A stretch of DNA of 64,000 bases from Nocardioides marmorisolisilvae (GTDB lineage Bacteria; Actinomycetota; Actinomycetes; Propionibacteriales; Nocardioidaceae). Location of the stretch: positions 464,746-528,745 of the forward strand of contig NZ_RJSG01000001.1 in the NCBI RefSeq assembly GCF_003725775.1. Reading direction: 5' to 3'. Shown here piece by piece: positions 1-64,000 of this stretch. Position numbers and translations under genes: made by a program. Numbering within the stretch: the stretch's first letter is position 1; the number at the start of each line of letters is the position of its first letter. The notes beneath the pieces are model-generated. The model saw only the letters and a list, made by a program, of their open reading frames with translations. It was not told where the DNA came from and ran no database searches.

Positions 1-939
<939 letters not shown>

Positions 940-975
940 ACTCTCAGGTCGCCCCAGGGGGCGCGCCGGGAGTGC

Positions 976-1527
976 TCAGGAATAGACGTGCGGGGCCAGC
1001 GTGCCGATGTCGCGCAGGTTCCGGTACCGCTCCTGGTAGTCCAGGCCGTACCCGACGACGAACTCGTTCGGGATCTCCCAGCCGACGTACTTCACCGGAA
1101 CATCCATCTGGGAGGCCTCAGGCTTGCGCAGCAGCGTGCAGATCTCCAGCGAGGCCGGGTTGCGCGAGGCGAGGTTCGAGATCAGCCAGGACAGCGTCAG
1201 GCCGGTGTCGATGATCTCGTCCACGACGACGACGTGCCGGTTGGTGATGTCGGTGTCGAGATCCTTGAGGATCCGCACCACGCCGGAGGACTTGGTCCCC
1301 GAGCCGTAGGAGGAGACCGCCATCCAGTCCATCTCGACGTGCCGGTTCAGGGCGCGGGCCAGGTCGGCCATCACCATCACGGCTCCGCGCAGGATGCCGA
1401 CGATCAGGATGTCCTTGCCGGCGTAGTCGTTCTCGATCTCCTTGGCCAGCTCGCGGAGCTTGTCCTGGATCTGCGCCTCGGTGAAGAGGACGTTGACGAG
1501 GTCGGCTTCGACGTCGGCGGATTCCAT
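976..1527 (-). CDS. hpt: hypoxanthine phosphoribosyltransferase
   Basis: Cytosolic purine salvage enzyme converting hypoxanthine or guanine plus PRPP to IMP or GMP. The 183-residue protein has the normal family length and the PRPP-binding signature [11 protein letters not shown] followed by LTL. I chose ATG at 1527 ([10 protein letters not shown]) because the 20 residues upstream in the same frame are encoded by the inverted repeat at 1544-1591 and look non-coding. It is co-directional with ftsH and probably cotranscribed. In many actinobacteria tilS sits directly upstream; here tilS is more than 4 kb away, with two unrelated genes between. Confidence 0.95.
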
Positions 1528-1543
1528 GCCCGAAGCCTGCCAT

Positions 1544-1591
1544 AGGTGTGCGGCGGCGGGGCAGCGGGCGGGGTCCCGCCGCCGCACACCT
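1544..1591. repeat. 17-bp perfect inverted repeat between hpt and the LLM gene
   Basis: The arms 1544-1560 and 1575-1591 (aggtgtgcggcggcggg and its exact complement) are separated by a 14-base loop. It sits between two divergent start codons (hpt at 1527, LLM gene at 1629), so it cannot terminate either gene. It could be an operator, or it could fold in the 5' leader of one transcript. The arms are very GC-rich. Confidence 0.8.
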
Positions 1592-1628
1592 GAGGGAATC
1601 CCGGGTCAGACAGGCGCGTTGCCCGAAC

Positions 1629-2669
1629 ATGCGTCTCTCCGTGCTCGATCTCGTCCCCGTGCGTTCCGACCAGAGCACCGGCGACGCCCTGGCGGCCACC
1701 CGGTCGCTGGCGCGGGTCGCCGACGGATGCGGCTACCACCGCTACTGGTTGGCCGAGCACCACAACATGCCGGCCGTCGCGGCGACGAACCCGCCGCTGC
1801 TGATCGCGATGGTGGCCGGCGCCACCGAGCGGATCCGCGTCGGCTCCGGCGGGGTGATGCTGCCCAACCACGCGCCGCTGGTGGTCGCCGAGCAGTTCGC
1901 GCTGCTCGAGGCCGCCTTCCCCGGGCGGATCGACCTGGGCATCGGTCGCGCACCCGGCACCGACCCGGTGACCAGCTACGCGCTGCGCCACGGCGCCGGC
2001 GGGGTCACCGACGACGCCGTCGCCCAGTTCCCGTCGTACGTCGACAACGTGATCGCGATGATGAGCCCGGGCGGGGTCGGGCTCCAGGTCAACGGTCGGC
2101 TGCACGCGCTCACCGCCACCCCGCACGCGACCTCGCGTCCGGACGTGTGGCTCCTCGGCTCGTCCGACTACTCGGCCCAGCTCGCCGCCTCTCGCGGCCT
2201 GCCGTACGTCTTCGCGCACCACTTCTCCGGCAACGGCACCGCCGAGGCCCTGTCGCTGTACCGGAGCGGCTTCCAGCCTTCCGAGGAGCTGGCCGAGCCG
2301 CGGACCTTCCTCACCGTGAACGCGGTCGTGGCCGCGACCCAGGAGGAGGCGGACCGCCTGGCCGCGCCGCAGCTCCAGGCGATGGTCGCCCTGCGCACCG
2401 GTGGTCAGCTGCGCCCGCAGCGCCTGATCGAGGAGGCCGAGGCGGACCCGGTCCCGGACGCGCACCTGCCGCTGGTGCTGGCGATGCGCGAGCGCTGGGT
2501 GATCGGTACGCCGGAGACCGCAGCGGCCAAGATCCGCGGCCTGGCCGAGGAGTTCGGCGTCGACGAGGTGATGGTCCACCCGGTGGCCGGAGCCGTCGCC
2601 GGAACCCCGGTCGACGCCTCCCCGGCCCGGGAGACGACGTTGCAGCTGCTGGCGACCGAGCTGCTCTAG
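1629..2669 (+). CDS. LLM-class flavin-dependent oxidoreductase
   Basis: Luciferase-like monooxygenase-superfamily protein of 346 residues, expected to use FMN or F420 in the cytosol; the substrate cannot be told from sequence. Family features: the N-terminal beta strand LSVLDLVPV, a conserved WLAEHHNMP near residue 38, ASTNP-like segment VAATNPPLL, and the central [17 protein letters not shown] stretch. ATG at 1629 gives the canonical N-terminus; the upstream in-frame extension overlaps the inverted repeat and was rejected. It is divergent from hpt. Its stop codon overlaps that of the convergent membrane-hydrolase gene by four bases (CTAG, 2666-2669). Together with that gene it interrupts the usual tilS-hpt neighbourhood. 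Confidence 0.88.
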
Positions 2670-5600
2670 CCCTGGGGCTTCGGCGGCAGGTCCAGCACCC
2701 CACCGGGATCGTAGGTCGCCTCGAACTCCTCCTCGCCGGTCCAGGAGCAGACCACCCGGCGGTAGACCTCCGTGTGCTGGTAGTCGCTGTGCCCGGCCAC
2801 CGCCGGGCCCGGGTCGCCGCGGTCGGCCGTCGGCACCTCCATCACGGGAAGGTCGGACCCGCTGCTCGGCGCCAGCGGATCACCGTCGAGATCGGCGAAG
2901 ACGCGGAAGCCGAGCGGGTCGCTGCGGCGGAACAGGTTGACCCAGGATCCGCCCGGGCGGCCGTCGTCGCGGTGCTCGATGCGGTAGCGCAGGCTGCCGG
3001 GAACCGCGTCGCCGCCGTGCCCGGGCTTCACGCCGGTGTCCGGCCACCCGTTGCCCAGCCGGGGACTGCGGGGCGTCGGGACGTAGCCGATCGCCTCCGG
3101 TCCGAACACCCGCGGGAACACCCGGCCGTAGAGGGCCCGGATCTGGCTGCCGTAGGTGATGAACCGGACGCGGTCGAAGTCCTCGTCGTCGAGCCGGCTG
3201 GCGGTCGCGGCGAGGATCAGCGAGCCCTGGCTGTGCCCCGACAGGATCAGCTGGTTGCTCCCCCCGTCGGAGCGCAGCACCCAGCGGGCGCGGGTCTCGA
3301 GCTCCGGGACGACCCGTTCGGCGTAGCACGGCGGAGCGAGCGGGTGCGCCGCTCGTGGCCAGAAGGTGCACAGGTCCCAGATCACGCCGACCGCCTTGCG
3401 GGTCGACGCCGAGCGCCGCAGGTAGGACCCCAGCAGGATCAAGCCCCCGGCCGTGCCGAGCATCAGGTACAGGGAGACCGTGGCCAGCGGGTTCGTCCAG
3501 GCCATCCCACCCCGGTCCCAGGGCACCTGCCCGGTGAGCGAGCACACGATCAGCAGCAGCGCGACCAGCCCGGTCACTGATCCGATCACGTCCAGCAAGG
3601 TCTCTGCCCGGTGTGACAGGGCGGCCCCACGACGCTTGGCGATGCAGCGCACGCGGTCGACCAACGGGATGGCGTCGTCCGGCGGCTTGATCTTCGACGC
3701 GCTCAGGGATGCCGTCACCGCTTTCCCGGCACCGGTGTTGAACCGCACCAGGCAGCCGAGGGCGGCCAGCGCGACGGCGATCAGCCAGACGAACTGGCCG
3801 ATCGGCATCCAGGCCAGGACCTGCGGAACCACCAGCGGGGCCTGCAGGCGTTCCTGGGGTCGCAGGACGACCAGGCCCTGCTTCCGGGCCGGGCACAGGC
3901 CGGTCGACACCGTCTGGTAGGTCCGGGTGGACGCCGCGGGGTCCGAGCAGCCGACGAGCGACCCCAACCAGACCTCCCGGTCCCCGACCGGGATCTGCTC
4001 GGTGGCGAACCAGCGCGCCGTCAGGTTGCGGATGCACCCGTGCCCGGGGACGTACCGCGTGACCTCGCACCCGCGGTCGATGTCGAGCACGCTCCCCGCC
4101 GGGAGGTGGAGACGGATGGGACCCCTGAACTTCCGGGTCCCGATCAGGTGGTCGATCTGGTCCCCGTCGACGTGGGCCAGGATCCGGTCGGCGATCACGT
4201 TCCCGGCATTGACGACGATCAGGTCGCCCTCGATGGTGATGACCGGCTTGCGGAGCACGACCTTGCCGGTGGCGCCGAAGTACTGCGGGGTCCCGGGTTC
4301 CGTCTCGTGCGTGAGGGTGCGCAGGTCGCCCACCGACTGCGGCCCGTTCAGGTAGTCGGCGGCGGCGGTCACCGCACTGGAGGTGAACAGCAGCCCGACC
4401 CAGGCGGCCGCGGCGAGCAGCACCGACGCACCCGCCCCGCGCCAGGCCACGCGGTCACGCGTGTGCGGCTGGCGGGGTGCTCCGGGTAGCGGCTCGGGGT
4501 CCGCGATCCGGTAGTGCCAGAACACCATCAGCCCGAAGCCGAGCACGGCGATCAGCACGGCGAGCCCGAGCCGGTCCCGGGAGAACCGCAGGTACTGGTG
4601 GTGCGCGTACAGGACCACCATCACGATGCCACCGGCCGCGACGCCGAGGACCAGGGGCACCGCCACCACGGCGCGCATCCGGGCGCCGAAGAACACCGAG
4701 AGGTGCAGGGCGGTGAGCGCCACGAAGAGGCTGAGGATCCACCAGTCGGTCCCCTGGAAGGAGAGGGTCTGGTCCAGCGCACCGCCGTGCTTCCAGAGCG
4801 CGACCGACTGCACGACCACCAGCAGGGCCGCCACGTCCCGCAGCCGGGCGGACCACCACGCCGGCGGACCCGGTGCATCGTCGTGCGGCCCGATGTCGCC
4901 GACCTGCGGGAGGCAGACCACCACGAGGCAGACGAGCAGCACCGCGCTCGCGACCACCAGCATGGCCAGCCAGAACGGGGGCACGTCGTGCCCGTGGGTC
5001 CGGGCACGGACCATGTGGGTCGAGATCACGATGACCAGGGCGAGGAGCGCCGCCGCGACGTGCAGGTTGCGCAGCTGGCCGGTCCGGTCCTTCGAGCGCC
5101 ACAACGCGTCGCGGCGCAGGATCAGCCCGGGCAGCTGCGTGCGGTTCTTGTCGTCACCCTTGTCGACGTCCTTGTCGTCACCCTTCTCGTGCTCCGGGGG
5201 GCGACCGACCTCGTAGGAGTTCATGGTCTGGCTGGACAGGATCCAGAGCAGCAGGACCACCAGCAGCGGCACCAGGCTGGCGACCAGCAGACGTTGCCCG
5301 GCCGTCCAGCCGGCCAGGAAGTCCAGCTGCCCGGGCAGGCGGGAGCACCGCGGCACGCCCTCGCGGAAGCACTGCCACCCGATCATGTCCACGGCGATCA
5401 CGACCGGCGTGAGGATCATGAAGACGGTCAGGAGAAGGCCGGAGGCCCGCACGGCCCTGACCCCCCACCGGTCCCGACGGTCGCCGACGGCGACGTGCAT
5501 CCGCGCCCAGTAGGCCATGTTGGCCAACGCGAACGGGAGCAGCAGCAGCCAACCGACCCGGCGAACCCAGCCGAGCATCCCCTGCACTCCCGAGGTCAGC

Positions 5601-5812
5601 GCACCCCAGGAGTAGGCCTCGACAGCGACGTTCTCGGGTTGGTCCGGACCGCTGCGCAAGGTGCGCAACGGCAGCTCCACGTCCTCGGCGCGGTAGACGC
5701 CGGTGAGCGCGTCACCCGCGATCTGGCGGACGTCGGAGTCCGCGACCCCCAGCATGTTGGCCGGCGACGTGCCGTGCACGCCGTGAACCCGCAGCTCGAC
5801 CCAGTCACCCAT
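2666..5812 (-). CDS. large polytopic membrane protein with a serine-hydrolase (GHSQG) domain
   Basis: A 1048-residue protein I do not recognise by name. The N-terminus carries [13 protein letters not shown] (about residues 9-21), which resembles an alpha/beta-hydrolase oxyanion strand. About ten membrane segments follow between residues 85 and 480, then an extracytoplasmic-looking region (about 490-660), and three more membrane segments to about 800. The C-terminal soluble region contains the nucleophile elbow GHSQGS near residue 858, and [11 protein letters not shown] near 1015 could supply the catalytic His. The start ATG at 5812 has GAGGAG eight bases upstream. It is a likely membrane-bound lipase or esterase; substrate unknown. 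The neighbours tilS and the LLM gene give no functional clue. Confidence 0.75.
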
Positions 5813-5894
5813 GGCAGCTCCTCGTCCGGTCCCAGAACAGGACTAGCAGGACGGGTTCGAGTTCCGCAATGGCACCCGAGGGCCTTGACGGTGG

Positions 5895-6881
5895 CTACTC
5901 GTCCGACAGTGACGGCGTCGGCTTGAACAGGATCCGCCACTCGCCCTCGCGGTAAGCGGTGACGTGACCCGGCAGCCGGATCTCCTTTCCCGGGCGGGCC
6001 GAGCGGATCGCCTGCACGTGCTCGAAGGTCAGCTCGGAGGCGATCGCGCCGGCCTCGACCGCCGCCATCCGCAGCACCCGGCCGAAGACAGCCGGGCTGG
6101 TGCACTCGAGGTCGCCCGGGTCGATGCCGCCCTCGATCCGTGCCTCGTCGAGGGCGCCGAGCGCTCGTTCCTCGAGGTCACCCATGTCGGTGCGCAGCTG
6201 ATCGGCCGTACGGGCCAGTGCCTGGGCGACGCCAGGACCGAGCTCGCGCTCGAGAACGGGCATCACGGTGTGCCGGATCCGGGACCGGGTGAAGGCCCGG
6301 TCCTCGTTCTGCGGGTCGTCCCACCAGGTGATGCCCTCGGCCGTGCACGCGGCCTCGGTCTGCTGCCGGGTCAGGCCCAGCAGCGGGCGCACCGCGCGGA
6401 CGCCGTCGAGGTCGAAGGACCGGCGCATCCCCTGCAGCGAGCGGCCACCGGAACCGCGTGCCAACCCGAGCAGCACGGTCTCGGCCTGGTCGTCGAGGGT
6501 GTGCCCGAGCAGCACCGTGCCGGCGCCGACGTGCTCGGCGAGCTGGCCGAGGGCGGCGTACCGAGCCTCCCGGGCACCGGCCTCGATGCCTCCGGGTCCC
6601 GGGTCGACGGTGACCCGGATCGTCGCCGTCTCGTCGACGCCGAGTCCGGCCATCTGCTCGACGACCCGGGCGGTGTGCTCGGCAGACCCCGCTTGCAGAC
6701 CGTGGTCGACCACGGCACCGACCACCCGTACGGCGTCCCGCCGCGCCTCGAAGACCGTCGCGGCCAGCAACGCGAGCGAGTCGGCTCCCCCCGAGCAGGC
6801 GACCAGCGCGACCTCACCGGGGCCCGGGAGCACGCCACGGACCGCCGACCGGACGGCGGCGACTGCCGGGTCGAGGCCCAT
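5895..6881 (-). CDS. tilS: tRNA(Ile)-lysidine synthase
   Basis: ATP-dependent enzyme that attaches lysine to C34 of tRNA-Ile(CAU), converting it to AUA-reading lysidine. The 328-residue protein has the PP-loop SGGADS near residue 30, the LGHTLDDQAETVLLGLARG block, the LLGLTRQQTEAAC segment, and a C-terminal domain typical of TilS. Its start ATG (6879-6881) overlaps the stop of the upstream metalloprotease gene by one base (TGATG), so the two are likely translationally coupled. Essential in most bacteria. Assignment is secure. Confidence 0.95.
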   Translation of the reverse strand: MGLDPAVAAVRSAVRGVLPGPGEVALVACSGGADSLALLAATVFEARRDAVRVVGAVVDHGLQAGSAEHTARVVEQMAGLGVDETATIRVTVDPGPGGIEAGAREARYAALGQLAEHVGAGTVLLGHTLDDQAETVLLGLARGSGGRSLQGMRRSFDLDGVRAVRPLLGLTRQQTEAACTAEGITWWDDPQNEDRAFTRSRIRHTVMPVLERELGPGVAQALARTADQLRTDMGDLEERALGALDEARIEGGIDPGDLECTSPAVFGRVLRMAAVEAGAIASELTFEHVQAIRSARPGKEIRLPGHVTAYREGEWRILFKPTPSLSDE

Positions 6882-7963
6882 CAGCCGTGGACGCGCCTGA
6901 GCCAGGCGTCGGGGTCGTGGATCTCGGTCTTGGTCGGCAGGTTCGCGGCCTCGGCCCAGACGGCGTTGAAGCCCTCCATCCCGACCTTGTCGACCGCCTG
7001 GCGCACGAAGACGGCGCCGTCCCGGTACTGCGCCATCTTCTGGTCCAGGCCGAGCAACCGGCGCAGCAGCTTGTCGAGGCTGCCGACGCCCTTGCGTCGC
7101 TGGGTGAACTTCTCCCGGATCTGGGAGACCGTCGGGATCACCTCGGGTCCGACGCCGTCCATCACCACGTCGGCGTGACCCTCGAGCAGGCTCATCACCC
7201 CGGTGACCTGGTCGATGACCAGCTTCTGCTCGGGCGTCGAGAAGAGGTCGAGCAGGCTTGCCGCTTGTCCTGAGCCTGTCGAAGGGTCGGTCTTGCCGGA
7301 CACCAGTGCGCCGACCCGGGACATGCCCTCGGACAGCAGTGCCGAGGGGTCGGTCTCGACCGCGTTCACGATCTGGCCCATCAGCGAGTGCAGGTGGTCG
7401 CGCATCCAGGGGACGGCAGTGAACTGCACCCGGTGGGTCTCCTCGTGCAGGCAGACCCAGAGCCGGAAGTCGTGCTCGTCGACGTCGAGCTCGCGCTCGA
7501 CCTGGACGATGTTCGGGGCGACCAGCAGCAGGCGACCAGCCGCTCCCGGGGCCTCGTGGAACGGGTCGAACTGGCCGAGCACCTTGTTGCCCAGGAAGCC
7601 GAGCATCACGCCGAGCTCGGCGCCGGTGATCCGCGAGCCGATCGCCTCGGTGAGCGGCGACGGCGGTCCCTTCTTGTCCTGGAGCTTGGCGACGATCGGC
7701 GCGATCACCGTCGAGAAGGCGTCGGCGTTGGCCCGGATCCAGCCGGGACGGTCGACGACCAGCACCGGCGCCGTGCGCTCCTCGGCGACGAGTCCGGTGA
7801 ACTCGCGCACCAGCGGGGTCGAGCGGGTCGCCCCGGCCCGCAGCTCGGCGACCACCGCGTCGGCCTCGCCGCGGCTCACGACCGGGCCGTCACCGGCCAG
7901 CCGGGAGCCCACGCGGACGGCGAGATCCCAGTCGATCATCGCGGAGGGCGCTGCTGCAGTCAT
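6881..7963 (-). CDS. zinc-dependent metalloprotease of the DUF2342 family (F420-biosynthesis-associated)
   Basis: Actinobacterial zincin-fold protein of 360 residues, a conserved neighbour of dacB and tilS in this phylum. The active-site motif HEETH occurs near residue 175 in LWVCLHEETHRVQF. It is often annotated as coenzyme-F420-biosynthesis-associated, but the natural substrate is unknown. ATG at 7963 (MTAAAPS) is chosen; MIDWDLAVRVG eight codons later is also possible. Residues about 226-232 read DPSTGSGQ and are encoded by a dispersed 19-base repeat (7269-7287), apparently an in-frame insertion in a loop. It lies 25 bases downstream of dacB and overlaps tilS by one base, indicating one operon. 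Confidence 0.88.
   Translation of the reverse strand: MTAAAPSAMIDWDLAVRVGSRLAGDGPVVSRGEADAVVAELRAGATRSTPLVREFTGLVAEERTAPVLVVDRPGWIRANADAFSTVIAPIVAKLQDKKGPPSPLTEAIGSRITGAELGVMLGFLGNKVLGQFDPFHEAPGAAGRLLLVAPNIVQVERELDVDEHDFRLWVCLHEETHRVQFTAVPWMRDHLHSLMGQIVNAVETDPSALLSEGMSRVGALVSGKTDPSTGSGQAASLLDLFSTPEQKLVIDQVTGVMSLLEGHADVVMDGVGPEVIPTVSQIREKFTQRRKGVGSLDKLLRRLLGLDQKMAQYRDGAVFVRQAVDKVGMEGFNAVWAEAANLPTKTEIHDPDAWLRRVHG
7266..7288 (-). repeat. dispersed repeat copy inside the DUF2342 metalloprotease gene
   Basis: The 19 bases 7269-7287, cctgagcctgtcgaagggt on the plus strand, recur exactly at 37109-37127 inside an unrelated methyltransferase gene. On the coding strand they read P-S-T-G-S-G, in the same frame in both genes. 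Confidence 0.85.
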
Positions 7964-7988
7964 GAGGGAGACCCTACGGGTCGCCCTG

Positions 7989-9470
7989 TCAGGAGACCGG
8001 GGAATCCTTGGGCCGGCCGCAGTGGCAGGCACCCAGCGCCGCCGCCATCAGGTCGATCTGGTGCCGGGCTGGCAGCGTGTTCGGGACCGAGACCCGGTCG
8101 GCGATGATCACGAACCCGAGGAGGTCGCCGTCGAGGTCGGTGGCGACGCCGGCGAGTCCGTGCACCCCGGTCAGCGTTCCGGTCTTGGCGAGCACCCGAC
8201 CACGCGCCGCGGTCGGACCGTCGTCGAAGCGTTCCTGGAGTGAGCCGGTGAACCCGGCGACCGGCAGGCCGGTGATCACCTCGCGCAACGTCGGGTGCTC
8301 GGGCGATGCGGCGGTCCGGAGCACGTCGAGCAGCGTCGTCGGGGTGAGGTGGTTGCGGCGCGAGAGACCGCTGCCGTCGTAGATCCGCGAGCCGGCGAGG
8401 TCGACCCCGAGCTCGTCGAGCACCCGGAACACCGCCGTCGTGCCGCCGCTGAAGGACGGCGAGGTACCGACCTTGAGGGCGACCTGCCGGGCGAGGACCT
8501 CGGCGGCGTTGTTGTCGCTCACGGTCAGGGTGTGCTGGACGATCTCGCCGACCGGGGCGCTCTTCATCTCCGCGACCTGGACGGCATCCGCCGGAGCCTT
8601 CCCCGCACGGACCGGCCCGACGACCTTGATGCCGGCCTTGGCCAGCGAGGTCGCGAAGCTGTGACCTGCCACGGCGGCGGGGTCGGTGACGAAGCGGTGG
8701 TCCACCTTGCCCTCGTCGACCCAGAGCGCCCGGATCGGCGGCACGACGCTGTCCGGCCCGTAGGCGGCCGGCCAGTTCGGGTTCATCCCCGGACCGGTGA
8801 ACAACGTGGCGTCGTAGCTCAGCCGCACCTGCCGGATGCCCTGCGCCGTCAGTGCCGCGGCGGTCCGTCGGGCGAGCGTCTGGGCATCAGCGCGCGCCGG
8901 GTAACGGCCCTTCGCGGCGGCCGGCGTGCTGGCCAGGAAGGGGTCACCTCCACCGACGAGGGTGAGCCGGTCACCGACGGCGACGACGCGGGTGCTGAAC
9001 CGGGTCATCGGACCGAGGCTCTGCAGCGCGGCGAGCGAGGTCAGCAGCTTGGTGGTCGATGCTGGCGTGACCGAGCCGCTCCCGCGCTGGAAGAGCACCG
9101 TGCCGGTCGACAGGTCGGTGACGAGCATGTCGACGTGCTTGCCCAGGCGCTTGTCCGCCAGCAGGTGCGTCAGCGCCGAGCGGACCCGTGCCGGGTCGGC
9201 GCTGCCCGGGGTCAGCGCCGCGGCGACCGCCGGCGCCGGAGTTCCGGCGGGCAGGTCGAGCCCCTCGGGCGGCAGCACCGCGGCGGGGTGGGAGTCGGGA
9301 TCGGTCGCCGGCAGGCCGAACCAGCGGTGCCCCAGGTCGTACTGCACGTTGCCGACGGCCGCGAGGACCACCAGCACCACCAGCACCTCGGGGACCCAGG
9401 AGAGCACCCGGCGCAGGGTTCGTGAGCCCTTCGCGTGGCGTTGCTCACGCCGAGCCCCCCTACGGGCCAT
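7989..9470 (-). CDS. dacB: D-alanyl-D-alanine carboxypeptidase/endopeptidase, PBP4 type (peptidase S13)
   Basis: Penicillin-binding protein that trims or cleaves peptidoglycan peptides outside the membrane. The 493-residue protein has an N-terminal basic stretch, one membrane anchor (about residues 25-45), and the three active-site motifs in order: STTK near 137, SDNN near 318 and KTG near 426. The start was set at ATG 9470 because GAGGAG lies seven bases upstream of it; two earlier in-frame ATGs (9503, 9494) lack a good ribosome binding site. It is divergent from ppa and heads the operon dacB - DUF2342 metalloprotease - tilS. Confidence 0.93.
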   Translation of the reverse strand: MARRGARREQRHAKGSRTLRRVLSWVPEVLVVLVVLAAVGNVQYDLGHRWFGLPATDPDSHPAAVLPPEGLDLPAGTPAPAVAAALTPGSADPARVRSALTHLLADKRLGKHVDMLVTDLSTGTVLFQRGSGSVTPASTTKLLTSLAALQSLGPMTRFSTRVVAVGDRLTLVGGGDPFLASTPAAAKGRYPARADAQTLARRTAAALTAQGIRQVRLSYDATLFTGPGMNPNWPAAYGPDSVVPPIRALWVDEGKVDHRFVTDPAAVAGHSFATSLAKAGIKVVGPVRAGKAPADAVQVAEMKSAPVGEIVQHTLTVSDNNAAEVLARQVALKVGTSPSFSGGTTAVFRVLDELGVDLAGSRIYDGSGLSRRNHLTPTTLLDVLRTAASPEHPTLREVITGLPVAGFTGSLQERFDDGPTAARGRVLAKTGTLTGVHGLAGVATDLDGDLLGFVIIADRVSVPNTLPARHQIDLMAAALGACHCGRPKDSPVS

Positions 9471-9593
9471 TTTTCGACTCCTCGGTTCGCCCATCGCGGC
9501 CATTGTGCGGGAGACTAACCGGGTTGCCGCGCCCGGCGTTCAGACGGGCACCGCGGCCCTCATTCCCCAGACGCTGCATCGGAAGGAAACGCC

Positions 9594-10097
9594 GTGGAGT
9601 TCGACGTACTCGTGGAGATCCCCAAGGGTTCGCGCAACAAGTACGAGGTCGACCATGAGACCGGCCGGATCCGCCTCGACCGGATGCTGTTCACCTCGAC
9701 GGCCTACCCCGAGGACTACGGCTACATCGAGAACACCCTCGGCCTGGACGGCGACCCGCTGGACGCCCTGGTGATCCTGCAGGCCCCGACCTTCCCCGGC
9801 TGCCTGATCCGCGCCCGCGCCATCGGCATGTTCCGGATGACCGACGAGGCCGGCGGCGACGACAAGGTGCTCTGCGTCCCGACGCACGACCCGCGCCTGG
9901 AGCACATCCGCGACATCAACCACGTGCCGAAGTTCGACCGCCTGGAGATCCAGCACTTCTTCGAGGTCTACAAGGACCTGGAGCCGGGCAAGTCCGTCGA
10001 GGGCGCCAACTGGGTCGGCCGCACCGAGGCCGAGGCCGAGGTGAAGGCCTCCTTCGAGCGGTTCCGGAAGGCCGAGGCCGAGGGCCACGCTCACTGA
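9594..10097 (+). CDS. ppa: inorganic pyrophosphatase
   Basis: Soluble family I pyrophosphatase hydrolysing the pyrophosphate released by biosynthetic reactions. The 167-residue protein has the usual bacterial length, starts [17 protein letters not shown], and contains the signature DGDPLDALV near residue 52 with its metal-binding aspartates. The start is GTG at 9594, preceded by GGAAGGAAAC. It is divergent from dacB, the common actinobacterial arrangement. A second, membrane-bound pyrophosphatase (hppA) is encoded at 40024-42342, so this strain makes both types. Confidence 0.96.
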
Positions 10098-10123
10098 TCA
10101 AGGACGCGCCAGCGGCCTTGATC
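10096..10123 (+). terminator. hairpin at the end of ppa
   Basis: Arms gatcaagg (10096-10103) and ccttgatc (10116-10123) pair around a 12-base loop, starting at the ppa stop codon. No T-run follows, so this is a probable but not classical terminator between the convergent genes ppa and the methyltransferase. Confidence 0.5.
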
Positions 10124-10124
10124 G

Positions 10125-10191
10125 TTGGTGGCTGAGCAGCGAGCGCCCGAGCGAGGAACGAGCCGGGCGACCGAGCGTGTCGAAACCTGGT
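10125..10191. repeat. long copy of the dispersed ggtgg-tgagc...gtcgaaacc repeat
   Basis: This intergenic copy begins ttggtggctgagcagcgagc and ends gagcgtgtcgaaacctggtg. It fills most of the gap between convergent ppa and the methyltransferase gene. Its ends match the shorter copies at 35740-35762 and 39990-40013, with extra gagcg-rich sequence in the middle. Confidence 0.7.
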
Positions 10192-10210
10192 GACACGCGC
10201 AGGGAACCGA

Positions 10211-10888
10211 CTAGAGCTTCACCCCGCGGAAATACGCAATCGCCCCGGAGACCTTGACGGTCACGTCGACGAACCCGGCCTCGGCCATCCAGTCGCGGAC
10301 CTCGGCCTTCGTGGCACCCGGGCCCAGCAGGCCCGAGAGCCGACCGACCCTGCGTACGGGCACGCCGCGCACGCCGCCGGTGTCGTTCAGCAGGGCGCTG
10401 CCGGTGAGCACACCGCCGGCGTGGGTGACCCGACCCATCTCCAGCACCGCGAGGTGCGGGTCCGGGAAGCAGTGCAGACCCGTGAAGCTGACGACGAGGT
10501 CGAACTCGCCGTCCCCGAACGGCAGCGCACCGACGTCCGCGATCCTGGGCTCGACCTGGTCGCTCAGGCTGCGCTCGCGCGCGGCGTCCGTGGTGCGGTC
10601 GAGCATCGCCTGGGCGATGTCCGCGGCGACGTACCGGATCCCCTGGCCCGGGCGCAGCCCGCGCAGGGCTACCCCGCCGCCGCAGGGGACGTCGAGCACG
10701 GAGCTGCCGGCCGGCTGGCGACCGATCTCGGCCGCGGCGTTGTAGAGCAGCCCGAGGTCGCTGCCGATACCGAGCTTCCAGACCGCGCCGCCGGCGCGCG
10801 GGTGCTCGACCGACCAGTCGTAGAAGGTGGCCCAGAGCGGGTCGTCGCTCCACCCGCCCAGCCCGGGCAGGCGTAGTCGGTCCAGCAT
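10211..10888 (-). CDS. class I SAM-dependent methyltransferase
   Basis: A 225-residue cytosolic methyltransferase of unknown substrate. The SAM-binding motif VLDVPCGGGVAL lies near residue 65, the acidic strand VAADIAQAML near 85, and motif IV DLVVSFTGLHCF near 130. ATG at 10888 (MLDRLRLPG) is the first plausible start; the open frame continues upstream only as a shadow of the acyl-CoA oxidase gene. It begins 13 bases after that gene's stop, so the two are probably cotranscribed. It resembles methyltransferases in the UbiE/demethylmenaquinone superfamily, but no specific role can be assigned. Confidence 0.85.
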   Translation of the reverse strand: MLDRLRLPGLGGWSDDPLWATFYDWSVEHPRAGGAVWKLGIGSDLGLLYNAAAEIGRQPAGSSVLDVPCGGGVALRGLRPGQGIRYVAADIAQAMLDRTTDAARERSLSDQVEPRIADVGALPFGDGEFDLVVSFTGLHCFPDPHLAVLEMGRVTHAGGVLTGSALLNDTGGVRGVPVRRVGRLSGLLGPGATKAEVRDWMAEAGFVDVTVKVSGAIAYFRGVKL

Positions 10889-10901
10889 CAGCGTCGCCCT
10901 T

Positions 10902-12863
10902 TCACATGCGTTGGCCTTCGACGGTTCCGGGGGCGAGCATCTCGGCGGCCTGCATCTCGGCCGGTACGCCGAACGCGTCGACGAGGTCCTCGGCGATCGG
11001 ACGCAACTTACGGCACAGCTCGCTGATCTCCTTGCTGATGGCCTTGGAACGGGACGAGGTGAGCCGGCCGTGCTCCATCCACCAGCCGCGGTCCGCCTCG
11101 ATCGCGGACAGCGCGTAGAGGTCGCAGAGCAGGTAGAGAGCCGACTTGTTGGGACCGTCGGGGGTGGCGCGCACCTTGTCGACGAAGGCCTCGAGCACCA
11201 GCCGCTCGACGTGGGCACGCGCCGACCCGATGACGTGGTCCTGGCAGCGGCTGAACACCTCCTTGGGGTCCATCCCGGCGTCCATGCCGGCCTTCAGCCG
11301 CTTCGCGACGCCGGCCAGCATGTGCTCCTCGCGCCAGCGGAACATCGCCAGCTGGTACTCGGAGTCGACGATCTCGGCCTCCTGGGCCCAGTCGTCCCCG
11401 CCGGGAAGGATGTCCTTGACCCGCTCGAGAAGCTTGTGCACCGAGGTCTTCTCGACGACCGTGTCGACCGCCATCCCCGCGACGAAGCGCACCATGCCGA
11501 GCTGGTCGAGGTCGCTGAACTCCGAGGAGTAGTCGGTCAGCAGGCCCTTGGCGACCAGCTGCAGCAGGATGTGGTTGTCGCCCTCGAAGGTGGTGAACAC
11601 GTCTGTGTCGGCACGCAGAGCGTCGAACCGGTTCGCCGACAGGTAACCGGCCCCGCCGCAGGCCTCGCGGCACTCCTGGATCGTGCGGCTGCCGTGCCAG
11701 GTTCCCAGCGCCTTCGTCCCGGCCGCCCGCGACTCCAGCGCGCGACGGGTGCGCTCGTCGACCTCGGCGGTGGCCGAGAAGACCGCGTGCAGCTGGCCGG
11801 CCAGGACCTCCTGGGCGAAGTGCAGCGCGTAGGTGCGCGCGATCAGCGGGAGCAGCCGGCGTTGGTGCAGTCCGTAGTCGAGCAGCAGCTCCTCGGGGCC
11901 GCCCGGGTTCCCGAACTGGCGCCGGCCGAGCGCGTACTTCGTCGCGATCGACAAGGCGACCTTGCTGGCGTTGATACTCGCCCCGCCGACGCACACCCGG
12001 CCCTGGACCAGGGTGCCGAGCATCGTGAAGAACCGCCGGTCCGGGTTGTCGATCTCGGAGCGGTAGACACCGGTCTCGGTGACGTCGGCGTACCGGTTGA
12101 GCAGGTTCTCCCGCGGGATGCGGACGCCGTCGAACCAGATCCGTCCGTTGTCGACGCCGTTGAGGCCGATCTTGCGGCCGTCGTCCTCGATCCGCACGTC
12201 CTTGAGGACCTTGCCCTTGGCGTCACGGATCGGCACCACGAACGCGTGCACGCCCTCGGACTGGCCGCCGATCTCGAGCTGGGCGAAGACGACCGCGAGC
12301 CGGGCATGGGCGGCGGCGTTGCCGATGTAGTCCTTGCGGGAGTGGTCGTCCGGGGTGGTGATCACGAACTCGTGGGTCTCGACGTCGTACGTCGCGACGG
12401 TGCCGAGCGCCTGCACGTTCGAGCCGTGCCCGGTCTCGGTCATCGCGAAGCAACCGAGCAGCTGCCCGCTGACCAGGTCCTTGAGGTAGGCGTCGTGGTG
12501 CTTCTTGGTGCCGAGCTGGAGGATCGCGCCGCCGAAGAGCCCGAACTGCACGCCGACCTTGACCAGCACCGACAGGTCCCCGAAGGCCATCGTCTCGAAC
12601 GCGGCCACCGAGGCGCCGATGTCGCCTCCGCCGCCGTACTCGGTGGGGAAGCCGAGCCCGGTCTGCCCGGTGCCGGCCAGCTCGACCACGACGTCCTTGA
12701 CCCGCTCCCGGAACTTGCCACGGTCCAGGTCGCGCTGGTCGGTGAGGATCGAGGCGTACTCGACCAGGCGCTTGCGGGTGAGATCGCGGACCTCGACGTA
12801 GCTGCCGTCCAGCAGGGCGGTCATTGCCGGTACGTCGACCTGGGGCTGCTCGTAGTCGGCCAT
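10902..12863 (-). CDS. acyl-CoA oxidase / acyl-CoA dehydrogenase family protein
   Basis: FAD-dependent enzyme of 653 residues that introduces the alpha-beta double bond into acyl-CoA in fatty-acid or side-chain beta-oxidation. Length and motifs fit acyl-CoA oxidases: CFAMTETGHGSNVQALGT (about residues 145-162), the FAD-binding ALGRRQFG region, and VFTTFEGDNHILLQLVAKGLL, which contains the conserved catalytic glutamate. The start was chosen at ATG 12863 (MADYEQPQVD) with weak GAGG upstream; the longer frame to 12926 adds unconserved basic residues. It is cotranscribed with the downstream methyltransferase. It may act with the MBL/SDR operon at 20682-23699, but that is only inference. Confidence 0.9.
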   Translation of the reverse strand: MADYEQPQVDVPAMTALLDGSYVEVRDLTRKRLVEYASILTDQRDLDRGKFRERVKDVVVELAGTGQTGLGFPTEYGGGGDIGASVAAFETMAFGDLSVLVKVGVQFGLFGGAILQLGTKKHHDAYLKDLVSGQLLGCFAMTETGHGSNVQALGTVATYDVETHEFVITTPDDHSRKDYIGNAAAHARLAVVFAQLEIGGQSEGVHAFVVPIRDAKGKVLKDVRIEDDGRKIGLNGVDNGRIWFDGVRIPRENLLNRYADVTETGVYRSEIDNPDRRFFTMLGTLVQGRVCVGGASINASKVALSIATKYALGRRQFGNPGGPEELLLDYGLHQRRLLPLIARTYALHFAQEVLAGQLHAVFSATAEVDERTRRALESRAAGTKALGTWHGSRTIQECREACGGAGYLSANRFDALRADTDVFTTFEGDNHILLQLVAKGLLTDYSSEFSDLDQLGMVRFVAGMAVDTVVEKTSVHKLLERVKDILPGGDDWAQEAEIVDSEYQLAMFRWREEHMLAGVAKRLKAGMDAGMDPKEVFSRCQDHVIGSARAHVERLVLEAFVDKVRATPDGPNKSALYLLCDLYALSAIEADRGWWMEHGRLTSSRSKAISKEISELCRKLRPIAEDLVDAFGVPAEMQAAEMLAPGTVEGQRM

Positions 12864-12988
12864 GGCCTCATGCTGCCAGCATCGCGATCGTCGCGAAACG
12901 CTCTGGCCCCCGTAATCGCGAGCCACGTAATGCCGGGACGAGTTTTACGTCCTTCCCGCACTCCACTGTCAAAGAGGAAGGCGGGCTC

Positions 12989-13765
12989 GTGAGACTTCGT
13001 GCACTCCTAGCCGTGGTGATCGTTGTCGGCGGAGTGCAGGCTCTCGCTAGTCCTGCAGCTCAGGCTGCTAGCGATTGCCCAAGCACGACCAGATCATCGA
13101 ACTACGGCGGCTACTCGACCTATTCGTCGGCGACGTACGGGGCCCGCGGGCGCATTGATTTCCACAACCCCGATCTCTGCGGCAGCGACGTCACCGGCCC
13201 GGGGCTCAGCACGGTGTGGGCTATGGTCACCGCGAAGTCGGTCGATTCGACTGGATCTGACGGTTGGGCTCAAAGCGGGTACATGCAGTTGGGATCCGGA
13301 GCGCCGTTCGACTCGAGCGGGATCCGCATCTTCTTCCAGAACACCAATAAGTGTCGGGCCCACGCGAGCTGCCCCACTGGAAGCAGTCCCTACACGACCA
13401 AGTTCTTCGGGACAGCCTCCAAGGCCGCGTTCTACTCCTCGTACCTCAGGGCATCGGACGACCGGATTCACATGACGGCAGCCGGTACGGACCTCGGAAC
13501 TGTGGGCTACGACGTCACGGGTCAGTGGAAACCGCAATGGAGTGCCCAATACGGCGCTGAGACCTACCACTTCGAAGACGACGTTCCCGGGACCAAGACG
13601 AGCCAAACCCACTTCGACTACCTGCAGCAGTACGCGCAGAACGGCGACATCAACTTCATTTCGTCGCTCTCGTACACGTCACCCGCGACCAGCCGGTACC
13701 ACCGAGCGTCGTACAGCCCATCAGTCGGAGGGAAAGGATTTCTCGTATGGACGGATCCACTGTGA
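12989..13765 (+). CDS. secreted protein of unknown function
   Basis: I do not recognise this 258-residue protein. It has a clear Sec signal peptide (VRLRALLAVVIVVGG... ending near AQA, residue about 29). The mature part is rich in S, T, Y and G and has four cysteines (DCPS, DLCGS, NKCRAHASC). It looks like an extracellular beta-rich domain. The start is GTG at 12989 with AGAGGAAGG upstream. Codon use is more relaxed than in flanking genes (many A/T third positions), suggesting transfer. Its last 19 bases overlap the next gene, so the two form a translationally linked pair. Confidence 0.7.
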   Translation: MRLRALLAVVIVVGGVQALASPAAQAASDCPSTTRSSNYGGYSTYSSATYGARGRIDFHNPDLCGSDVTGPGLSTVWAMVTAKSVDSTGSDGWAQSGYMQLGSGAPFDSSGIRIFFQNTNKCRAHASCPTGSSPYTTKFFGTASKAAFYSSYLRASDDRIHMTAAGTDLGTVGYDVTGQWKPQWSAQYGAETYHFEDDVPGTKTSQTHFDYLQQYAQNGDINFISSLSYTSPATSRYHRASYSPSVGGKGFLVWTDPL

Positions 13766-14331
13766 TACGCGCTTCTAGGTCCGCAGCGATCCCGGTCGCT
13801 GCGGCCGCCGCTGTGGGCATTGCGATTGTAGGAACGACGTTTGCCACGGAGACGAAACAGGCACCCTCAGTCGCGGGCAGCCAAGTGCTTCCTCATGCTG
13901 CGAGGACGCCTCCACCGTCGGTGGGAGCAACCGTGATCGACGCCCTTGAACGCCAGAAGACGATCGTTCGCGAGGTGCCGCTGGGCTCTGCGACTCCTAC
14001 AGTCGACCTGACCGGTGCCGAGAGCGCCAGCTCCAGGGCGTTCGCGCACCTCCTCGGTTCCAAGGCCGCGAGCGGCGCCAACCTAGCCAGAGTCAGCGAG
14101 CCGGAGTACGGACGCCAGGCCGAAGCAGATCCCGCCAAGCCGTCACGAATCGAGCCTGTGATTCAGGACCGTCTGGCATGGGTCCTGGTGTTCGACGACG
14201 TACAGGTTCCCGTCCTTGGACCGCTTACCCCAACCCAAGGGCAGGCCAGCAAGCCCGACTACTACACCGCACAGTTCGTCGTGATCGTGGACGCGCTCAC
14301 CGGCGAGGTTCTGACCGCCGAATCGATCTAG
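13747..14331 (+). CDS. small exported or membrane-anchored protein of unknown function
   Basis: This 194-residue protein has one hydrophobic N-terminal segment (about residues 12-33, AAIPVAAAAAVGIAIVGTTF), either a signal anchor or an uncleaved leader. The C-terminal part (LAWVLVFDDVQVPVLG ... YYTAQFVVIVDALTGEVL) resembles the end of PepSY-like or exported accessory domains, but I cannot assign a family. Its ATG at 13747 lies inside the end of the upstream secreted-protein gene (19-base overlap). Its stop is only two bases from the convergent NlpC/P60 stop. It shares the relaxed codon use of its partner. Confidence 0.65.
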   Translation: MDGSTVIRASRSAAIPVAAAAAVGIAIVGTTFATETKQAPSVAGSQVLPHAARTPPPSVGATVIDALERQKTIVREVPLGSATPTVDLTGAESASSRAFAHLLGSKAASGANLARVSEPEYGRQAEADPAKPSRIEPVIQDRLAWVLVFDDVQVPVLGPLTPTQGQASKPDYYTAQFVVIVDALTGEVLTAESI

Positions 14332-14333
14332 AC

Positions 14334-15611
14334 CTACGGGCGCCCGAAGAAGTTCGGCGGGATCCAGTCATACATGCCGCTGATCTCGACGTAGGAGCCG
14401 GTCCGCGGAGCCTGGATGATCTTGCCGTCACCGATGTACATGGCCACGTGGTGGATCGTGTTCGGCGAGGTCCCCCAGAAGACCAGGTCACCGGGGCGCA
14501 GGTCGCCGACACCGATGTGCACGGTCAGCTGGTACTGCGCCGCCGAGTAGTGCGGCAGCGCCACGCCGCCGGCCTTCCAGGCCATCATCGTCAGCCCCGA
14601 GCAGTCCCAGCGGTCCGGGCCCGCGGCGGCCCACACGTAGGGGTCACCGAGCTGCGCCTTGGCGAACTTGATCGCCTTGGCGGCCCCGTCGGCCGTGCCG
14701 TCCGGGCTCGACAGCCCGGGCAGGTCCCAGCCGCCCTCCTCGGGCAGGTTCTCGTCCTCGTGCGATGAGGAGTTCTTGGTCGCTTCCTCGGCGTCGTGCT
14801 TGGCCTTCGCCTCCGCTGCGGCGGCGGCCCGGGCCTCGGCGACCTTCTCCAGGTGGCGCTGACGCTGGGCGGCGAGCTTCACCGAGATCTTCTGGGCCGC
14901 GGCGAGCTGGTGCACGAGCTCGGTGCGCTGCGCGCCGATCTGGGACGCCTTGGTCTGCGCGTCGTTGGCGGCCTGGGCAGCCTGCGCGCGCAGCGTGGCG
15001 GCCTTCTTGGTCAGCTTGGTCTCGGCTTGCACGGCCTTCTCGGCCTTGGCCTGGGCGACCCGGGCGAGCGCATTCATCGCGGTGAACTGGTCGAAGCGGG
15101 CCTGCATCGAGTCGGCGGCGCTGTTCACCGCAGCCACCCGGTTCATCACACCGTCGATGCTGTCGGCGCCGAGGAAGGCCGTGACGCCGGCGAGCGAGGA
15201 CCCGTCCTGAGCGCCCTGGGTGACCAGCGCCGCGATGCCGGCCCGCTCGCTCTCGACGTTCTGGGCTGCCTTGGCGGCGTCGGCCTTGGCCTGCGCGGTC
15301 TGGGCCTTGGCCTGCTGCAGCCGGTACATCGCGCCGTTGTAGGCCTCGGCGGCCATCTCGGCCTTCTCGCCCGCCGCCTGGAGCGCGTCGTTGGCCACGA
15401 CGAGCTGGGCCTGGAGCGAGGCCACGTCGCGGGTCCGCTGGGCGACGACCGCCTTGGCGTGCTCGACCTCGGAACGCGTCGGCGCTCCCGGGTGCCGGTC
15501 GGCCTGTGCCGACGCGGTCACCCCGAGAACGGACGTGGCAGCCACGACGACAGCCACGATCCCCCGCATTACCCCCAAGCGCACCCGACGACGGTAAACC
15601 TCATCCGTCAC
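14334..15611 (-). CDS. NlpC/P60-family peptidoglycan endopeptidase with coiled-coil N-terminus
   Basis: Secreted cell-wall hydrolase of the RipA/RPF-interacting type, 425 residues. In order: a signal peptide (hydrophobic GIVAVVVAATSVLGV, ending ASAQA), a long Ala/Gln/Lys-rich coiled coil (about 45-280), an acidic linker, then the NlpC/P60 domain with Cys in DRWDCSGLTMMAW (about residue 343) and His in HHVAMYIGDG. The annotated start is GTG at 15611; a start at ATG 15569 (MRGIVAVVV) is about equally possible and would leave a shorter n-region. It is downstream of the PAP2 gene on the same strand. It likely cleaves D-Glu-mDAP/LL-DAP bonds during division. Confidence 0.9.
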   Translation of the reverse strand: MTDEVYRRRVRLGVMRGIVAVVVAATSVLGVTASAQADRHPGAPTRSEVEHAKAVVAQRTRDVASLQAQLVVANDALQAAGEKAEMAAEAYNGAMYRLQQAKAQTAQAKADAAKAAQNVESERAGIAALVTQGAQDGSSLAGVTAFLGADSIDGVMNRVAAVNSAADSMQARFDQFTAMNALARVAQAKAEKAVQAETKLTKKAATLRAQAAQAANDAQTKASQIGAQRTELVHQLAAAQKISVKLAAQRQRHLEKVAEARAAAAAEAKAKHDAEEATKNSSSHEDENLPEEGGWDLPGLSSPDGTADGAAKAIKFAKAQLGDPYVWAAAGPDRWDCSGLTMMAWKAGGVALPHYSAAQYQLTVHIGVGDLRPGDLVFWGTSPNTIHHVAMYIGDGKIIQAPRTGSYVEISGMYDWIPPNFFGRP

Positions 15612-15667
15612 AGAAGGAACAGAATGCTCAAAAAAGCATCAAACTCACGGCGTGTCGGCTTGACGAA

Positions 15668-16771
15668 CTACACCGATGTCATTTCGTCGATCGGCACCTC
15701 GTCGGTCGAGGTCGTCGGGTGCGAGCTGCGGCCACCGCGGTCGAACTTCTGACCGGTGGCGATACCGCCCAGGTAGACCGCGATCAGCGCGATGGCGAGG
15801 CCGGCGATGTCGTCGGCGATGTAGTGCCAGCCGAAGTACGTGGTCGCCAGGATGGTGAGGAACGAGTAGACCCACAGGCCGACCCGGAACGCCTTGGTCC
15901 GCAGCGTGTACTGACCGACCAGCGCCAGCGTGACCGTGATCGCGACGTGCAACGAGGCGAAGCCGGCGACCGACTGGACGCCGTCGGCGAACGGATTGAA
16001 CAAGATGCTCTGACGTCCGTTGAACAAGGCGTCCTGGAGCTGGGCGACCCCGGTGCCGGGCAGGTCCTGGTAGAGCCAGGGGAAGAAGAAGTTCGGGCCG
16101 AGCGTGGGGATCGCGTAGTAGCTCAGCGTGCCCAGGGCCCAGCAGATGCACTGCGCCGTGATGAACCAGTAGCCGAAGCTGACGTTGCGCGACCAGACCG
16201 CCCAGACGACCACCGAGATCGGCACCATCGGCAGGAACAGCAGGTAGATCCAGGAGAGCACGTACGCGCTCACGCCGGTGCCCAGGACGGTGTGCAGGAT
16301 CGTGGACGGGTCGTGACCGAACATCAGCCACTCGTCGAACCGGTGCAGCGCGAAGTCGTACTTCTTCGGCTTGCCGTCGACCGACATCACGAACGGCAGG
16401 AAGTTCTTGAGGTTCCGGTAGCTGACGTAGGTGACGTAGAACGAGATCAGGCCGACCACGACCAGCTGGATCCGCTCCCGGGTCCAGTGCTCCTTGACCA
16501 GCAGCGTCGCCTCGGCACGGAAGCGGCCCGGGTTGCCGCGGGCACGGAACAGCGTGCGCGGCAGCACGTCGGCGATGAAGGCACCGATCACCAGCAGCGG
16601 CAACCGGATCCAGGCCGGGCCGAGGAAGCCGTCGGGGTCGCGCAGCGGGTAGCCGAGCGAACGGCTGCACACGAACGCCAGCACACCCATGACGATGGCC
16701 ACCGAGACCAGCAGGGCATAGGCGCGACGCCAGCTTCCGGCCGCGCGAGCAGGTTTCGAGACCGTCGTCAC
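15668..16771 (-). CDS. PAP2-superfamily membrane phosphatase (inositol phosphorylceramide synthase-like)
   Basis: Polytopic membrane protein of 367 residues with about six to seven transmembrane segments. The PAP2 catalytic signature is split as usual: GFASLHVAI near residue 270 and FGWHYIADDIAG near 320, giving the conserved His and Asp. The overall form (long N-terminal part, FFFPW loop) resembles the Aur1/inositol-phosphoryl-transferase subgroup in actinobacteria. It probably acts on lipid phosphates at the outer face of the membrane. Start is GTG at 16771; the longer open frame upstream is a shadow of the ABC ATPase gene. Confidence 0.85.
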   Translation of the reverse strand: MTTVSKPARAAGSWRRAYALLVSVAIVMGVLAFVCSRSLGYPLRDPDGFLGPAWIRLPLLVIGAFIADVLPRTLFRARGNPGRFRAEATLLVKEHWTRERIQLVVVGLISFYVTYVSYRNLKNFLPFVMSVDGKPKKYDFALHRFDEWLMFGHDPSTILHTVLGTGVSAYVLSWIYLLFLPMVPISVVVWAVWSRNVSFGYWFITAQCICWALGTLSYYAIPTLGPNFFFPWLYQDLPGTGVAQLQDALFNGRQSILFNPFADGVQSVAGFASLHVAITVTLALVGQYTLRTKAFRVGLWVYSFLTILATTYFGWHYIADDIAGLAIALIAVYLGGIATGQKFDRGGRSSHPTTSTDEVPIDEMTSV

Positions 16772-16848
16772 GGAGCACCCCGTTCCGTGGCGTAGTCCTT
16801 CACGAGGCGGCAGTCTACGGAACCCGCCTGAGGAGAACCTGACCGGCG

Positions 16849-17844
16849 TCAGCCCAGCGGCGCCAGACGGTCGGTCCGGACCCCGACCCGCACCCGCTCC
16901 CCCGCCCGTGCGGGGTGCCCCGGATCGGCCACCGCGGCGAGCCGGCCGAGGCCGTCGACGTCGAGCACCAGGCGCACCTGCTCGGGGCTCACCCGCGCGG
17001 ACACCACCTGGGCGGCCAGCGGTCCGGAAGGGTCGATCTCGAGGGCCGAGCGCCGCAGCGCCACCGCGCTCCAGGTCGCGGCGGGGTCGATCAGCCCGCG
17101 CAGGAGCTCGGCCTGCGCCCCGGTGAGCACCTCCGCGTAGCCGAGGAACCGGGCGGACCAGGCGTCGGCGGGATGCTCCCAGACCGCGGCCAGGTCGCCG
17201 ACCTGCACGATCCGTCCTTCGCGCATCACCGCCATCCGGTCGGCGATGGCGAAGGCCTCCTCGTGGTCGTGGGTGACGAGCAGCGTGGTCGTGCCGGCCC
17301 GGCGCAGGATGTCGTGCAGGTCGCCGGCCAACCGCTCGCGCAGGCCGCGGTCGAGTGCGCTCAACGGCTCGTCGAGCAGCAGCAGCCGCGGTTGGACCGC
17401 GAGCGACCGCGCCAGCGCCACCCGCTGCCGCTCGCCTCCCGACAGCGTCGCCGGCATCCGGTCCCCGAAGCCCGCGAGGCCGACCAGGTCGAGCAGCTCC
17501 TCGACCCGCTCGGCGCGCTGCTGCCCCGGGACCCGGCGCAGGCGCAGCGGATACCCGACGTTGGAGGCGACGTCCTGGTGCGGGAACAGCTGTCCGTCCT
17601 GGAACATCAGCGCGAAGCCGCGCCGGTGGGTCGGCACCCGGGCCAGGTCCTGGCCGGCGTACACCACCGAGCCCGAGGCGGGCTGCTCGAGCCCGGCGAT
17701 CGCCCGCAGCAGGGTGGACTTGCCGCACCCGGACGGCCCGAGCACCGCGGTGACCGATCCGGCGGGCAGCACCAGGTCGACGCCGTCGACCGCGGTCGTG
17801 CCGTCGAACCGCACCGTCAGCCCGCTGACCTCGAGGTCCTCCAC
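16849..17844 (-). CDS. thiamine ABC transporter, ATP-binding protein (ThiQ-like, extended)
   Basis: Energises import of thiamine or its phosphates. Motifs: Walker A GPSGCGKST near residue 40, Q-loop FQDGQLFPHQ, signature LSGGERQRVALARSL near 138, Walker B LLLLDEPLSALD and the H-loop THDHEEAF. The 331 residues exceed classical ThiQ (about 230); the extra 90 or so C-terminal residues look like a TOBE-type regulatory domain, as in iron or molybdate importers. Start is GTG at 17844, one base after the permease stop. It is third in the riboswitch-controlled operon, which is the main evidence for the thiamine substrate. Confidence 0.88.
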   Translation of the reverse strand: MEDLEVSGLTVRFDGTTAVDGVDLVLPAGSVTAVLGPSGCGKSTLLRAIAGLEQPASGSVVYAGQDLARVPTHRRGFALMFQDGQLFPHQDVASNVGYPLRLRRVPGQQRAERVEELLDLVGLAGFGDRMPATLSGGERQRVALARSLAVQPRLLLLDEPLSALDRGLRERLAGDLHDILRRAGTTTLLVTHDHEEAFAIADRMAVMREGRIVQVGDLAAVWEHPADAWSARFLGYAEVLTGAQAELLRGLIDPAATWSAVALRRSALEIDPSGPLAAQVVSARVSPEQVRLVLDVDGLGRLAAVADPGHPARAGERVRVGVRTDRLAPLG

Positions 17845-17845
17845 G

Positions 17846-19486
17846 TCAGAACGCTCCCACGGATCCGACGCGGAACCGCTCGACCAGGAGCATCACGATC
17901 CCGGTCGCCGCGGCCAGCACCACCGAGGCCGCGAGCGCCATCCCGAAGTTCTCGGCACCCGGTCGCCCGATCAGACGGAAGATCACCACCGGCAGCGTCG
18001 GGTTGTCGTCGCGCGACAGGAAGCTGGTCGCGCCGAACTCCCCCAGCGAGACCGCGAACGCGAACCCGGTCGCCGCGACCAGCGCCCGCCACGCGTACGG
18101 CAGGTCGACCGAGAGCAGCACCCGGAGCGGGCCTGCGCCCAGCGACGCCGCCGCCTCGCGCTGGCGGGGGTCGATCGAGCTCAGCACCGGGGCGACGGTC
18201 CGCACCACCAGCGGCAGCGCGACCATCGCCTGGGCGATCGGGATCAGCAAGGAGGAGGAGCGCAGGTCCAGCGGCGGCTTGTTCAGCGTGATCAGGAAGC
18301 CGAACCCGAGGGTCACCGCCGAGACGCCCAGCGGGAGCATGAAGACCCCGTCGAAGACACCCGAGGCCCGGCGTACGGCGCGGGAGCGGGGCCGTCGCGA
18401 GACCAGGAACGCGACCACCGTCCCGAGCACCAGGGCGAACGCTGCGGCCTGCACCGCGATCTCGAGCGAGTGGGCCAGGGCGCTGCTCGCGGTCACCAGC
18501 AGCGCGTTGTGCGCGCCGGTGGTCTGCAGCGCCCGGTAGTTGGCCAGGCTCCAGGCGCCGTCGATGCGCAGCGAGGAGACCAGCAGCGTCGTCAGCGGCG
18601 TCACCAGCAGCGCGATCACCGCCGCGGTCCAGAGCAGCAGCGGCAGGTCGCGCACCGCCGGGCGACGTCCCCGTTCCGCGGCTCGGGTCAGCGCCGGGGC
18701 GTTGCGCCGGGTCCGGTGCGAGATGACGAGCAGCGCGGTGATCACCGCGATCTGGAGCACCGAGAGGGCAGCCGCGGCCTGGAGGTCGAGGTCCTGGGTG
18801 GTGAGCTGGTAGATCTCGGTCTCGACGTTCGCGTAGCGCAGCCCGCCGAGGGTCAGCACGATGCCGAACGAGGTCGAGCAGAACAGGAAGACCACGCTCG
18901 CCGCAGACGCGATCGAGGGCAGCAGGGCCGGCAGCGTGATCGTGCCGAACACCCGCAGCGGCGAGGCACCCAGCGCTGCCGCCGCCTCCTCGGTACGGCG
19001 GTCCAGGCCCTCCCAGAACGACCCGACGGTGCGCACCACGACGCTGACGTTGAAGAACACCAGGGCGGCGATGATCGCCGTCGCGGTGCCGTCGAGGTTC
19101 AGCCCTCCGAGGAGGCCGGACGGTGCGATCAGCTGGCGGAACGCGACGCCGACCACCACGGTGGGAAGCACGAACGGCACCACGATCAGCGTGCGCAGGA
19201 TGCGCTGGCCACCGAAGCTCAACCGGTGCAGCACGTACGCCGACGGCACCCCGAGCACCACCGCCAGGGCGGTCGAGAGCCCGGCGCTCCACAGGGTGAA
19301 CCAGACGACCCGGTGCACGCGGTCGCGCCCGAGGACGTCGAGCACCCCTCCCGGGTCGAACGAGCCGTCGGTCCAGAAGCCGCGGCCGATCATCCCGGAG
19401 ACCGGGTAGAGGAAGAACGCGACGAGGACGACCAGCGGGACCGCGACCAGCGTCGCGGTCCCGAGACGGCTCCTCAGCGTCGGCAT
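17846..19486 (-). CDS. thiP: thiamine ABC transporter, fused two-domain permease (ThiP-like)
   Basis: Integral membrane component of 546 residues made of two tandem BPD_transp_1 domains of about six helices each. The EAA coupling loops read EEAAAALGASPLRVFGTI (about residues 165-182) and REAAASLGAGPLRVL (about 440-455). The fused layout is typical of ThiP and of ferric-iron FbpB permeases; the upstream TPP riboswitch favours thiamine. Start is ATG at 19486, seven bases after the thiB stop, with GAGGG upstream. The ATPase gene begins one base after its stop. Confidence 0.9.
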   Translation of the reverse strand: MPTLRSRLGTATLVAVPLVVLVAFFLYPVSGMIGRGFWTDGSFDPGGVLDVLGRDRVHRVVWFTLWSAGLSTALAVVLGVPSAYVLHRLSFGGQRILRTLIVVPFVLPTVVVGVAFRQLIAPSGLLGGLNLDGTATAIIAALVFFNVSVVVRTVGSFWEGLDRRTEEAAAALGASPLRVFGTITLPALLPSIASAASVVFLFCSTSFGIVLTLGGLRYANVETEIYQLTTQDLDLQAAAALSVLQIAVITALLVISHRTRRNAPALTRAAERGRRPAVRDLPLLLWTAAVIALLVTPLTTLLVSSLRIDGAWSLANYRALQTTGAHNALLVTASSALAHSLEIAVQAAAFALVLGTVVAFLVSRRPRSRAVRRASGVFDGVFMLPLGVSAVTLGFGFLITLNKPPLDLRSSSLLIPIAQAMVALPLVVRTVAPVLSSIDPRQREAAASLGAGPLRVLLSVDLPYAWRALVAATGFAFAVSLGEFGATSFLSRDDNPTLPVVIFRLIGRPGAENFGMALAASVVLAAATGIVMLLVERFRVGSVGAF

Positions 19487-19493
19487 CGGACCC

Positions 19494-20567
19494 TCAGCGC
19501 CCGGTGACGTCGCTCCACTGGCTCAACCACGTGTCGCGGTTGGCGGTGATGTCGGCCGGCGGCACGACGTACGGGTGCGGCGCGACGGGGGCGAAGGTGT
19601 CCCACCCGGCGGGCAGGGTCACGGTGCTGTCGACCGGGTAGACGTACATGTTGTCCGGCAGCGCCTCCTGGAAGGACCGCTGCGACATGAAGTCGATGAA
19701 CTTCTGCATCCCGAGCGGGTTCTTCGACCCCTTGAGCACGCCGGCGAACTCGACCTGGCGGAAGCAGGTGTCGAGCAGCGCGCTGGTCGTCGGCTTGCTC
19801 GCGCCCTTGGGGATCGTGAACGGCGGGGAGGAGGAGTACGAGACCACGATCGGCCGGTCGCCCTTGCCGCCGCCGGCGGTGAAGTCGACCTCGTAGGCGT
19901 TCTCCCAGTCCTTGTCGACCTTCAGGTCGTTGGCGACCAGCTTCTTCCAGTAGTCCTGCCAGCCGTCGTCGCCGTACTTGCCGATGGTCGCCAGCAGGAA
20001 CGCCAGGCCGGTCGAGGAGGTCTTGGCTCCCTCGGTCACCGTCAGGCTCTTGTACGCCGGGGCGGCGAGGTCGTCGAGCGTCGTCGGCGGCGCGAGCTTC
20101 TTCTTCGCGAACCAGGTGTCGTCGACGTTGACGCACACGTCGCTGTAGTCGATCGGCGTCAGGTACGACGCCCCGTCGCCCGGGAGCGCGTAGCTCTTGA
20201 CCGACGCGGCGCTGATCAGCGGCCGGTACTTCGCCAGCACACCGGCGTCGACGGCCCGGGTGGCAAAGGTGTTGTCGATCCCGTAGACGCCGTCCGCGAT
20301 CGGGTCGTCCTTGGTGAGCACGAGCTTGTTGGTCAGCTCGCCGGCGTCGCCGTTGGTGGCGATCTTGACGGTGATGCCGGTCTCCTTGGTGAACTCGGCC
20401 ATCACCTCCTTCGACATCGCCCACGAGTTGTGGGTCGCCACCACGAGGGTCTTGCCGACCTTGGTGGTGTCGGTGCTGTCGTCGCTCCCGCACCCGGCCA
20501 GTGCGACCGCACCGATCAGGAGCAGGCTCGCGCCGAGCACGCCGGACGCCTTGAAATTGCTGCGCAT
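19494..20567 (-). CDS. thiB: thiamine ABC transporter, substrate-binding lipoprotein
   Basis: Extracellular solute-binding lipoprotein of 357 residues, delivering thiamine, TMP or TPP to the permease. It has a lipoprotein signal peptide with lipobox LAGC (Cys about residue 26). The mature protein matches the ThiB/TbpA family: TLVVATHNSWAMSKEV at the start, GVYGIDNTFATRA, and IPKGASKPTTSALLDTCFRQVEFAGVL. Start is ATG at 20567 with GGAGAG upstream. It is the first gene after the TPP riboswitch (20581-20666), so it should be shut off when cytosolic TPP is high. Confidence 0.93.
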   Translation of the reverse strand: MRSNFKASGVLGASLLLIGAVALAGCGSDDSTDTTKVGKTLVVATHNSWAMSKEVMAEFTKETGITVKIATNGDAGELTNKLVLTKDDPIADGVYGIDNTFATRAVDAGVLAKYRPLISAASVKSYALPGDGASYLTPIDYSDVCVNVDDTWFAKKKLAPPTTLDDLAAPAYKSLTVTEGAKTSSTGLAFLLATIGKYGDDGWQDYWKKLVANDLKVDKDWENAYEVDFTAGGGKGDRPIVVSYSSSPPFTIPKGASKPTTSALLDTCFRQVEFAGVLKGSKNPLGMQKFIDFMSQRSFQEALPDNMYVYPVDSTVTLPAGWDTFAPVAPHPYVVPPADITANRDTWLSQWSDVTGR

Positions 20568-20580
20568 GACTCTCCTTCGA

Positions 20581-20666
20581 CTTCCTTCGCCGGTGCTAAC
20601 CGGAGCAGGTTCAAGGGTCTGCGGCTGTTCCGCACTCTCAGCTCCTCGCGGAGCTCCCCTGTCGTG
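20581..20666 (-). promoter_or_regulatory. TPP (THI-element) riboswitch controlling thiB-thiP-ATPase
   Basis: On the minus strand the segment reads acaggggagctccgcgagga, then gctgagagtgcggaac, then gacccttgaacctgctccgg, then ttagcaccggcgaaggaa. These match the conserved TPP aptamer blocks GGGG, CUGAGA, ACCCUUGAACCUGAUC and AUNCCNGCGNAGGGA in order and spacing. It ends 14 bases before the thiB ATG, with the ribosome binding site ggagag between. The closeness suggests translational control, common in high-GC bacteria; I see no separate terminator hairpin. Confidence 0.95.
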
Positions 20667-20681
20667 TGTTGTGAGGAGAAT

Positions 20682-21764
20682 CTACGCCGTCGGCAGTGCG
20701 TAGTGCTTCTCGGGTCCGTCCAGCGAACGGTCGAGGTCCCCGCGCAGCGTGAGCAGGTCGAGGTGCGCGAGCGTCTCGAACGCGGCCAGCACCGCGTCGA
20801 ACGGGCCGAGCTCGTCGCGCCGGCGCTCGTGCCGGGTCCACCCGAGCTCGCCGGCCACGTCCCACGCCGTCACCGCGCCACCGGCGACCGCGGCCCGGCA
20901 CTGGTCGAGCCGGACGCGGTGGTGCTCGAGCAGCTCGTCGACCCGGGCGTGCGAGCTCGGCGCCACCGGACCGTGCGCGGGCAGCAGCATCAGGTCCGGC
21001 AGGTCGCGCACCTTGACGAGGGAGTCCATGAAGTCGCGCAGCGGCTGCTCGACCCAGCGCGGCTCGAAGCCCACCGACGGCGTGATCGTCGGCAGCACGT
21101 GGTCACCGGCGAAGAGCAGACCGGACGCCTTCTCGGCGAAGACGTAGTGCCCCTGGGTGTGGCCCGGGGTGGAGATCGCCTCGACGCTGCGGCCGCCGAG
21201 GTCGAGGACCAGGTCCTCGTCGAGCCAGATGTCCGGCATCCCGTAGTCGTCCATCGCCGGCCGCCCGGTCGGCATCATCGCCCGCCAGCCCTCGGCGAGC
21301 TGGACGGCACCAGCCGCTTCGAGCCGGGTCAGGTTCGGGTCCTTGCCGAGGCTGCGGTCGTGCATCAGGTCCATCGACGGCTTGTCGCCGATGCCCATGC
21401 TGACCGGCGCACCCACCTCGCGGCCCACGACGTACGCCTGGGTGTAGTGGTCGCGGTGCAGGTGGGTGACCAGGAAGCGGCGGATGTCGGAGAGGGCGTA
21501 GCCGGCCTCACGCATCGAGGACTCGAAGACCTCGCGGGACTCCGGGATCGCCCAGCCGCCGTCGACAAGGACCAGCCCGCCGTCGGTCTCCATCACGTAG
21601 ACGTTGACCGCGCGCAGACCGTCCATCGGCAGCGGCAACGGGATGCGCCGCACGCCGGGGGCGACCTGCCACGCGCCGGGCTCGGTCCAGTTCAGGCCCG
21701 AGTCCGGGCTGATCCGCACCGCGGTCGGGGGCAACGCCTGCCCGAAGTTCGCCTGGTCCTTCAT
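20682..21764 (-). CDS. MBL-fold metallo-hydrolase
   Basis: Cytosolic metallo-beta-lactamase-fold hydrolase of 360 residues. The metal site motif THLHRDHYTQ lies near residue 100, followed by the later metal ligands in TPGHTQGH (about 195), FAGDHVLP and LPAHGPV (about 250). A C-terminal winged-helix-like part (about 270-350) resembles the LACTB2 subgroup. The substrate is unknown; thioester or lactone hydrolysis is plausible given the SDR and amine-dehydrogenase neighbours. ATG at 21764 has GAGAGG upstream. It is third in the operon starting at 23699. Its stop is 16 bases before the TPP riboswitch. Confidence 0.87.
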   Translation of the reverse strand: MKDQANFGQALPPTAVRISPDSGLNWTEPGAWQVAPGVRRIPLPLPMDGLRAVNVYVMETDGGLVLVDGGWAIPESREVFESSMREAGYALSDIRRFLVTHLHRDHYTQAYVVGREVGAPVSMGIGDKPSMDLMHDRSLGKDPNLTRLEAAGAVQLAEGWRAMMPTGRPAMDDYGMPDIWLDEDLVLDLGGRSVEAISTPGHTQGHYVFAEKASGLLFAGDHVLPTITPSVGFEPRWVEQPLRDFMDSLVKVRDLPDLMLLPAHGPVAPSSHARVDELLEHHRVRLDQCRAAVAGGAVTAWDVAGELGWTRHERRRDELGPFDAVLAAFETLAHLDLLTLRGDLDRSLDGPEKHYALPTA

Positions 21765-21804
21765 GCCACGCCTCTCATGGGCACATCCTCACAGGACGCC
21801 CGGA

Positions 21805-22896
21805 TCAGCGCGCGACCAGGCCGCGCCCGGTGATCATCGGCAGGTCCTTGGCGACCACCACGCCGCCCGGAGCGGCGCACACGGCCTGGACCGCGTTGAC
21901 CAGCCGCATGGCCGTGGTGATCATCCCGGAGACGTTGTGGTCGCCGTGCTCACCGTGGTGGTTGAAGTCCACCTTCATCATCGGCTCGCCGAAGACCTCG
22001 ACCCGGTAGCCGCCGTCGCCCTCGGCCGGCTGCGGCCAGTGCGGCGCCTGCGCGGGGTTGGTCCGGGTGACGTGGTCGAGCTGCACGCGGGGCACGCCGT
22101 CAACGGTGCCGATGACGCCGAACTTCACGGCACCCATCGATCCGGCGGGCACCTCGCAGGAGTCGATCGTCAGGTCGACCTCGGAGGGGATCCGCTCGTG
22201 GTACTCCTCGAGCACCGGGTCCAGCTCGAGGTCGAGCCCGGCGGCGATCTGCCGGACGACCGGACCCCAGGCAGCGGTCAGCACACCGGGCTGCCAGAGC
22301 ATCGCCGGGTAGTCCATCGGCCGGCCGAACCCGTAGAGGTCCTGCATCACGACGGGCTGGTAGTACGTCGAGTAGTCGCAGATCTCGCTGACCACGACCT
22401 TGTCGATGCGCTGCGACAGGCTGGTCATCACCAGCGGCAGAACGTCGTTGGCGAAGCCCGGGTCGATGCCGTTGACGTGCAGGCTGGCACCGTTCGCGGC
22501 ACCGGCAGCGTTGATCCGGTCGACGTAGCTGTCCAGGCCGGTGCCGTCCGGGAAGGTCAGCACGACCGGGCCGGAGGAGATCACGTTGATGCCGCGCTCC
22601 ACGAACCCGACGAGGTCCTCGAGGGCGTCGAAGATCCGGTCGTCGGTCATCGCGGAGTGCACGATCGCGTCCGGCTCCAGCGCGAAGAGCGCTTCCTTGT
22701 CGTTGGTGGCCAGCACGCCGAGGTCGCGACCGAGGTCGGCGAGGCGACCGGCGTCCTGACCGACCTTGTCGGGGTTGGACACCCAGAGCCCGACGAGCTC
22801 GAGGTCGGGGCGGGCGTCGATGCCGGCGATCGCGTGCCGTCCGATCGTGCCCGTCGACCAGGCGACGACCCGCAGCGGCTTCTCGGCGGAGGCCAT
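21805..22896 (-). CDS. NAD(P)H-dependent amine dehydrogenase family (dihydrodipicolinate reductase-like)
   Basis: A 363-residue oxidoreductase with an N-terminal Rossmann fold (VVAWSTGTIGRHAI, about residues 10-23, a GxxGxxxx variant) and a catalytic domain like that of dihydrodipicolinate reductase. It belongs to the actinobacterial family related to 2,4-diaminopentanoate dehydrogenase, usually annotated as dihydrodipicolinate reductase although true DapB is shorter. The natural substrate is unknown. Its ATG overlaps the SDR stop by one base (TGATG at 22894-22898), so it is translationally coupled to the SDR. It may be part of a steroid or other alicyclic catabolic operon. Confidence 0.85.
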   Translation of the reverse strand: MASAEKPLRVVAWSTGTIGRHAIAGIDARPDLELVGLWVSNPDKVGQDAGRLADLGRDLGVLATNDKEALFALEPDAIVHSAMTDDRIFDALEDLVGFVERGINVISSGPVVLTFPDGTGLDSYVDRINAAGAANGASLHVNGIDPGFANDVLPLVMTSLSQRIDKVVVSEICDYSTYYQPVVMQDLYGFGRPMDYPAMLWQPGVLTAAWGPVVRQIAAGLDLELDPVLEEYHERIPSEVDLTIDSCEVPAGSMGAVKFGVIGTVDGVPRVQLDHVTRTNPAQAPHWPQPAEGDGGYRVEVFGEPMMKVDFNHHGEHGDHNVSGMITTAMRLVNAVQAVCAAPGGVVVAKDLPMITGRGLVAR

Positions 22897-23699
22897 CAGC
22901 TCGGACCCAGGTCGGGCAGCTTGAAGTCCAGGTTCGGGATGTCCAGGCCGCCGTCGGCCTCGATGACCTTGCCGGTCAGGAACGAGCCCGCCTGGCTGGC
23001 GAGGTACACGACTGCGGCGGCGATGTCCTCGACCTGGCCGACCCGCTGCATGGTGGTCTTCTCGGCGAGCTCGGTCATGACGGCCTCGTCGGTGGCCACG
23101 TAGTCCAGCGCGCTGGTCATGATCGAGCCGGTGCCGATCGCGTTGACCCGGATGAGCGGGGCGAGGTCCTTGGACACCAGCCGGGTCCAGTGCGTCAGCG
23201 CCGCCTTGGCGGTCCCGTACGCCGAGTAGCCGCGGCCCGAGACCCGGCCGATCACCGAGGAGATGTTCACGATCGAGCCGCCGGGGTTCTCACCGGTCAG
23301 CATCAGCGGCACGGCGGCGCGGGTGAGCGCGTGCGCGGTCGCCACGTTGAACTTGAACGCGTCGATGAGGAAGTTCTCGTCGGTGTCCAGGAACGGCAGC
23401 GGCATGGTGCCGCCGACGTTGTTGACGATGATGTCCAGCCGGCCGAACTCGTCGTACGCCGCCTGGGCCAGGCCCGCGGTGTGCTCGAGGTCGGACAGGT
23501 CGGCCTTGACCACCAGGGCCCGGCGCCCGAGAGCCTCGACCTTCTCGGCGACCTCGGCGAGCTGGGAGGAGTGGCGGGCGGAGATGACGACGTCGGCCCC
23601 GGCCTCGGCGAGGGCGATCGCCGAGCCGGCGCCGATCCCTCGTCCGGCACCGGTGATGACGGCAACCTGGCCGTCGACCTTGAAGCGGTCCAGAATCAT
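22896..23699 (-). CDS. SDR-family NAD(P)-dependent oxidoreductase
   Basis: Short-chain dehydrogenase of 267 residues. The cofactor motif TGAGRGIG lies near residue 16, NNVG near 95, the catalytic Ser in IVNISSVIG near 145 and YSAYGTAK (Tyr and Lys) near 160. The substrate is not evident; related actinobacterial SDRs act on steroid or acyl alcohols. Start is ATG at 23699 ([10 protein letters not shown]); the longer frame to 23753 crosses the operator-like palindrome and the preceding terminator and was rejected. It heads an operon with the amine-dehydrogenase-like and MBL genes. A KstR-type palindrome sits nine bases upstream of the start. Confidence 0.9.
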
Positions 23700-23707
23700 G
23701 CCCGAAC

Positions 23708-23721
23708 TGTAACGTGTTCTA
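23708..23721. promoter_or_regulatory. KstR-type operator (TnnAACnnGTTnnA) in front of the SDR operon
   Basis: The 14 bases tgtaacgtgttcta fit TnnAACnnGTTnnA, the motif I recall for the TetR-family steroid regulator KstR of mycobacteria and rhodococci. The site is nine bases upstream of the SDR start codon, where a repressor would block the promoter. Related TetR proteins use similar sites. Confidence 0.6.
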
Positions 23722-23752
23722 CTTTTCTGCGGAAGGTCTTGCCCGCAAAGCA

Positions 23753-23782
23753 CGAGAGCCTGCCCCGAAGGACAGGCTCTCG
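23753..23782 (-). terminator. strong hairpin downstream of the first LPxTG gene
   Basis: Arms cgagagcctg (23753-23762) and caggctctcg (23773-23782) extend inward to a TTCG tetraloop on the minus strand. The hairpin lies 20 bases past the stop of the LPxTG gene at 23802 and is followed by tgctttgc. It separates that gene from the SDR operon. Confidence 0.75.
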
Positions 23783-23801
23783 CGAAAAGCTCGGATCAGT
23801 A

Positions 23802-24353
23802 TCAGTGGGCGTGGCGCCCGGAGCGCTGCTGCTCGCGCCGCGACATCCGGATCGACACCGCGCCGGCGATCACGAGGCCGAGGCCCGCGATCAGCAGGAG
23901 CAGGCGCGGACCACCGGTGTCCGGCAGGTGCGGGTGGTTGTTCGGCGGCGAGACGCTGCCGCTCGGCTTGACCGTGATCTGCAGCGAACGCTGGCAGGTG
24001 GTCTTCTCGTCGGGCATGACCGCCTCGACGTGCAGGGTGAAGGTCGTGGTCTTGGTGACCTTCGGGACGTCGAACGTGGTGTCGAAGACGTCCTCGTCGG
24101 CAGTGTGGGTCTCGCCGTTGAAGGTGGCGACCCAGTGGACCGTGTCGCTCGCGGCCTTGCGGCCGTTGCCGTCGTCGGTGATGACGATGTCGACGGTGCC
24201 GTGGACGTGGACCTTGCCCTCAGAGACGACGGTCTGCGCGTCGACCGTGGTGTTGCAGGTGGTCTCCGGGTACGCGGACGCCGCCGGAGCAAGTCCGACC
24301 AGCATGAACAGTGCGATGAGCCCCGCAGCCCCGATCGCAATCAGCTTCTTCAT
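23802..24353 (-). CDS. LPxTG-anchored surface protein
   Basis: A 183-residue exported protein with a signal peptide (MKKLIAIGAAGLIALF... ending SAYP, about residue 28), a beta-rich middle part with two cysteines (CNTT, TCQRS), and a complete sortase signal: LPDTGG near residue 145, a hydrophobic segment, and a basic tail ending RREQQRSGRHAH. The middle resembles Ig-like repeat units. It should be covalently attached to peptidoglycan by a class E-type (LAXTG) or class A-type sortase; none is encoded here. Start ATG 24353 has GGGAG upstream. It is similar in design to the next gene, suggesting duplication. Confidence 0.85.
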   Translation of the reverse strand: MKKLIAIGAAGLIALFMLVGLAPAASAYPETTCNTTVDAQTVVSEGKVHVHGTVDIVITDDGNGRKAASDTVHWVATFNGETHTADEDVFDTTFDVPKVTKTTTFTLHVEAVMPDEKTTCQRSLQITVKPSGSVSPPNNHPHLPDTGGPRLLLLIAGLGLVIAGAVSIRMSRREQQRSGRHAH

Positions 24354-24508
24354 CCACTCGTCTCCCGAATCATGGGTGCACCCTCCGTGCGCCCACCAGG
24401 TGGTACCTGATCAGCACAACGACCGTAGTACACACCCGTTACGGGGTGAGAGGTCCCGAATTCCCCAGGGAGACCTGCGGATAACGGGTGAAACCGGACC
24501 CAGGAGGG

Positions 24509-25057
24509 TCAGGCGGTCTGGACCTTTCGACGGGACCGCAGCGTCACCGCGGTACCGAGGCCCACCAGGCCGAGGCCGGCGAGCAGGATCCACAGGTCCG
24601 GACCACCGGTGTTCGGCAGGTCGTCGCCCGGGGGCGTCACGGCGCTGCCGCGGGGCAGGACGGTGATCATGATGGTCCGCTTCCAGGTGGTCAGCGGGCC
24701 CGCGGCGGCCTTGGTGGACACCTTGCTGGTGACCGGGGTCGCGCCGTCGGGGAGCTCGTACACGCAGGTGCCGTGGAGCGGGATCTTGGTGATCTTGGTG
24801 ACGTCCGGCGCCGTGTAGACGGTGACGAACTTCTGGCTCGCGTTCTTGTCGCGGGAGTCGCCGTTCCACTCCAGCGTCCAGTCGCAGCTGACGTTGGCCG
24901 TGGCGGTGGCGGTGAACGTCTGGCCGCCGTAGAGAACGGTCGGCTGGGCGGTCAAGTCGATGATGACCTCTGGGTACGCCTGAGCGGCCGGTGCAAGCCC
25001 GATGACGGCCAGCAGCCCGACCAGAGCTGCCACCCCGAGCGACAGAACTTTCTTCAC
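24509..25057 (-). CDS. LPxTG-anchored surface protein, paralogue of the neighbouring gene
   Basis: A 182-residue exported protein: signal peptide (VKKVLSLGVAALVGLLAVIGLAPAAQA), a beta-rich domain with two cysteines (SCDW, TCVYE), LPNTGG near residue 148, a membrane segment and a basic tail (RSRRKVQTA). I set the start at GTG 25057 (VKK) because GGGGA sits six bases upstream; the frame also opens at GTG 25069. Architecture, the AxPE start of the mature protein and the VTK(I/T)TK segment parallel the downstream LPxTG gene. The two probably form a surface structure or ligand-binding pair; function unknown. Confidence 0.85.
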   Translation of the reverse strand: MKKVLSLGVAALVGLLAVIGLAPAAQAYPEVIIDLTAQPTVLYGGQTFTATATANVSCDWTLEWNGDSRDKNASQKFVTVYTAPDVTKITKIPLHGTCVYELPDGATPVTSKVSTKAAAGPLTTWKRTIMITVLPRGSAVTPPGDDLPNTGGPDLWILLAGLGLVGLGTAVTLRSRRKVQTA

Positions 25058-25218
25058 GAGAATCCCCACAATTCAACTCGAAAGCGAGCGGAGCGATCAG
25101 CGTACTGCAATTCCTGAGGTCACATACACCCCGTGCGTCACATCGCCGTCGGCATACCGGATCAAACCGCCCTCAACCGACCTGAAACGACCGCAAAAAG
25201 GGACTGATTCGTCACAAC

Positions 25219-27357
25219 TCAGACGGCGAGACGGGCCTCGAGAGCGTCGGTGAGCAGGGTGACCATGGCCTCGATCTGCAGGTCGACCGACGAGACCTCC
25301 TCGGTCGAGCCGTCCAGTGCCCGGGCTGCCAGACCGGCCTTGGTGTCGATCAGCTCGGCGATCCGGGTGTCCACGGTCTGCGCCGCGATCACGCGCCAGG
25401 CGGTGACCGGTTGGTCCTGCCCGATCCGGTGCACCCGGTCGATCGCCTGGGTCTGCTCGGCCGCCGTCCAGGACAGCTCGGCGAGCACGACGTTGGAGGC
25501 GACCTGCAGGTTCAGACCGACGCCGGCGGCGGTCAGCGAGCAGACCACCACCGAGACCTCGGGGTCGTTCACGAACGCCTCGATGTTCTTCTCGCGCACC
25601 CCCCGGGTCTGGTCGCCGCGGATCGAGGAGTACTTGATGCCGCGCCGGTCGAAGGTCTCCTCGGCCGCGTCCATCACGTCGATGTGCTTGGCGAAGAAGA
25701 CGACCTTCCCGACGTTGCGGGCGAGCTGCGCGGTGTAGTCGGCCGCGAGCCCGGCCTTGGCCTGGCCGATCCGGCGCATCAGCGCGAACACGTTCTCGCC
25801 GGTGCTCTCGTCGGAGTCCTCGCGCTCCCACCCGGCGACCCGGCGGACCAGGTCGTGGTCGATGCCCTCGACGACCTCACCCGAGGTCCGGGCCGCAAGC
25901 GCGCTGTCGTAGCGCTTGACCAGGCGACGGGCGAGCTCGGCCTCGGCCTCGCGGATCGAGCGACCCACCTCGCCGTCGAGCTCGACCGGGATGTCGGCGA
26001 TGCGACGCTCGGGGATGTCCGCGGCCACGTCGATCTTGCGTCGCCGGACGATGCCCATGTCGATCACCGACTTGCGGGCCGCCGGGAAGAAGGCCCGGTC
26101 CAGCGGGGTCATCTGGTTGTCCTCGAGCTTGTCTATCAGCTCGGCGAGCGGCTTCTTCTCGTCGATCCAGCCCAGGAACTGCCAGATCGCCCGGAAGTCG
26201 TCGATGTCGTTGATCAGCGGCGTACCGGTCAACGCCATCAGCAGCGGTCGACCGGTGCGGGCGCGGATGCTCTCGGAGACCTCGAGCACGTGCTGGGACC
26301 GCTGCGAGCTCTTGTTCTTGATGAAGTGGGCCTCGTCGACGACCATGCCGCGGAAGCCCAGGTCCTTGAGCCAGCCCACGTGCCGGTCGAGCACCTCGTA
26401 GTTGACGATGATGATGTCGGCGAAGCCGTCGATCGAGTCGCCGTCGCCGTGGATCACGGTGGCCGGGTGGCGCGGCGTCCAGCGCTCGGCCTCGCGGGCC
26501 CAGTTGGTCTTCACGACGTTGGGGACCACGACCAGCAGCGGGTAGGCCTTGGCCTCCTGCGCGGCGAGCAGCGCCTGGGCAGTCTTGCCGAGGCCGGGCT
26601 CGTCGGCGAGCAGGAAGGTGCGGTGTCCGTTCGCAGCGGCGCCGACCATCCGGGCCTGGTGCGCCATCAGCTCGAGGTCACCGGGCAGCCGGACGTGCTC
26701 CGGGCCGGGGAGCGGCATGCACGCCACGGCGGTGTCGTCGGACTGCTCGAAGGAGCGGAACAGCGGGCCGAGCAGCTCCCAGCGGGCGAGCTCGCTGGTG
26801 CGCGGCTTCTTGGCGCGGGCGGCGGTGAAGTCGGGGACCAGGAAGGGGTTGGCCAGCTGCCGGGCGAGGACCGCCTGCGGCACGACCCGGCGCTCGGTGA
26901 CCTCCGGGGCCTCGGACGCCTCCTGGGGCTCCGGCTCCTCCTCCTCGGGGACCTCCATGCCCGCGGCGGTCTGCAGGTCGCGGATCAGCTCCTTGGCCGC
27001 GTCGGTGACCATCGCGTCCTCGCGCAGCAGCTCGAACAGCGTCGAGTCGCGGGCGGCCGTCTGGGCCAGGATCGTGGCGATGCCGTCGAGGCGCTTCAGC
27101 TCCTCGCCGCGACGCGACTCGGTCAGGTCCGGGTCGGCCTTGATCCGGTTCCGCTCCTGGCGGGCGAGCAGGGCCACGACCTGGAACTTGGTCCGCACCG
27201 ACGGCGCGATCGAGCGTCGCTCGACGGCCGCCTCGACCTCGCGCACGGCGCGGGCGAGCTGCGGGATCAGTCCCTTGTTGTCCTGGTTCCGGGCACGCCC
27301 GTTGTTGCGGGTCGCAGTGCTGCGGCCGTTCTGTTGGCGCTGACGCGCTCGAGCCAC
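25219..27357 (-). CDS. SNF2-family DEAD/DEAH ATPase (helicase-like)
   Basis: A 712-residue SWI2/SNF2-type DNA translocase. After an N-terminal basic, disordered part and an unknown helical region (to about 225), the helicase core runs from 230: Walker A DEPGLGKTAQALL near 254, DEAH box VVDEAHFIKN near 340, TALTGTPL near 370, and the C-terminal lobe with LTAAGVGLNLQ and QAIDRVHRIGQDQPV (about 630-645). Likely role is chromatin or nucleoid remodelling or DNA repair; no nuclease domain is visible. Start is GTG at 27357, 203 bases downstream of the thioesterase stop. It lacks accessory domains that would mark a defence system. Confidence 0.88.
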   Translation of the reverse strand: MARARQRQQNGRSTATRNNGRARNQDNKGLIPQLARAVREVEAAVERRSIAPSVRTKFQVVALLARQERNRIKADPDLTESRRGEELKRLDGIATILAQTAARDSTLFELLREDAMVTDAAKELIRDLQTAAGMEVPEEEEPEPQEASEAPEVTERRVVPQAVLARQLANPFLVPDFTAARAKKPRTSELARWELLGPLFRSFEQSDDTAVACMPLPGPEHVRLPGDLELMAHQARMVGAAANGHRTFLLADEPGLGKTAQALLAAQEAKAYPLLVVVPNVVKTNWAREAERWTPRHPATVIHGDGDSIDGFADIIIVNYEVLDRHVGWLKDLGFRGMVVDEAHFIKNKSSQRSQHVLEVSESIRARTGRPLLMALTGTPLINDIDDFRAIWQFLGWIDEKKPLAELIDKLEDNQMTPLDRAFFPAARKSVIDMGIVRRRKIDVAADIPERRIADIPVELDGEVGRSIREAEAELARRLVKRYDSALAARTSGEVVEGIDHDLVRRVAGWEREDSDESTGENVFALMRRIGQAKAGLAADYTAQLARNVGKVVFFAKHIDVMDAAEETFDRRGIKYSSIRGDQTRGVREKNIEAFVNDPEVSVVVCSLTAAGVGLNLQVASNVVLAELSWTAAEQTQAIDRVHRIGQDQPVTAWRVIAAQTVDTRIAELIDTKAGLAARALDGSTEEVSSVDLQIEAMVTLLTDALEARLAV

Positions 27358-27560
27358 GAGGTTTCACCTTTCCAGCGATGCACGTCGCGGGGTCCCGTCG
27401 AGGGACGTTGCGACGCTTGGTCGACGAGTCGACCTGAGCGGCGGCCCGGGATGTTCTCGGGTGGTGCCGCATCCGGCGATCGGGGCGCTGGGGAGTCAGC
27501 GCTCGATTCGGATCTGCCCCCAGTGTGGCACACGAACCCGGGCAGCGGTAACGATCCCGA

Positions 27561-27965
27561 TCAGCCGAGGACCGCGTGACTGCCGACCGCGCGGGCGACG
27601 ACCTTGCCGTTCTGGGTGATCTCGGCGTCGGTGCTCCCGATCCGCCGGCCGACCCCGACGGCCCGACCCCGGCACACCAGGGTGACGCCCGGGACGGCGG
27701 CCCTGACGTACTGGATGCTCAGCGACACGTGCGGCGCGGCGACACCGGCAGGAACCCGCGCGTGCACCGCCCAGCCGGTGGTGGTGTCCAGCAGGGCGGC
27801 CAGGAAGCCGCCGTGCACGATCCCGCCACCGTTGCAGTGCTCCGGACCCGGGTCCGCCTCGACCACGGCCTCGTGCTCGTCGACGCTGATGTAGCGGAAC
27901 CCGAGCAGCGCCGAGAACGGCCCCGGGGTCGGTCCCTCGGCGTGCGGGTCGCGGGTCTCGGTCAT
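27561..27965 (-). CDS. PaaI-family hotdog thioesterase
   Basis: A 134-residue acyl-CoA thioesterase-fold protein. Hotdog features: GGGIVHGGFLAALLDTTTGWA (about residues 45-65) with the active-site region, and SLSIQYVRAAVPG (about 82-94). It hydrolyses acyl- or aryl-CoA esters; substrate unknown. Start is ATG at 27965. It lies 22 bases downstream of the dehalogenase-like gene and is probably cotranscribed with it. Confidence 0.88.
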   Translation of the reverse strand: MTETRDPHAEGPTPGPFSALLGFRYISVDEHEAVVEADPGPEHCNGGGIVHGGFLAALLDTTTGWAVHARVPAGVAAPHVSLSIQYVRAAVPGVTLVCRGRAVGVGRRIGSTDAEITQNGKVVARAVGSHAVLG

Positions 27966-27987
27966 GCGGGGACTGTAGTGCTGCGGG

Positions 27988-28950
27988 TCAGCCGCCGGTG
28001 ACGAAAGCCGCGACCGTGCGACCGAGCTCCTCGCCGGCGTCCTCCTGGAGGAAGTGGCCGGCTCCCGCGATGGTGCGGTGCGGCTGGCCCTGGGCGCCGG
28101 GCACCCGCTCGACGAACACGGTCTCCCAGCCGCGGGTGGCCGGATCCCCGTCGGAGTAGCAGGTGAGGAACGGCTTCTCGAGCTGCTCGAGCGCCCGCAT
28201 CGTACGTCGGCCCAGGCGGGCGCCGACGTCGTTGCGGGTCAGCGGCAGCAGCGCGGTCATCTGACGGAGGCCGGCGGTGAGGCGCCGGTCCGGGAACGGA
28301 GCGTCGTACGCCGCCAGCACGGCTGGCTCGAGCGGGTTCGTGGTGGCTGCCCCGACGAACAGGCTCGGCACGAGGACGGGCGCACGCTGGGTGTAGAGCA
28401 GGTAGTCGACCAGCGCCTCCTCGAGCACCACCCGCGACTCCCCGGTCCCGTTCACCGCCCAGGTGAGCCGGTCGGCCAGCGCCGGGTCGGCGGTGTGCAG
28501 GATCGTGTTGGCGGCCACCACCCGGGCGAACCGGTCCGGCTCAGCAGCCAGCACGCTCAGCCCGATCGGGCCGCCCCAGTCCTGGGCGACCAGCGTGACG
28601 TCCGTCAGGTCGAGTCCGGTCACCAGGCTCTGCACCCAGCCGACGTGCCGCGCCACGGTGTAGTCGGTGTGGTCGGTCGGCTTGTCCGATCGCCCGAAGC
28701 CGATCAGGTCCGGCGCGATCGCGCGCAGCCCCGCCTCGACCAGCACCGGGATGACCTTCCGGTACAGGTAGGACCAGGTCGGCTGCCCGTGCAGCAGCAG
28801 GACCACCGGCCCGTCGGCCGGTCCCTCGTCGAGGTAGTGCATCCGCACCGGTTCGAGGTCCTCGGCGACCACCTCGGCGTAGTGCGGGGCGAAGGGGAAA
28901 CCGGGCAGGTCGGCGAACTGCTCGTCCGGGGTGCGTGCGACGTCGATCAC
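27988..28950 (-). CDS. alpha/beta hydrolase, haloalkane dehalogenase type
   Basis: A 320-residue alpha/beta hydrolase. The oxyanion motif HGQPTWSYLYR lies near residue 50. The nucleophile is an Asp in VAQDWGGPIG near 118, as in haloalkane dehalogenases, with the halide-binding Trp next to it. The catalytic His is in GAGHFLQED near the C-terminus. The arrangement fits subfamily I dehalogenases, which hydrolyse halogenated alkanes to alcohols, but epoxide or ester activity cannot be excluded. I took GTG 28950 (VIDVARTPDEQ) as start; the longer frame to 29169 overlaps the divergent HD gene. It is 34 bases from that gene's start. Confidence 0.83.
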   Translation of the reverse strand: MIDVARTPDEQFADLPGFPFAPHYAEVVAEDLEPVRMHYLDEGPADGPVVLLLHGQPTWSYLYRKVIPVLVEAGLRAIAPDLIGFGRSDKPTDHTDYTVARHVGWVQSLVTGLDLTDVTLVAQDWGGPIGLSVLAAEPDRFARVVAANTILHTADPALADRLTWAVNGTGESRVVLEEALVDYLLYTQRAPVLVPSLFVGAATTNPLEPAVLAAYDAPFPDRRLTAGLRQMTALLPLTRNDVGARLGRRTMRALEQLEKPFLTCYSDGDPATRGWETVFVERVPGAQGQPHRTIAGAGHFLQEDAGEELGRTVAAFVTGG

Positions 28951-28984
28951 GGCGCCACCGTAGGCGTTCGGACATGCTTCTCCT

Positions 28985-29743
28985 ATGACCGAACGGATCG
29001 GAAGTCTGGCGTGGACCCGCCGTACGCAGGGGACGCTCTCCAAGGCCGAGCGCCGCACCCTGCTGGTCGCCATCGCGAAGGGGCAGGGCCAGTACGTCGC
29101 CGGACGACTCCGGCTGCTCACCGGCCGGGTGCCCGTCAGCGCCCGCGACCTCGTCGCCGGACAGTTCACCGCACCGGACAGCGCCTTCGCCCGAGCCGCC
29201 GAGGAGGCCGCTCTGGAGCAGAGCCCGGCCGTGCTGGGCCACGGGTACCGGACCTGGCTGTTCGGTCACGGCCTGGCCGCCCTCGACGGCGTCACCCTGG
29301 ACCCGGAGATCTTCTACGTGGCCAGCCTGCTGCACGACTACGGGATCGAGCCGGTGGTCTCAGGTCAGGACTTCACGCTGCGCAGCGCGGACCGTGCGAT
29401 CCGGGTCGCCGAGGACGCCAAGGTCGGGGCGGCGGTGGCTGACGAGGTCGCCGGTGCGATCACCGTCCACGCGAGCCCGGGTGCGAACGTGGCCGACGAC
29501 GGAGCCGCCGGGACCTACGTCCAGCTGGGCGCGATGTTCGACCTGGCCGGCATGCGCGCCGGCGACCTGCCGCGGGCCTTCCGCCAGGGCGTCATCGCCG
29601 CGCACCCGCGGGACGGGGTGACGGCGGCGATCACGGCACTGATCACGCAGGAGTCGAAAGCCGTCCCCGACGGCAGGTTCGCGCTGCTGCACCGCTGCGG
29701 ATTGAGCGCCCTGATCAAGGCCTCGCCGCACCGGCCGCGTTGA
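28985..29743 (+). CDS. HD-domain hydrolase-like protein
   Basis: A 252-residue protein with an HD fold: H in LGHGYRTWLFGHGLAAL (about residues 80-97) and the HD doublet in ASLLHDYGIEP near 118, plus a later His in AITVHASPG. The family includes cyanamide hydratase-like and phosphohydrolase members; substrate unknown. ATG at 28985. It is transcribed divergently from the dehalogenase-like gene. Confidence 0.8.
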   Translation: MTERIGSLAWTRRTQGTLSKAERRTLLVAIAKGQGQYVAGRLRLLTGRVPVSARDLVAGQFTAPDSAFARAAEEAALEQSPAVLGHGYRTWLFGHGLAALDGVTLDPEIFYVASLLHDYGIEPVVSGQDFTLRSADRAIRVAEDAKVGAAVADEVAGAITVHASPGANVADDGAAGTYVQLGAMFDLAGMRAGDLPRAFRQGVIAAHPRDGVTAAITALITQESKAVPDGRFALLHRCGLSALIKASPHRPR

Positions 29744-29765
29744 GATGACCCGGGCGGGAAAGTGG

Positions 29766-29838
29766 AGCCGCCTATCGGAATCGAACCGATGACCTAATCA
29801 TTACGAGTGATTCGCTCTACCGACTGAGCTAAGGCGGC
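29766..29838 (-). tRNA. tRNA-Thr (anticodon CGT)
   Basis: On the minus strand a 73-base cloverleaf: acceptor GCCGCCT pairing with AGGCGGC, D-stem GCTC/GAGC, anticodon stem AATCA/TGATT with loop CTCGTAA (anticodon CGT, reading ACG), and T-arm ATCGG-TTCGATT-CCGAT. CCA is not encoded. It stands alone between the HD gene and the peptidase gene. Confidence 0.97.
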
Positions 29839-29909
29839 GCAGTGACCGACCGTTCAGCCGGGCACGCCGGACGAGTATAGGGGCGTCCCGGCGGCCCGGC
29901 GAAACCGAG

Positions 29910-31553
29910 TCAGCAGTGCAGGTCGGGCTTGGGCTTGGTGCCCGAGACCAACCAGGCCTCGACCGCCTCGTTGACGCAGGTGTTGCCCTGCTGGAAGCCG
30001 GTGTGGCCGTCGCCGTCGCGGGTGATGAGCGTCCCCGAGTCGAGCTCCTTGGCGAGCGCCTGTGCCCACGCCAACGGAGTGGCCGGGTCACGGGTGGTGC
30101 CGACGACCACGATCGTCGGCGCGCCCTTGGCGTGGATCGCGGTCGTCCGCTCACCGCTCTTAATCGGCCACTTGGAGCACGACGAGGTGCTGTAGGCGAA
30201 GGCCCGACCGAAGGTCGGTGCCGCCTTCTCGAAGGACGGGATCAGCTTGGGCACGTCCTTGCTCTCGACGTAGTCGTCGTGGTCCAGGCAGTTCACGGCG
30301 TACAGGACGTCCATGGCGTTGTCGGTGTAGCCGTTGGGGCCGCGCGAGGCGTACTGGTCACTCAGGTCGAGCAGCGCCTTGCCGTCGTGCCCTTCGATCG
30401 CGTCCTTGAGCGCGGAGGTCAGCTGCGGCCAGAACGACTTCACGTAGAGCGGCAGGAAGATGCCGGTCAGCGCCAGTCCCTCGGTGAGCGGACGGTCGGT
30501 CCCGGTCGACAACGGCTTCGCGTCCGCGTCGTCGAGGAGCTTCTTGATCCGCGCCAGGCCCTGGTCGACCGTGCGACCCAGGAAGCAGTCGCCGCTGTCC
30601 ACGCAGTCCTTGAGGTAGGCGCGCAGCGCGGTCTCGAAGCCCTGGCCCTGCTGCTTGGACAGCTCGGTGTTCGACAGCGCCGGATCCACCGCGCCGTCGA
30701 GCACGAACCGGCCGACGTGCGTCGGGAACTCCTCGGCGTAGGTCGCCCCGAGGAACGTGCCGTACGACGCACCGAGGTAGTCGAGCTTGGCCTCACCGAG
30801 CGCCGCACGGAGGACGTCCATGTCCTTGGCGGCCTCCTTCGTCGACACGTGCTTGGCCAGGTCGCCGCTGTTGTCCAGGCAGCTCTGGCCGAACTCGGTC
30901 ATCAGCTGGTCCATCCCGGCGACCTCGGCCGGGGTGTCCGGGTCGGGGTCGTAGGCGAGGACGCGGTCGAGGCCCTGGGTGCCGAGGCACTTGAGCGGGT
31001 CGCTCAGCCCGACCCCACGCGGGTCGAAGCCCACGATGTCGAAGTGGTCGGAGAGCACGCTGCCGAACTGCAGCGACCCGGCCGCGGCGTAGCTGATACC
31101 GGATCCGCCGGGACCACCCGGGTTCACCACCAGCGACCCGATCCGCTGGGACTGCGCCGGAACCTTGAGGACCGCGAGCTCGAGGGTCTTTCCGGAAGGG
31201 TTGGCGTAGTCGAGCGGGACCTCGAGGTGAGTGCAGAAGTCGCGGCCGCACTTCCGCCAGTCGAGCTTCTGGCCGTAGAAGCGGTCCAGCGAGGTCGGCG
31301 TGCTCGGCATCGGCTCGCTCGGGGTGGGCGTGATCGCGGGGGACGGGCTCGGCGCGGCCTTCGGGTCGCTGTTGTCGACGAGCTTCCAGCTCGCGAACCC
31401 TGCCGCAGCCACGGCGAAGACCAGGACGCCGACCAGGAGGCCGACCAGCGCAGCGTTGCGCGGCGCACGACGCGGCTCGGCGCTGGGCAGCGGCGGCAGG
31501 TCCGAGCCCGGGGGCGGTGGTTCCAGCGGCGGACCCGGAGGCGTCATCGACAT
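29910..31553 (-). CDS. membrane-anchored alpha/beta hydrolase, tripeptidyl aminopeptidase (SlpD/E) type
   Basis: Exported serine hydrolase of 547 residues. A proline-rich cytoplasmic start, one membrane segment (about 33-55, AALVGLLVGVLVFAVAAAGF), a Pro/Ser linker, then the hydrolase domain: VNPGGPGGSG oxyanion motif near 140, nucleophile GASYG near 260, and a TAP-like C-terminal domain with the Asp in RDPATP and the His in GDGHTGF. Several cysteines, including the C-terminal LHC, suggest disulfides. It probably removes tripeptides from extracellular peptides. Start ATG 31553. It is separated from holB by a short gap and probably has its own promoter. Confidence 0.88.
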   Translation of the reverse strand: MSMTPPGPPLEPPPPGSDLPPLPSAEPRRAPRNAALVGLLVGVLVFAVAAAGFASWKLVDNSDPKAAPSPSPAITPTPSEPMPSTPTSLDRFYGQKLDWRKCGRDFCTHLEVPLDYANPSGKTLELAVLKVPAQSQRIGSLVVNPGGPGGSGISYAAAGSLQFGSVLSDHFDIVGFDPRGVGLSDPLKCLGTQGLDRVLAYDPDPDTPAEVAGMDQLMTEFGQSCLDNSGDLAKHVSTKEAAKDMDVLRAALGEAKLDYLGASYGTFLGATYAEEFPTHVGRFVLDGAVDPALSNTELSKQQGQGFETALRAYLKDCVDSGDCFLGRTVDQGLARIKKLLDDADAKPLSTGTDRPLTEGLALTGIFLPLYVKSFWPQLTSALKDAIEGHDGKALLDLSDQYASRGPNGYTDNAMDVLYAVNCLDHDDYVESKDVPKLIPSFEKAAPTFGRAFAYSTSSCSKWPIKSGERTTAIHAKGAPTIVVVGTTRDPATPLAWAQALAKELDSGTLITRDGDGHTGFQQGNTCVNEAVEAWLVSGTKPKPDLHC

Positions 31554-31586
31554 GTGCAGAGCCTAGGCAACGCCTGGGAGGCGTAG

Positions 31587-32720
31587 TCAGGAATCCACAC
31601 GGAGCGCGACCATCAGCGACTCCAGCGCCAGCATCGGCGGCACGTTGAACTCGAGCATCTGCTCGCGCGCGACGAAGACGGCGTCGATGCGACGCAGGTT
31701 GCTCTCGGCGGTCGTCGCCGAGGCGAGCTTGTCGAGCTCGACGCGGATCTCCTCGTTCACGATCTCCGAACCGGCACCGAGCTGCAGCGTCAGGGCGTCC
31801 CTGTAGACCGAGACGAGGTCCATCAGGCCCCGGTCCACGACGTCGAGGTGGCGGCGCTTGGCGCGGGTCTTCTGGGACTTCTCCAGGTCACGCAGAGCCG
31901 GTGCGTACTCGCGCGGTCGACGACCGCGCTCGACGACGCCGTAGGCGCGGTCGAGCTCCTCACGCTCACGGGCGTCGTGCTGCCCGGTGAGCGCATCGGC
32001 CTCCTCCTTGGCGAGGTCGTGCAGCGTCGTGGCTGCCTTCATGCACGCACCCAGGTTGGTGAGCCGGGCCGGGAACTGGACGACCTGGCGACGACGGCCG
32101 CGGGTGTCCTCGTCCCGCGCCAGGGCGCGCGCCCGGCCGATGTGGCCCTGGCTCGCGCGCGCCGCGTGCGTGGCAGTGGTCGGGTCGACCTGGTCGTTGC
32201 GGACCAGGAAGTCGGCGACCTCGGCGCTGCTCGGGGTGGCCAGCACGACCAGCCGGGTGCGGGAGCGGATCGTGGGCAGCACGTCCTCGACGGTCGGGGC
32301 GCAGAGCAGCCAGACCGTCCGCTCGGAAGGCTCCTCGATGGCCTTGAGCAGGGCGTTGCAGGCCTGCTCGGTCAGCCGGTCGGCGTCCTCGACGATCATG
32401 ATCTGCCAGCGCCGACCAGCCGGGGCCAGGGCCGAGGACCGGACCAGCTCGCGTACCTCGTCGACTCCGATCGAGAGCTTCTCGGTGCGGGTGACGCGGA
32501 CGTCCGGGTGGGTGCCGACCGACACCTCGTGGCACGAGTGGCAGGTTCCGCAGCCACCCTGCTCGCACTGGAGCGCGGCGGCGAAGGCGATGGCGGCGTT
32601 CGAGCGTCCCGAGCCGGGCGGTCCGGTGAACAGCCAGGCGTGGGTCATGTCGCCGGCGACCGCACCGCGCAGCCGTTCGATCACCTGCTTCTGGCCGACC
32701 AGATTGTCGAAGACCCCCAT
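31587..32720 (-). CDS. holB: DNA polymerase III subunit delta'
   Basis: Clamp-loader subunit of the replicase, 377 residues. AAA+ fold with a degenerate Walker A, GPPGSGRSN, where the usual Lys is replaced; this is normal for delta' subunits, which do not hydrolyse ATP. The zinc cluster CEQGGCGTCHSC lies near residue 52, sensor region EEPSERTVWLL near 135, and SRTR near 158. The C-terminal domain is actinobacterial in length. ATG at 32720 overlaps the tmk stop by one base (TGATG), so tmk-holB is one operon. Confidence 0.94.
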   Translation of the reverse strand: MGVFDNLVGQKQVIERLRGAVAGDMTHAWLFTGPPGSGRSNAAIAFAAALQCEQGGCGTCHSCHEVSVGTHPDVRVTRTEKLSIGVDEVRELVRSSALAPAGRRWQIMIVEDADRLTEQACNALLKAIEEPSERTVWLLCAPTVEDVLPTIRSRTRLVVLATPSSAEVADFLVRNDQVDPTTATHAARASQGHIGRARALARDEDTRGRRRQVVQFPARLTNLGACMKAATTLHDLAKEEADALTGQHDAREREELDRAYGVVERGRRPREYAPALRDLEKSQKTRAKRRHLDVVDRGLMDLVSVYRDALTLQLGAGSEIVNEEIRVELDKLASATTAESNLRRIDAVFVAREQMLEFNVPPMLALESLMVALRVDS

Positions 32721-33349
32721 CAGAGCAGCTCCTCGACCCGGGCGCGGATCTTGGCAGCGATCTCCTCGACCTCGCCGTGCGCGTCCTGGACCAGGTAGTG
32801 CTCGGGGTCCCGGCCGGCCAGCTCGAGGAACTCCTCACGGACCCGGCGGTGGAACTCCAGCGGCTCGCCCTCGATCCGGTCGCGCTCCTCGAACCGGGTC
32901 AGGCCGTGGCTCGGCTCCAGGTCGAGCAGCACGGTCAGGTGCGGGCGCAGATCGCCGGTGGCCCAGCGCAGCATCGTCTCCAGGTCGTCGGCGTCCAGGG
33001 CACGGCCGGCGCCCTGGTAGGCGAGCGAGGAGTCGACGTACCGGTCGGTGATGACCACCGCACCGCGCTCGAGGGCCGGTCGCACGACGCGGCGCAGGTG
33101 CTCGGCCTTGTCGGCGGCGTACAGGAGCGCCTCGGTCTCGTGGGCCAGCTCGCCGGTCTCCGGGCTGAGCACGATCTCGCGGACCTTGCGTCCGACCTCG
33201 GTGTCACCGGGCTCGAAGGTGAGCACGACCTCGCGGCCGAGCTCGACGAGGTGGTCGTGCAGGAGCTTCGCCTGGGTCGACTTGCCCGCGCCCTCGCCGC
33301 CCTCGAAGCAGACGAACAGGCCTGTGGCGGAGTAGACACCGGTGGACAC
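32720..33349 (-). CDS. tmk: thymidylate kinase
   Basis: Phosphorylates dTMP to dTDP for DNA synthesis. The 209-residue enzyme has P-loop EGGEGAGKSTQAK near residue 15, the substrate motif ITDRYVDSSLAYQG near 92, and the LID region RFEERDRIE near 150. I set the start at GTG 33349 (VSTGVYSATG); the longer frame to 33403 runs into the divergent neighbouring gene at 33385. It is translationally coupled to holB. Confidence 0.95.
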   Translation of the reverse strand: MSTGVYSATGLFVCFEGGEGAGKSTQAKLLHDHLVELGREVVLTFEPGDTEVGRKVREIVLSPETGELAHETEALLYAADKAEHLRRVVRPALERGAVVITDRYVDSSLAYQGAGRALDADDLETMLRWATGDLRPHLTVLLDLEPSHGLTRFEERDRIEGEPLEFHRRVREEFLELAGRDPEHYLVQDAHGEVEEIAAKIRARVEELL

Positions 33350-33384
33350 GTGCCACACCCTATGCGCGGGCGCAGACTGTTTGT

Positions 33385-33804
33385 ATGGCAGCCGCGCTTG
33401 CACCGGAGTATCCGTACATCGACGAGCACAGTGTTCTCGCCGACGTCCCGGCGGACGTGCTCTGGGACTCGGTCCGACGGACCTTCGAGCGCCCGCTGAC
33501 CGGGGTGGTGCGCCGGTACGCCGCCCTGGTCGGAGCCGAGGGTGGGCGCGCGTTCGTCGTCGACAGCGCCGAACGACCCGGGCTGCTCGGCCTGGTCGGC
33601 GCGCACCGCTTCTCCCGCTACGCCCTGACCTTCACCTTCGAACCGCTCGGGCCCGACCGGACCCGGATGACGGCGCGCACCAACGCAGTGTTCCCCGGCG
33701 TCGCCGGCCAGCTCTACAAGACCGCGGTGATCCGCAGCCGCGCCCACCGGGTCCTGACGAAGGCGATGATCCGAGGACTCGCCCGACGCGCTACGACTTC
33801 TTAG
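33385..33804 (+). CDS. small DUF2867-like protein
   Basis: A 139-residue protein with a compact alpha/beta pattern (RFSRYALTFTFEPLGPDRTRMTARTNAVFPG) that resembles DUF2867/SRPBCC-like polyketide-cyclase-fold proteins, possibly binding a hydrophobic ligand. No catalytic motif can be named. ATG at 33385; divergent from tmk. Its 3' end overlaps the convergent topA 3' end by 14 bases. Confidence 0.7.
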   Translation: MAAALAPEYPYIDEHSVLADVPADVLWDSVRRTFERPLTGVVRRYAALVGAEGGRAFVVDSAERPGLLGLVGAHRFSRYALTFTFEPLGPDRTRMTARTNAVFPGVAGQLYKTAVIRSRAHRVLTKAMIRGLARRATTS

Positions 33805-36502
33805 CCGCAGCCTTCGTGGTGGTCTTCTTGGCGGCCTTCTTCGTCGTCTTCTTGGCCGTCTTCTTCGCGCCCTTCTTGGCGGCCTTCTTCGCCGGGCCCT
33901 TCTCGCGACGCTCGGCCAGCAGCTCGGCCGCGCGCTCGAGCGTGATCGCCTCGACGGTGTCGTCCTTGCGCAGGGTGGCGTTGTACTCGCCGTCGGTCAC
34001 GTACTCACCGAACCGTCCGGCCTTGACCACGACCGGGCTTCCGGAGACGGGGTCGTTGCCGAGCTCCTTCAGGGGCGGCTGGGCGGCGCCACGGCCACGC
34101 TGCTTGGGCTGGGCGTAGATCGCCAGCGCCTCGTCGACGGTGATCGAGAAGAGCTGCTCCTCGGTCGTCAGCGACCGCGAGTCGGTGCCCTTCTTCAGGT
34201 ACGGGCCGTACCGGCCGTTCTGCGCGGTGATCTCGATACCCTCGGCGTCGGTGCCGACCACCCGCGGCAGCGAGAGCAGCTTGAGGGCGTCCGCGAGGGT
34301 CACCGTCTCCAGCGTCATCGTCTTGAAGAGCGAACCGGTCCGCGCCTTCTGCTTCTTCGGGGCGTCCTCCGGCAGCACCTCGGTCACGTACGGACCGTAG
34401 CGACCGTTCTTCGCGACGATCGGGTTCCCGCTGTCCGGGTCGGTGCCCAGCTCGGTCTCGGCGCCCGCCGGGTTGGCGAGCAGCTCGCGCGCCTTCTCCT
34501 CGGTGAGCTCGTCCGGCGGCAGGTCCTCGGGCACGTTGGCGCGTGGGAGCGGCTCGGCGTCGCTGGTGGTGTCCTCCACGTAGGGGCCGTAGCGGCCGAC
34601 GCGCAGGTCGATGCCGCTCGGGGTGCCGTCGGGCTTGCTCACCGGGAAGGTGGCCAGCTCCTTGGCGTCGATCTCGCCGAGCTCGTTCACCAGGGTCTTG
34701 AGACCCTCGACCCGGTCGGACCCGAAGTAGAACTCGCCGAGCTCGGTCTCCAGGTTCTTGTGGCCGTTGGCGATCTCGTCGAGCACGTCCTCCATCACGG
34801 CGGTGAACTCGTAGGAGACCAGGCGCTCGAAGTGCCGCTCGAGCAGCCGGACCACCGAGAAGGCCAGCCACGCCGGGACCAGCGCGGTGCCCTTCTTGTA
34901 GACGTAGCCGCGGTTGAGGATGGTGCCGATGATCGAGGCGTACGTCGACGGGCGGCCGATCTCGCGCTTCTCCAGCTCGCTGATCAGCGAGGCCTCGGTG
35001 AACCGGGCCGGAGGTTTGGTCTCGTGGCCGACCGCCTTGAGCGCCGCGGCACTGACCGCGCTGCCCTCGGACAGGTTCGGCAGCCGGCTCTCCTGGTCGT
35101 CGCGCGCGTCCTCGGCGTCGTCGGTGCTCTCGACGTACGCCTTGAGGAAGCCGTGGAAGGTGATCACCCGGCCGCTGGCCGAGAAGACCACGTCCTGGTC
35201 GTCGGCCGAGGGGCCGCCGAGGCGGACCGAGACCGACTGGCCGACGGCGTCCTTCATCTGCGAGGCGATCGTGCGCATCCAGATCAGCTCGTAGAGCCGG
35301 AACTGGTCGCCGGTCAGCCCGGTCTGCGCCGGGGTCCTGAAGTTGTCGCCGGCCGGACGGATCGCCTCGTGCGCCTCCTGGGCGTTCTTCACCTTCGAGG
35401 CGTAGACCCGGGGCGCGTCCGGCACGTACTCGGCGCCGTACAGCTCGCTCGCCTGGGTGCGGGCCGCGTTCAGCGCGGTGTCCGACAGCGTGGTCGAGTC
35501 GGTACGCATGTAGGTGATGTAGCCGTTCTCGTACAGCCGCTGCGCCACCGACATCGTGCTGGAGGCGCTGAAGCCGAGCTTGCGGCTGGCCTCCTGCTGC
35601 AGCGTCGTGGTGCGGAACGGCGCGTACGGCGACCGGCGGTACGGCTTGGACTCGACCGAACGGACCGTGAAGGCGGTGTCGTGCAGCGCCTCGACGAGGT
35701 CCTGCGCACGAGCCTGGGTGACGTGGACGACGCTCGGGCTGGTTGAGCTTGTCGAAACCTTCAGCGTGCCGTCGTCGGCGAAGTCGGTGCCGCGGGCGAC
35801 GCGGACGCCGTCGATGCTGTGCAGCTTGGCGGGGAACATCCGCTGCTCGTGGTCGGCCCCGGCGTCGAAGGTGCCCTCGAGGTCCCAGTACGACGCCATC
35901 CGGAACGCGATCCGCTCGCGCTCGCGGTCGACCACCAGGCGGGTGGCGACCGACTGCACCCGGCCGGCGGAGAGGCCGGACATGACCTTCTTCCACAGCA
36001 CCGGGGAGACCTCGTAGCCGTAGAGACGGTCGAGGATGCGGCGGGCCTCCTGGGCCTCGACCAGGTCCATGTCGATCTCGCGCGGCGTCTCGACCGCGGT
36101 CTGGATCGCCTCGGGCGTGATCTCGTGGAAGACCATCCGGCGCACCGGCAGGTTGGCCGGCGGCTTCAGCTCGTCGAGGAGGTGCCAGGCGATGGCCTCA
36201 CCCTCGCGGTCCTCATCGGTGGCGAGGTAGAGCTCGTCGGCGTCCTTGAGCAGACCCTTGAGCTTGGTGATGTGCGCCTTCTTGTCGCGCGAGACGACGT
36301 AGACCGGCTTGAAGCCGTCGTCGACGTTGACGCCGAGGCGGGCCCAGGGCTCGCCCTTGACCTTCGCGGGGATGTCCGCGGCGGTCTGCGGAAGGTCGCG
36401 GATGTGTCCGATGGACGACTCCACGACGTAGCCCCGGCCAAGGTAACCCTCGATGGTTCGGGCCTTGGCCGGTGACTCCACGATCACGAGTTTGTGTGCC
36501 AC
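33791..36502 (-). CDS. topA: DNA topoisomerase I
   Basis: Type IA topoisomerase relaxing negative supercoils, 903 residues as usual for actinobacteria. TOPRIM domain at the N-terminus (KLVIVESPAKARTIEGYLG and YLATDEDREGEAIAWHL), catalytic Tyr in ENGYITYMRTDST near residue 330, four TopA C-terminal repeats (each around GRYGPYV), and a Lys/Ala-rich tail (from about 880) as in other actinobacteria. Start is GTG at 36502. At about residues 247-254 the sequence KVSTSSTSP comes from a dispersed repeat (35740-35762) inserted in frame. In mycobacteria topA lies near the helicase and tad genes, as here. Confidence 0.96.
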   Translation of the reverse strand: MAHKLVIVESPAKARTIEGYLGRGYVVESSIGHIRDLPQTAADIPAKVKGEPWARLGVNVDDGFKPVYVVSRDKKAHITKLKGLLKDADELYLATDEDREGEAIAWHLLDELKPPANLPVRRMVFHEITPEAIQTAVETPREIDMDLVEAQEARRILDRLYGYEVSPVLWKKVMSGLSAGRVQSVATRLVVDRERERIAFRMASYWDLEGTFDAGADHEQRMFPAKLHSIDGVRVARGTDFADDGTLKVSTSSTSPSVVHVTQARAQDLVEALHDTAFTVRSVESKPYRRSPYAPFRTTTLQQEASRKLGFSASSTMSVAQRLYENGYITYMRTDSTTLSDTALNAARTQASELYGAEYVPDAPRVYASKVKNAQEAHEAIRPAGDNFRTPAQTGLTGDQFRLYELIWMRTIASQMKDAVGQSVSVRLGGPSADDQDVVFSASGRVITFHGFLKAYVESTDDAEDARDDQESRLPNLSEGSAVSAAALKAVGHETKPPARFTEASLISELEKREIGRPSTYASIIGTILNRGYVYKKGTALVPAWLAFSVVRLLERHFERLVSYEFTAVMEDVLDEIANGHKNLETELGEFYFGSDRVEGLKTLVNELGEIDAKELATFPVSKPDGTPSGIDLRVGRYGPYVEDTTSDAEPLPRANVPEDLPPDELTEEKARELLANPAGAETELGTDPDSGNPIVAKNGRYGPYVTEVLPEDAPKKQKARTGSLFKTMTLETVTLADALKLLSLPRVVGTDAEGIEITAQNGRYGPYLKKGTDSRSLTTEEQLFSITVDEALAIYAQPKQRGRGAAQPPLKELGNDPVSGSPVVVKAGRFGEYVTDGEYNATLRKDDTVEAITLERAAELLAERREKGPAKKAAKKGAKKTAKKTTKKAAKKTTTKAAAKKS
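35740..35762 (-). repeat. dispersed repeat copy inside topA
   Basis: Plus strand ctggttgagcttgtcgaaac plus ctt. It encodes V-S-T-S-S-T on the topA strand, in the same frame as the related copies at 7269-7287 and 37109-37127, and matches the intergenic copy at 39990-40013 in 19 of the core bases. Confidence 0.75.
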
Positions 36503-36597
36503 TGAAGCTGCTGATTCCTTCGTTCACAGGGGTCTTACGCGCCAACAAGGTAGCGCGGACTTGCAGATTTCGTGTTTCGGTGTCCCGCCGTCGCGGT

Positions 36598-38091
36598 CTA
36601 GGCGAGGGTCAGGAACCCGTCGCGGACCAGGTCGCGGACCTGCTCGAGGCGCTCCGGTACGCCGACCTCACCGACCAGCTCGCCGATGGCGGCGAGCAGC
36701 TGCCCGACGGTCAGCTCGCCGTCCGCAGCACCCGCGAACGCAGCCGCCACGGTGTCCACCTGCTCGGCCCGGCGCATCCCGGTCTGGCGGCGCAGCACGA
36801 TCTGGCTGGGGTCCTCGGCACCCGCCGGACCGAAGGTCTCCTGGACCACGTCGCGCGCCAGGACCGGACGGCTGGCGAGCAGTGCGTCGTCGGTCAGGTC
36901 CCGCAGCTCGGCGACCCGGCTGAAGTGCCGGTCGATCTCCGGGCCGAGGGGCTGCTCGACCTCCCAGCGCCAGTCCTCCAGGCGCAGGTCGGGGGCCTCA
37001 GAGCCGCTGTTGCGCAGGCTGATCCAGCCGAAGCCGACCGCCTCGATGCCGAGCTCGTCGAACCAGGAGAGCCAGGTGTCGTAACGGTGGTGGTAGTCCG
37101 CCGTGGTCCCTGAGCCTGTCGAAGGGTGCAGGCCGGCGTCCTTGAGCCAGAGCTCGACGTAGGAGGGAAGGTCGAGGATCTCGCGCTGGACCACCCAGGC
37201 GTCGCAACCCTCGGTGAGCCACCCGGAGAGCCGCTCGTCCCAGGACTGGTCGCGGCGGATCGCCCAGTTCGCGAGCACCTGGCCGGTGCCGCCGGGGTTC
37301 AGGTGCTTCGGGATGGTCCGAACGATGTCCTCGACGACGCGATCGCCGGGGATGCCGGAGTCGCGGTAGACGAGGCGCTCCCCGGTCGCCGGGGAGATCA
37401 CGAACGGCGGGTTGGTGACGATCAGGTCGAACAGCTCGCCGGCGACAGGCTCGAAGAAGCTGCCGTCGCGCACCTCGATCCTGTTCGTCGGACCCGTCGA
37501 GATGCTGTTGAGCTCGGCGTTGAGCTGGGTCAACCAGAGCGCTCGCTTGTTCACGTCGGTGGCCACCACGTGCTGCACGTGCTCGGCCAGGTGCAGCGAC
37601 TGGACGCCGCACCCGGTACCGAGGTCGAGCGCCTGGGTGACCGGCGTACGGATGGTCATCTCGGCCAGCGAGGTCGCCGCCGGGCTGATCCCGAGGACGT
37701 GGTCGGGGCCGACCTTCTGCGGGCCGCCGTCCAGACCGGGCGTCAGGTCGGAGGTCACCCAGAGGTTGCCACTGTCAGTTCCGTACGGGCGCAGGTCGAC
37801 CCGCGCCGCGACCTCGGAGAACGAGCGCTCGAGGATCCCGGCCGCGCACAGGTCGTCGACCAGTCCCGGCAGGGCGGCCTCGGCAGCATCGGCCGGGACG
37901 GTGGCCTGGAGCAGCCAGATCCGGGTCAGCGTCTCCAGCGGGCTGCCGCCCGTGGTTGCCCGCAGTCCCGGGAGCGTCTCGTTGCGGCCGAGCGCTGCCT
38001 GGGCCGTCGTACCGATGAGGTCGGCGACGGCGTCGTAGGTGTAGTCGGCCTCCGTGAGGGCGTCACGGAGGCGGGCAGCGAGGTCGGTCAC
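36598..38091 (-). CDS. class I SAM-dependent methyltransferase (HemK/RsmC-like)
   Basis: A 497-residue protein with an N-terminal helical domain, a central methyltransferase domain and a C-terminal extension. SAM-binding motif LDLGTGCGVQSLHLAEHV near residue 155, acidic strand VATDVNKRAL, and the catalytic NPPF in VTNPPFVISPA near 220. NPPF/NPPY motifs are typical of N-methyltransferases acting on nucleic-acid bases or glutamine; the target here is unknown. Start is GTG at 38091, a few bases after putative promoter sequence. Residues about 322-328 (HPSTGSG) come from an in-frame dispersed repeat. It sits upstream of topA on the same strand. Confidence 0.87.
   Translation of the reverse strand: MTDLAARLRDALTEADYTYDAVADLIGTTAQAALGRNETLPGLRATTGGSPLETLTRIWLLQATVPADAAEAALPGLVDDLCAAGILERSFSEVAARVDLRPYGTDSGNLWVTSDLTPGLDGGPQKVGPDHVLGISPAATSLAEMTIRTPVTQALDLGTGCGVQSLHLAEHVQHVVATDVNKRALWLTQLNAELNSISTGPTNRIEVRDGSFFEPVAGELFDLIVTNPPFVISPATGERLVYRDSGIPGDRVVEDIVRTIPKHLNPGGTGQVLANWAIRRDQSWDERLSGWLTEGCDAWVVQREILDLPSYVELWLKDAGLHPSTGSGTTADYHHRYDTWLSWFDELGIEAVGFGWISLRNSGSEAPDLRLEDWRWEVEQPLGPEIDRHFSRVAELRDLTDDALLASRPVLARDVVQETFGPAGAEDPSQIVLRRQTGMRRAEQVDTVAAAFAGAADGELTVGQLLAAIGELVGEVGVPERLEQVRDLVRDGFLTLA
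37109..37127 (-). repeat. dispersed repeat copy inside the methyltransferase gene
   Basis: Identical over 19 bases to 7269-7287. On the coding strand it reads P-S-T-G-S-G, in the same frame as in the DUF2342 gene. Confidence 0.85.
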
Positions 38092-38101
38092 CCGGATGAG
38101 G

Positions 38102-39868
38102 CTAGTACCGCCCTGGCAGCCGGACGTCGAGCGCGTTCGGCAGACCGGCCTTGTAGAGCCCGGCGTCGATCTTCTTGATCCCCTTCAGCCAGGGGTTCTC
38201 GTAGAGCTTGTACATCGTGGCGCGCGAGGCGGTCGAGCCGACGGAGTCGAGGATCGCGTTGGCGGCCGCACGACCCGACTCGTTCGCGCCCTCCATCGTG
38301 GCGAGGTCGATGTTGGTGCGCACGAAGTCACCGGTGAGGAAGAAGTTCGGGAGCTTGGTGGAGACCTCCGGACGGTCCTTCCAGGAGCCCGCGGTGTTCA
38401 CCAGCAGCGGGGTGTCGTTGGCGTTGCGCCGCGTCATCGCGTTGTACTGCACGCCCGGGTCGAGCACCCAGGAGTGCACGTCCTCCGGGCCGAGCACGTC
38501 GCCCACCGTGTGGTGGTAGCGGATCTGCGCGAACACCTCGTTGGCGACCTCCTGGGGCGAGCACTCCTTCGCGGTCTTGCCGTAGAGGATGCCCTTCGCG
38601 TCCCAGTTGGAGATGTCGACCGAGAGGCAATCGACCGCCGAGCCGTCGCCGTACGCGGCCGGGAAGTTGCGGCTCTTCCAGAACTGGCCCTGGGTGAGCG
38701 CGGTCAGCGCCCAGGGCGAGTCGATGAAGGTGATGTGCCCGAAGGTGATCGAGATCTTCTTCTTCAGGAAGTACTGGATGCCGACCATCCAGTCGGTCTG
38801 CAGGCGGTTGAGGTTCGCGAAGCTCGGGTCGCGGGCGAGCATGTCGCCGCCGAGGAACGCGGTGGCCTTGTCGACCGGCATCGCGGAGATGAACCAGTCC
38901 GACTCGTGGCGCGTGGTGACGCCGTACGCATCGGCGAGGTTCACCGCGCTGACCTTCCCGTTGGTGACCTCGTACGACGCGAGTCCCTGGCCGAGCACGA
39001 ACTTCACGCCGAGACCGCGCAGGTAGGTCGTCCACGGGTCGATCCAGGCCTCGTTCGTCGGCAGGTTCAGCACCCGGTCCAGCGCACCGTCGGCGCCGAC
39101 CCCCATCATCGTGTAGACGAAGGCCTCGCCCATGTGGCCGATCGTGCGCGTGCTGGCCAGCGTCTCCTTGGCGGCCACCAGGTTGCGGGTCAGGCCGGCG
39201 GCGAGCACGTGCTGGTAGTCGGGCGAGCGGGTCGCCGCACCGACGAAGTCCCACCAGCTCACGTTCTCCCACTGGCCGAACCGGCGCTCGTCGCTGGAGG
39301 TCAGGAAGACCAGCAACCGGGTGACGAAGTAGGCGAGCTCGTCCGGCGGGACGTCCTGACCCTTGAGGTTCTCCAGCAGGTAGCGACGCAGGCCGTCGAC
39401 GGTCAGCAGCGCTTGGGGGTCCGGGCCGATGCCGAAGATGAAGGCGTCGGCGCGATCCCCTCCGCGCAGGAACTTGCCGCCCTTGGCCGCGGACAGGTTG
39501 TCCTTCACGCCGTTGGCGTTGGAGCCGAACGGGATGCGCTTCATCGTGTCCGGGATGTGGTGGTAGAAGCCCGGGAAGAAGCGGAAGCCGTGCTCCCCTG
39601 GCAGGTCGGCCCGACCACCGACGCCGGTGTTCGCCACCGGGATGCTGCGGGCCTTGCCGCCCCAGGCCTTGGGCTCGAAGACGGTGACGTCGAAGCCGCG
39701 CTCGGCCAGCTCGTGCGCGGCGGCCAGGCCGGCCATGCCACCCCCGAGGATCGCGACGCGGCGTCCCGGGGTCGAGGAGAACGCCGGGGCTCCGGCGGAG
39801 AAAGCGGTGGCGGCGCCGACGACGGCTCCGGTCTTCAGGACGGTACGACGGTCGACGTTCGGCACCAC
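38102..39868 (-). CDS. Tat-exported FAD-dependent oxidoreductase (phytoene desaturase/amine oxidase fold)
   Basis: A 588-residue flavoprotein with a twin-arginine leader (DRRTVLKTGAVVGAA, residues about 6-20). FAD-binding signature VAILGGGMAGLAAAHELAERG near 40, the conserved GGKARS at about 70, and C-terminal FFLTGDFVRTNIDLATMEGANESG near 530, which completes the flavin site. The fold is shared by carotenoid desaturases, hydroxysqualene dehydroxylase (HpnE) and amine oxidases; I cannot choose. Exported flavoenzymes of this group occur in actinobacterial secondary metabolism. Start GTG 39868 with GGGGAG upstream. It is preceded by the terminator of hppA. Confidence 0.83.
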   Translation of the reverse strand: MVPNVDRRTVLKTGAVVGAATAFSAGAPAFSSTPGRRVAILGGGMAGLAAAHELAERGFDVTVFEPKAWGGKARSIPVANTGVGGRADLPGEHGFRFFPGFYHHIPDTMKRIPFGSNANGVKDNLSAAKGGKFLRGGDRADAFIFGIGPDPQALLTVDGLRRYLLENLKGQDVPPDELAYFVTRLLVFLTSSDERRFGQWENVSWWDFVGAATRSPDYQHVLAAGLTRNLVAAKETLASTRTIGHMGEAFVYTMMGVGADGALDRVLNLPTNEAWIDPWTTYLRGLGVKFVLGQGLASYEVTNGKVSAVNLADAYGVTTRHESDWFISAMPVDKATAFLGGDMLARDPSFANLNRLQTDWMVGIQYFLKKKISITFGHITFIDSPWALTALTQGQFWKSRNFPAAYGDGSAVDCLSVDISNWDAKGILYGKTAKECSPQEVANEVFAQIRYHHTVGDVLGPEDVHSWVLDPGVQYNAMTRRNANDTPLLVNTAGSWKDRPEVSTKLPNFFLTGDFVRTNIDLATMEGANESGRAAANAILDSVGSTASRATMYKLYENPWLKGIKKIDAGLYKAGLPNALDVRLPGRY

Positions 39869-39970
39869 AGCAGGCTCCCCACGAGTCTGATCAGCGCCCG
39901 GCCGGCACCGGGCTGCCCCTAACGAACACCGTTAGCCGACGGATGGCAAGGACCAGCACGCACGAAAAGC

Positions 39971-40008
39971 TCGACGGGCCCAACCACCGCGGTGGTTGAG
40001 CCCGTCGA
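39971..40008 (-). terminator. hppA terminator built from inverted copies of the dispersed repeat
   Basis: Arms 39971-39989 and 39990-40008 (each 19 bases, one mismatch) pair around the centre ccgcgg. On the minus strand the hairpin is followed by gagcttttcg, a short T-rich run. The right arm is a copy of the dispersed ggtggttgagc-cgtcgaaacc repeat and the left arm is its mirror image. Confidence 0.75.
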
Positions 40009-40023
40009 AACCTTGCTACTCGG

Positions 40024-42342
40024 TCAGGCGACCGGCGGCGCTGCAGCGGCCTCGGCCGCGGCGTCGTCACCGAACTCCACCTCGCGCTGCTTGGCGACGT
40101 AGAGGGCCACGATGATGATCGCGACCGCCACGAGGGCGATCAGGATCCGCAGACCGTCGTGCTGGTTGTCGCCCTGGCTCATCGAGACGACCGCGGAGGC
40201 GATCAGCAGCGAGACCAGGTTCATGACCTTGATCAGCGGGTTGATGGCCGGGCCGGCGGTGTCCTTGAACGGGTCACCGACGGTGTCACCGATGACGGTG
40301 GCGGCGTGGGCCTCAGAGCCCTTGCCACCGTGGTTGCCGTCCTCGACCAGCTTCTTGGCGTTGTCCCAGGCACCACCGGAGTTGGCCAGGAAGACCGCCA
40401 TCAGGGTGCCGCTGCCGATCGCGCCGGCCAGGAAGCCGGCCAGCGGCGCGACGCCGAGACCGAAGCCGACCGCGATCGGGGCCAGCACGGCCAGCAGACC
40501 GGGCGTGACCAGCTCGCGGAGCGAGTCGCGGGTGACGATGTCGACCACGCGGCCGTACTCGGGACGACCGGTGCCCTCCATGATCCCCGGGATGTCGCGG
40601 AACTGGCGACGGACCTCGAAGACCACCGCGCCGGCCGCACGGGCCACCGCGTTGATGGCCAGACCGGAGAAGAGGAACACCACGGCTGCGCCGAGGAGCA
40701 CGCCGACCAGGACGCCCGGGTTGAAGACGAAGAAGTCCGCGATGACGTTGCCGTCCGCGTGGACCTCCGCGAGCTTGTCGAGCACCGAGGTGGCGTAGGA
40801 GCCGAACAGCGCGGTCGCGGCGAGCACGGCCGTCGCGATCGCGATGCCCTTGGTGATGGCCTTGGTGGTGTTACCCACGGCGTCGAGCTCGGTGAGGATC
40901 TGTGCACCCTCCGGGCTGACGTCGCCGGACATCTCGGCAACGCCCTGGGCGTTGTCGGAGACCGGGCCGAAGGTGTCCATCGCGACGATGACGCCGACGG
41001 TGGTGAGCAGACCGCAACCGGCCAGCGACACCGCGAACAGCGAGATGGTCAGCGAGCCGGTGCCCAGCAGGAAGGCGCCGAAGACCGCGCCACCGATGAC
41101 GAACGTCGTGTAGACGGCCGACTCGAAACCGACCGAGAGGCCGGAGAGGATCACGGTGGCAGCACCGGTGAGCGAGGTCTTGCCGACGTCCTTGACCGGC
41201 TTGTACTCGGTGCCGGTGAAGTAACCGGTCAGCGCCAGGATGCCCGCGGACATCACGATGCCGATGAGCACGGCGGCCGCGGCGATGATCCGCGGGTTTC
41301 CGTCAGCGCCGTCGCTGGAGATCTGGTTCAGCGCGGTCGCGGCGACACCGTCGAAGTCGGCGAAGCTGCTCGGCAGGTAGACGAACGAGGCGATGACCGA
41401 GGCGACGCCACCGATCGCGGCGGAGATGTAGAAGGCGCGGTTGATGGTGACCAGGCCGTTCTCGCCCGGGCGCGGCTTGCACAGGTAGACACCGAGGACC
41501 GCGGTGAGCGCACCGATCGCCGGGATCAGCAGCGGGAACACGAGGCCCTTGTCGCCGAACGCCTGCGAGCCGAGGATCAGCGCGGCGACCAGGGTCACGG
41601 CGTACGACTCGAAGAGGTCAGCGGCCATACCGGCGCAGTCACCCACGTTGTCACCGACGTTGTCGGCGATGGTGGCGGCGTTGCGCGGGTCGTCCTCGGG
41701 GATGTTCTGCTCGACCTTGCCGACGAGGTCGGCGCCGACGTCAGCGGCCTTGGTGAAGATACCGCCGCCGACACGCATGAACATGGCCAGCAGTGCGGCA
41801 CCGAAGCCGAAGCCCTCGAGCACGTGCGGGGCCTCGTCCTTGAAGATGATGACCACGGTGCTGGCGCCCAGCAGACCGAGGCCGACGGTGAGCATGCCCA
41901 CCATGGCGCCGGTGCGGAAGCCGACCTTCATGGCCGGGTCGCGGCCGGTCTCGTTGGCAGCAGCGGCCACGCGCAGGTTCGCCTGCACGGCCAGCGACAT
42001 GCCGAGGTAGCCGACGGCTGCCGAGAAGCCGGCACCCACCAGGAAGAAGATGGAGCGTCCGATGCGCACGCCCGCGTCGTCCGCCGGCAGCGCCAGCAGC
42101 GCGAGGAACGCGACGGCGGCGAAGATGCCGAGCGTCCGGAACTGACGGGTCAGGTACGCCTGGGCACCTTCCTGGATCGCCTTGGCGATGTTCTGCATGT
42201 TCTGGGTGCCCTGACCTGCGGCCATCACCTCGCTGCGGAACATCGCGGCCATCCCCAGTGCAGCTAGGGAGATCACGCCGATGATCAGCACAAGTGCGAG
42301 GTTTCCGCCGGTGAGTTCGGGTTTGATCTCGAGCCCGGTCAT
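40024..42342 (-). CDS. hppA: membrane-bound proton-translocating pyrophosphatase
   Basis: Integral membrane enzyme coupling pyrophosphate hydrolysis to ion pumping, 772 residues with about 16 membrane segments. The family signatures are present: GGIFTKAADVGADLVGKVE and EDDPRNAATIADNVGDNVGD (about residues 210-250), and DTVGDPFKDTAGPAIN near the C-terminus. The determinant region reads AVGNTTKAITKG near residue 490; Lys at this point (instead of Ala) is known to mark K+-independent, H+-pumping forms. Start ATG 42342 with AGGAG upstream. It runs in parallel with the soluble ppa. Confidence 0.96.
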   Translation of the reverse strand: MTGLEIKPELTGGNLALVLIIGVISLAALGMAAMFRSEVMAAGQGTQNMQNIAKAIQEGAQAYLTRQFRTLGIFAAVAFLALLALPADDAGVRIGRSIFFLVGAGFSAAVGYLGMSLAVQANLRVAAAANETGRDPAMKVGFRTGAMVGMLTVGLGLLGASTVVIIFKDEAPHVLEGFGFGAALLAMFMRVGGGIFTKAADVGADLVGKVEQNIPEDDPRNAATIADNVGDNVGDCAGMAADLFESYAVTLVAALILGSQAFGDKGLVFPLLIPAIGALTAVLGVYLCKPRPGENGLVTINRAFYISAAIGGVASVIASFVYLPSSFADFDGVAATALNQISSDGADGNPRIIAAAAVLIGIVMSAGILALTGYFTGTEYKPVKDVGKTSLTGAATVILSGLSVGFESAVYTTFVIGGAVFGAFLLGTGSLTISLFAVSLAGCGLLTTVGVIVAMDTFGPVSDNAQGVAEMSGDVSPEGAQILTELDAVGNTTKAITKGIAIATAVLAATALFGSYATSVLDKLAEVHADGNVIADFFVFNPGVLVGVLLGAAVVFLFSGLAINAVARAAGAVVFEVRRQFRDIPGIMEGTGRPEYGRVVDIVTRDSLRELVTPGLLAVLAPIAVGFGLGVAPLAGFLAGAIGSGTLMAVFLANSGGAWDNAKKLVEDGNHGGKGSEAHAATVIGDTVGDPFKDTAGPAINPLIKVMNLVSLLIASAVVSMSQGDNQHDGLRILIALVAVAIIIVALYVAKQREVEFGDDAAAEAAAAPPVA

Positions 42343-42494
42343 CAAATCTCCTGTGTGTGGTGCGCCATCAACAAAATGCCTGTCAAACGTCGCGGACTAT
42401 ACGCAGGTGTGGCGCGGGTCACGGCGAGGGGGTGAGCCATGTCACCCACGCCGATAACAAGGCAGGGCGAAGTGCCCGAAATGCCCGACGAAGG

Positions 42495-42830
42495 TCAGGC
42501 GGAGAGAGCGGTCTGCTCGTCCGGGTGGATGGTGAAGACCTTGGCCAGTCCGGTGATCCGGAAGATCTTGAGGAGCCGGTCCTGGCTGCAGATCAGCGAC
42601 ATCGAACCGTCCTGGGCACGGACCTTCTTCAACCCGCCGACGAGGACGCCGAGACCGGTGGAGTCGAGGAAGTCGACGCCCTCCAGGTCGATGATCAGGC
42701 TCGTCTTGCCGGCACCGACCAGGTCGGAGATCTGGTCGCGCAGCTTGGGCGCGGTGTAGACGTCGATCTCGCCGCCGACGGAGACGACGGTGTGCCCGTC
42801 GACCTCTCGGTTGGTCAGTGTCAGATCCAC
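42495..42830 (-). CDS. STAS-domain anti-anti-sigma factor
   Basis: A 111-residue SpoIIAA/RsbV-type protein that relieves an alternative sigma factor from its anti-sigma kinase. The phosphorylatable serine is in [14 protein letters not shown], near residue 57, surrounded by the conserved motif. Start GTG 42830 with GGGAG upstream. No sigma factor or anti-sigma gene is adjacent; the partner must be elsewhere. It lies 152 bases upstream of hppA, with a weak hairpin between. Confidence 0.92.
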
Positions 42831-42969
42831 GAGAACTCCCAGCGTGCGTCAGGGGTGGGCGGGCGGCTGCTTGGTTCAACCGTCATCCTGCCAGTCATTC
42901 AACCACGCGCGGTATCGGCCGCTGCGGGGCCGGAATCCGGATGTCGGGCGTGGCTGGGAGACTCCAGGC

Positions 42970-45288
42970 GTGAGCACGACCCGGCTGGAGCACCTCGTCG
43001 ACCGGCTCACCGGTGCGCCGGGGCGCGACGACCGGCTCACCCACCTCGAGGTGCTGCCCCCGCGGGTCGCACGGACCGCGCCGTGGCCCGCCTGGGTCGA
43101 CCCGGAGCTGGTCGCCGCCTGGAAGCGCGGTGGCATCGCCGAGCCCTGGGCGCACCAGGTCGAGGCGGCGGACCTCGCTCACGCCGGCGAGCACGCGGTG
43201 CTCGCTACCGGCACGGCTTCGGGCAAGTCGCTCGGCTACCTGATGCCCGCGCTGACCGCGATCAACACCAAGCGCGGCCCCCGAGGGCAGCGGGGCTCGA
43301 GCACGCTCTACATCTCCCCCACCAAGGCGCTCGCCCAGGACCAGCTGAACACCCTGCGCGGGCTCGGGCTGGAGGGACTGCGCGTCGCCACCCACGACGG
43401 GGACTCCTCGCCGGAGGAACGGGAGTGGACACGGGACCACGGCGAGTACGTGCTCACCAACCCCGACATGCTGCACCGCTCGCTGCTGCCGGGCCACGAG
43501 CGGTGGACCCGGTTCTTCGCCGCGCTCGACTTCGTCGTCATCGACGAGTGCCACCACTACCGCGGCGTCTTCGGCGCGCACGTCTCCCAGGTCATGCGTC
43601 GACTGCGCCGGGTCGCCGCCCTGTACGGCGCGAGCCCGACGTTCGTGCTGGCCTCGGCCACGGTCGCCGAGCCGGAGGTCGCGGCCGGCCGCCTGACCGG
43701 GCTGCCGGTCCGCGCCGTCACCGACGACGCCTCGCCGCGCGGCCAGGTGGCCCTGGCGTTGTGGGAACCGCCGTTCGTCTCCTACGGCGGCGAGCACGGC
43801 GCCCCGGTACGTCGATCCGTGACCGCCGAGCTGGCCGACCTGCTCACCGACCTGATCATCGAGAACGTCCGCACGCTCGCCTTCGTGCGCAGCCGTCGAG
43901 GCGCGGAGACGGTCTCGCTGACCACGAAGCGGCTGCTCGACGAGGTCGACGCGTCGCTGGCCGCCCGGGTCGCCGCCTACCGCGGTGGCTATCTCCCCGA
44001 GGAGCGACGCGAGCTCGAGCAGGCGCTGCGCTCAGGCGAGCTGCTCGGCCTGGCCGCAACCAACGCGCTCGAGCTCGGCATCGACATCTCCGGCCTGGAC
44101 GCCGTGCTCCTCGGCGGCTTCCCCGGCACCCGTGCTGCGTTGTGGCAGCAGGTCGGTCGCGCCGGACGCGACGGCGGCGACGCCCTCGGGGTGCTGGTCG
44201 CCCGCGACGACCCGCTCGACACCTACCTGGTCAACCACCCCGAGCACCTGCTCGGCCGGCCGGTAGAGGCGACCGTCTTCGACCCCGACAACCCCTACGT
44301 CCTCGGTCCGCACCTGTGCGCCGCGGCGGCTGAGTCGCCCCTGACCGAGGAGGGACTGGAGATCTTCGGACCCGCCGCCCGCGACGCCGTCGATGCCCTC
44401 ACCGCGGCCGGGCTGCTCCGCAAGCGTCACCACGGCTGGTACTGGACCGACCGCCGCCGGGCCAGCGACCTGGCCGACATCAGGTCCTCGGGCGGCAGCC
44501 CGGTGCGGCTGGTGGAGGAGAGCACCGGCCGGGTCCTCGGCACCGTCGACCACGGGTCGTCCCACGGCACCGCGCACTCCGGCGCCGTCTACCTGCACCA
44601 GGGCGAGAGCTACCTGGTGCTCGACCTCGACCTGGAGGAGTCGGTCGCCACGGTCGTTCCGGCACCCGACGTCAGCTACTCGACCTCGGCCCGCGAGGTC
44701 ACCGACATCGAGATCGTCCGCGAGGCCCGCCACGAGACGTGGGGGCGGGTGCGGCTGAGCTTCGGCACGGTCCGCGTGACCCATCAGGTCGTGTCGTTCC
44801 TCAAGCGCAAGGTGCCCTCCGGCGACGTCATCGGCGAGGAGCCGCTCGACCTGCCCGAGCGAACGCTCGAGACCGCCTCGGTCTGGTGGACCGTCCCCGA
44901 CGACGTGCTCGAGGACTCCGGTATCTCCGCCGAGGACCTGCCCGGTGCCGCGCATGCCGCGGAGCACGCGAGCATCGGCCTGCTTCCGCTGTTCGCCACC
45001 TGTGACCGCTGGGACATCGGCGGTGTCTCCACCGCCCGCCACGCCGACACCGGCGTACTCACCGTCTTCGTCTACGACGGCCACCCCGGCGGCGCCGGCT
45101 TCAGCGAGCGCGGCTTCGCCACCGCGTTCGAGTGGCTGGAGGCCACCCGGGACGCGATCGACTCGTGCGCCTGCACCGAGGGCTGCCCGTCCTGCGTGCA
45201 GTCGCCGAAGTGCGGCAACCAGAACAACCCGCTCGACAAGGCGGGAGCTGTACGGCTGCTGGATCTGGTACTAGCCGAAGTCAATTAG
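42970..45288 (+). CDS. DEAD/DEAH-box helicase with C-terminal DUF1998 zinc cluster (MrfA type)
   Basis: A 772-residue superfamily 2 helicase. Walker A GTASGKSLGY near residue 80, DEAH-type box VIDECHHYRG near 190, ASATVAEP near 215, and motif VI QQVGRAGRDGG near 395; the C-terminal DUF1998 region has the four-cysteine cluster CACTEGCPSCVQSPKCG near 733. These features match Bacillus MrfA, which with MrfB repairs mitomycin C adducts, and Rv3649 of mycobacteria. Start GTG 42970 with GGGAG upstream. The tad locus follows 3 kb away, as in mycobacteria (Rv3649...Rv3654c-Rv3660c). Its stop overlaps the convergent permease gene (TTAG). Confidence 0.9.
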   Translation: MSTTRLEHLVDRLTGAPGRDDRLTHLEVLPPRVARTAPWPAWVDPELVAAWKRGGIAEPWAHQVEAADLAHAGEHAVLATGTASGKSLGYLMPALTAINTKRGPRGQRGSSTLYISPTKALAQDQLNTLRGLGLEGLRVATHDGDSSPEEREWTRDHGEYVLTNPDMLHRSLLPGHERWTRFFAALDFVVIDECHHYRGVFGAHVSQVMRRLRRVAALYGASPTFVLASATVAEPEVAAGRLTGLPVRAVTDDASPRGQVALALWEPPFVSYGGEHGAPVRRSVTAELADLLTDLIIENVRTLAFVRSRRGAETVSLTTKRLLDEVDASLAARVAAYRGGYLPEERRELEQALRSGELLGLAATNALELGIDISGLDAVLLGGFPGTRAALWQQVGRAGRDGGDALGVLVARDDPLDTYLVNHPEHLLGRPVEATVFDPDNPYVLGPHLCAAAAESPLTEEGLEIFGPAARDAVDALTAAGLLRKRHHGWYWTDRRRASDLADIRSSGGSPVRLVEESTGRVLGTVDHGSSHGTAHSGAVYLHQGESYLVLDLDLEESVATVVPAPDVSYSTSAREVTDIEIVREARHETWGRVRLSFGTVRVTHQVVSFLKRKVPSGDVIGEEPLDLPERTLETASVWWTVPDDVLEDSGISAEDLPGAAHAAEHASIGLLPLFATCDRWDIGGVSTARHADTGVLTVFVYDGHPGGAGFSERGFATAFEWLEATRDAIDSCACTEGCPSCVQSPKCGNQNNPLDKAGAVRLLDLVLAEVN

Positions 45289-46769
45289 TCCCTTGGCGGC
45301 GGCGATTGCACCGGTCCCAGAGCCGTGAAACTGAGAGCGGCGACCAAACCGCTGGCAAAAAGGACGAAGAGGCCCAGGCCCGCCACAGAGGTCCACGGAA
45401 TCGGGATCGGCACGATCCTCGTGTGCTCGATCGCACCACTTCCGACAACTTCAGCATGACCGGTGCCGAGGATGCCCCGCACGCCGAGAAGCGCGATGAC
45501 CGAAGAAGCGATCACACCTGGGACCAACGGTAGTAAGGCTTCGAGCACCACGCTGAGCCGCAGCACTCTGCGCGGCGTCCCCACGGCCAATTGGACCTCG
45601 AACTGCTCACGACGAGCGACCATCGCCTCGAAGGTACTGAGGGCGAGCCCGCAGCACGCCAGAGCTAGTGCGAGGTAGTAGGCGACATCCACGAGTCTCA
45701 GCGTGTCGGCATACAGCGGGTCTTCAGGATCAGTGATGACCAAGAAGTGCGCTTTGACCGCTTGTCCACTGAACGCCACGACGAGCGCAAGGAGGACTAG
45801 AGCCGTCGCGCGGCTGACTGCGTAGGGATCACTTTCCAAACGACGCCCGGCGATCAGAAGAGCCGGTCTTCTCGCCGTGTCAGCAATCCAGCGGCCGAGA
45901 TGCGATGCCACCGACGCCACCCCGACTACGAGAGACCCGGCGGCGACCGAGAACAACCCGACCACAACAATCACGTCGATCTGCGTGGCCCTGTTCGGCT
46001 GACCGAGGAGGGACCGTAGGCCGGAGTATCCGACCAGACCGCTGAGGCTGAGCAGAAGGGTGATCGCCGCGGCCGCAAGCGGGGGCCGACGAGCTTTGAC
46101 GCGTCGAGACACGGCAAGTGGATCTGCCTCAATGCGACGTGACGCGAACCAACAAACGATGACCGCGGCGGTCGGAAGCAGGAGCAGAGTCGCCAGAGCC
46201 CAGCAACTACCCGGTGCAACGTCCGTCGGCAGCACGTGGACCGAGCCGTGGTGAACATGAGTAATTTCCGTGGTCGCGTCGACCCCGTCGCGAACCACAG
46301 TCGTGGTGGTCCAGCTTCCGATCACTGTGAGCGGGCCGTTCAACAGACGCTGGGCGAGAGGAAAGGCGCAAAGCGCTGCAACTGCTCCTGTCGCCACGGG
46401 TAACGCCGCTTCGGCGACCAAGGCGATCCGGACCTCCCGGGGCGTGGCCCCGACGAGTCGGTACAGGGCCAGGCGGCGGTTCCGAGCCGGTGAACCCAAA
46501 GTTGCCGCCTGACCAAGCAGTGCCACAAGCGGGACTAGGAGCAGCGCCAATCCAGTAAGTAGTCCCTGTCGCATCGATGCCTGTTGAAGCAGGGCAGTCG
46601 AGTAGGGACCGCCGTGCCCAGAATCAATCGCTCTCACCGTCCCGACGGCCAGACAGGTGACGCTGGCAGCAGCGCCGACTGCGGCAGAGGCTACGAACCG
46701 AGGACGTGACGAGTACGCAGATCGGAAACCCAGTGCGACCAGGTTGAACAGTCGAACACCCCGCGTCAT
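45285..46769 (-). CDS. FtsX-like ABC transporter permease
   Basis: A 494-residue membrane protein with about eight transmembrane segments in two blocks, each with a large extracytoplasmic loop, and the FtsX-type loops LYRLVGATPREVRIALV (near 108) and LAVGTPRRVLRLSVVLEA (near 400). This MacB/LolE-type layout acts in mechanotransmission or export rather than import. Start ATG 46769 overlaps the ATPase stop by four bases (ATGA). It forms an operon with the upstream small secreted protein and ABC ATPase. Codon use is more relaxed than in flanking housekeeping genes. Confidence 0.85.
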   Translation of the reverse strand: MTRGVRLFNLVALGFRSAYSSRPRFVASAAVGAAASVTCLAVGTVRAIDSGHGGPYSTALLQQASMRQGLLTGLALLLVPLVALLGQAATLGSPARNRRLALYRLVGATPREVRIALVAEAALPVATGAVAALCAFPLAQRLLNGPLTVIGSWTTTTVVRDGVDATTEITHVHHGSVHVLPTDVAPGSCWALATLLLLPTAAVIVCWFASRRIEADPLAVSRRVKARRPPLAAAAITLLLSLSGLVGYSGLRSLLGQPNRATQIDVIVVVGLFSVAAGSLVVGVASVASHLGRWIADTARRPALLIAGRRLESDPYAVSRATALVLLALVVAFSGQAVKAHFLVITDPEDPLYADTLRLVDVAYYLALALACCGLALSTFEAMVARREQFEVQLAVGTPRRVLRLSVVLEALLPLVPGVIASSVIALLGVRGILGTGHAEVVGSGAIEHTRIVPIPIPWTSVAGLGLFVLFASGLVAALSFTALGPVQSPPPRD

Positions 46770-47452
46770 GCTGGCGCCTCGAGCATCCCGTCACGTAGCT
46801 CCACGACACGGTCAGCTCGACTGGCAGCCGCCGGGTCGTGTGTGACCATCACGACGGCTGTGCCTGCCCTTGCCAGGGCCACCAGTTCGTCGAGCACCCG
46901 AGCCCCGGAGTTCGAGTCGAGCGCGCCGGTCGGTTCGTCAGCGAAAAGGATCGTTGGGTCAGTTGCGACCGCCCTCGCCATGGCGACCCGCTGAGCCTGA
47001 CCCCCGGAAAGCGCGGAAGGTCTGGCAGGCGCAAACTCCGCGACTCCGAAGCGATCGAGTACCGCTGTGGCTCGCGCAATCGCCTCACCGCGTCGCATAC
47101 CCCGGAGGAGCAGGGGCAAGGCCACATTCTCTGCCGCCGAAAGCTCAGGCACGAGTTGGCCGAACTGGAACATGATGCCGAAGCAGGTTCGCCGCATCTC
47201 ACTCCGTCGAGCCTCGGCCAGCCGAGAGAGCTGCAGGCCACCAAAGGTGATCTCGCCGGCGTCAGGTTGAACGATGGTTGCCAGGCAGTGCAGCAGCGTC
47301 GACTTTCCCGAACCAGACGGCCCCGTGATCGCCAGCATCTCGCCAGCGAGGACCTCGAGATCGACGGCTTTCAGAACCTCGCGATCGCCGTAGGTCTTGG
47401 ACACTGCTCGGGCGCGGAGGACGGTGGTCGCTCCGGTTCCCGGAGCGACCAC
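46766..47452 (-). CDS. ABC transporter ATP-binding protein (LolD/MacB type)
   Basis: A 228-residue ATPase partner of the FtsX-like permease. Walker A ITGPSGSGKSTLLH near residue 45, Q-loop FQFGQLVPEL near 92, signature LSGGQAQRVAMARAV near 144, Walker B ILFADEPTGALD, H-loop MVTHDP. The start is uncertain. GTG 47452 is the first possible codon after the upstream stop and lies inside a perfect 15-bp hairpin (47422-47454), with no clear ribosome binding site. Translation may therefore be coupled to the upstream secreted-protein gene (stop 14 bases upstream), or be controlled by the hairpin. Confidence 0.85.
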   Translation of the reverse strand: MVAPGTGATTVLRARAVSKTYGDREVLKAVDLEVLAGEMLAITGPSGSGKSTLLHCLATIVQPDAGEITFGGLQLSRLAEARRSEMRRTCFGIMFQFGQLVPELSAAENVALPLLLRGMRRGEAIARATAVLDRFGVAEFAPARPSALSGGQAQRVAMARAVATDPTILFADEPTGALDSNSGARVLDELVALARAGTAVVMVTHDPAAASRADRVVELRDGMLEAPA

Positions 47453-47454
47453 CG
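47422..47454. promoter_or_regulatory. perfect 15-bp hairpin over the start codon of the ABC ATPase gene
   Basis: Arms 47422-47436 and 47440-47454 (cggtggtcgctccgg and its exact complement) with a three-base loop. The presumed GTG start is within the 5' arm on the transcript. No T-run follows, so it does not look like a terminator; it could block or delay translation, or be a processing point between the secreted protein and the transporter. Confidence 0.75.
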
Positions 47455-47466
47455 AGAGGTAGGAGT

Positions 47467-47844
47467 TCAGCTTCGGCCGCCTGACTCGTAACCGCTGCAG
47501 TCGTTCGGCCAGTTGTTGATCTCCTCGCAGGAACGGAACTTGACCACCTTGTTCTCGCTCCACTGGTGATCGAAGTTCTTGCACGTGCCGTTGCCGCCGC
47601 CCCAGTTGTGCTTGGTCAACGAACCTCCGTCGAACGCGTATTCGGCGTACACCGCGTGCCCATCGCTGCTGGTATCGCACACGTGGAAGCGCTCATCGTT
47701 GCCGGCGCCACTCCCGTCAGGATCGTTGTTGAAAAGGACCGACGAGCCGTCAGTCGTCTTCTGCCAGGTCGCCGCCATGGCTGCAGTTGCTCCGAAGAAC
47801 AAGCCGACCGCTGCCAATGTCAGTACCACCAGGAAACTCTTCAT
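47467..47844 (-). CDS. small secreted protein linked to an ABC transporter
   Basis: A 125-residue exported protein: signal peptide (MKSFLVVLTLAAVGLFFGATAAMA, cut near residue 25), a mature part of about 100 residues with four cysteines (VCDT, TCKNF, SCEEI, DCSGY) and the motif DGHAVYAEY. Small secreted actinobacterial proteins with a related VCD...DGHGVYAEY pattern are common, but none has a known function to my knowledge. Start ATG 47844 has GGGAGG upstream. It leads an operon with an ABC ATPase and FtsX-like permease. The layout resembles toxin/bacteriocin export-immunity operons, which is only a guess. Confidence 0.75.
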   Translation of the reverse strand: MKSFLVVLTLAAVGLFFGATAAMAATWQKTTDGSSVLFNNDPDGSGAGNDERFHVCDTSSDGHAVYAEYAFDGGSLTKHNWGGGNGTCKNFDHQWSENKVVKFRSCEEINNWPNDCSGYESGGRS

Positions 47845-48010
47845 TCGAACCTCCCATGGTTGTTGGATTGAAACTGGCCAACAGACGTCGGCCGCGTGGC
47901 ACGGATGACGTGGACTCTGCAAAGTCGCACCAAGTCCGGACGATGGACGGCGAGATCCGCCAACCAGCGGGCAATTCGGCAGGGACGGTAAACCAGGGCA
48001 GGATCAAAGC

Positions 48011-48400
48011 GTGTCCCTCGTACTTCCCCGGTCTTCGGCCTTCCTCGATTTCTGGATCGAACGTCGGCTCTGCACGGTGACCACGCTGCGGCCGGACGGC
48101 TCACCTCACGTCGTCCCGATGGGTGTGGTGATCGACCCGGAGACCGACACCGCTTGGGCGATCACCTCGAAGACCTCGCGCAAGGCGCGCAACCTGGCCG
48201 ACGGCGGACCGATCGCCGTGTGCTGCGTCGACGGCCGCTCCTGGTCGACGATCGAGGGAACGGCCACCGTTTCCGACGACCCGAAAGTCGTCGCCGAAGC
48301 CGAGCGTCGCTACGCCGAGCGTTACAAAGTGCCTCGCGAAAACCCGAGTCGCGTCGCGATCCGGATCTCGGTCACGAAGGTCATCGGCAACGTGGGTTAG
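48011..48400 (+). CDS. PPOX-class F420-dependent oxidoreductase (Rv1155-like)
   Basis: A 129-residue split-barrel flavin-fold protein; actinobacterial members of this size bind F420 and reduce quinone-like or biliverdin-like substrates. Features: FLDFWIERRLCTVTTLRPDGSPHVVPM at the start with the conserved PHVVP, and AWAITSKTSRKARNL near residue 50. Start GTG 48011. Divergent from the small secreted-protein gene. Confidence 0.88.
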   Translation: MSLVLPRSSAFLDFWIERRLCTVTTLRPDGSPHVVPMGVVIDPETDTAWAITSKTSRKARNLADGGPIAVCCVDGRSWSTIEGTATVSDDPKVVAEAERRYAERYKVPRENPSRVAIRISVTKVIGNVG

Positions 48401-48418
48401 GGCAGCCCTCGCTGCGGC

Positions 48419-48760
48419 TCAGGACGTAGGCCCGGCACGCGCCCTGGCGCGAAGCGCCTTGCTGCCGAAAGCGCCGGGCAGGCGGCGCTCGACGACAACC
48501 GTGACGTCGCCATCCGACGCTTCACAGAGCCTTACGCTCACACCGTTACGGCGACCTATTCGTTCGGCGGCCAGGCACGGCGACCCACCTTCCTGGGCTG
48601 CCGATGCACCCGCAAGTGCCGCAAGGTCCGCCGCACCCTGAACCTGTCGGTGCGTGGCGATGACCGCTACGACGCCTCCCCCGATAACTGCGACGAAAAC
48701 AATCAGAGCCGCCAGGCCGAGCGCCATCACCACAGCCGCACCATCCTCGCGCCGGCTCAT
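48419..48760 (-). CDS. TadE-like protein of the helicase/secretion neighbourhood
   Basis: A 113-residue protein with one N-terminal membrane segment (GAAVVMALGLAALIVFVAVIGGGVVAVIA) after a short basic start (MSRREDG), and a pilin-like motif (VQGAADLAALAGASAAQ) after it. It matches the Rv3654c-type family found only next to the actinobacterial tad genes. It probably forms the minor part of the pilus or its tip. ATG at 48760 overlaps the upstream TadE stop by four bases (ATGA). Last gene of the tad operon. Confidence 0.85.
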   Translation of the reverse strand: MSRREDGAAVVMALGLAALIVFVAVIGGGVVAVIATHRQVQGAADLAALAGASAAQEGGSPCLAAERIGRRNGVSVRLCEASDGDVTVVVERRLPGAFGSKALRARARAGPTS

Positions 48761-49113
48761 GATCCGGGCTCTTGGGCTGCGACAGCCTCGGCCCTAACGG
48801 GCCGGCCAAGAAATCCGAGGAGACCACCGGGACCGCGCATCTCGGCGGTGACAGTGACGACCAGGGCACCCTGTTCCTCCCGCACCACGATCTGGGCGCC
48901 GTCAGGCGCGATCTGTCGGCCAAGCCTCGAGCTGGTCTCCGCGTCGTCGCCCCGTGCAAGTGCTCGCGCTGTCTCCCGCGCTGCATCAACCACCCGAGCT
49001 TGGGCGACGCCGAACGCGACCATCCACGCGAGCACCGCCGCCAGAACGACCAGGACCGGGATCACCGTCGCCGTCTCCGCCGTGACCGCACCTGATTCAT
49101 CGCGCCTTCTCAT
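48757..49113 (-). CDS. TadE-family pilus protein
   Basis: A 118-residue TadE-like protein (Rv3655c type). A short basic N-terminus (MRRRDESGAVTAETATV) contains the Glu seen in TadE/pilin prepilin cleavage motifs, followed by a membrane segment and the VDAARETARALARG motif. ATG 49113 is chosen because AAAGGAGG lies just upstream; the longer upstream frame is non-coding. Overlaps the next gene by four bases. Confidence 0.87.
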   Translation of the reverse strand: MRRRDESGAVTAETATVIPVLVVLAAVLAWMVAFGVAQARVVDAARETARALARGDDAETSSRLGRQIAPDGAQIVVREEQGALVVTVTAEMRGPGGLLGFLGRPVRAEAVAAQEPGS

Positions 49114-49130
49114 CGACCCTCCTTTCGCCA

Positions 49131-49157
49131 TGGCGGAGGAGCAGCGCTCCTCCGCCA
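49131..49157 (-). repeat. perfect 12-bp hairpin between pilin and TadE genes
   Basis: Arms 49131-49142 (tggcggaggagc) and 49146-49157 pair around a three-base loop. It lies 13 bases after the pilin stop and 17 bases before the TadE start, so it may attenuate transcription into tadE or stabilise the pilin message. No T-run follows. Confidence 0.7.
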
Positions 49158-49169
49158 CGACCAGCCCGA

Positions 49170-49349
49170 TCAGAACGGCAGCATCCCGAGAACCCGGTCG
49201 AAGATCGTGTTCACGACCTTCGCTCCGGTGTCGCTCGTGAGCAGCTTGAACAGCAGGCCGGCAAACCCGACTCCGGCTCCGGTGCAGACGGCGTACTCGG
49301 CGGTGGTCGCGCCGATCTGGTCCCTCAGTCGTTCGGTGGCAATACGCAT
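49170..49349 (-). CDS. Flp-like pilin (DUF4244 family)
   Basis: A 59-residue protein beginning MRIATERLRDQIGATTAEYA. The basic leader, the TAEYA segment (Glu near residue 17, as in Flp pilins) and one hydrophobic stretch (CTGAGVGFAGLLFKLL) match the DUF4244/Rv3656c family, the major pilin of the actinobacterial tad locus. ATG at 49349 follows AGGAGAAGCA. It stands between TadC and the TadE genes with its own 140-base upstream gap, where a promoter may lie. Confidence 0.88.
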   Translation of the reverse strand: MRIATERLRDQIGATTAEYAVCTGAGVGFAGLLFKLLTSDTGAKVVNTIFDRVLGMLPF

Positions 49350-49489
49350 TGCTTCTCCTGTTCCTTGTGCCGCGCGATGACGGCGATTCCTCTGACCGGT
49401 AGGAGGTTTCCGGCTGCAGGAGCACCGAGCGACGACACGATCGGGAGCGGTGGAGAACCGGCAACGTGAATCACCTGTGGACGACTCGG

Positions 49490-50209
49490 TCAGCGGAAAA
49501 GGGTGAGGGACGAGAAGAGTCCGGCTGCGAGTGGAACGACTCCGAGAAGAACGAAGGACGAAAGGAAACAGAGGCCGAGGGGTGCTGCTGCCCGTACTTC
49601 AACCGTCCGTGCGCTGGCTTCAGCGCGAGCCCGGTTCTGGTTGAGAAGATCCTCGGCCAAACGCGTCACCGCCTGCTCCACCGACGCCCCGGACTCATGT
49701 GCTCTCGCCATGCGCCGACCGAGTTCTTCGAGCGGCCCGTCGACTGATCGCCACACGCGTCCCGCATCGACTCCCATCTGAAGACGGCGGCGGATCAGGT
49801 CGAGCTCGTCTCCCGCGGCACCAGGCATCGCCGTGGCGACTGTTTCCAGGGCTGCGACGGTCGCCGCACCCGCGGCCAGGCACGCCGCAAGGAGATGCAC
49901 GGCGATCGGCACGTCCCGCTCGAGCTCACGCCGACGTCTCGCTGCTGCTGGGCTCTCAAGGCGCGAAAGGGCGCGCCAGGAGAGCAAGGCCGCCACCACC
50001 CCGATCGCCCAGCCGGCGACTCCGCCGACCACTGCCCAGCCGCCGACCGCTGCAAGAATGCACAAGGTCCCGCGCAGGCGAAGCAGCAGAGCGCGTTCTG
50101 CCGTCCCCCCGGGGCGACCGGATCCCGGCGTCGTCTCGAGGCGGCCTTCGAGCGGGACGAGGGCGGCGACCGCTGCCGACGCGAACAAGCCAGCCAGGAA
50201 CGGACTCAT
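49490..50209 (-). CDS. type II secretion F-like protein TadC
   Basis: A 239-residue inner-membrane platform protein of the tad system (Rv3657c type), with membrane segments at the N-terminus, about residues 50-90 and at the C-terminus, and the conserved cytoplasmic part (DVPIAVHLLAACLAAGAA). Start ATG 50209; overlaps TadB by four bases. It works with TadB below the pilus. Confidence 0.87.
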   Translation of the reverse strand: MSPFLAGLFASAAVAALVPLEGRLETTPGSGRPGGTAERALLLRLRGTLCILAAVGGWAVVGGVAGWAIGVVAALLSWRALSRLESPAAARRRRELERDVPIAVHLLAACLAAGAATVAALETVATAMPGAAGDELDLIRRRLQMGVDAGRVWRSVDGPLEELGRRMARAHESGASVEQAVTRLAEDLLNQNRARAEASARTVEVRAAAPLGLCFLSSFVLLGVVPLAAGLFSSLTLFR

Positions 50210-50973
50210 GACAGCTCTGTCTGGTCCGCGATCCGTTCGAGCCAGACACTCCCTGACCAGACGAGCATCAGGCCTGCCGCCAAGCACAGCTGGCCCGGGA
50301 ACGACCGTAGGAGAAACGTGAAGGGGTCTCCGCCCATCCCGCGTCCGAGAAACAGCACGCCCAACGGAAGCAGCGCCAACAGCCGCGCGGTTGCCAACGC
50401 GGCGGACAGCTCGGTACTGACCAAGCGCGACGTCGCCCGGCTTGCGCGCGCGGTGTCGGCCGCCCGCGCCATCGTCTTGGCAAGTCCGGCGCCGGACCGG
50501 TGAGACACGCTCCAGGCCGAGGCTGCTACTCGAAGCAGCCCAGCCCCAGGTAGCTCGGCGACGGCTCGGAACGCGTCGGGGATATCCGCCCCGGTGTCGG
50601 CTGCGCGGGCGACGGGCTCGAGCTCCACGAACTCGGCGGCCATGTTCCGCACTGCCTGAAGCGGCGGCAAGCCAGCAGCCAGATCAGCTGCCAGACCTTC
50701 GCAGGCGGAAAGCATCAGGTCGCGCCGGAGATTCACATCGCGTCGCAGCCTCCGTCGACGGATCGCCCGGAGGACGGCTGCACCGCTCGCAACGCAGACG
50801 AGGACGAGGAGAGGCGACAGGTCGAGCCGTGCGAGGACACCAGCGGCGGCGCAAGCGCCCAGCACCCACGCACCTTTGACTGGCCCTGGCCCCGCAGACG
50901 AAGCCAGTCGTGTCACCCTCGGAGCGGCGAGGTAGGCCGCAACGGCTGCCGCGACCGAGGCAAACATCGTCAC
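50206..50973 (-). CDS. type II secretion F-like protein TadB
   Basis: A 255-residue inner-membrane protein (Rv3658c type) with N- and C-terminal membrane segments and the platform motif LPPLQAVRNMAAEF near residue 100. GTG 50973 overlaps the TadA stop (GTGA); ATG 50967 is also possible. Partner of TadC. Confidence 0.87.
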   Translation of the reverse strand: MTMFASVAAAVAAYLAAPRVTRLASSAGPGPVKGAWVLGACAAAGVLARLDLSPLLVLVCVASGAAVLRAIRRRRLRRDVNLRRDLMLSACEGLAADLAAGLPPLQAVRNMAAEFVELEPVARAADTGADIPDAFRAVAELPGAGLLRVAASAWSVSHRSGAGLAKTMARAADTARASRATSRLVSTELSAALATARLLALLPLGVLFLGRGMGGDPFTFLLRSFPGQLCLAAGLMLVWSGSVWLERIADQTELS

Positions 50974-52115
50974 CCGGCCAGCAGTTCCTCGAGGCGTCCC
51001 GCGGCCGGACCGGGCACGAGTTGCAGGTCATCTGCGAATCGCACCGCTAGCGACACCCCGTCAACGCCGTCGAGGACCCCGATCGCTCCAACCCTGCGCG
51101 CACCGTTGGGAGACCGAACCACATGGATCACCAGGTCCACTGCCGCACCGAACATGGCCCGAGCAGCTTCGCGATTCAGGCCAGCGGCTAGCGCCATCGT
51201 CTCGATGCGGGCAGGAATCGCGGCCGGAGAGTTGGCGTGGACGGTCCCGCACCCGCCCTCGTGACCGGTGTTCATCGCTGCGAGCAGGTCGACCACCTCT
51301 GCCCCCCGCACCTCACCGACCACCAGACGATCGGGACGCATGCGGAGGGCCTGCCGAACGAGCATCTGCAAGGTGATCGCACCTGCTCCCTCGATGTTCG
51401 GTGGCCGTGCCTCCAGAGCAACCACATGGGGGTGTTCGGGTCGCAGCTCACTTGCGTCCTCGACGATGACCAGACGTTCGCGCGGATCGACCAGGCTCAG
51501 CATCGTGTTGAGCAACGTGGTCTTCCCAGTACCGGTGCCGCCGCTCACCAGAAATGCGCAACGCGATCTGACGATGCGATCGAGCAGAGTCGCGCCATCT
51601 GGACTCACCATTCCCGCAGATGCGAGACCCGCGAGGTCGAAGGCCCGTCTTCGCGGCACGCGGAGCGAGACAAGGGTCCCGGGACGCGACAACGGAGCAA
51701 GCACCGCGTGGAACCTCGTGCCGTCCGACAGGCGCAGGTCGACGAACGGTGACGCATCGTCCAGGCGCCGACCTCCCGCAGCGGCTAAGCGCTGCGCGAG
51801 CCGGCGTACCGAGTCGTCGTCTCCGAAGCGGACTCCTGTCAGCTCGAGCCCGTTGCCCCGATCGACCCACACCTCGCTGGGTCCGTTGACCAGAACGTCA
51901 GTCACCCCGGGTAGCGCGATCAGCTCTTCGAGGGGACCAGCGCCGAGAACGTCACGACGCAATGCATCGTGCACGGCCAGCACCTGGGTGTGCCCGATCG
52001 GCCGGCCACCTTTGCGCAAGGCTGAGGCCACGCTCTGGGGTGTCACCTCCGCGCCGTCCAACGCGAGACGGTCCCGCACCTCGGCGAGGAGGTCAGCCGG
52101 CGGTCCTTGCGTCAA
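50970..52115 (-). CDS. TadA-family pilus assembly ATPase
   Basis: Secretion ATPase of 381 residues that powers assembly of the tad pilus (Rv3659c type). Walker A VSGGTGTGKTTLLN near residue 195, Asp box VIVEDASELRP, Walker B RPDRLVVGEVRGAEVVDLL, and His box GGCGTVHANSP near 295. The start is TTG 52115, overlapping the Ssd stop (TTGA). It is cotranscribed with TadB, TadC and the Ssd gene. Confidence 0.92.
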   Translation of the reverse strand: MTQGPPADLLAEVRDRLALDGAEVTPQSVASALRKGGRPIGHTQVLAVHDALRRDVLGAGPLEELIALPGVTDVLVNGPSEVWVDRGNGLELTGVRFGDDDSVRRLAQRLAAAGGRRLDDASPFVDLRLSDGTRFHAVLAPLSRPGTLVSLRVPRRRAFDLAGLASAGMVSPDGATLLDRIVRSRCAFLVSGGTGTGKTTLLNTMLSLVDPRERLVIVEDASELRPEHPHVVALEARPPNIEGAGAITLQMLVRQALRMRPDRLVVGEVRGAEVVDLLAAMNTGHEGGCGTVHANSPAAIPARIETMALAAGLNREAARAMFGAAVDLVIHVVRSPNGARRVGAIGVLDGVDGVSLAVRFADDLQLVPGPAAGRLEELLAG

Positions 52116-53179
52116 GCGACGCGCTCCGCCGCTTGAGGACCGAGGCTGGTGGCCACTTCCTTGGCTGCTCGCGCCAGTGCGCCACGACGGAAGCGAAGCG
52201 GCCCGGCGCCAAGACTGATCGCCTCATCGAGACCGCGCTGATCTCCCATCGAAGCAAGGACCGGGAGCCGCAAGAGCCGCGCGATGTCGAACTCGTTGAC
52301 ACCTCCGGTCCGATCGCGGAGAAGCACCTTGGAAGTGCTCGCCGGGAGCCTGCGTGCAACGCGGGCAGCCGCGGTCACGGCTGGCACGGTGGTCGTCGTC
52401 ACGAGGATGACGTGGTCACACCTGGCGAGGACCTCATCAGTAACCGGATCGGGGTGACGCGGGAGGTCGACAACGACCGAACGGAATCCACGGGTCCCAG
52501 CCGACAGCGCCTCCCGTACGGCGAAGGCTGGCAGCCCCGGAGCGCGATGCACCGGCCAGGTGAGCACGGACAGCCCGTCGCGACCCGGAACAGCATCGCG
52601 AAGGGATCTCGCACTGAGCCGCCCGGTTGCTTGAACCAGGGAGTCCCAACGAACGCCCGATGCCTTCTCCATACCCAAGACGCGGTCGAGCCCAGCGCCT
52701 CCCACGTCCGCGTCGATCAGGAGAGCTCCACCGCGCGCGCCGAGCACCTGGCCAAGCGCCGCAGCGAAGACTGTCGCCCCGACGCCGCCGGCGCCACCGA
52801 TCACACCGAACACGGTGCCGCGCGAAGCCGACCCGTCGGCAGCGTCTGCGAGCAGCTCGATCAGCCACGAGTCGGACGCCGGCAACGCAGCGACGGACTC
52901 TGCCGAGCACGCCAGGGCGTCGCGGAACAAGAGGTCCGGCAGAGAGCCCACCCCCAGCACGTGCACGCCCGGTCGGCGAGCCGGCTGAGCCCGCGCCATG
53001 CGGTCGGCACGGTCAGCGCCGACCAGCACCAAAGGAGCCGTCGGCCAGAGCTGGAGAGCAGCACCCTCGTCGGCCACCACTTCCGGAACCACGCCTGCGG
53101 CGGCAGCAAGTCGAAGGACCTCGGAGATGAGGGCGTCGTCGTCGGTGACGAGCAGGGGCGGTGGGACGTGAACATTCAT
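52112..53179 (-). CDS. ssd: CpaE-like / septum-site-determining ATPase (Ssd)
   Basis: A 355-residue MinD/ParA-superfamily protein (Rv3660c, TIGR03815 type) at the head of the tad operon. An N-terminal receiver-like part (LLVTDDDALISEVLRL) precedes the ATPase with a deviant Walker A, GVIGGAGGVGATVFAAAL near residue 125, in which the usual Lys is absent. In mycobacteria the homologue Ssd affects septation; in Caulobacter CpaE localises pili. Start ATG 53179; the frame upstream is non-coding. Two DnaA-box-like sites lie 54-89 bases upstream. Confidence 0.88.
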   Translation of the reverse strand: MNVHVPPPLLVTDDDALISEVLRLAAAAGVVPEVVADEGAALQLWPTAPLVLVGADRADRMARAQPARRPGVHVLGVGSLPDLLFRDALACSAESVAALPASDSWLIELLADAADGSASRGTVFGVIGGAGGVGATVFAAALGQVLGARGGALLIDADVGGAGLDRVLGMEKASGVRWDSLVQATGRLSARSLRDAVPGRDGLSVLTWPVHRAPGLPAFAVREALSAGTRGFRSVVVDLPRHPDPVTDEVLARCDHVILVTTTTVPAVTAAARVARRLPASTSKVLLRDRTGGVNEFDIARLLRLPVLASMGDQRGLDEAISLGAGPLRFRRGALARAAKEVATSLGPQAAERVA

Positions 53180-53232
53180 GGACGAACCGTGCCCGGTCAC
53201 GAGGTGACCTTGCGTCAGTCCTGACACAAACC

Positions 53233-53268
53233 TGTGGATAACCACCGTTGCCCGGCGGCTGTGGACAA
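53233..53268. promoter_or_regulatory. two DnaA-box-like sites upstream of the tad operon
   Basis: tgtggataa (53233-53241) and tgtggacaa (53260-53268) are the complements of TTATCCACA and TTGTCCACA, both exact DnaA-box forms, 27 bases apart, in the intergenic region upstream of the Ssd gene. A third, imperfect site tgtggacga is at 49476-49484. Confidence 0.6.
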
Positions 53269-53316
53269 CTCCAAAGGCGCTAGTTCACGTCGACCGTGGC
53301 CCCGCCGGCGGCACCG

Positions 53317-53955
53317 TCAGAAGTGCACGGAGCTCGACGTACTGCCCCACCAGTAGGTGGTGTCGCCGATTCGGGCCCGGTAGTACCGCAGTTCGTCGGA
53401 CACCGCGGCGAGGCTGAACTTCCCGTGAGCGTCGGTCCGGTCGGAGTAGAGCGGGTGCCAGTCACAGGTCGTGCAGTCCCGGTACTGGATCGAGACGTAG
53501 CGGTGTGCCCACCCGCGGTAGCCGTCGACCGAGGCGACGTACCGGGTGATGGTCCCCGACAGCGGGACCTTGAGGTGGTCCTGGCGGTAGCCCTTCAGCG
53601 TGACCTTGGTGCCGAACTTCACGACGGCCTTCGTCGAGTTCTGCGGCACCGCCGCGGACGAGCTCGGGGTCACGGCGTACATGCCGGTCGGCCAGTTGTC
53701 GTGGAAGATCCACGAGCCCTGGTTGACCCCGTTCTTCGCGGTGATCGTGCCGTAGGTCTTGCCGCTGCGGGCCACCTTCCAGCTCGCGGAGGCGTAGCTG
53801 TCGCAGCCGGTGAACGTCGGCTTCACCCAGGTGAGCGGCGCACCGGCCGTCACCTTGTACGGGACGGCGATGGTGCAGACCGGCTCCACGGCGGAGGCCG
53901 GCGCCACCGGGGCGAGCACGGACGCGAGGACGAGGGGAAGGAGGATTCGACGCAC
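53317..53955 (-). CDS. secreted protein of unknown function
   Basis: A 212-residue exported protein: signal peptide (VRRILLPLVLASVLAPVAPASA, cut near residue 22), then a beta-rich mature part with cysteines at VCTI, GCDS and DCTTCDW, and many Tyr, Ser and Thr. It resembles Ig-like actinobacterial surface domains but I cannot name a family. Start GTG 53955. Its 3' end lies 48 bases from the DnaA-box sites. Confidence 0.7.
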   Translation of the reverse strand: MRRILLPLVLASVLAPVAPASAVEPVCTIAVPYKVTAGAPLTWVKPTFTGCDSYASASWKVARSGKTYGTITAKNGVNQGSWIFHDNWPTGMYAVTPSSSAAVPQNSTKAVVKFGTKVTLKGYRQDHLKVPLSGTITRYVASVDGYRGWAHRYVSIQYRDCTTCDWHPLYSDRTDAHGKFSLAAVSDELRYYRARIGDTTYWWGSTSSSVHF

Positions 53956-53977
53956 CCCAGGAAGTTATCAGCGCTTC

Positions 53978-55090
53978 CTAGGAGCGGCGGTCGTTGCTCC
54001 AGTCCACGAAACCCGTCGGGTCGTGCCGACCGAAGGACGCGTGCTCGAACAGGCCGTGACCGACCTCGCCGTCGCAGGTCGCGCGGCCGTAGTGGTCGAT
54101 CACGCCGAAGCCGGCGCGGGCAACCACGCCGGGGTCGGTCAGGTCGTAGGTGACCCGCTCGGTGAAGTTCTCGCCCTTCCAGGATCCGTGGGTCCAGTCC
54201 GGGTCACCGCCGTACCCGCCGCCGACGTGCAGCACCGCGTGGGTCACGGTCTCGACCTCGACGACCACCGGGCTGCCGTCCGGGTTGGTGCAGGTGATCC
54301 GCGCCTTTTCGGGGTGACGGGTGCCCGGGGTGTACTGGAACTCGATCCGCGGCCAGCCGAGCTGCTCGACGCGGCCGTCGGCGTGCCAGATCCGGCTCGC
54401 GTCGTTCAGCGTCCGGAAACCGGTGTGCAGCTCCTGGGCAATGATCACGATCGAGAACGTCTCGAACCGGATCGGCACGTAGAGCCACCAGAAGCCCTCC
54501 ATCGGCGGGTCCTGCGGCCGACCGGCCGGCTCGCTCTCGCCGACGGGACGGATGCCCCAGGAACGGTCCCGGCTACCCATCCACTTATCGGGCTCGACCG
54601 TGATCTCCTCGCCGTCGACGAGCAGGGTGCCGGACCAGGAGCCGAGCTGGGCGAAGCGCTGGGCGTCCAGGGTCGGCTTGGTGTCCGAGGACAGCATCAG
54701 GTGCGGCATCTCCTGCACGACCGGGTGCGACCCGTCCCAGGTGATGTCCATGGCCATGCCCTCGGTCTCCTCGAGGACGAGGCGGATCTTCTGAAGCGGC
54801 TCCACGACCTCGAGCGCGTACTTCCCGACGCGCTGGTCGAGGCGGTTGCCGTCGATCGCGTCGGAGAGGTGCACGGCCGTCTGGGTCTGACCCCGCCGCA
54901 GCAGCACGTAGGCGTCCTTGACCCCGAGGTTCGGGTAGTAGCCCAGACCCGTGATCAGGACGGTGTCACCGCCGACGGTGTCGAAGCCGTTGAAGTAGCA
55001 GCGGTCGTAGAAGTTCCGGTCGCTGCTGGCCGGCCGGTTGATCGGCAGCGGCGCCTGGTGGATCGGGTACTCGTCGAGCGGGCCGATCAT
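53978..55090 (-). CDS. DUF7064/7065-like protein (hydroxyneurosporene synthase-like fold)
   Basis: A 370-residue protein with the beta-sandwich motifs of the DUF7064/7065 family (YFNGFDTVGGDTVLITGLGYYPN at the start; WGIRPVG near 190; GFWWLYVPIRFETFSIVII near 210). The family is found with phosphotransferase and TetR genes in actinobacterial lipid or steroid operons; enzymatic role unknown, possibly a hydratase/cyclase-like barrel. ATG at 55090 overlaps the phosphotransferase stop (ATGA), so they are translationally coupled. Confidence 0.75.
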   Translation of the reverse strand: MIGPLDEYPIHQAPLPINRPASSDRNFYDRCYFNGFDTVGGDTVLITGLGYYPNLGVKDAYVLLRRGQTQTAVHLSDAIDGNRLDQRVGKYALEVVEPLQKIRLVLEETEGMAMDITWDGSHPVVQEMPHLMLSSDTKPTLDAQRFAQLGSWSGTLLVDGEEITVEPDKWMGSRDRSWGIRPVGESEPAGRPQDPPMEGFWWLYVPIRFETFSIVIIAQELHTGFRTLNDASRIWHADGRVEQLGWPRIEFQYTPGTRHPEKARITCTNPDGSPVVVEVETVTHAVLHVGGGYGGDPDWTHGSWKGENFTERVTYDLTDPGVVARAGFGVIDHYGRATCDGEVGHGLFEHASFGRHDPTGFVDWSNDRRS

Positions 55091-56229
55091 GCCTGGTCTC
55101 CTTCGAGAAGCGTCCGCATCAGCGGACCGTGGTGGAAGAGGGAGTCGATGTCCTCCGGGATCTCGGCGAGCTCGCCGAAGTGCACCTGCCGGGCACCGGT
55201 GCGCATGAAGACCACGCCCCAGATCACCGCGGAGTAGATCTCGAACCAGCGCAGATCCCCGACCTCGACACCGGTCGCCTCGGTGTAGACGGCGCGGACG
55301 TCCTCGGCCTTGAGCACGTTCGGCAGACCGGGCATGCCGAACACGTCGGTGATCGACTGGAACACCTTGTGGGCGAAGACGATCCAGCCCAGGTCGAGCT
55401 CGCGCGGACCGATGCCCGCCATCTCCCAGTCGAGGACGGCGACGGGCTCGAAGTCGCGGTAGAGGCAGTTGCCGATCCGCGAGTCACCCCAGGAGAGCAC
55501 CACGTTGTCGGGCCGGTCGGCCTCGGGCCAGTTCGCCTCGAGCCAGGTCAGCGCCTGGTCGATCAGCGGAGACGGTGCGAGCTCGGCGGCCGCCCAGGTG
55601 TACCAGGAGCGCAGCTTGTTGAAGAGCCGGCGCAGCTCGGTGTCCCCCTCGTAGTCCCGGATGTCGAGGAACCCGAAGGTGCCGCGTGCGTCCGGGATCG
55701 AGTGCAGGTCCGCGAGCACACCGACGGTCGAGTCCTGGAGGCGGCGCTGGTCGGCGTACGGGGCGTCGAAGAACCAGTTGTCACCGAACGTGTACGGCAT
55801 GACGTCCGGCGGCACGATGCCCTCGATGCGGTCCATGAAGAAGAACGGCTGACCGAGCACCTCACCGGTCGCCTCGAGCCAGCGCGGCGTCGGGACCGGT
55901 ACGCCGGACAGCTCGCCGACGAGCCGGATGGCCTCGTACTGGTGGTCGAGTCGATAGGTCTGGAAGACCGGGACGTCCTTCTCGGCCGGCGCCATCCGCA
56001 TCACGAAGGGGTGCGTGCCGCGCTCGCCGTTCTCGGTCCAGGTGACGTCGGCCAGGATCGTCTCGCTCGACATGCCGTTGGCGTCGGAGGCTCCGGAGAG
56101 CGCGATCTCGACGTCGGCGCCCTCGCCGAGCTGGCCGTTCAGCCAGGTCGTGAGGGTCGCGGCCATGGCGACGTCGTCCCGGCTGCTGCGGGTGAGAGTC
56201 ATGTCAGCGGGGGGTGGCTCGTTGGTCAT
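55087..56229 (-). CDS. phosphotransferase family protein (APH/acyl-CoA dehydrogenase-associated type)
   Basis: A 380-residue aminoglycoside-phosphotransferase-fold protein. The catalytic loop reads LSWGDSRIGNCLY near residue 245 (WGD in place of the usual HGD) and the metal motif VLDWEMAGIG near 268. The family often pairs with acyl-CoA dehydrogenases; substrate unknown. ATG at 56229, 14 bases downstream of the palindrome at 56244-56255. Coupled to the DUF7064-like gene. Confidence 0.85.
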   Translation of the reverse strand: MTNEPPPADMTLTRSSRDDVAMAATLTTWLNGQLGEGADVEIALSGASDANGMSSETILADVTWTENGERGTHPFVMRMAPAEKDVPVFQTYRLDHQYEAIRLVGELSGVPVPTPRWLEATGEVLGQPFFFMDRIEGIVPPDVMPYTFGDNWFFDAPYADQRRLQDSTVGVLADLHSIPDARGTFGFLDIRDYEGDTELRRLFNKLRSWYTWAAAELAPSPLIDQALTWLEANWPEADRPDNVVLSWGDSRIGNCLYRDFEPVAVLDWEMAGIGPRELDLGWIVFAHKVFQSITDVFGMPGLPNVLKAEDVRAVYTEATGVEVGDLRWFEIYSAVIWGVVFMRTGARQVHFGELAEIPEDIDSLFHHGPLMRTLLEGDQA

Positions 56230-56242
56230 TCGGCTACAGAAC

Positions 56243-56256
56243 TAGAACGCGTTCTT
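56243..56256. promoter_or_regulatory. KstR-like palindromic operator in the divergent TetR promoter
   Basis: tagaacgcgttctt contains the 12-base perfect palindrome agaacgcgttct (56244-56255). It fits TnnAACnnGTTnnA except for the last base. It sits between the phosphotransferase start (56229) and the divergent TetR gene (56331), the usual place for an autoregulating repressor. Confidence 0.6.
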
Positions 56257-56330
56257 GTCTGTCAAGCAATTCTGAGATATTTTCTGACGCGCTTCAGTAT
56301 TTCTTCCGTACGCACCCCGAAGGAGTCCGC

Positions 56331-56990
56331 ATGAGCGACCAGGCGACCAAGCCTGCGAAGCCGAAGCGCGGGCGCCCGCAGCGGATCTCCCGTGAGCAGA
56401 TCGTCACCGCCGCCCTGGAGCTGGGGACCGAGGACCTGAAGATGAGTGACGTCGCCAAGGCTCTCGACGTCGGACCGGCAGCGCTCTACAACCACGTCCG
56501 CGACCGCGACGAGCTGCTCGCCCTGATGGCCGCGCGGATCCTCGACGAGACCGAGTACGACGACTTCGAGCCAGGCCCGGACGCGACCTGGCAGGACTGG
56601 ATCACCTCGTTCGCGCACGCGACCCGGACCGCGATCGTCGCCAACCCGCAGCTGCTCCAGTACGTCCGGCTGACCAGTGCGCCGACCGGGTTGCGACTCG
56701 ATCGCATCGAGCACCTGGCCGCGGCCCTGGACGAGGCCGGCTTCAGCACCATGGACGTGCAGCACGCGGTGCAGAACGTCTACACGCTCGCGCTGGGCGA
56801 GGCCTGGCAGAAGGTGCTCGCAGGAGACGGCGAGGACCCGCAGTTCGCCGAGTTCGGGCGCGGTGTGACCGAGCGATCCGAAGACCTGCCGCACCTGCAG
56901 GAGATGCTCGACGCTCGACCGGACCCGGACGTGCAGTTCCAGTTCGCGCTGGAGATTCTGCTGGCCGGCCTCGAGCGCCGGCTCGGCTAG
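56331..56990 (+). CDS. TetR-family transcriptional regulator
   Basis: A 219-residue repressor with an N-terminal helix-turn-helix (SDVAKALDVGPAALYNHVRDRDEL, about residues 42-66, shown in two parts: SDVAKALDVGPAALYNHV and RDRDEL) after a basic, Lys/Pro-rich start (KPAKPKRGRPQR), and a C-terminal ligand-binding domain. ATG 56331 has AAGGAG upstream. It is divergent from the phosphotransferase/DUF7064 pair and likely controls it through the palindrome at 56243-56256. The longer upstream frame is not coding. Its stop overlaps purB by four bases (CTAG). Confidence 0.88.
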   Translation: MSDQATKPAKPKRGRPQRISREQIVTAALELGTEDLKMSDVAKALDVGPAALYNHVRDRDELLALMAARILDETEYDDFEPGPDATWQDWITSFAHATRTAIVANPQLLQYVRLTSAPTGLRLDRIEHLAAALDEAGFSTMDVQHAVQNVYTLALGEAWQKVLAGDGEDPQFAEFGRGVTERSEDLPHLQEMLDARPDPDVQFQFALEILLAGLERRLG

Positions 56991-58405
56991 AGGATCGCGC
57001 CGGGCTCGTACGCCGCAGCGGCCGGGTCGGCGGCGACGACCTTCTCGATCTGCCGCACGACCGCCTGCACCTGCGCGACCGCCGCACCGGTGAACTCGAT
57101 CGGGTCGGCGACGAGCGCCGCGATCTGTTCGCGGGTCAGTCCGAGCCGGGTGTCGGCGGCCAGCCGGTCGAAGAGGTCGTTGACCGCGAGACCCTGACGC
57201 ATCTCGAGGGCGACACCAACGGCGTGCTCCTTGATCGCCTCGTGCGCCTCCTCGCGACCCACCCCGTTTCGCACCGCGGTCATCAGCACCTTGGTGGAGG
57301 TCAGGAACGGCAGGTAGCGGTCGAGCTCGCGCTGGATCACGGCCGGGAAGGCACCGAACTCGTCGAGCACGGTGAGGAAGGTCTGGAACAGGCCGTCGGT
57401 GGCGAAGAACGCGTCCGGCAGTGCGACCCGGCGCACCACCGAGCAGGACACGTCGCCCTCGTTCCACTGGTCGCCGGCGAGCTCGCCGACCATGGAGAGC
57501 TGTCCGCGCAGGATCACCGCGAGGCCGTTGACCCGTTCGCAGGAGCGGGTGTTCATCTTGTGCGGCATCGCCGACGAGCCGACCTGGCCCTCCTTGAAAC
57601 CTTCGGTGACCAGCTCGATGCCGGCCATCAGCCGGATCGTGGTCGCGAGGTTCGAGGGGCCGGCGACGATCTGCACGAGCGCGGAGATGACGTCGAAGTC
57701 GAGCGAGCGCGGGTAGACCTGGCCGACGCTGGTCAGCACGTTCTCGAAGCCGAGGTGGGCCGCAACCCGCTGCTCGAGGTCGGCGAGCTTGGCCTCGTCA
57801 CCGTCCAGCAGGTCGAGCATGTCCTGAGCGGTGCCCATCGGGCCCTTGATGCCGCGCAACGGGTAGCGCGCGGTCAGGTCGTCGAGCCGGGCCAGCGCGA
57901 CCAGCATCTCGTCGGCCACGGTCGCGAAGCGCTTACCCAGCGTCGTCGCCTGTGCGGCCACGTTGTGGGAGCGGCCGGCCATCACCAGCGACTCGTGCTC
58001 GCTGGCCAGCCGACCCAGGCGCGCGAGGGTGGCGACGACCCGCTGCCGGACCAGCGCGAGCGAGGCCAGGATCTGGAGCTGCTCGACGTTCTCGGTCAGG
58101 TCGCGCGAGGTCATGCCCTTGTGGATGTGCTCGTGCCCGGCCAGGGCGGAGAACTCCTCGATGCGGGCCTTCACGTCGTGGCGGGTGACCCGCTCGCGGG
58201 CGGCGATCGAGGCCAGGTCGACCTGGTCGATGACCGCTTCATAGGCCTCGACGACGCCGTCGGGCACGTCGATGCCGAGGTCCTTCTGCGCCTTGAGCAC
58301 CGCGATCCAGAGCTGCCGCTCGAGCACGATCTTGTGCTCGGGCGACCAGATCGCGGCGAGGTCGGCGCCGGCGTACCGGGTGGCGAGAACGTTGGGGACG
58401 GTCAT
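56987..58405 (-). CDS. purB: adenylosuccinate lyase
   Basis: Cytosolic enzyme of the purine pathway acting on SAICAR and adenylosuccinate, 472 residues as usual. The family signature GSSAMPHKMN is near residue 275, with the catalytic Ser, and MTSRDLTENVEQ near 98 and GRSHNVAAQ near 143 complete the active site. ATG 58405 overlaps the purD stop by one base (TGATG), so purD-purB are translationally coupled. Confidence 0.96.
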   Translation of the reverse strand: MTVPNVLATRYAGADLAAIWSPEHKIVLERQLWIAVLKAQKDLGIDVPDGVVEAYEAVIDQVDLASIAARERVTRHDVKARIEEFSALAGHEHIHKGMTSRDLTENVEQLQILASLALVRQRVVATLARLGRLASEHESLVMAGRSHNVAAQATTLGKRFATVADEMLVALARLDDLTARYPLRGIKGPMGTAQDMLDLLDGDEAKLADLEQRVAAHLGFENVLTSVGQVYPRSLDFDVISALVQIVAGPSNLATTIRLMAGIELVTEGFKEGQVGSSAMPHKMNTRSCERVNGLAVILRGQLSMVGELAGDQWNEGDVSCSVVRRVALPDAFFATDGLFQTFLTVLDEFGAFPAVIQRELDRYLPFLTSTKVLMTAVRNGVGREEAHEAIKEHAVGVALEMRQGLAVNDLFDRLAADTRLGLTREQIAALVADPIEFTGAAVAQVQAVVRQIEKVVAADPAAAAYEPGAIL

Positions 58406-59658
58406 CAGTGAGCCTCTCCGTCCGCCGCCTTCGCGGCGATGTCACGACGCCACTGGGCGCCGTCGAACGCGATCGCCGAGACACCCTCGTAGGCCTTCGC
58501 CCGGGCGTCGGCCAGATCGCTGCCGACCGCCGTGACGGCCAGGACCCGGCCACCGTCGGTGACCAGCTTGCCGTCGGCGATCGCGGTGCCGGCATGGATG
58601 ACGTCGACCGCGGGGTCGTCGGCCAGCGTCTCGGTGCCGATGATGACGTCGCCCTTGCTCGAGGACTCCGGGTAACCGGCACTCGCCATCACGACGGCGA
58701 CGGCCGAACCGGACTTCCAGCGCGGCGGCTCGACCTCGTGCAGGACACCGTCGGCCGAGGCCTTGAGCAGGGCACCGAGCGGTGAGTCGAGCAGCGCCAT
58801 CAGCGGCTGGGTCTCCGGGTCACCGAAGCGCGCGTTGAACTCGATCACCTTCACGCCGCGGCTGGTCAGCGCCAGGCCGGCGTACAGGAGGCCGGAGAAG
58901 ATGGTGCCGCGACGGGCGAGCTCGTCGACGGTCGGCTGGAGGACCCGCTCGAGGACTTCGGCGACCAAGCCCTCGGGTGCCCACGGCAGCGGCGTGTAGG
59001 CGCCCATGCCACCGGTGTTCGGACCACGGTCGGCGTCGAAGATCCGCTTGAAGTCCTGCGCCGGCTGGAGCGGATAGACGCAGGAGCCGTCGGTGATGGC
59101 GAAGAGGCTTACCTCCGGGCCGTCGAGGTACTCCTCGATGACGACGCGCTCGCACTCGAGCGCGTGCGCCAGCGCCACAGCGCGGTCGTCGGTCACGACC
59201 ACGCCCTTGCCGGCCGCGAGACCGTCGTCCTTGACGACGTACGGAGCACCGAATGCGTCGAGCGCAGCCTCGACCTCGGGCTGGGTCGTGCAGACGTGGG
59301 CGAGCGCCGTCGGCACGTCGGCGGCAGCCATCACGTCCTTGGCGAACGCCTTCGAGCCCTCGAGCTGAGCGGCGTCGGCGGACGGTCCGAAGCAGGAGAT
59401 GCCGCGGGCGCGGACCGCGTCGGCGACGCCCGCAACGAGCGGAGCCTCGGGACCGACGACGACGAGCTCGGCGCCCAGGTCCTCGGCCAGGTCGGCCACG
59501 GCTTGGGGATCCATCGGGTCGACGTCGTGCACCTTCGCGAAGGTGGCGATGCCCGGGTTGCCCGGCGCGGCGTGCACCTCGGTGACGCCTGGGTCGCGGG
59601 ACAGGGCCAGCGCGAGCGCGTGCTCCCGGCCGCCGGTGCCGATGACGAGGGTCTTCAC
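58405..59658 (-). CDS. purD: phosphoribosylamine--glycine ligase
   Basis: ATP-grasp enzyme joining phosphoribosylamine and glycine in purine biosynthesis, 417 residues. N-terminal TLVIGTGGREHAL, the purine-biosynthesis motif GSKAFAKDVM near 108, ATP-grasp core YVVKDDGLAAGKGVVV near 140, and the metal site RFGDPETQ near 285. I chose GTG 59658 as start because AGGA lies about eight bases upstream and family members begin at this point; ATG 59667 has no spaced ribosome binding site. Divergent from a TetR gene; upstream of purB. Confidence 0.94.
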   Translation of the reverse strand: MKTLVIGTGGREHALALALSRDPGVTEVHAAPGNPGIATFAKVHDVDPMDPQAVADLAEDLGAELVVVGPEAPLVAGVADAVRARGISCFGPSADAAQLEGSKAFAKDVMAAADVPTALAHVCTTQPEVEAALDAFGAPYVVKDDGLAAGKGVVVTDDRAVALAHALECERVVIEEYLDGPEVSLFAITDGSCVYPLQPAQDFKRIFDADRGPNTGGMGAYTPLPWAPEGLVAEVLERVLQPTVDELARRGTIFSGLLYAGLALTSRGVKVIEFNARFGDPETQPLMALLDSPLGALLKASADGVLHEVEPPRWKSGSAVAVVMASAGYPESSSKGDVIIGTETLADDPAVDVIHAGTAIADGKLVTDGGRVLAVTAVGSDLADARAKAYEGVSAIAFDGAQWRRDIAAKAADGEAH

Positions 59659-59778
59659 TGCACTCATCCTAGTGGTGAGGCGTGCGCTCGCGGTCCAGGG
59701 CGAGATCGCTGGACTCATCGAGACAACGAAGTTCCAGAATCGTTTGCCGGGAGCGAGCAGATCCGTCAGGGTGTCCCG

Positions 59779-60411
59779 ATGGGCTCACCGGCTACCTCCA
59801 CTGCGCGCAGCTACGGCGGCAAGACCGCGGCCGAGCGCACCGCCGAGCGCCGGGAGCGCCTGATCGAGGCGACGATCAACGTGCTGGCAGAGGCTGGCGA
59901 GGGCCGCGCCACGATGACCGCGATCTGCTCCGGGGCCGGACTGACCGAGCGCTACTTCTACGAGAGCTTCGCCAACCTCGACGAGGCGATGGTCGCCGCC
60001 TTCGACCACGTCTGCAGCGAGATCCTGACCCTGGCCGCCCAGGTCATCGAGAACACCCCCGGTACGCCGGAGCAGCGGGTGCACGCGGTGATGGAGACCT
60101 TCGTCGAGATGGTCGTCACCTCGCCCTCGAAGGGCAAGGTCGCGGTGATGCACACCAGCGCCAACCCGGAGCTGCGCGGACGCCGCAACGACCTGATGGC
60201 GGTCTTCTCCGACTTCGTCGCCCGCGAGGCTGACGAGCTCTACGGCGAGCGGACCTGGCCCGCCGAGCGCGCCCGCGTCTTCGGCGTGGTCTACATCGCC
60301 GGTTTCGCCGAGCTGATCAGCGCCTGGCTCAACGGTGACGTCGCGCAGAGCCCGGCCGAGCTGGTGGACACCGCCAGCGACCTGTTCACCGCACTCTTCC
60401 GACGCGTCTGA
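59779..60411 (+). CDS. TetR-family transcriptional regulator
   Basis: A 210-residue repressor with a helix-turn-helix in the N-terminus (MTAICSGAGLTERYFYESFA, about residues 46-65) and a helical ligand-binding domain. ATG 59779 with AGGGTG upstream; the longer upstream frame is a shadow of purD. Divergent from purD; a link to purine synthesis is possible but not shown. The target may be itself. Confidence 0.87.
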   Translation: MGSPATSTARSYGGKTAAERTAERRERLIEATINVLAEAGEGRATMTAICSGAGLTERYFYESFANLDEAMVAAFDHVCSEILTLAAQVIENTPGTPEQRVHAVMETFVEMVVTSPSKGKVAVMHTSANPELRGRRNDLMAVFSDFVAREADELYGERTWPAERARVFGVVYIAGFAELISAWLNGDVAQSPAELVDTASDLFTALFRRV

Positions 60412-60548
60412 ACCACCCGCGCAAACTATCGACAGCAGGCAGTACTCAGTGCCATGTTCGAAGGTGCTCCCGACATCACGGGTGCCGGGAACACGACGAC
60501 AGCTCTCGGCTGTCGCCGGTACTCCCCTCCCAGGAATCAGGTGATGTC

Positions 60549-61025
60549 GTGAAGCATCGCAAGAACACTCCTCGCCGGACCCGGCGGCTCTACTCGGTCG
60601 GCGTCTTCTTCGCCGTGGCGGTGGCGCTCGTGCCCAGCGCGGCGAGCGCAGCGTCGGTGGGACCGGTCTCCGCAACGTCAGCCGACGCGTACGTGAAGGC
60701 CAAGTGCCAGTTCGCCTTGTCGTCCATCGACTCCGCGACCGGCAATGCGGTCGTGAAGGTCACCACCTCCGCGACGCCGACACTCTCGGGCTCGTTCAAC
60801 AACAAGTACACCTACATGGCGTGCGAGGTCTTCAGCCCCGGCGACGACAGTCAGATGGTCGTCTTCATCGAGAGGAGCAGGAACTCCAACACCCTCGCAA
60901 GCACGACCGCGACGTACGTCATCCCGTACTCGGCAACCTCGAGTCCGTACCGGGTCTGCGTCTACGCCAACGTGATCCACACGAGCGGGGTGTTCACCCC
61001 TGCTCCGTACACCTGCAGCAGCTAG
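60549..61025 (+). CDS. secreted protein of unknown function
   Basis: A 158-residue exported protein: a basic start (VKHRKNTPRRTRRLYS), a hydrophobic segment (VGVFFAVAVALVPSAASA, cut near residue 35), and a mature domain with four cysteines (KCQF, ACEVF, VCVY, TCSS), rich in Ser, Thr and Tyr. It resembles beta-sandwich extracellular proteins; no family recognised. GTG 60549, with AGGTGA upstream. It follows the TetR gene by 137 bases. Confidence 0.7.
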   Translation: MKHRKNTPRRTRRLYSVGVFFAVAVALVPSAASAASVGPVSATSADAYVKAKCQFALSSIDSATGNAVVKVTTSATPTLSGSFNNKYTYMACEVFSPGDDSQMVVFIERSRNSNTLASTTATYVIPYSATSSPYRVCVYANVIHTSGVFTPAPYTCSS

Positions 61026-61070
61026 GCGTACGCGGGGCCCGGGCCGAGGACGGCTCGGGCTCCGCACACC

Positions 61071-61952
61071 TCAGACCCGTCGGTTGACCGACGACGTGTA
61101 CGCACCGGCCCGGTAGAGCAGGATCGGGTCCTTCGACAGCCCGACTCCGTCGACCACCCGGGTCGGATCGAAGACCACGATCTCCCCGTTCTGCTCGCGC
61201 TCCGGGTCGAGACCGGTGATCTCCAGCGTGCCGGCGTCGAAGAACTCGGTGCCCCACGACGTCGTCGGGTCGTCCGGGTCGTCCCCGGCGCCGGCGACCT
61301 GCACCTCGAGGGTGAAGCGGACCGGGCCGGCGGTCAGCCGCGCGGCGATCTCCTCGCGCAGTCGGTCCTTGCCCTTGAACTCCCCCGCCGGCCGCTCGCC
61401 CTGCTGCGGCGTCAGCTTGTAACGGACCCAGCTCTGGGTGCCGTCCGCCGCGGTCCAGGAGTAGGCGTGCACCGGGTAGTAGACGACCTCGGCGTAGGAG
61501 AACGGCGGCACGATCGCCTTCGCCTTGGCGTTGGCGACGAAGGCACCGAAGGTGTGCGGGTGCCGGGCCAGGAAGAACGGGATCTTGTAGGGCTTGGCGG
61601 CCGCGCGCACGAGCGCGAGGAACTCCTCGACGCTGCGCAACGGGAACTCCGGCGAGGTCTGTCCGAGCAGGTCGGTCGCAGTGCCGTCCGGCAGCCGGAA
61701 GGACACCGCCATCCCGCGTACGTCGGTCGCGGTGTCGGGCACCGTCGGGTTGCCGCCGCCGTTGGACCAGCGCACCCGGATCGGCACCGGATCACCCTGC
61801 AGGTGCAGCGCCTTGCTCAGCTTCGCCGCTGCCGGCGTCGCGGTGAAGGTGCCCTGGTAGAAGGCGCCCTTCGCGTGCAGCGCCCGGTGGCCGGGGTGCT
61901 TGCCGAACACGGCGTTGATCTGGTCGATCGCGGCTTCTGGCTCAACCGTCAT
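61071..61952 (-). CDS. small catalase-family peroxidase
   Basis: A 293-residue haem protein with the catalase fold but lacking the long C-terminal region of true catalases. Distal-side motifs: ALHAKGAFYQGTFTATP near residue 24 (the catalytic His) and VRWSNGGGNPTVPDTATDVRGMAVSF near 60. The proximal Tyr should be in LLYRAGAYTSSVNRR near the C-terminus. It destroys peroxides or acts as a peroxidase. ATG 61952, upstream of purA's end on the same strand. Confidence 0.88.
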   Translation of the reverse strand: MTVEPEAAIDQINAVFGKHPGHRALHAKGAFYQGTFTATPAAAKLSKALHLQGDPVPIRVRWSNGGGNPTVPDTATDVRGMAVSFRLPDGTATDLLGQTSPEFPLRSVEEFLALVRAAAKPYKIPFFLARHPHTFGAFVANAKAKAIVPPFSYAEVVYYPVHAYSWTAADGTQSWVRYKLTPQQGERPAGEFKGKDRLREEIAARLTAGPVRFTLEVQVAGAGDDPDDPTTSWGTEFFDAGTLEITGLDPEREQNGEIVVFDPTRVVDGVGLSKDPILLYRAGAYTSSVNRRV

Positions 61953-61990
61953 GGCCGGAGCCTAGGGCGCAGAACGGTACGCCGGAAGGG

Positions 61991-63277
61991 TCAGCGCTCG
62001 TTGACCACGACGGTCTGCTCGCGACCCGGTCCGACACCGACCGCCCAGAACGGCGCACCGGACATCTCCTCGAGCGCCTTGACGTAGATCTGCGCGTTCT
62101 TCGGCAGGTCGTCGAAGCTGCGGCACCCGGAGATGTCCCCGCCCCAGCCGTCGAAGTACTCGTAGACGGGCTTCGCGTGGTGGTACTCGGTCTGGGTCAT
62201 CGGCATCTCGTCGTGGCGGACGCCGTCGATCTCGTAGGCCACGCAGACCGGGATCCGCTCCCAGTGGTCGAGCACGTCGAGCTTGGTCAGGTAGAACTCG
62301 GTCAGCCCGTTCACCCGCGCGGCGTACCGGGCGACGACGGCGTCGTACCAGCCGCAGCGCCGGGTGCGGCCGGTGGAGACACCGATCTCGCCGCCGATCT
62401 TCTGCAGGTTGATGCCGTCCTCGTCGAACAGCTCGGTCGGGAACGGACCCGAGCCGACGCGGGTCGAGTACGCCTTGATCACCCCGATGACGCGGTCGAT
62501 GCGCGTCGGGCCGATGCCGGCGCCGGTGCAGACACCGCCGGCGATCGGGCTGCTGGAGGTCACGAACGGGTAGGTGCCGTGGTCGACGTCGAGCATGGTG
62601 GCCTGGGCGCCCTCGAAGAGCACCGTCTTGCCCTCGTCGAGCGCCTTGTTCAGCAGCAGGCTGGTGTCGGCGACCATCGGGCGCAGCCGCTCGGTGTAGG
62701 TCAGCAGCTCCCCGACGACCGCCTCGACCTCGATCGCCCGGCGGTTGTAGACCTTCGCCAGCACCTGGTTGCGGACCTCGAGGGCAGCCTCGACCTTCTG
62801 GCGCAGGATGTTCTCGTCGAAGAGGTCGGCGATCCGGATCCCGACGCGGTTCACCTTGTCGCCGTACGCCGGACCGATGCCGCGGCCGGTGGTGCCGATC
62901 TGGTTCTTGCCGAGGAAGCGCTCGCTGACCTTGTCCACGGCCACGTGGTACGACGCGATCACGTGGGCGTTGCTGCTGACGACCAGTTGAGCGACCTCGA
63001 CGCCACGCTCGATCAGACCGTCGAGCTCGCGGAAGAGCGCCTCGGGCGAGACGACCACGCCGTTGGCGATGACCGAGGTCGCACCGGGGGTCAGGATGCC
63101 GCTGGGCAGCAGGTGGGTGGCGTACTTCTCGCCGTTGACGACGATGGTGTGACCGGCGTTGTGACCGCCGCTGGTGCGGACCACGTAGTCGATCGGCTGG
63201 CTGGTCGCGAGGAGGTCGGTGGCCTTCCCCTTGCCTTCATCACCCCACTGGGCTCCGAGGACGACGATCGCGGGCAT
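61991..63277 (-). CDS. purA: adenylosuccinate synthetase
   Basis: GTP-dependent enzyme forming adenylosuccinate from IMP and aspartate, 428 residues, the normal length. N-terminal [17 protein letters not shown] with the GTP-binding P-loop, [15 protein letters not shown] near 37, and the [16 protein letters not shown] motif near 125; C-terminal motifs include [13 protein letters not shown] 63277 with AAAGGG upstream. Regulation: the 5' leader contains a terminator-like hairpin (63297-63334), so premature termination may control it. Confidence 0.96.
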
Positions 63278-63296
63278 GACACCACCCTTTCCAGGC

Positions 63297-63334
63297 AAAA
63301 AGTAAAGAACCCGACGTGCAACAGCACGGGGCTC
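63297..63334 (-). terminator. terminator-like hairpin in the purA leader (possible attenuator)
   Basis: On the minus strand gagccccgtgc pairs with gcacg-tc-gggttc (11 pairs, TC bulge, TGTT loop; one G-T pair), followed by tttactttttgcc. The hairpin is 20 bases upstream of the purA start codon and downstream of a possible tagcgt -10 box. No other minus-strand gene lies upstream, so the structure must act on purA itself. Confidence 0.7.
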
Positions 63335-63402
63335 TTGCGACCACACGCTACCAGAAACGGACCCCCCGTCCGCCGTTGCCGGAAGGGGCTAGGTTGTCGG
63401 GC

Positions 63403-64000
63403 GTGGACCCCCTCCTGCTCATCACGCACGCCGATGCGGGCAACGCCGACGCCCTGGGAGTGGCGCTCGAGGTTCTCGAGGGCCAGGCCTCCGTCGAGGT
63501 CTGCGAGACGAGCAATCCCGGCGAGCTGGACAGCATCCTGCACCGCGCCGGCAGCCGCCCGATCGTCGTCGCCGGCGGTGACGGCAGCCTGCACGCGGTG
63601 ATCGCGACGCTGCACCGCCGCAACGACCTGGCCGGCAAGACCCTCGGCCTGCTGCCGCTGGGCACCGGCAACGACTTCGCCCGCGCGGTCGACCTTCCGC
63701 TCGACCCGGTCGAGGCGGCCGAGGCTCTGCTCAAGAGCAGCCCGCACCCGATGGACCTGATCGTCGACGAGCTCGGCGAGGTCGTGGTCAACCACGTCCA
63801 CGTCGGCACCAGCGTGATGGCCAGCAAGCACGGGGCGACGTTCAAGGAGATCCTCGGGCCGTTCGGCCTCGGCCTGGTCGCCTACCCGCTCGGGGTGGCC
63901 CGAGCGGCCCTGAAGCCTTCCTCGATCCGGTTGCGGATCGAGGTCGACGGCGAGGTCGTGGCTGACGTGGACCGGCAGGTGCTGATGGTCGGGGTCGGCA
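63403..64000 (+). CDS. diacylglycerol-kinase-like lipid kinase, N-terminal part (cut by window edge)
   Basis: The first 199 codons of a DagK/YegS-type kinase that phosphorylates a membrane lipid such as diacylglycerol. It has the nucleotide-binding motif VVAGGDGSLHAVI near residue 52 and the PLGTGNDFAR motif near 81, both diagnostic. Start is GTG 63403; no strong ribosome binding site. Divergent from purA; the leader regions share 125 bases. Confidence 0.88.
   Translation, partial: MDPLLLITHADAGNADALGVALEVLEGQASVEVCETSNPGELDSILHRAGSRPIVVAGGDGSLHAVIATLHRRNDLAGKTLGLLPLGTGNDFARAVDLPLDPVEAAEALLKSSPHPMDLIVDELGEVVVNHVHVGTSVMASKHGATFKEILGPFGLGLVAYPLGVARAALKPSSIRLRIEVDGEVVADVDRQVLMVGVG

Follow-up and report, generated by a model that had tools for sequence, protein, structure and literature searches.

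A small secreted protein with four cysteines and an FtsX-type ABC transporter are encoded together in a three-gene operon on the minus strand of the window, the whole 64,000-nucleotide stretch analyzed here. Comparison with other genomes showed that the secreted family and the transporter belong together and that the pairing is real. The explanation ranked first, to which we give about an even chance, is a Type VII (mechanotransmission) ABC complex working with a secreted partner of its own, followed by a lactococcin 972-like bacteriocin with self-protection. The overall plan of a secreted protein with a Type VII ABC complex is already known. For the secreted family, with its motif and its distribution across the phylum, no convincing library match was obtained, and it did not appear among the papers listed in open-access searches. 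Nor was any paper on this secreted protein–transporter pairing among them.

The operon and its surroundings comprise the following features:

45285-46769, minus strand: FtsX-like permease, 494 aa (PF02687 FtsX, 2.8e-13, two stretches).
46766-47452, minus strand: LolD-like ABC ATPase (PF00005, 2.5e-32); start uncertain, GTG at 47450-47452 most likely.
47422-47454, minus strand: 15-bp perfect inverted repeat with a 3-nt loop (repeat search), containing the GTG at which the ATPase probably starts.
47467-47844, minus strand: secreted four-cysteine protein, first gene of the operon, 125 aa (open reading frame and translation).
47770-47844, minus strand: predicted signal peptide, residues 1-25 approximately, read by eye; the first strand of the protein model begins at residue 26.
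48011-48400, divergent from the operon: F420-type PPOX gene (TIGR03618, above cut-off), between the helicase and the tad genes.

The open reading frames and the PF00005 and PF02687 matches bear out the initial annotation, in which an exported four-cysteine protein of 125 residues is encoded first in an operon, ahead of a LolD-like ATPase and an FtsX-like permease. The span given there, 46766-47844, takes in the secreted gene and the ATPase but leaves out the permease (45285-46769). The ATG of the secreted gene is preceded, 5 bases upstream, by GGGAGG. The hydrophobic N-terminus of the product ends in AMA-A, as read by eye and not from a predictor, and the protein would be exported by Sec. The sequence DGHAVYAEY forms residues 61-69, and the cysteines lie at positions 56, 88, 106 and 116. 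No convincing match to the protein was obtained in Pfam, NCBIfam, PHROGs, PADLOC or the PDB sequences, PHROGs and PADLOC being queried with the window protein alone, and the family look-ups of its relatives gave none either, apart from a stray weak match of one relative to FosX (0.0044). The functions considered for it below are put forward conditionally.

The best NCBIfam match of the ATPase was LolD (TIGR02211) with 200.8 bits, under the cut-off of 307.75, and it was not assigned to LolCDE on this score. The ATPase was also not assigned to the lactococcin 972 family type, as its TIGR03608 score was 177.7 and the cut-off is 254.85. The ATPase and permease genes overlap by 4 bases. The AlphaFold2 model of the permease (pLDDT 80.6, pTM 0.79, 14 sequences) has ten predicted membrane helices with only short extracellular hairpins, and it matched YbbP (9ge7; VIA Z 18.3, 4.7 Å over 387 residues) and BceB (8s5g; VIA Z 18.1, 6.2 Å over 406 residues) above the chance level for helical models, which is Z 13-14. 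Half of the model gave Z 11.5-16.7 to LolC/E, MacB, HrtB and FtsX chains; Foldseek alone reached a best E of 0.0057. An FtsX-like permease fold was found together with an ABC ATPase, the combination that characterizes Type VII ABC transporters. YbbP and BceB are Type VII machines, whose substrates are typically not passed across the membrane (PMC12646458). Judging from the models, the ATPase–permease complex would act by mechanotransmission, with no cargo going through the membrane.

With the window protein alone as the query, relatives were detected in 16 of 394 genomes of the class (E 0.01) and 27 of 294 genomes of the family (E 0.05), the window's genome included. For the analysis of neighborhoods, 27 non-self places were taken, 17 from the class search and 11 from the family search, with one shared. 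The family search had yielded 28 non-self places, of which the 11 with E < 0.01 were taken and the 17 weaker ones left out; a single genome, G645, contributes three of the 11 as copies, and three of the 17 class-search places (L029, L031 and L035), not family members by profile, were kept in the count. An ATPase of this type lies directly downstream of the secreted gene in 11 of the 27 places (L021, L022, L023, L027, L030, L034, L065, L066, L068, L069 and L070) and is absent in 16, with about 0.07 expected from the ATPase frames in other parts of these loci, a background of 7 counted by eye. The initial annotation had staked its proposal on the secreted family and the transporter co-occurring in other genomes, and they do so at these places and, in a later case, in another class.

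A profile built from the linked members and two plasmid-borne ones matched 35 of the 394 class genomes at E 1e-4, linked or not and with the window's included. This search covered 46 places, 30 of which gave new loci, and the ATPase was directly downstream in eight of the 30 (the window's among them), seven of which had gone into building the profile. Ranks 1-7 and 9 in the match list are taken by the linked places. The full set was also present outside the profile, in L127 (G173) and, within a single Nocardioides metagenome genome, in L151 and L152. In the window and 15 other linked loci (L034 included), the ATPase is followed by a frame of 494-786 aa; when 15 linked permeases, L034 not among them, were scanned with Pfam FtsX, eight passed, four fell below the cut-off and three gave no match.

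When 198 genomes from the phylum were searched at E 1e-7, two members outside the class came to light, L206 and L207, both bearing the motif described below. In L206, which comes from another class, the ATPase adjoins the secreted gene, a permease of 707 aa (FtsX 2.1e-4, below the cut-off) overlaps it, and a 17-pair hairpin stands just before the ATPase; in L207, the contig ends directly behind the secreted gene. A scan of genome contigs with three relatives gave four loci, L149 and L150 among them repeating L065 and L021, and a scan with the window protein alone gave no relative. The family had no phage match, and its plasmid matches were to Streptomyces records only.

The cysteines were compared in 62 aligned rows, reduced to 45 distinct ones, with a shift of up to two columns allowed; the rows include linked and unlinked members, the window protein being one of them. 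Cysteines 56 and 88 are both present in 29 rows and both missing in 16, neither ever occurring alone (p 1.5e-12, kinship ignored). Cysteines 106 and 116 occur together in 31 rows and are both missing in 7, with 106 alone in 7, some of which end before position 116 (p 7.6e-5, kinship ignored). Since these cysteines occur as pairs, two disulfides, 56-88 and 106-116, are likely in the secreted protein. The loop at the second pair follows the motif C[EQT]-x5/6-P[DN]-x-C in 12 of the 15 linked and 2 of the 30 unlinked proteins (Fisher 1.2e-6, kinship ignored), the motif having been derived from the same sequences in which it was counted. The linked proteins without it are those of L023, L069 and L127. 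Both unlinked bearers are encoded on one Streptomyces plasmid (L020), with the nearest ATPase about 4 kb off and none beside them.

Structure prediction, a check suggested in the initial annotation, gave an all-beta model of the secreted protein (pLDDT 80.7, pTM 0.70, 15 sequences). Its best structural match was to residues 331-435 of 4ruw (Z 10.3, 2.3 Å over 93), the C-terminal part of an endonuclease/exonuclease/phosphatase protein of Beutenbergia. CBM56 (5t7a; Foldseek E 2.1e-3; Z 9.0, 3.1 Å over 92) and many Fn3-like domains at Z 7 to 9 matched as well, and neither 5t7a nor 4ruw was among the sequence matches. The predicted fold is a common sandwich, and therefore no function follows from it.

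The hairpin between the secreted gene and the ATPase (-31.8 kcal/mol) has a stem of 15, compared with a mean of 6.0 and a maximum of 13 in 100 shuffles. A stem of at least 12 within 80 bases behind the secreted gene was found in 6 of the 15 linked loci (the window, L023, L027, L034, L065 and L069), the six hairpins being unrelated in sequence, and a stem as long as the observed one arises in 0.3 to 2.7% of random 80-base stretches of these loci. Nine linked loci have no stem of this length; L022 folds into a longer, bulged hairpin. The hairpin of L206, which is not among the 15, lies beyond the 80-base range.

Over 12 triads (L034, L069 and L127 left out), the mean identities were 30% for the secreted protein, 42% for the ATPase and 22% for the permease, and the distances of the secreted protein and the permease were correlated (r 0.61, permutation p 0.0002), a co-divergence that would also result from joint inheritance. 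Eight loci were inspected that encode a related permease but lack the secreted gene, and in five of them (L099, L100, L101, L102 and L106) a PadR regulator (Pfam) lies beside the ATPase, which indicates that this transporter type works without a partner. Such PadR-linked FtsX/LolD transporters of actinobacteria are among the closest permease sequences to that of the window (L101, L099 and L100) and carry the PadR regulator at the place that the secreted gene takes in the window. L101 is the best non-self match of the window permease (40%) and falls inside the linked permease group; the partner was therefore lost or gained at some point. In the ATPase tree, in which the unlinked rows all come from the permease search, linked and unlinked rows are parted by one change with weak support (44/83).

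The permease gene lies tail to tail with a helicase gene downstream of the operon (TIGR03817, 'helicase/secretion neighborhood'), the two stop codons overlapping. Upstream of the operon, the divergent PPOX gene is followed by tad genes, named by their position and from the initial annotation. The helicase was found in 23 other genomes of the genus, and the stretch behind it was taken in 20 of them. Relatives of the tad genes follow it in 19 of the 20, in agreement with the initial annotation, which placed the operon between two loci that are normally close, and the secreted gene and permease occur at this site in 0 of the 20. The PPOX gene stands behind the helicase in seven of the 20, in six of which the tad genes then follow; in four genomes (L185, L186, L187 and L189) it comes within about 100 bases of the helicase, and the window operon is therefore an extra in that gap. 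GC3 amounts to 0.68-0.80 in the operon genes and 0.91-0.95 in the helicase and five other neighbors. The looser codon use reported for the operon thus holds relative to these genes, but GC3 is just as low in the tad genes (0.68-0.75) and stands at 0.83 in the PPOX gene. Horizontal gain of the operon would fit. Beside the tad genes, positions 53317-53955 encode a putative exported protein of 212 aa with a signal-like N-terminus and cysteines, both seen by eye.

In the favored explanation, the small protein would leave the cell via Sec, lose its signal peptide and fold outside as a beta-sandwich with two disulfides (56-88 and 106-116). Owing to the hairpin behind its gene, the cell probably makes more of it than of the transporter. 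Its export would not be the task of the ATPase and the ten-helix permease; these would spend ATP on moving the permease at the extracellular side of the membrane, and there the complex would handle the mature protein or its ligand, perhaps via the conserved disulfide loop C[EQT]-x5/6-P[DN]-x-C. What the computation shows is the pairing, the motif, the cysteine pairs, a hairpin in some of the loci and the predicted folds; Sec export and excess synthesis, like the contact, the direction of the work and the ligand, are what we infer here. In Type VII machines, work is done at the outer face, and what they do typically depends on a partner located there (PMC12646458). A partner that is exported by Sec, carries disulfides and is encoded in the same operon fits this, and cargo export does not. 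The pairing is compact and was found in two or more actinobacterial classes, and the signature motif may mark the place of contact. Against a partner model stand the 16 of 27 places without an adjacent ATPase, the strong hairpin in only 6 of 15 loci, the three of 15 permeases without an FtsX match, the PadR-linked permeases without a partner and the motif bearers of L020 without an adjoining ATPase.

The statement in the initial annotation that no characterized example of this architecture is known was too strong, as YbbAP-TesA, FtsEX-EnvC and lcn972-orf2-orf3 are described (PMC12646458, PMC4055356). YbbAP-TesA and FtsEX-EnvC pair such an ABC complex with a partner outside the membrane, the partner of the Type VII complex YbbAP of E. 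coli being a periplasmic hydrolase (PMC12646458). YbbAP-TesA shares with the window the ten-helix permease fold, the separate ATPase and a secreted partner encoded nearby. Unlike it, the window has a partner of about 100 residues, all-beta and without an enzyme family match, and the extracellular hairpins predicted for its permease are all short, whereas YbbP has two large domains.

A tentative alternative is a bacteriocin with ABC self-protection similar to lactococcin 972, in which the secreted protein would attack the surface of competing cells and be stripped from the producer's own membrane by the ABC complex. The lcn972-orf2-orf3 operon has the same plan, a small secreted bacteriocin encoded together with a putative two-gene ABC immunity transporter (PMC4055356). 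Lcn972 has no cysteines (PMC8538875), unlike the window protein with its four, which also has no sequence match to the lactococcin 972 family. The patchy spread (a family member in 35 of 394 class genomes), the absence of the operon from the corresponding site in all 20 congeneric genomes inspected, the low GC3, the hairpin behind the first gene and the motif-bearing proteins being mostly beside a transporter suit a bacteriocin. Its homologues, however, are often alone (30 of 45 rows unlinked), and those with the motif on the L020 plasmid have no neighboring transporter. In the three close triads L021, L065 and L152, moreover, the secreted protein is the most conserved component (58-61%, with 51-55% for the ATPase and 36-43% for the permease), the reverse of a simple arms race. 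Pfam and NCBIfam contain lactococcin 972 family models, and this family was not among the matches (E 1 or better) of 15 secreted-family members, which also speaks against a bacteriocin. No Lcn972 chain was among the matches listed (50 each) of two structure searches with the secreted model, which excludes nothing. It is conceivable, though doubtful, that the motif-bearing proteins form a phylum-wide undescribed class of disulfide-bonded antibacterials with their own Type VII ABC immunity. They would then be a separately arisen counterpart of lactococcin 972, each protein kept with its own immunity machine.

A sensing pair, in which a secreted signal or ligand trap acts with a BceAB-like complex that reports its state to a regulator, appears improbable. 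The permease fold resembles that of BceB (8s5g, Z 18.1), and a LuxR-type response regulator (Pfam) is encoded just upstream of the L206 triad (positions 7578-8240). BceB, the permease of the antimicrobial-peptide resistance transporter BceAB, has a large extracellular domain, unlike the 494-aa permease model with its short hairpins; the window operon, the one screened, contains no kinase, regulator or other two-component gene and has an extra secreted protein. A dedicated exporter, by which the ABC transporter would take the small protein out of the cytoplasm as the cargo considered in the initial annotation, is very unlikely: the linkage speaks for it, and the Sec-like signal peptide (by eye), the paired cysteines and the match of the permease to Type VII machines argue against it, so that the protein is better explained as a secreted partner of the complex or as a bacteriocin against which the ABC genes protect the producer.

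Several arrangements of the secreted family were observed in passing. In L198 (G057), four unlinked members stand in tandem at 7524-9321 with no ABC ATPase beside them, as judged by eye. In G645, three dispersed unlinked copies (L072, L073 and L074) have protein-identical frames, including the stretch before the likely start, in 14-kb loci that differ, and they are possibly a mobile cassette. The triads of L030 (G385) and L199 (G173) share two similar neighbors, whose frames end in DPEGPY-WPL and MTLETRSTKTVRVKK, and this points to inheritance at a single site.
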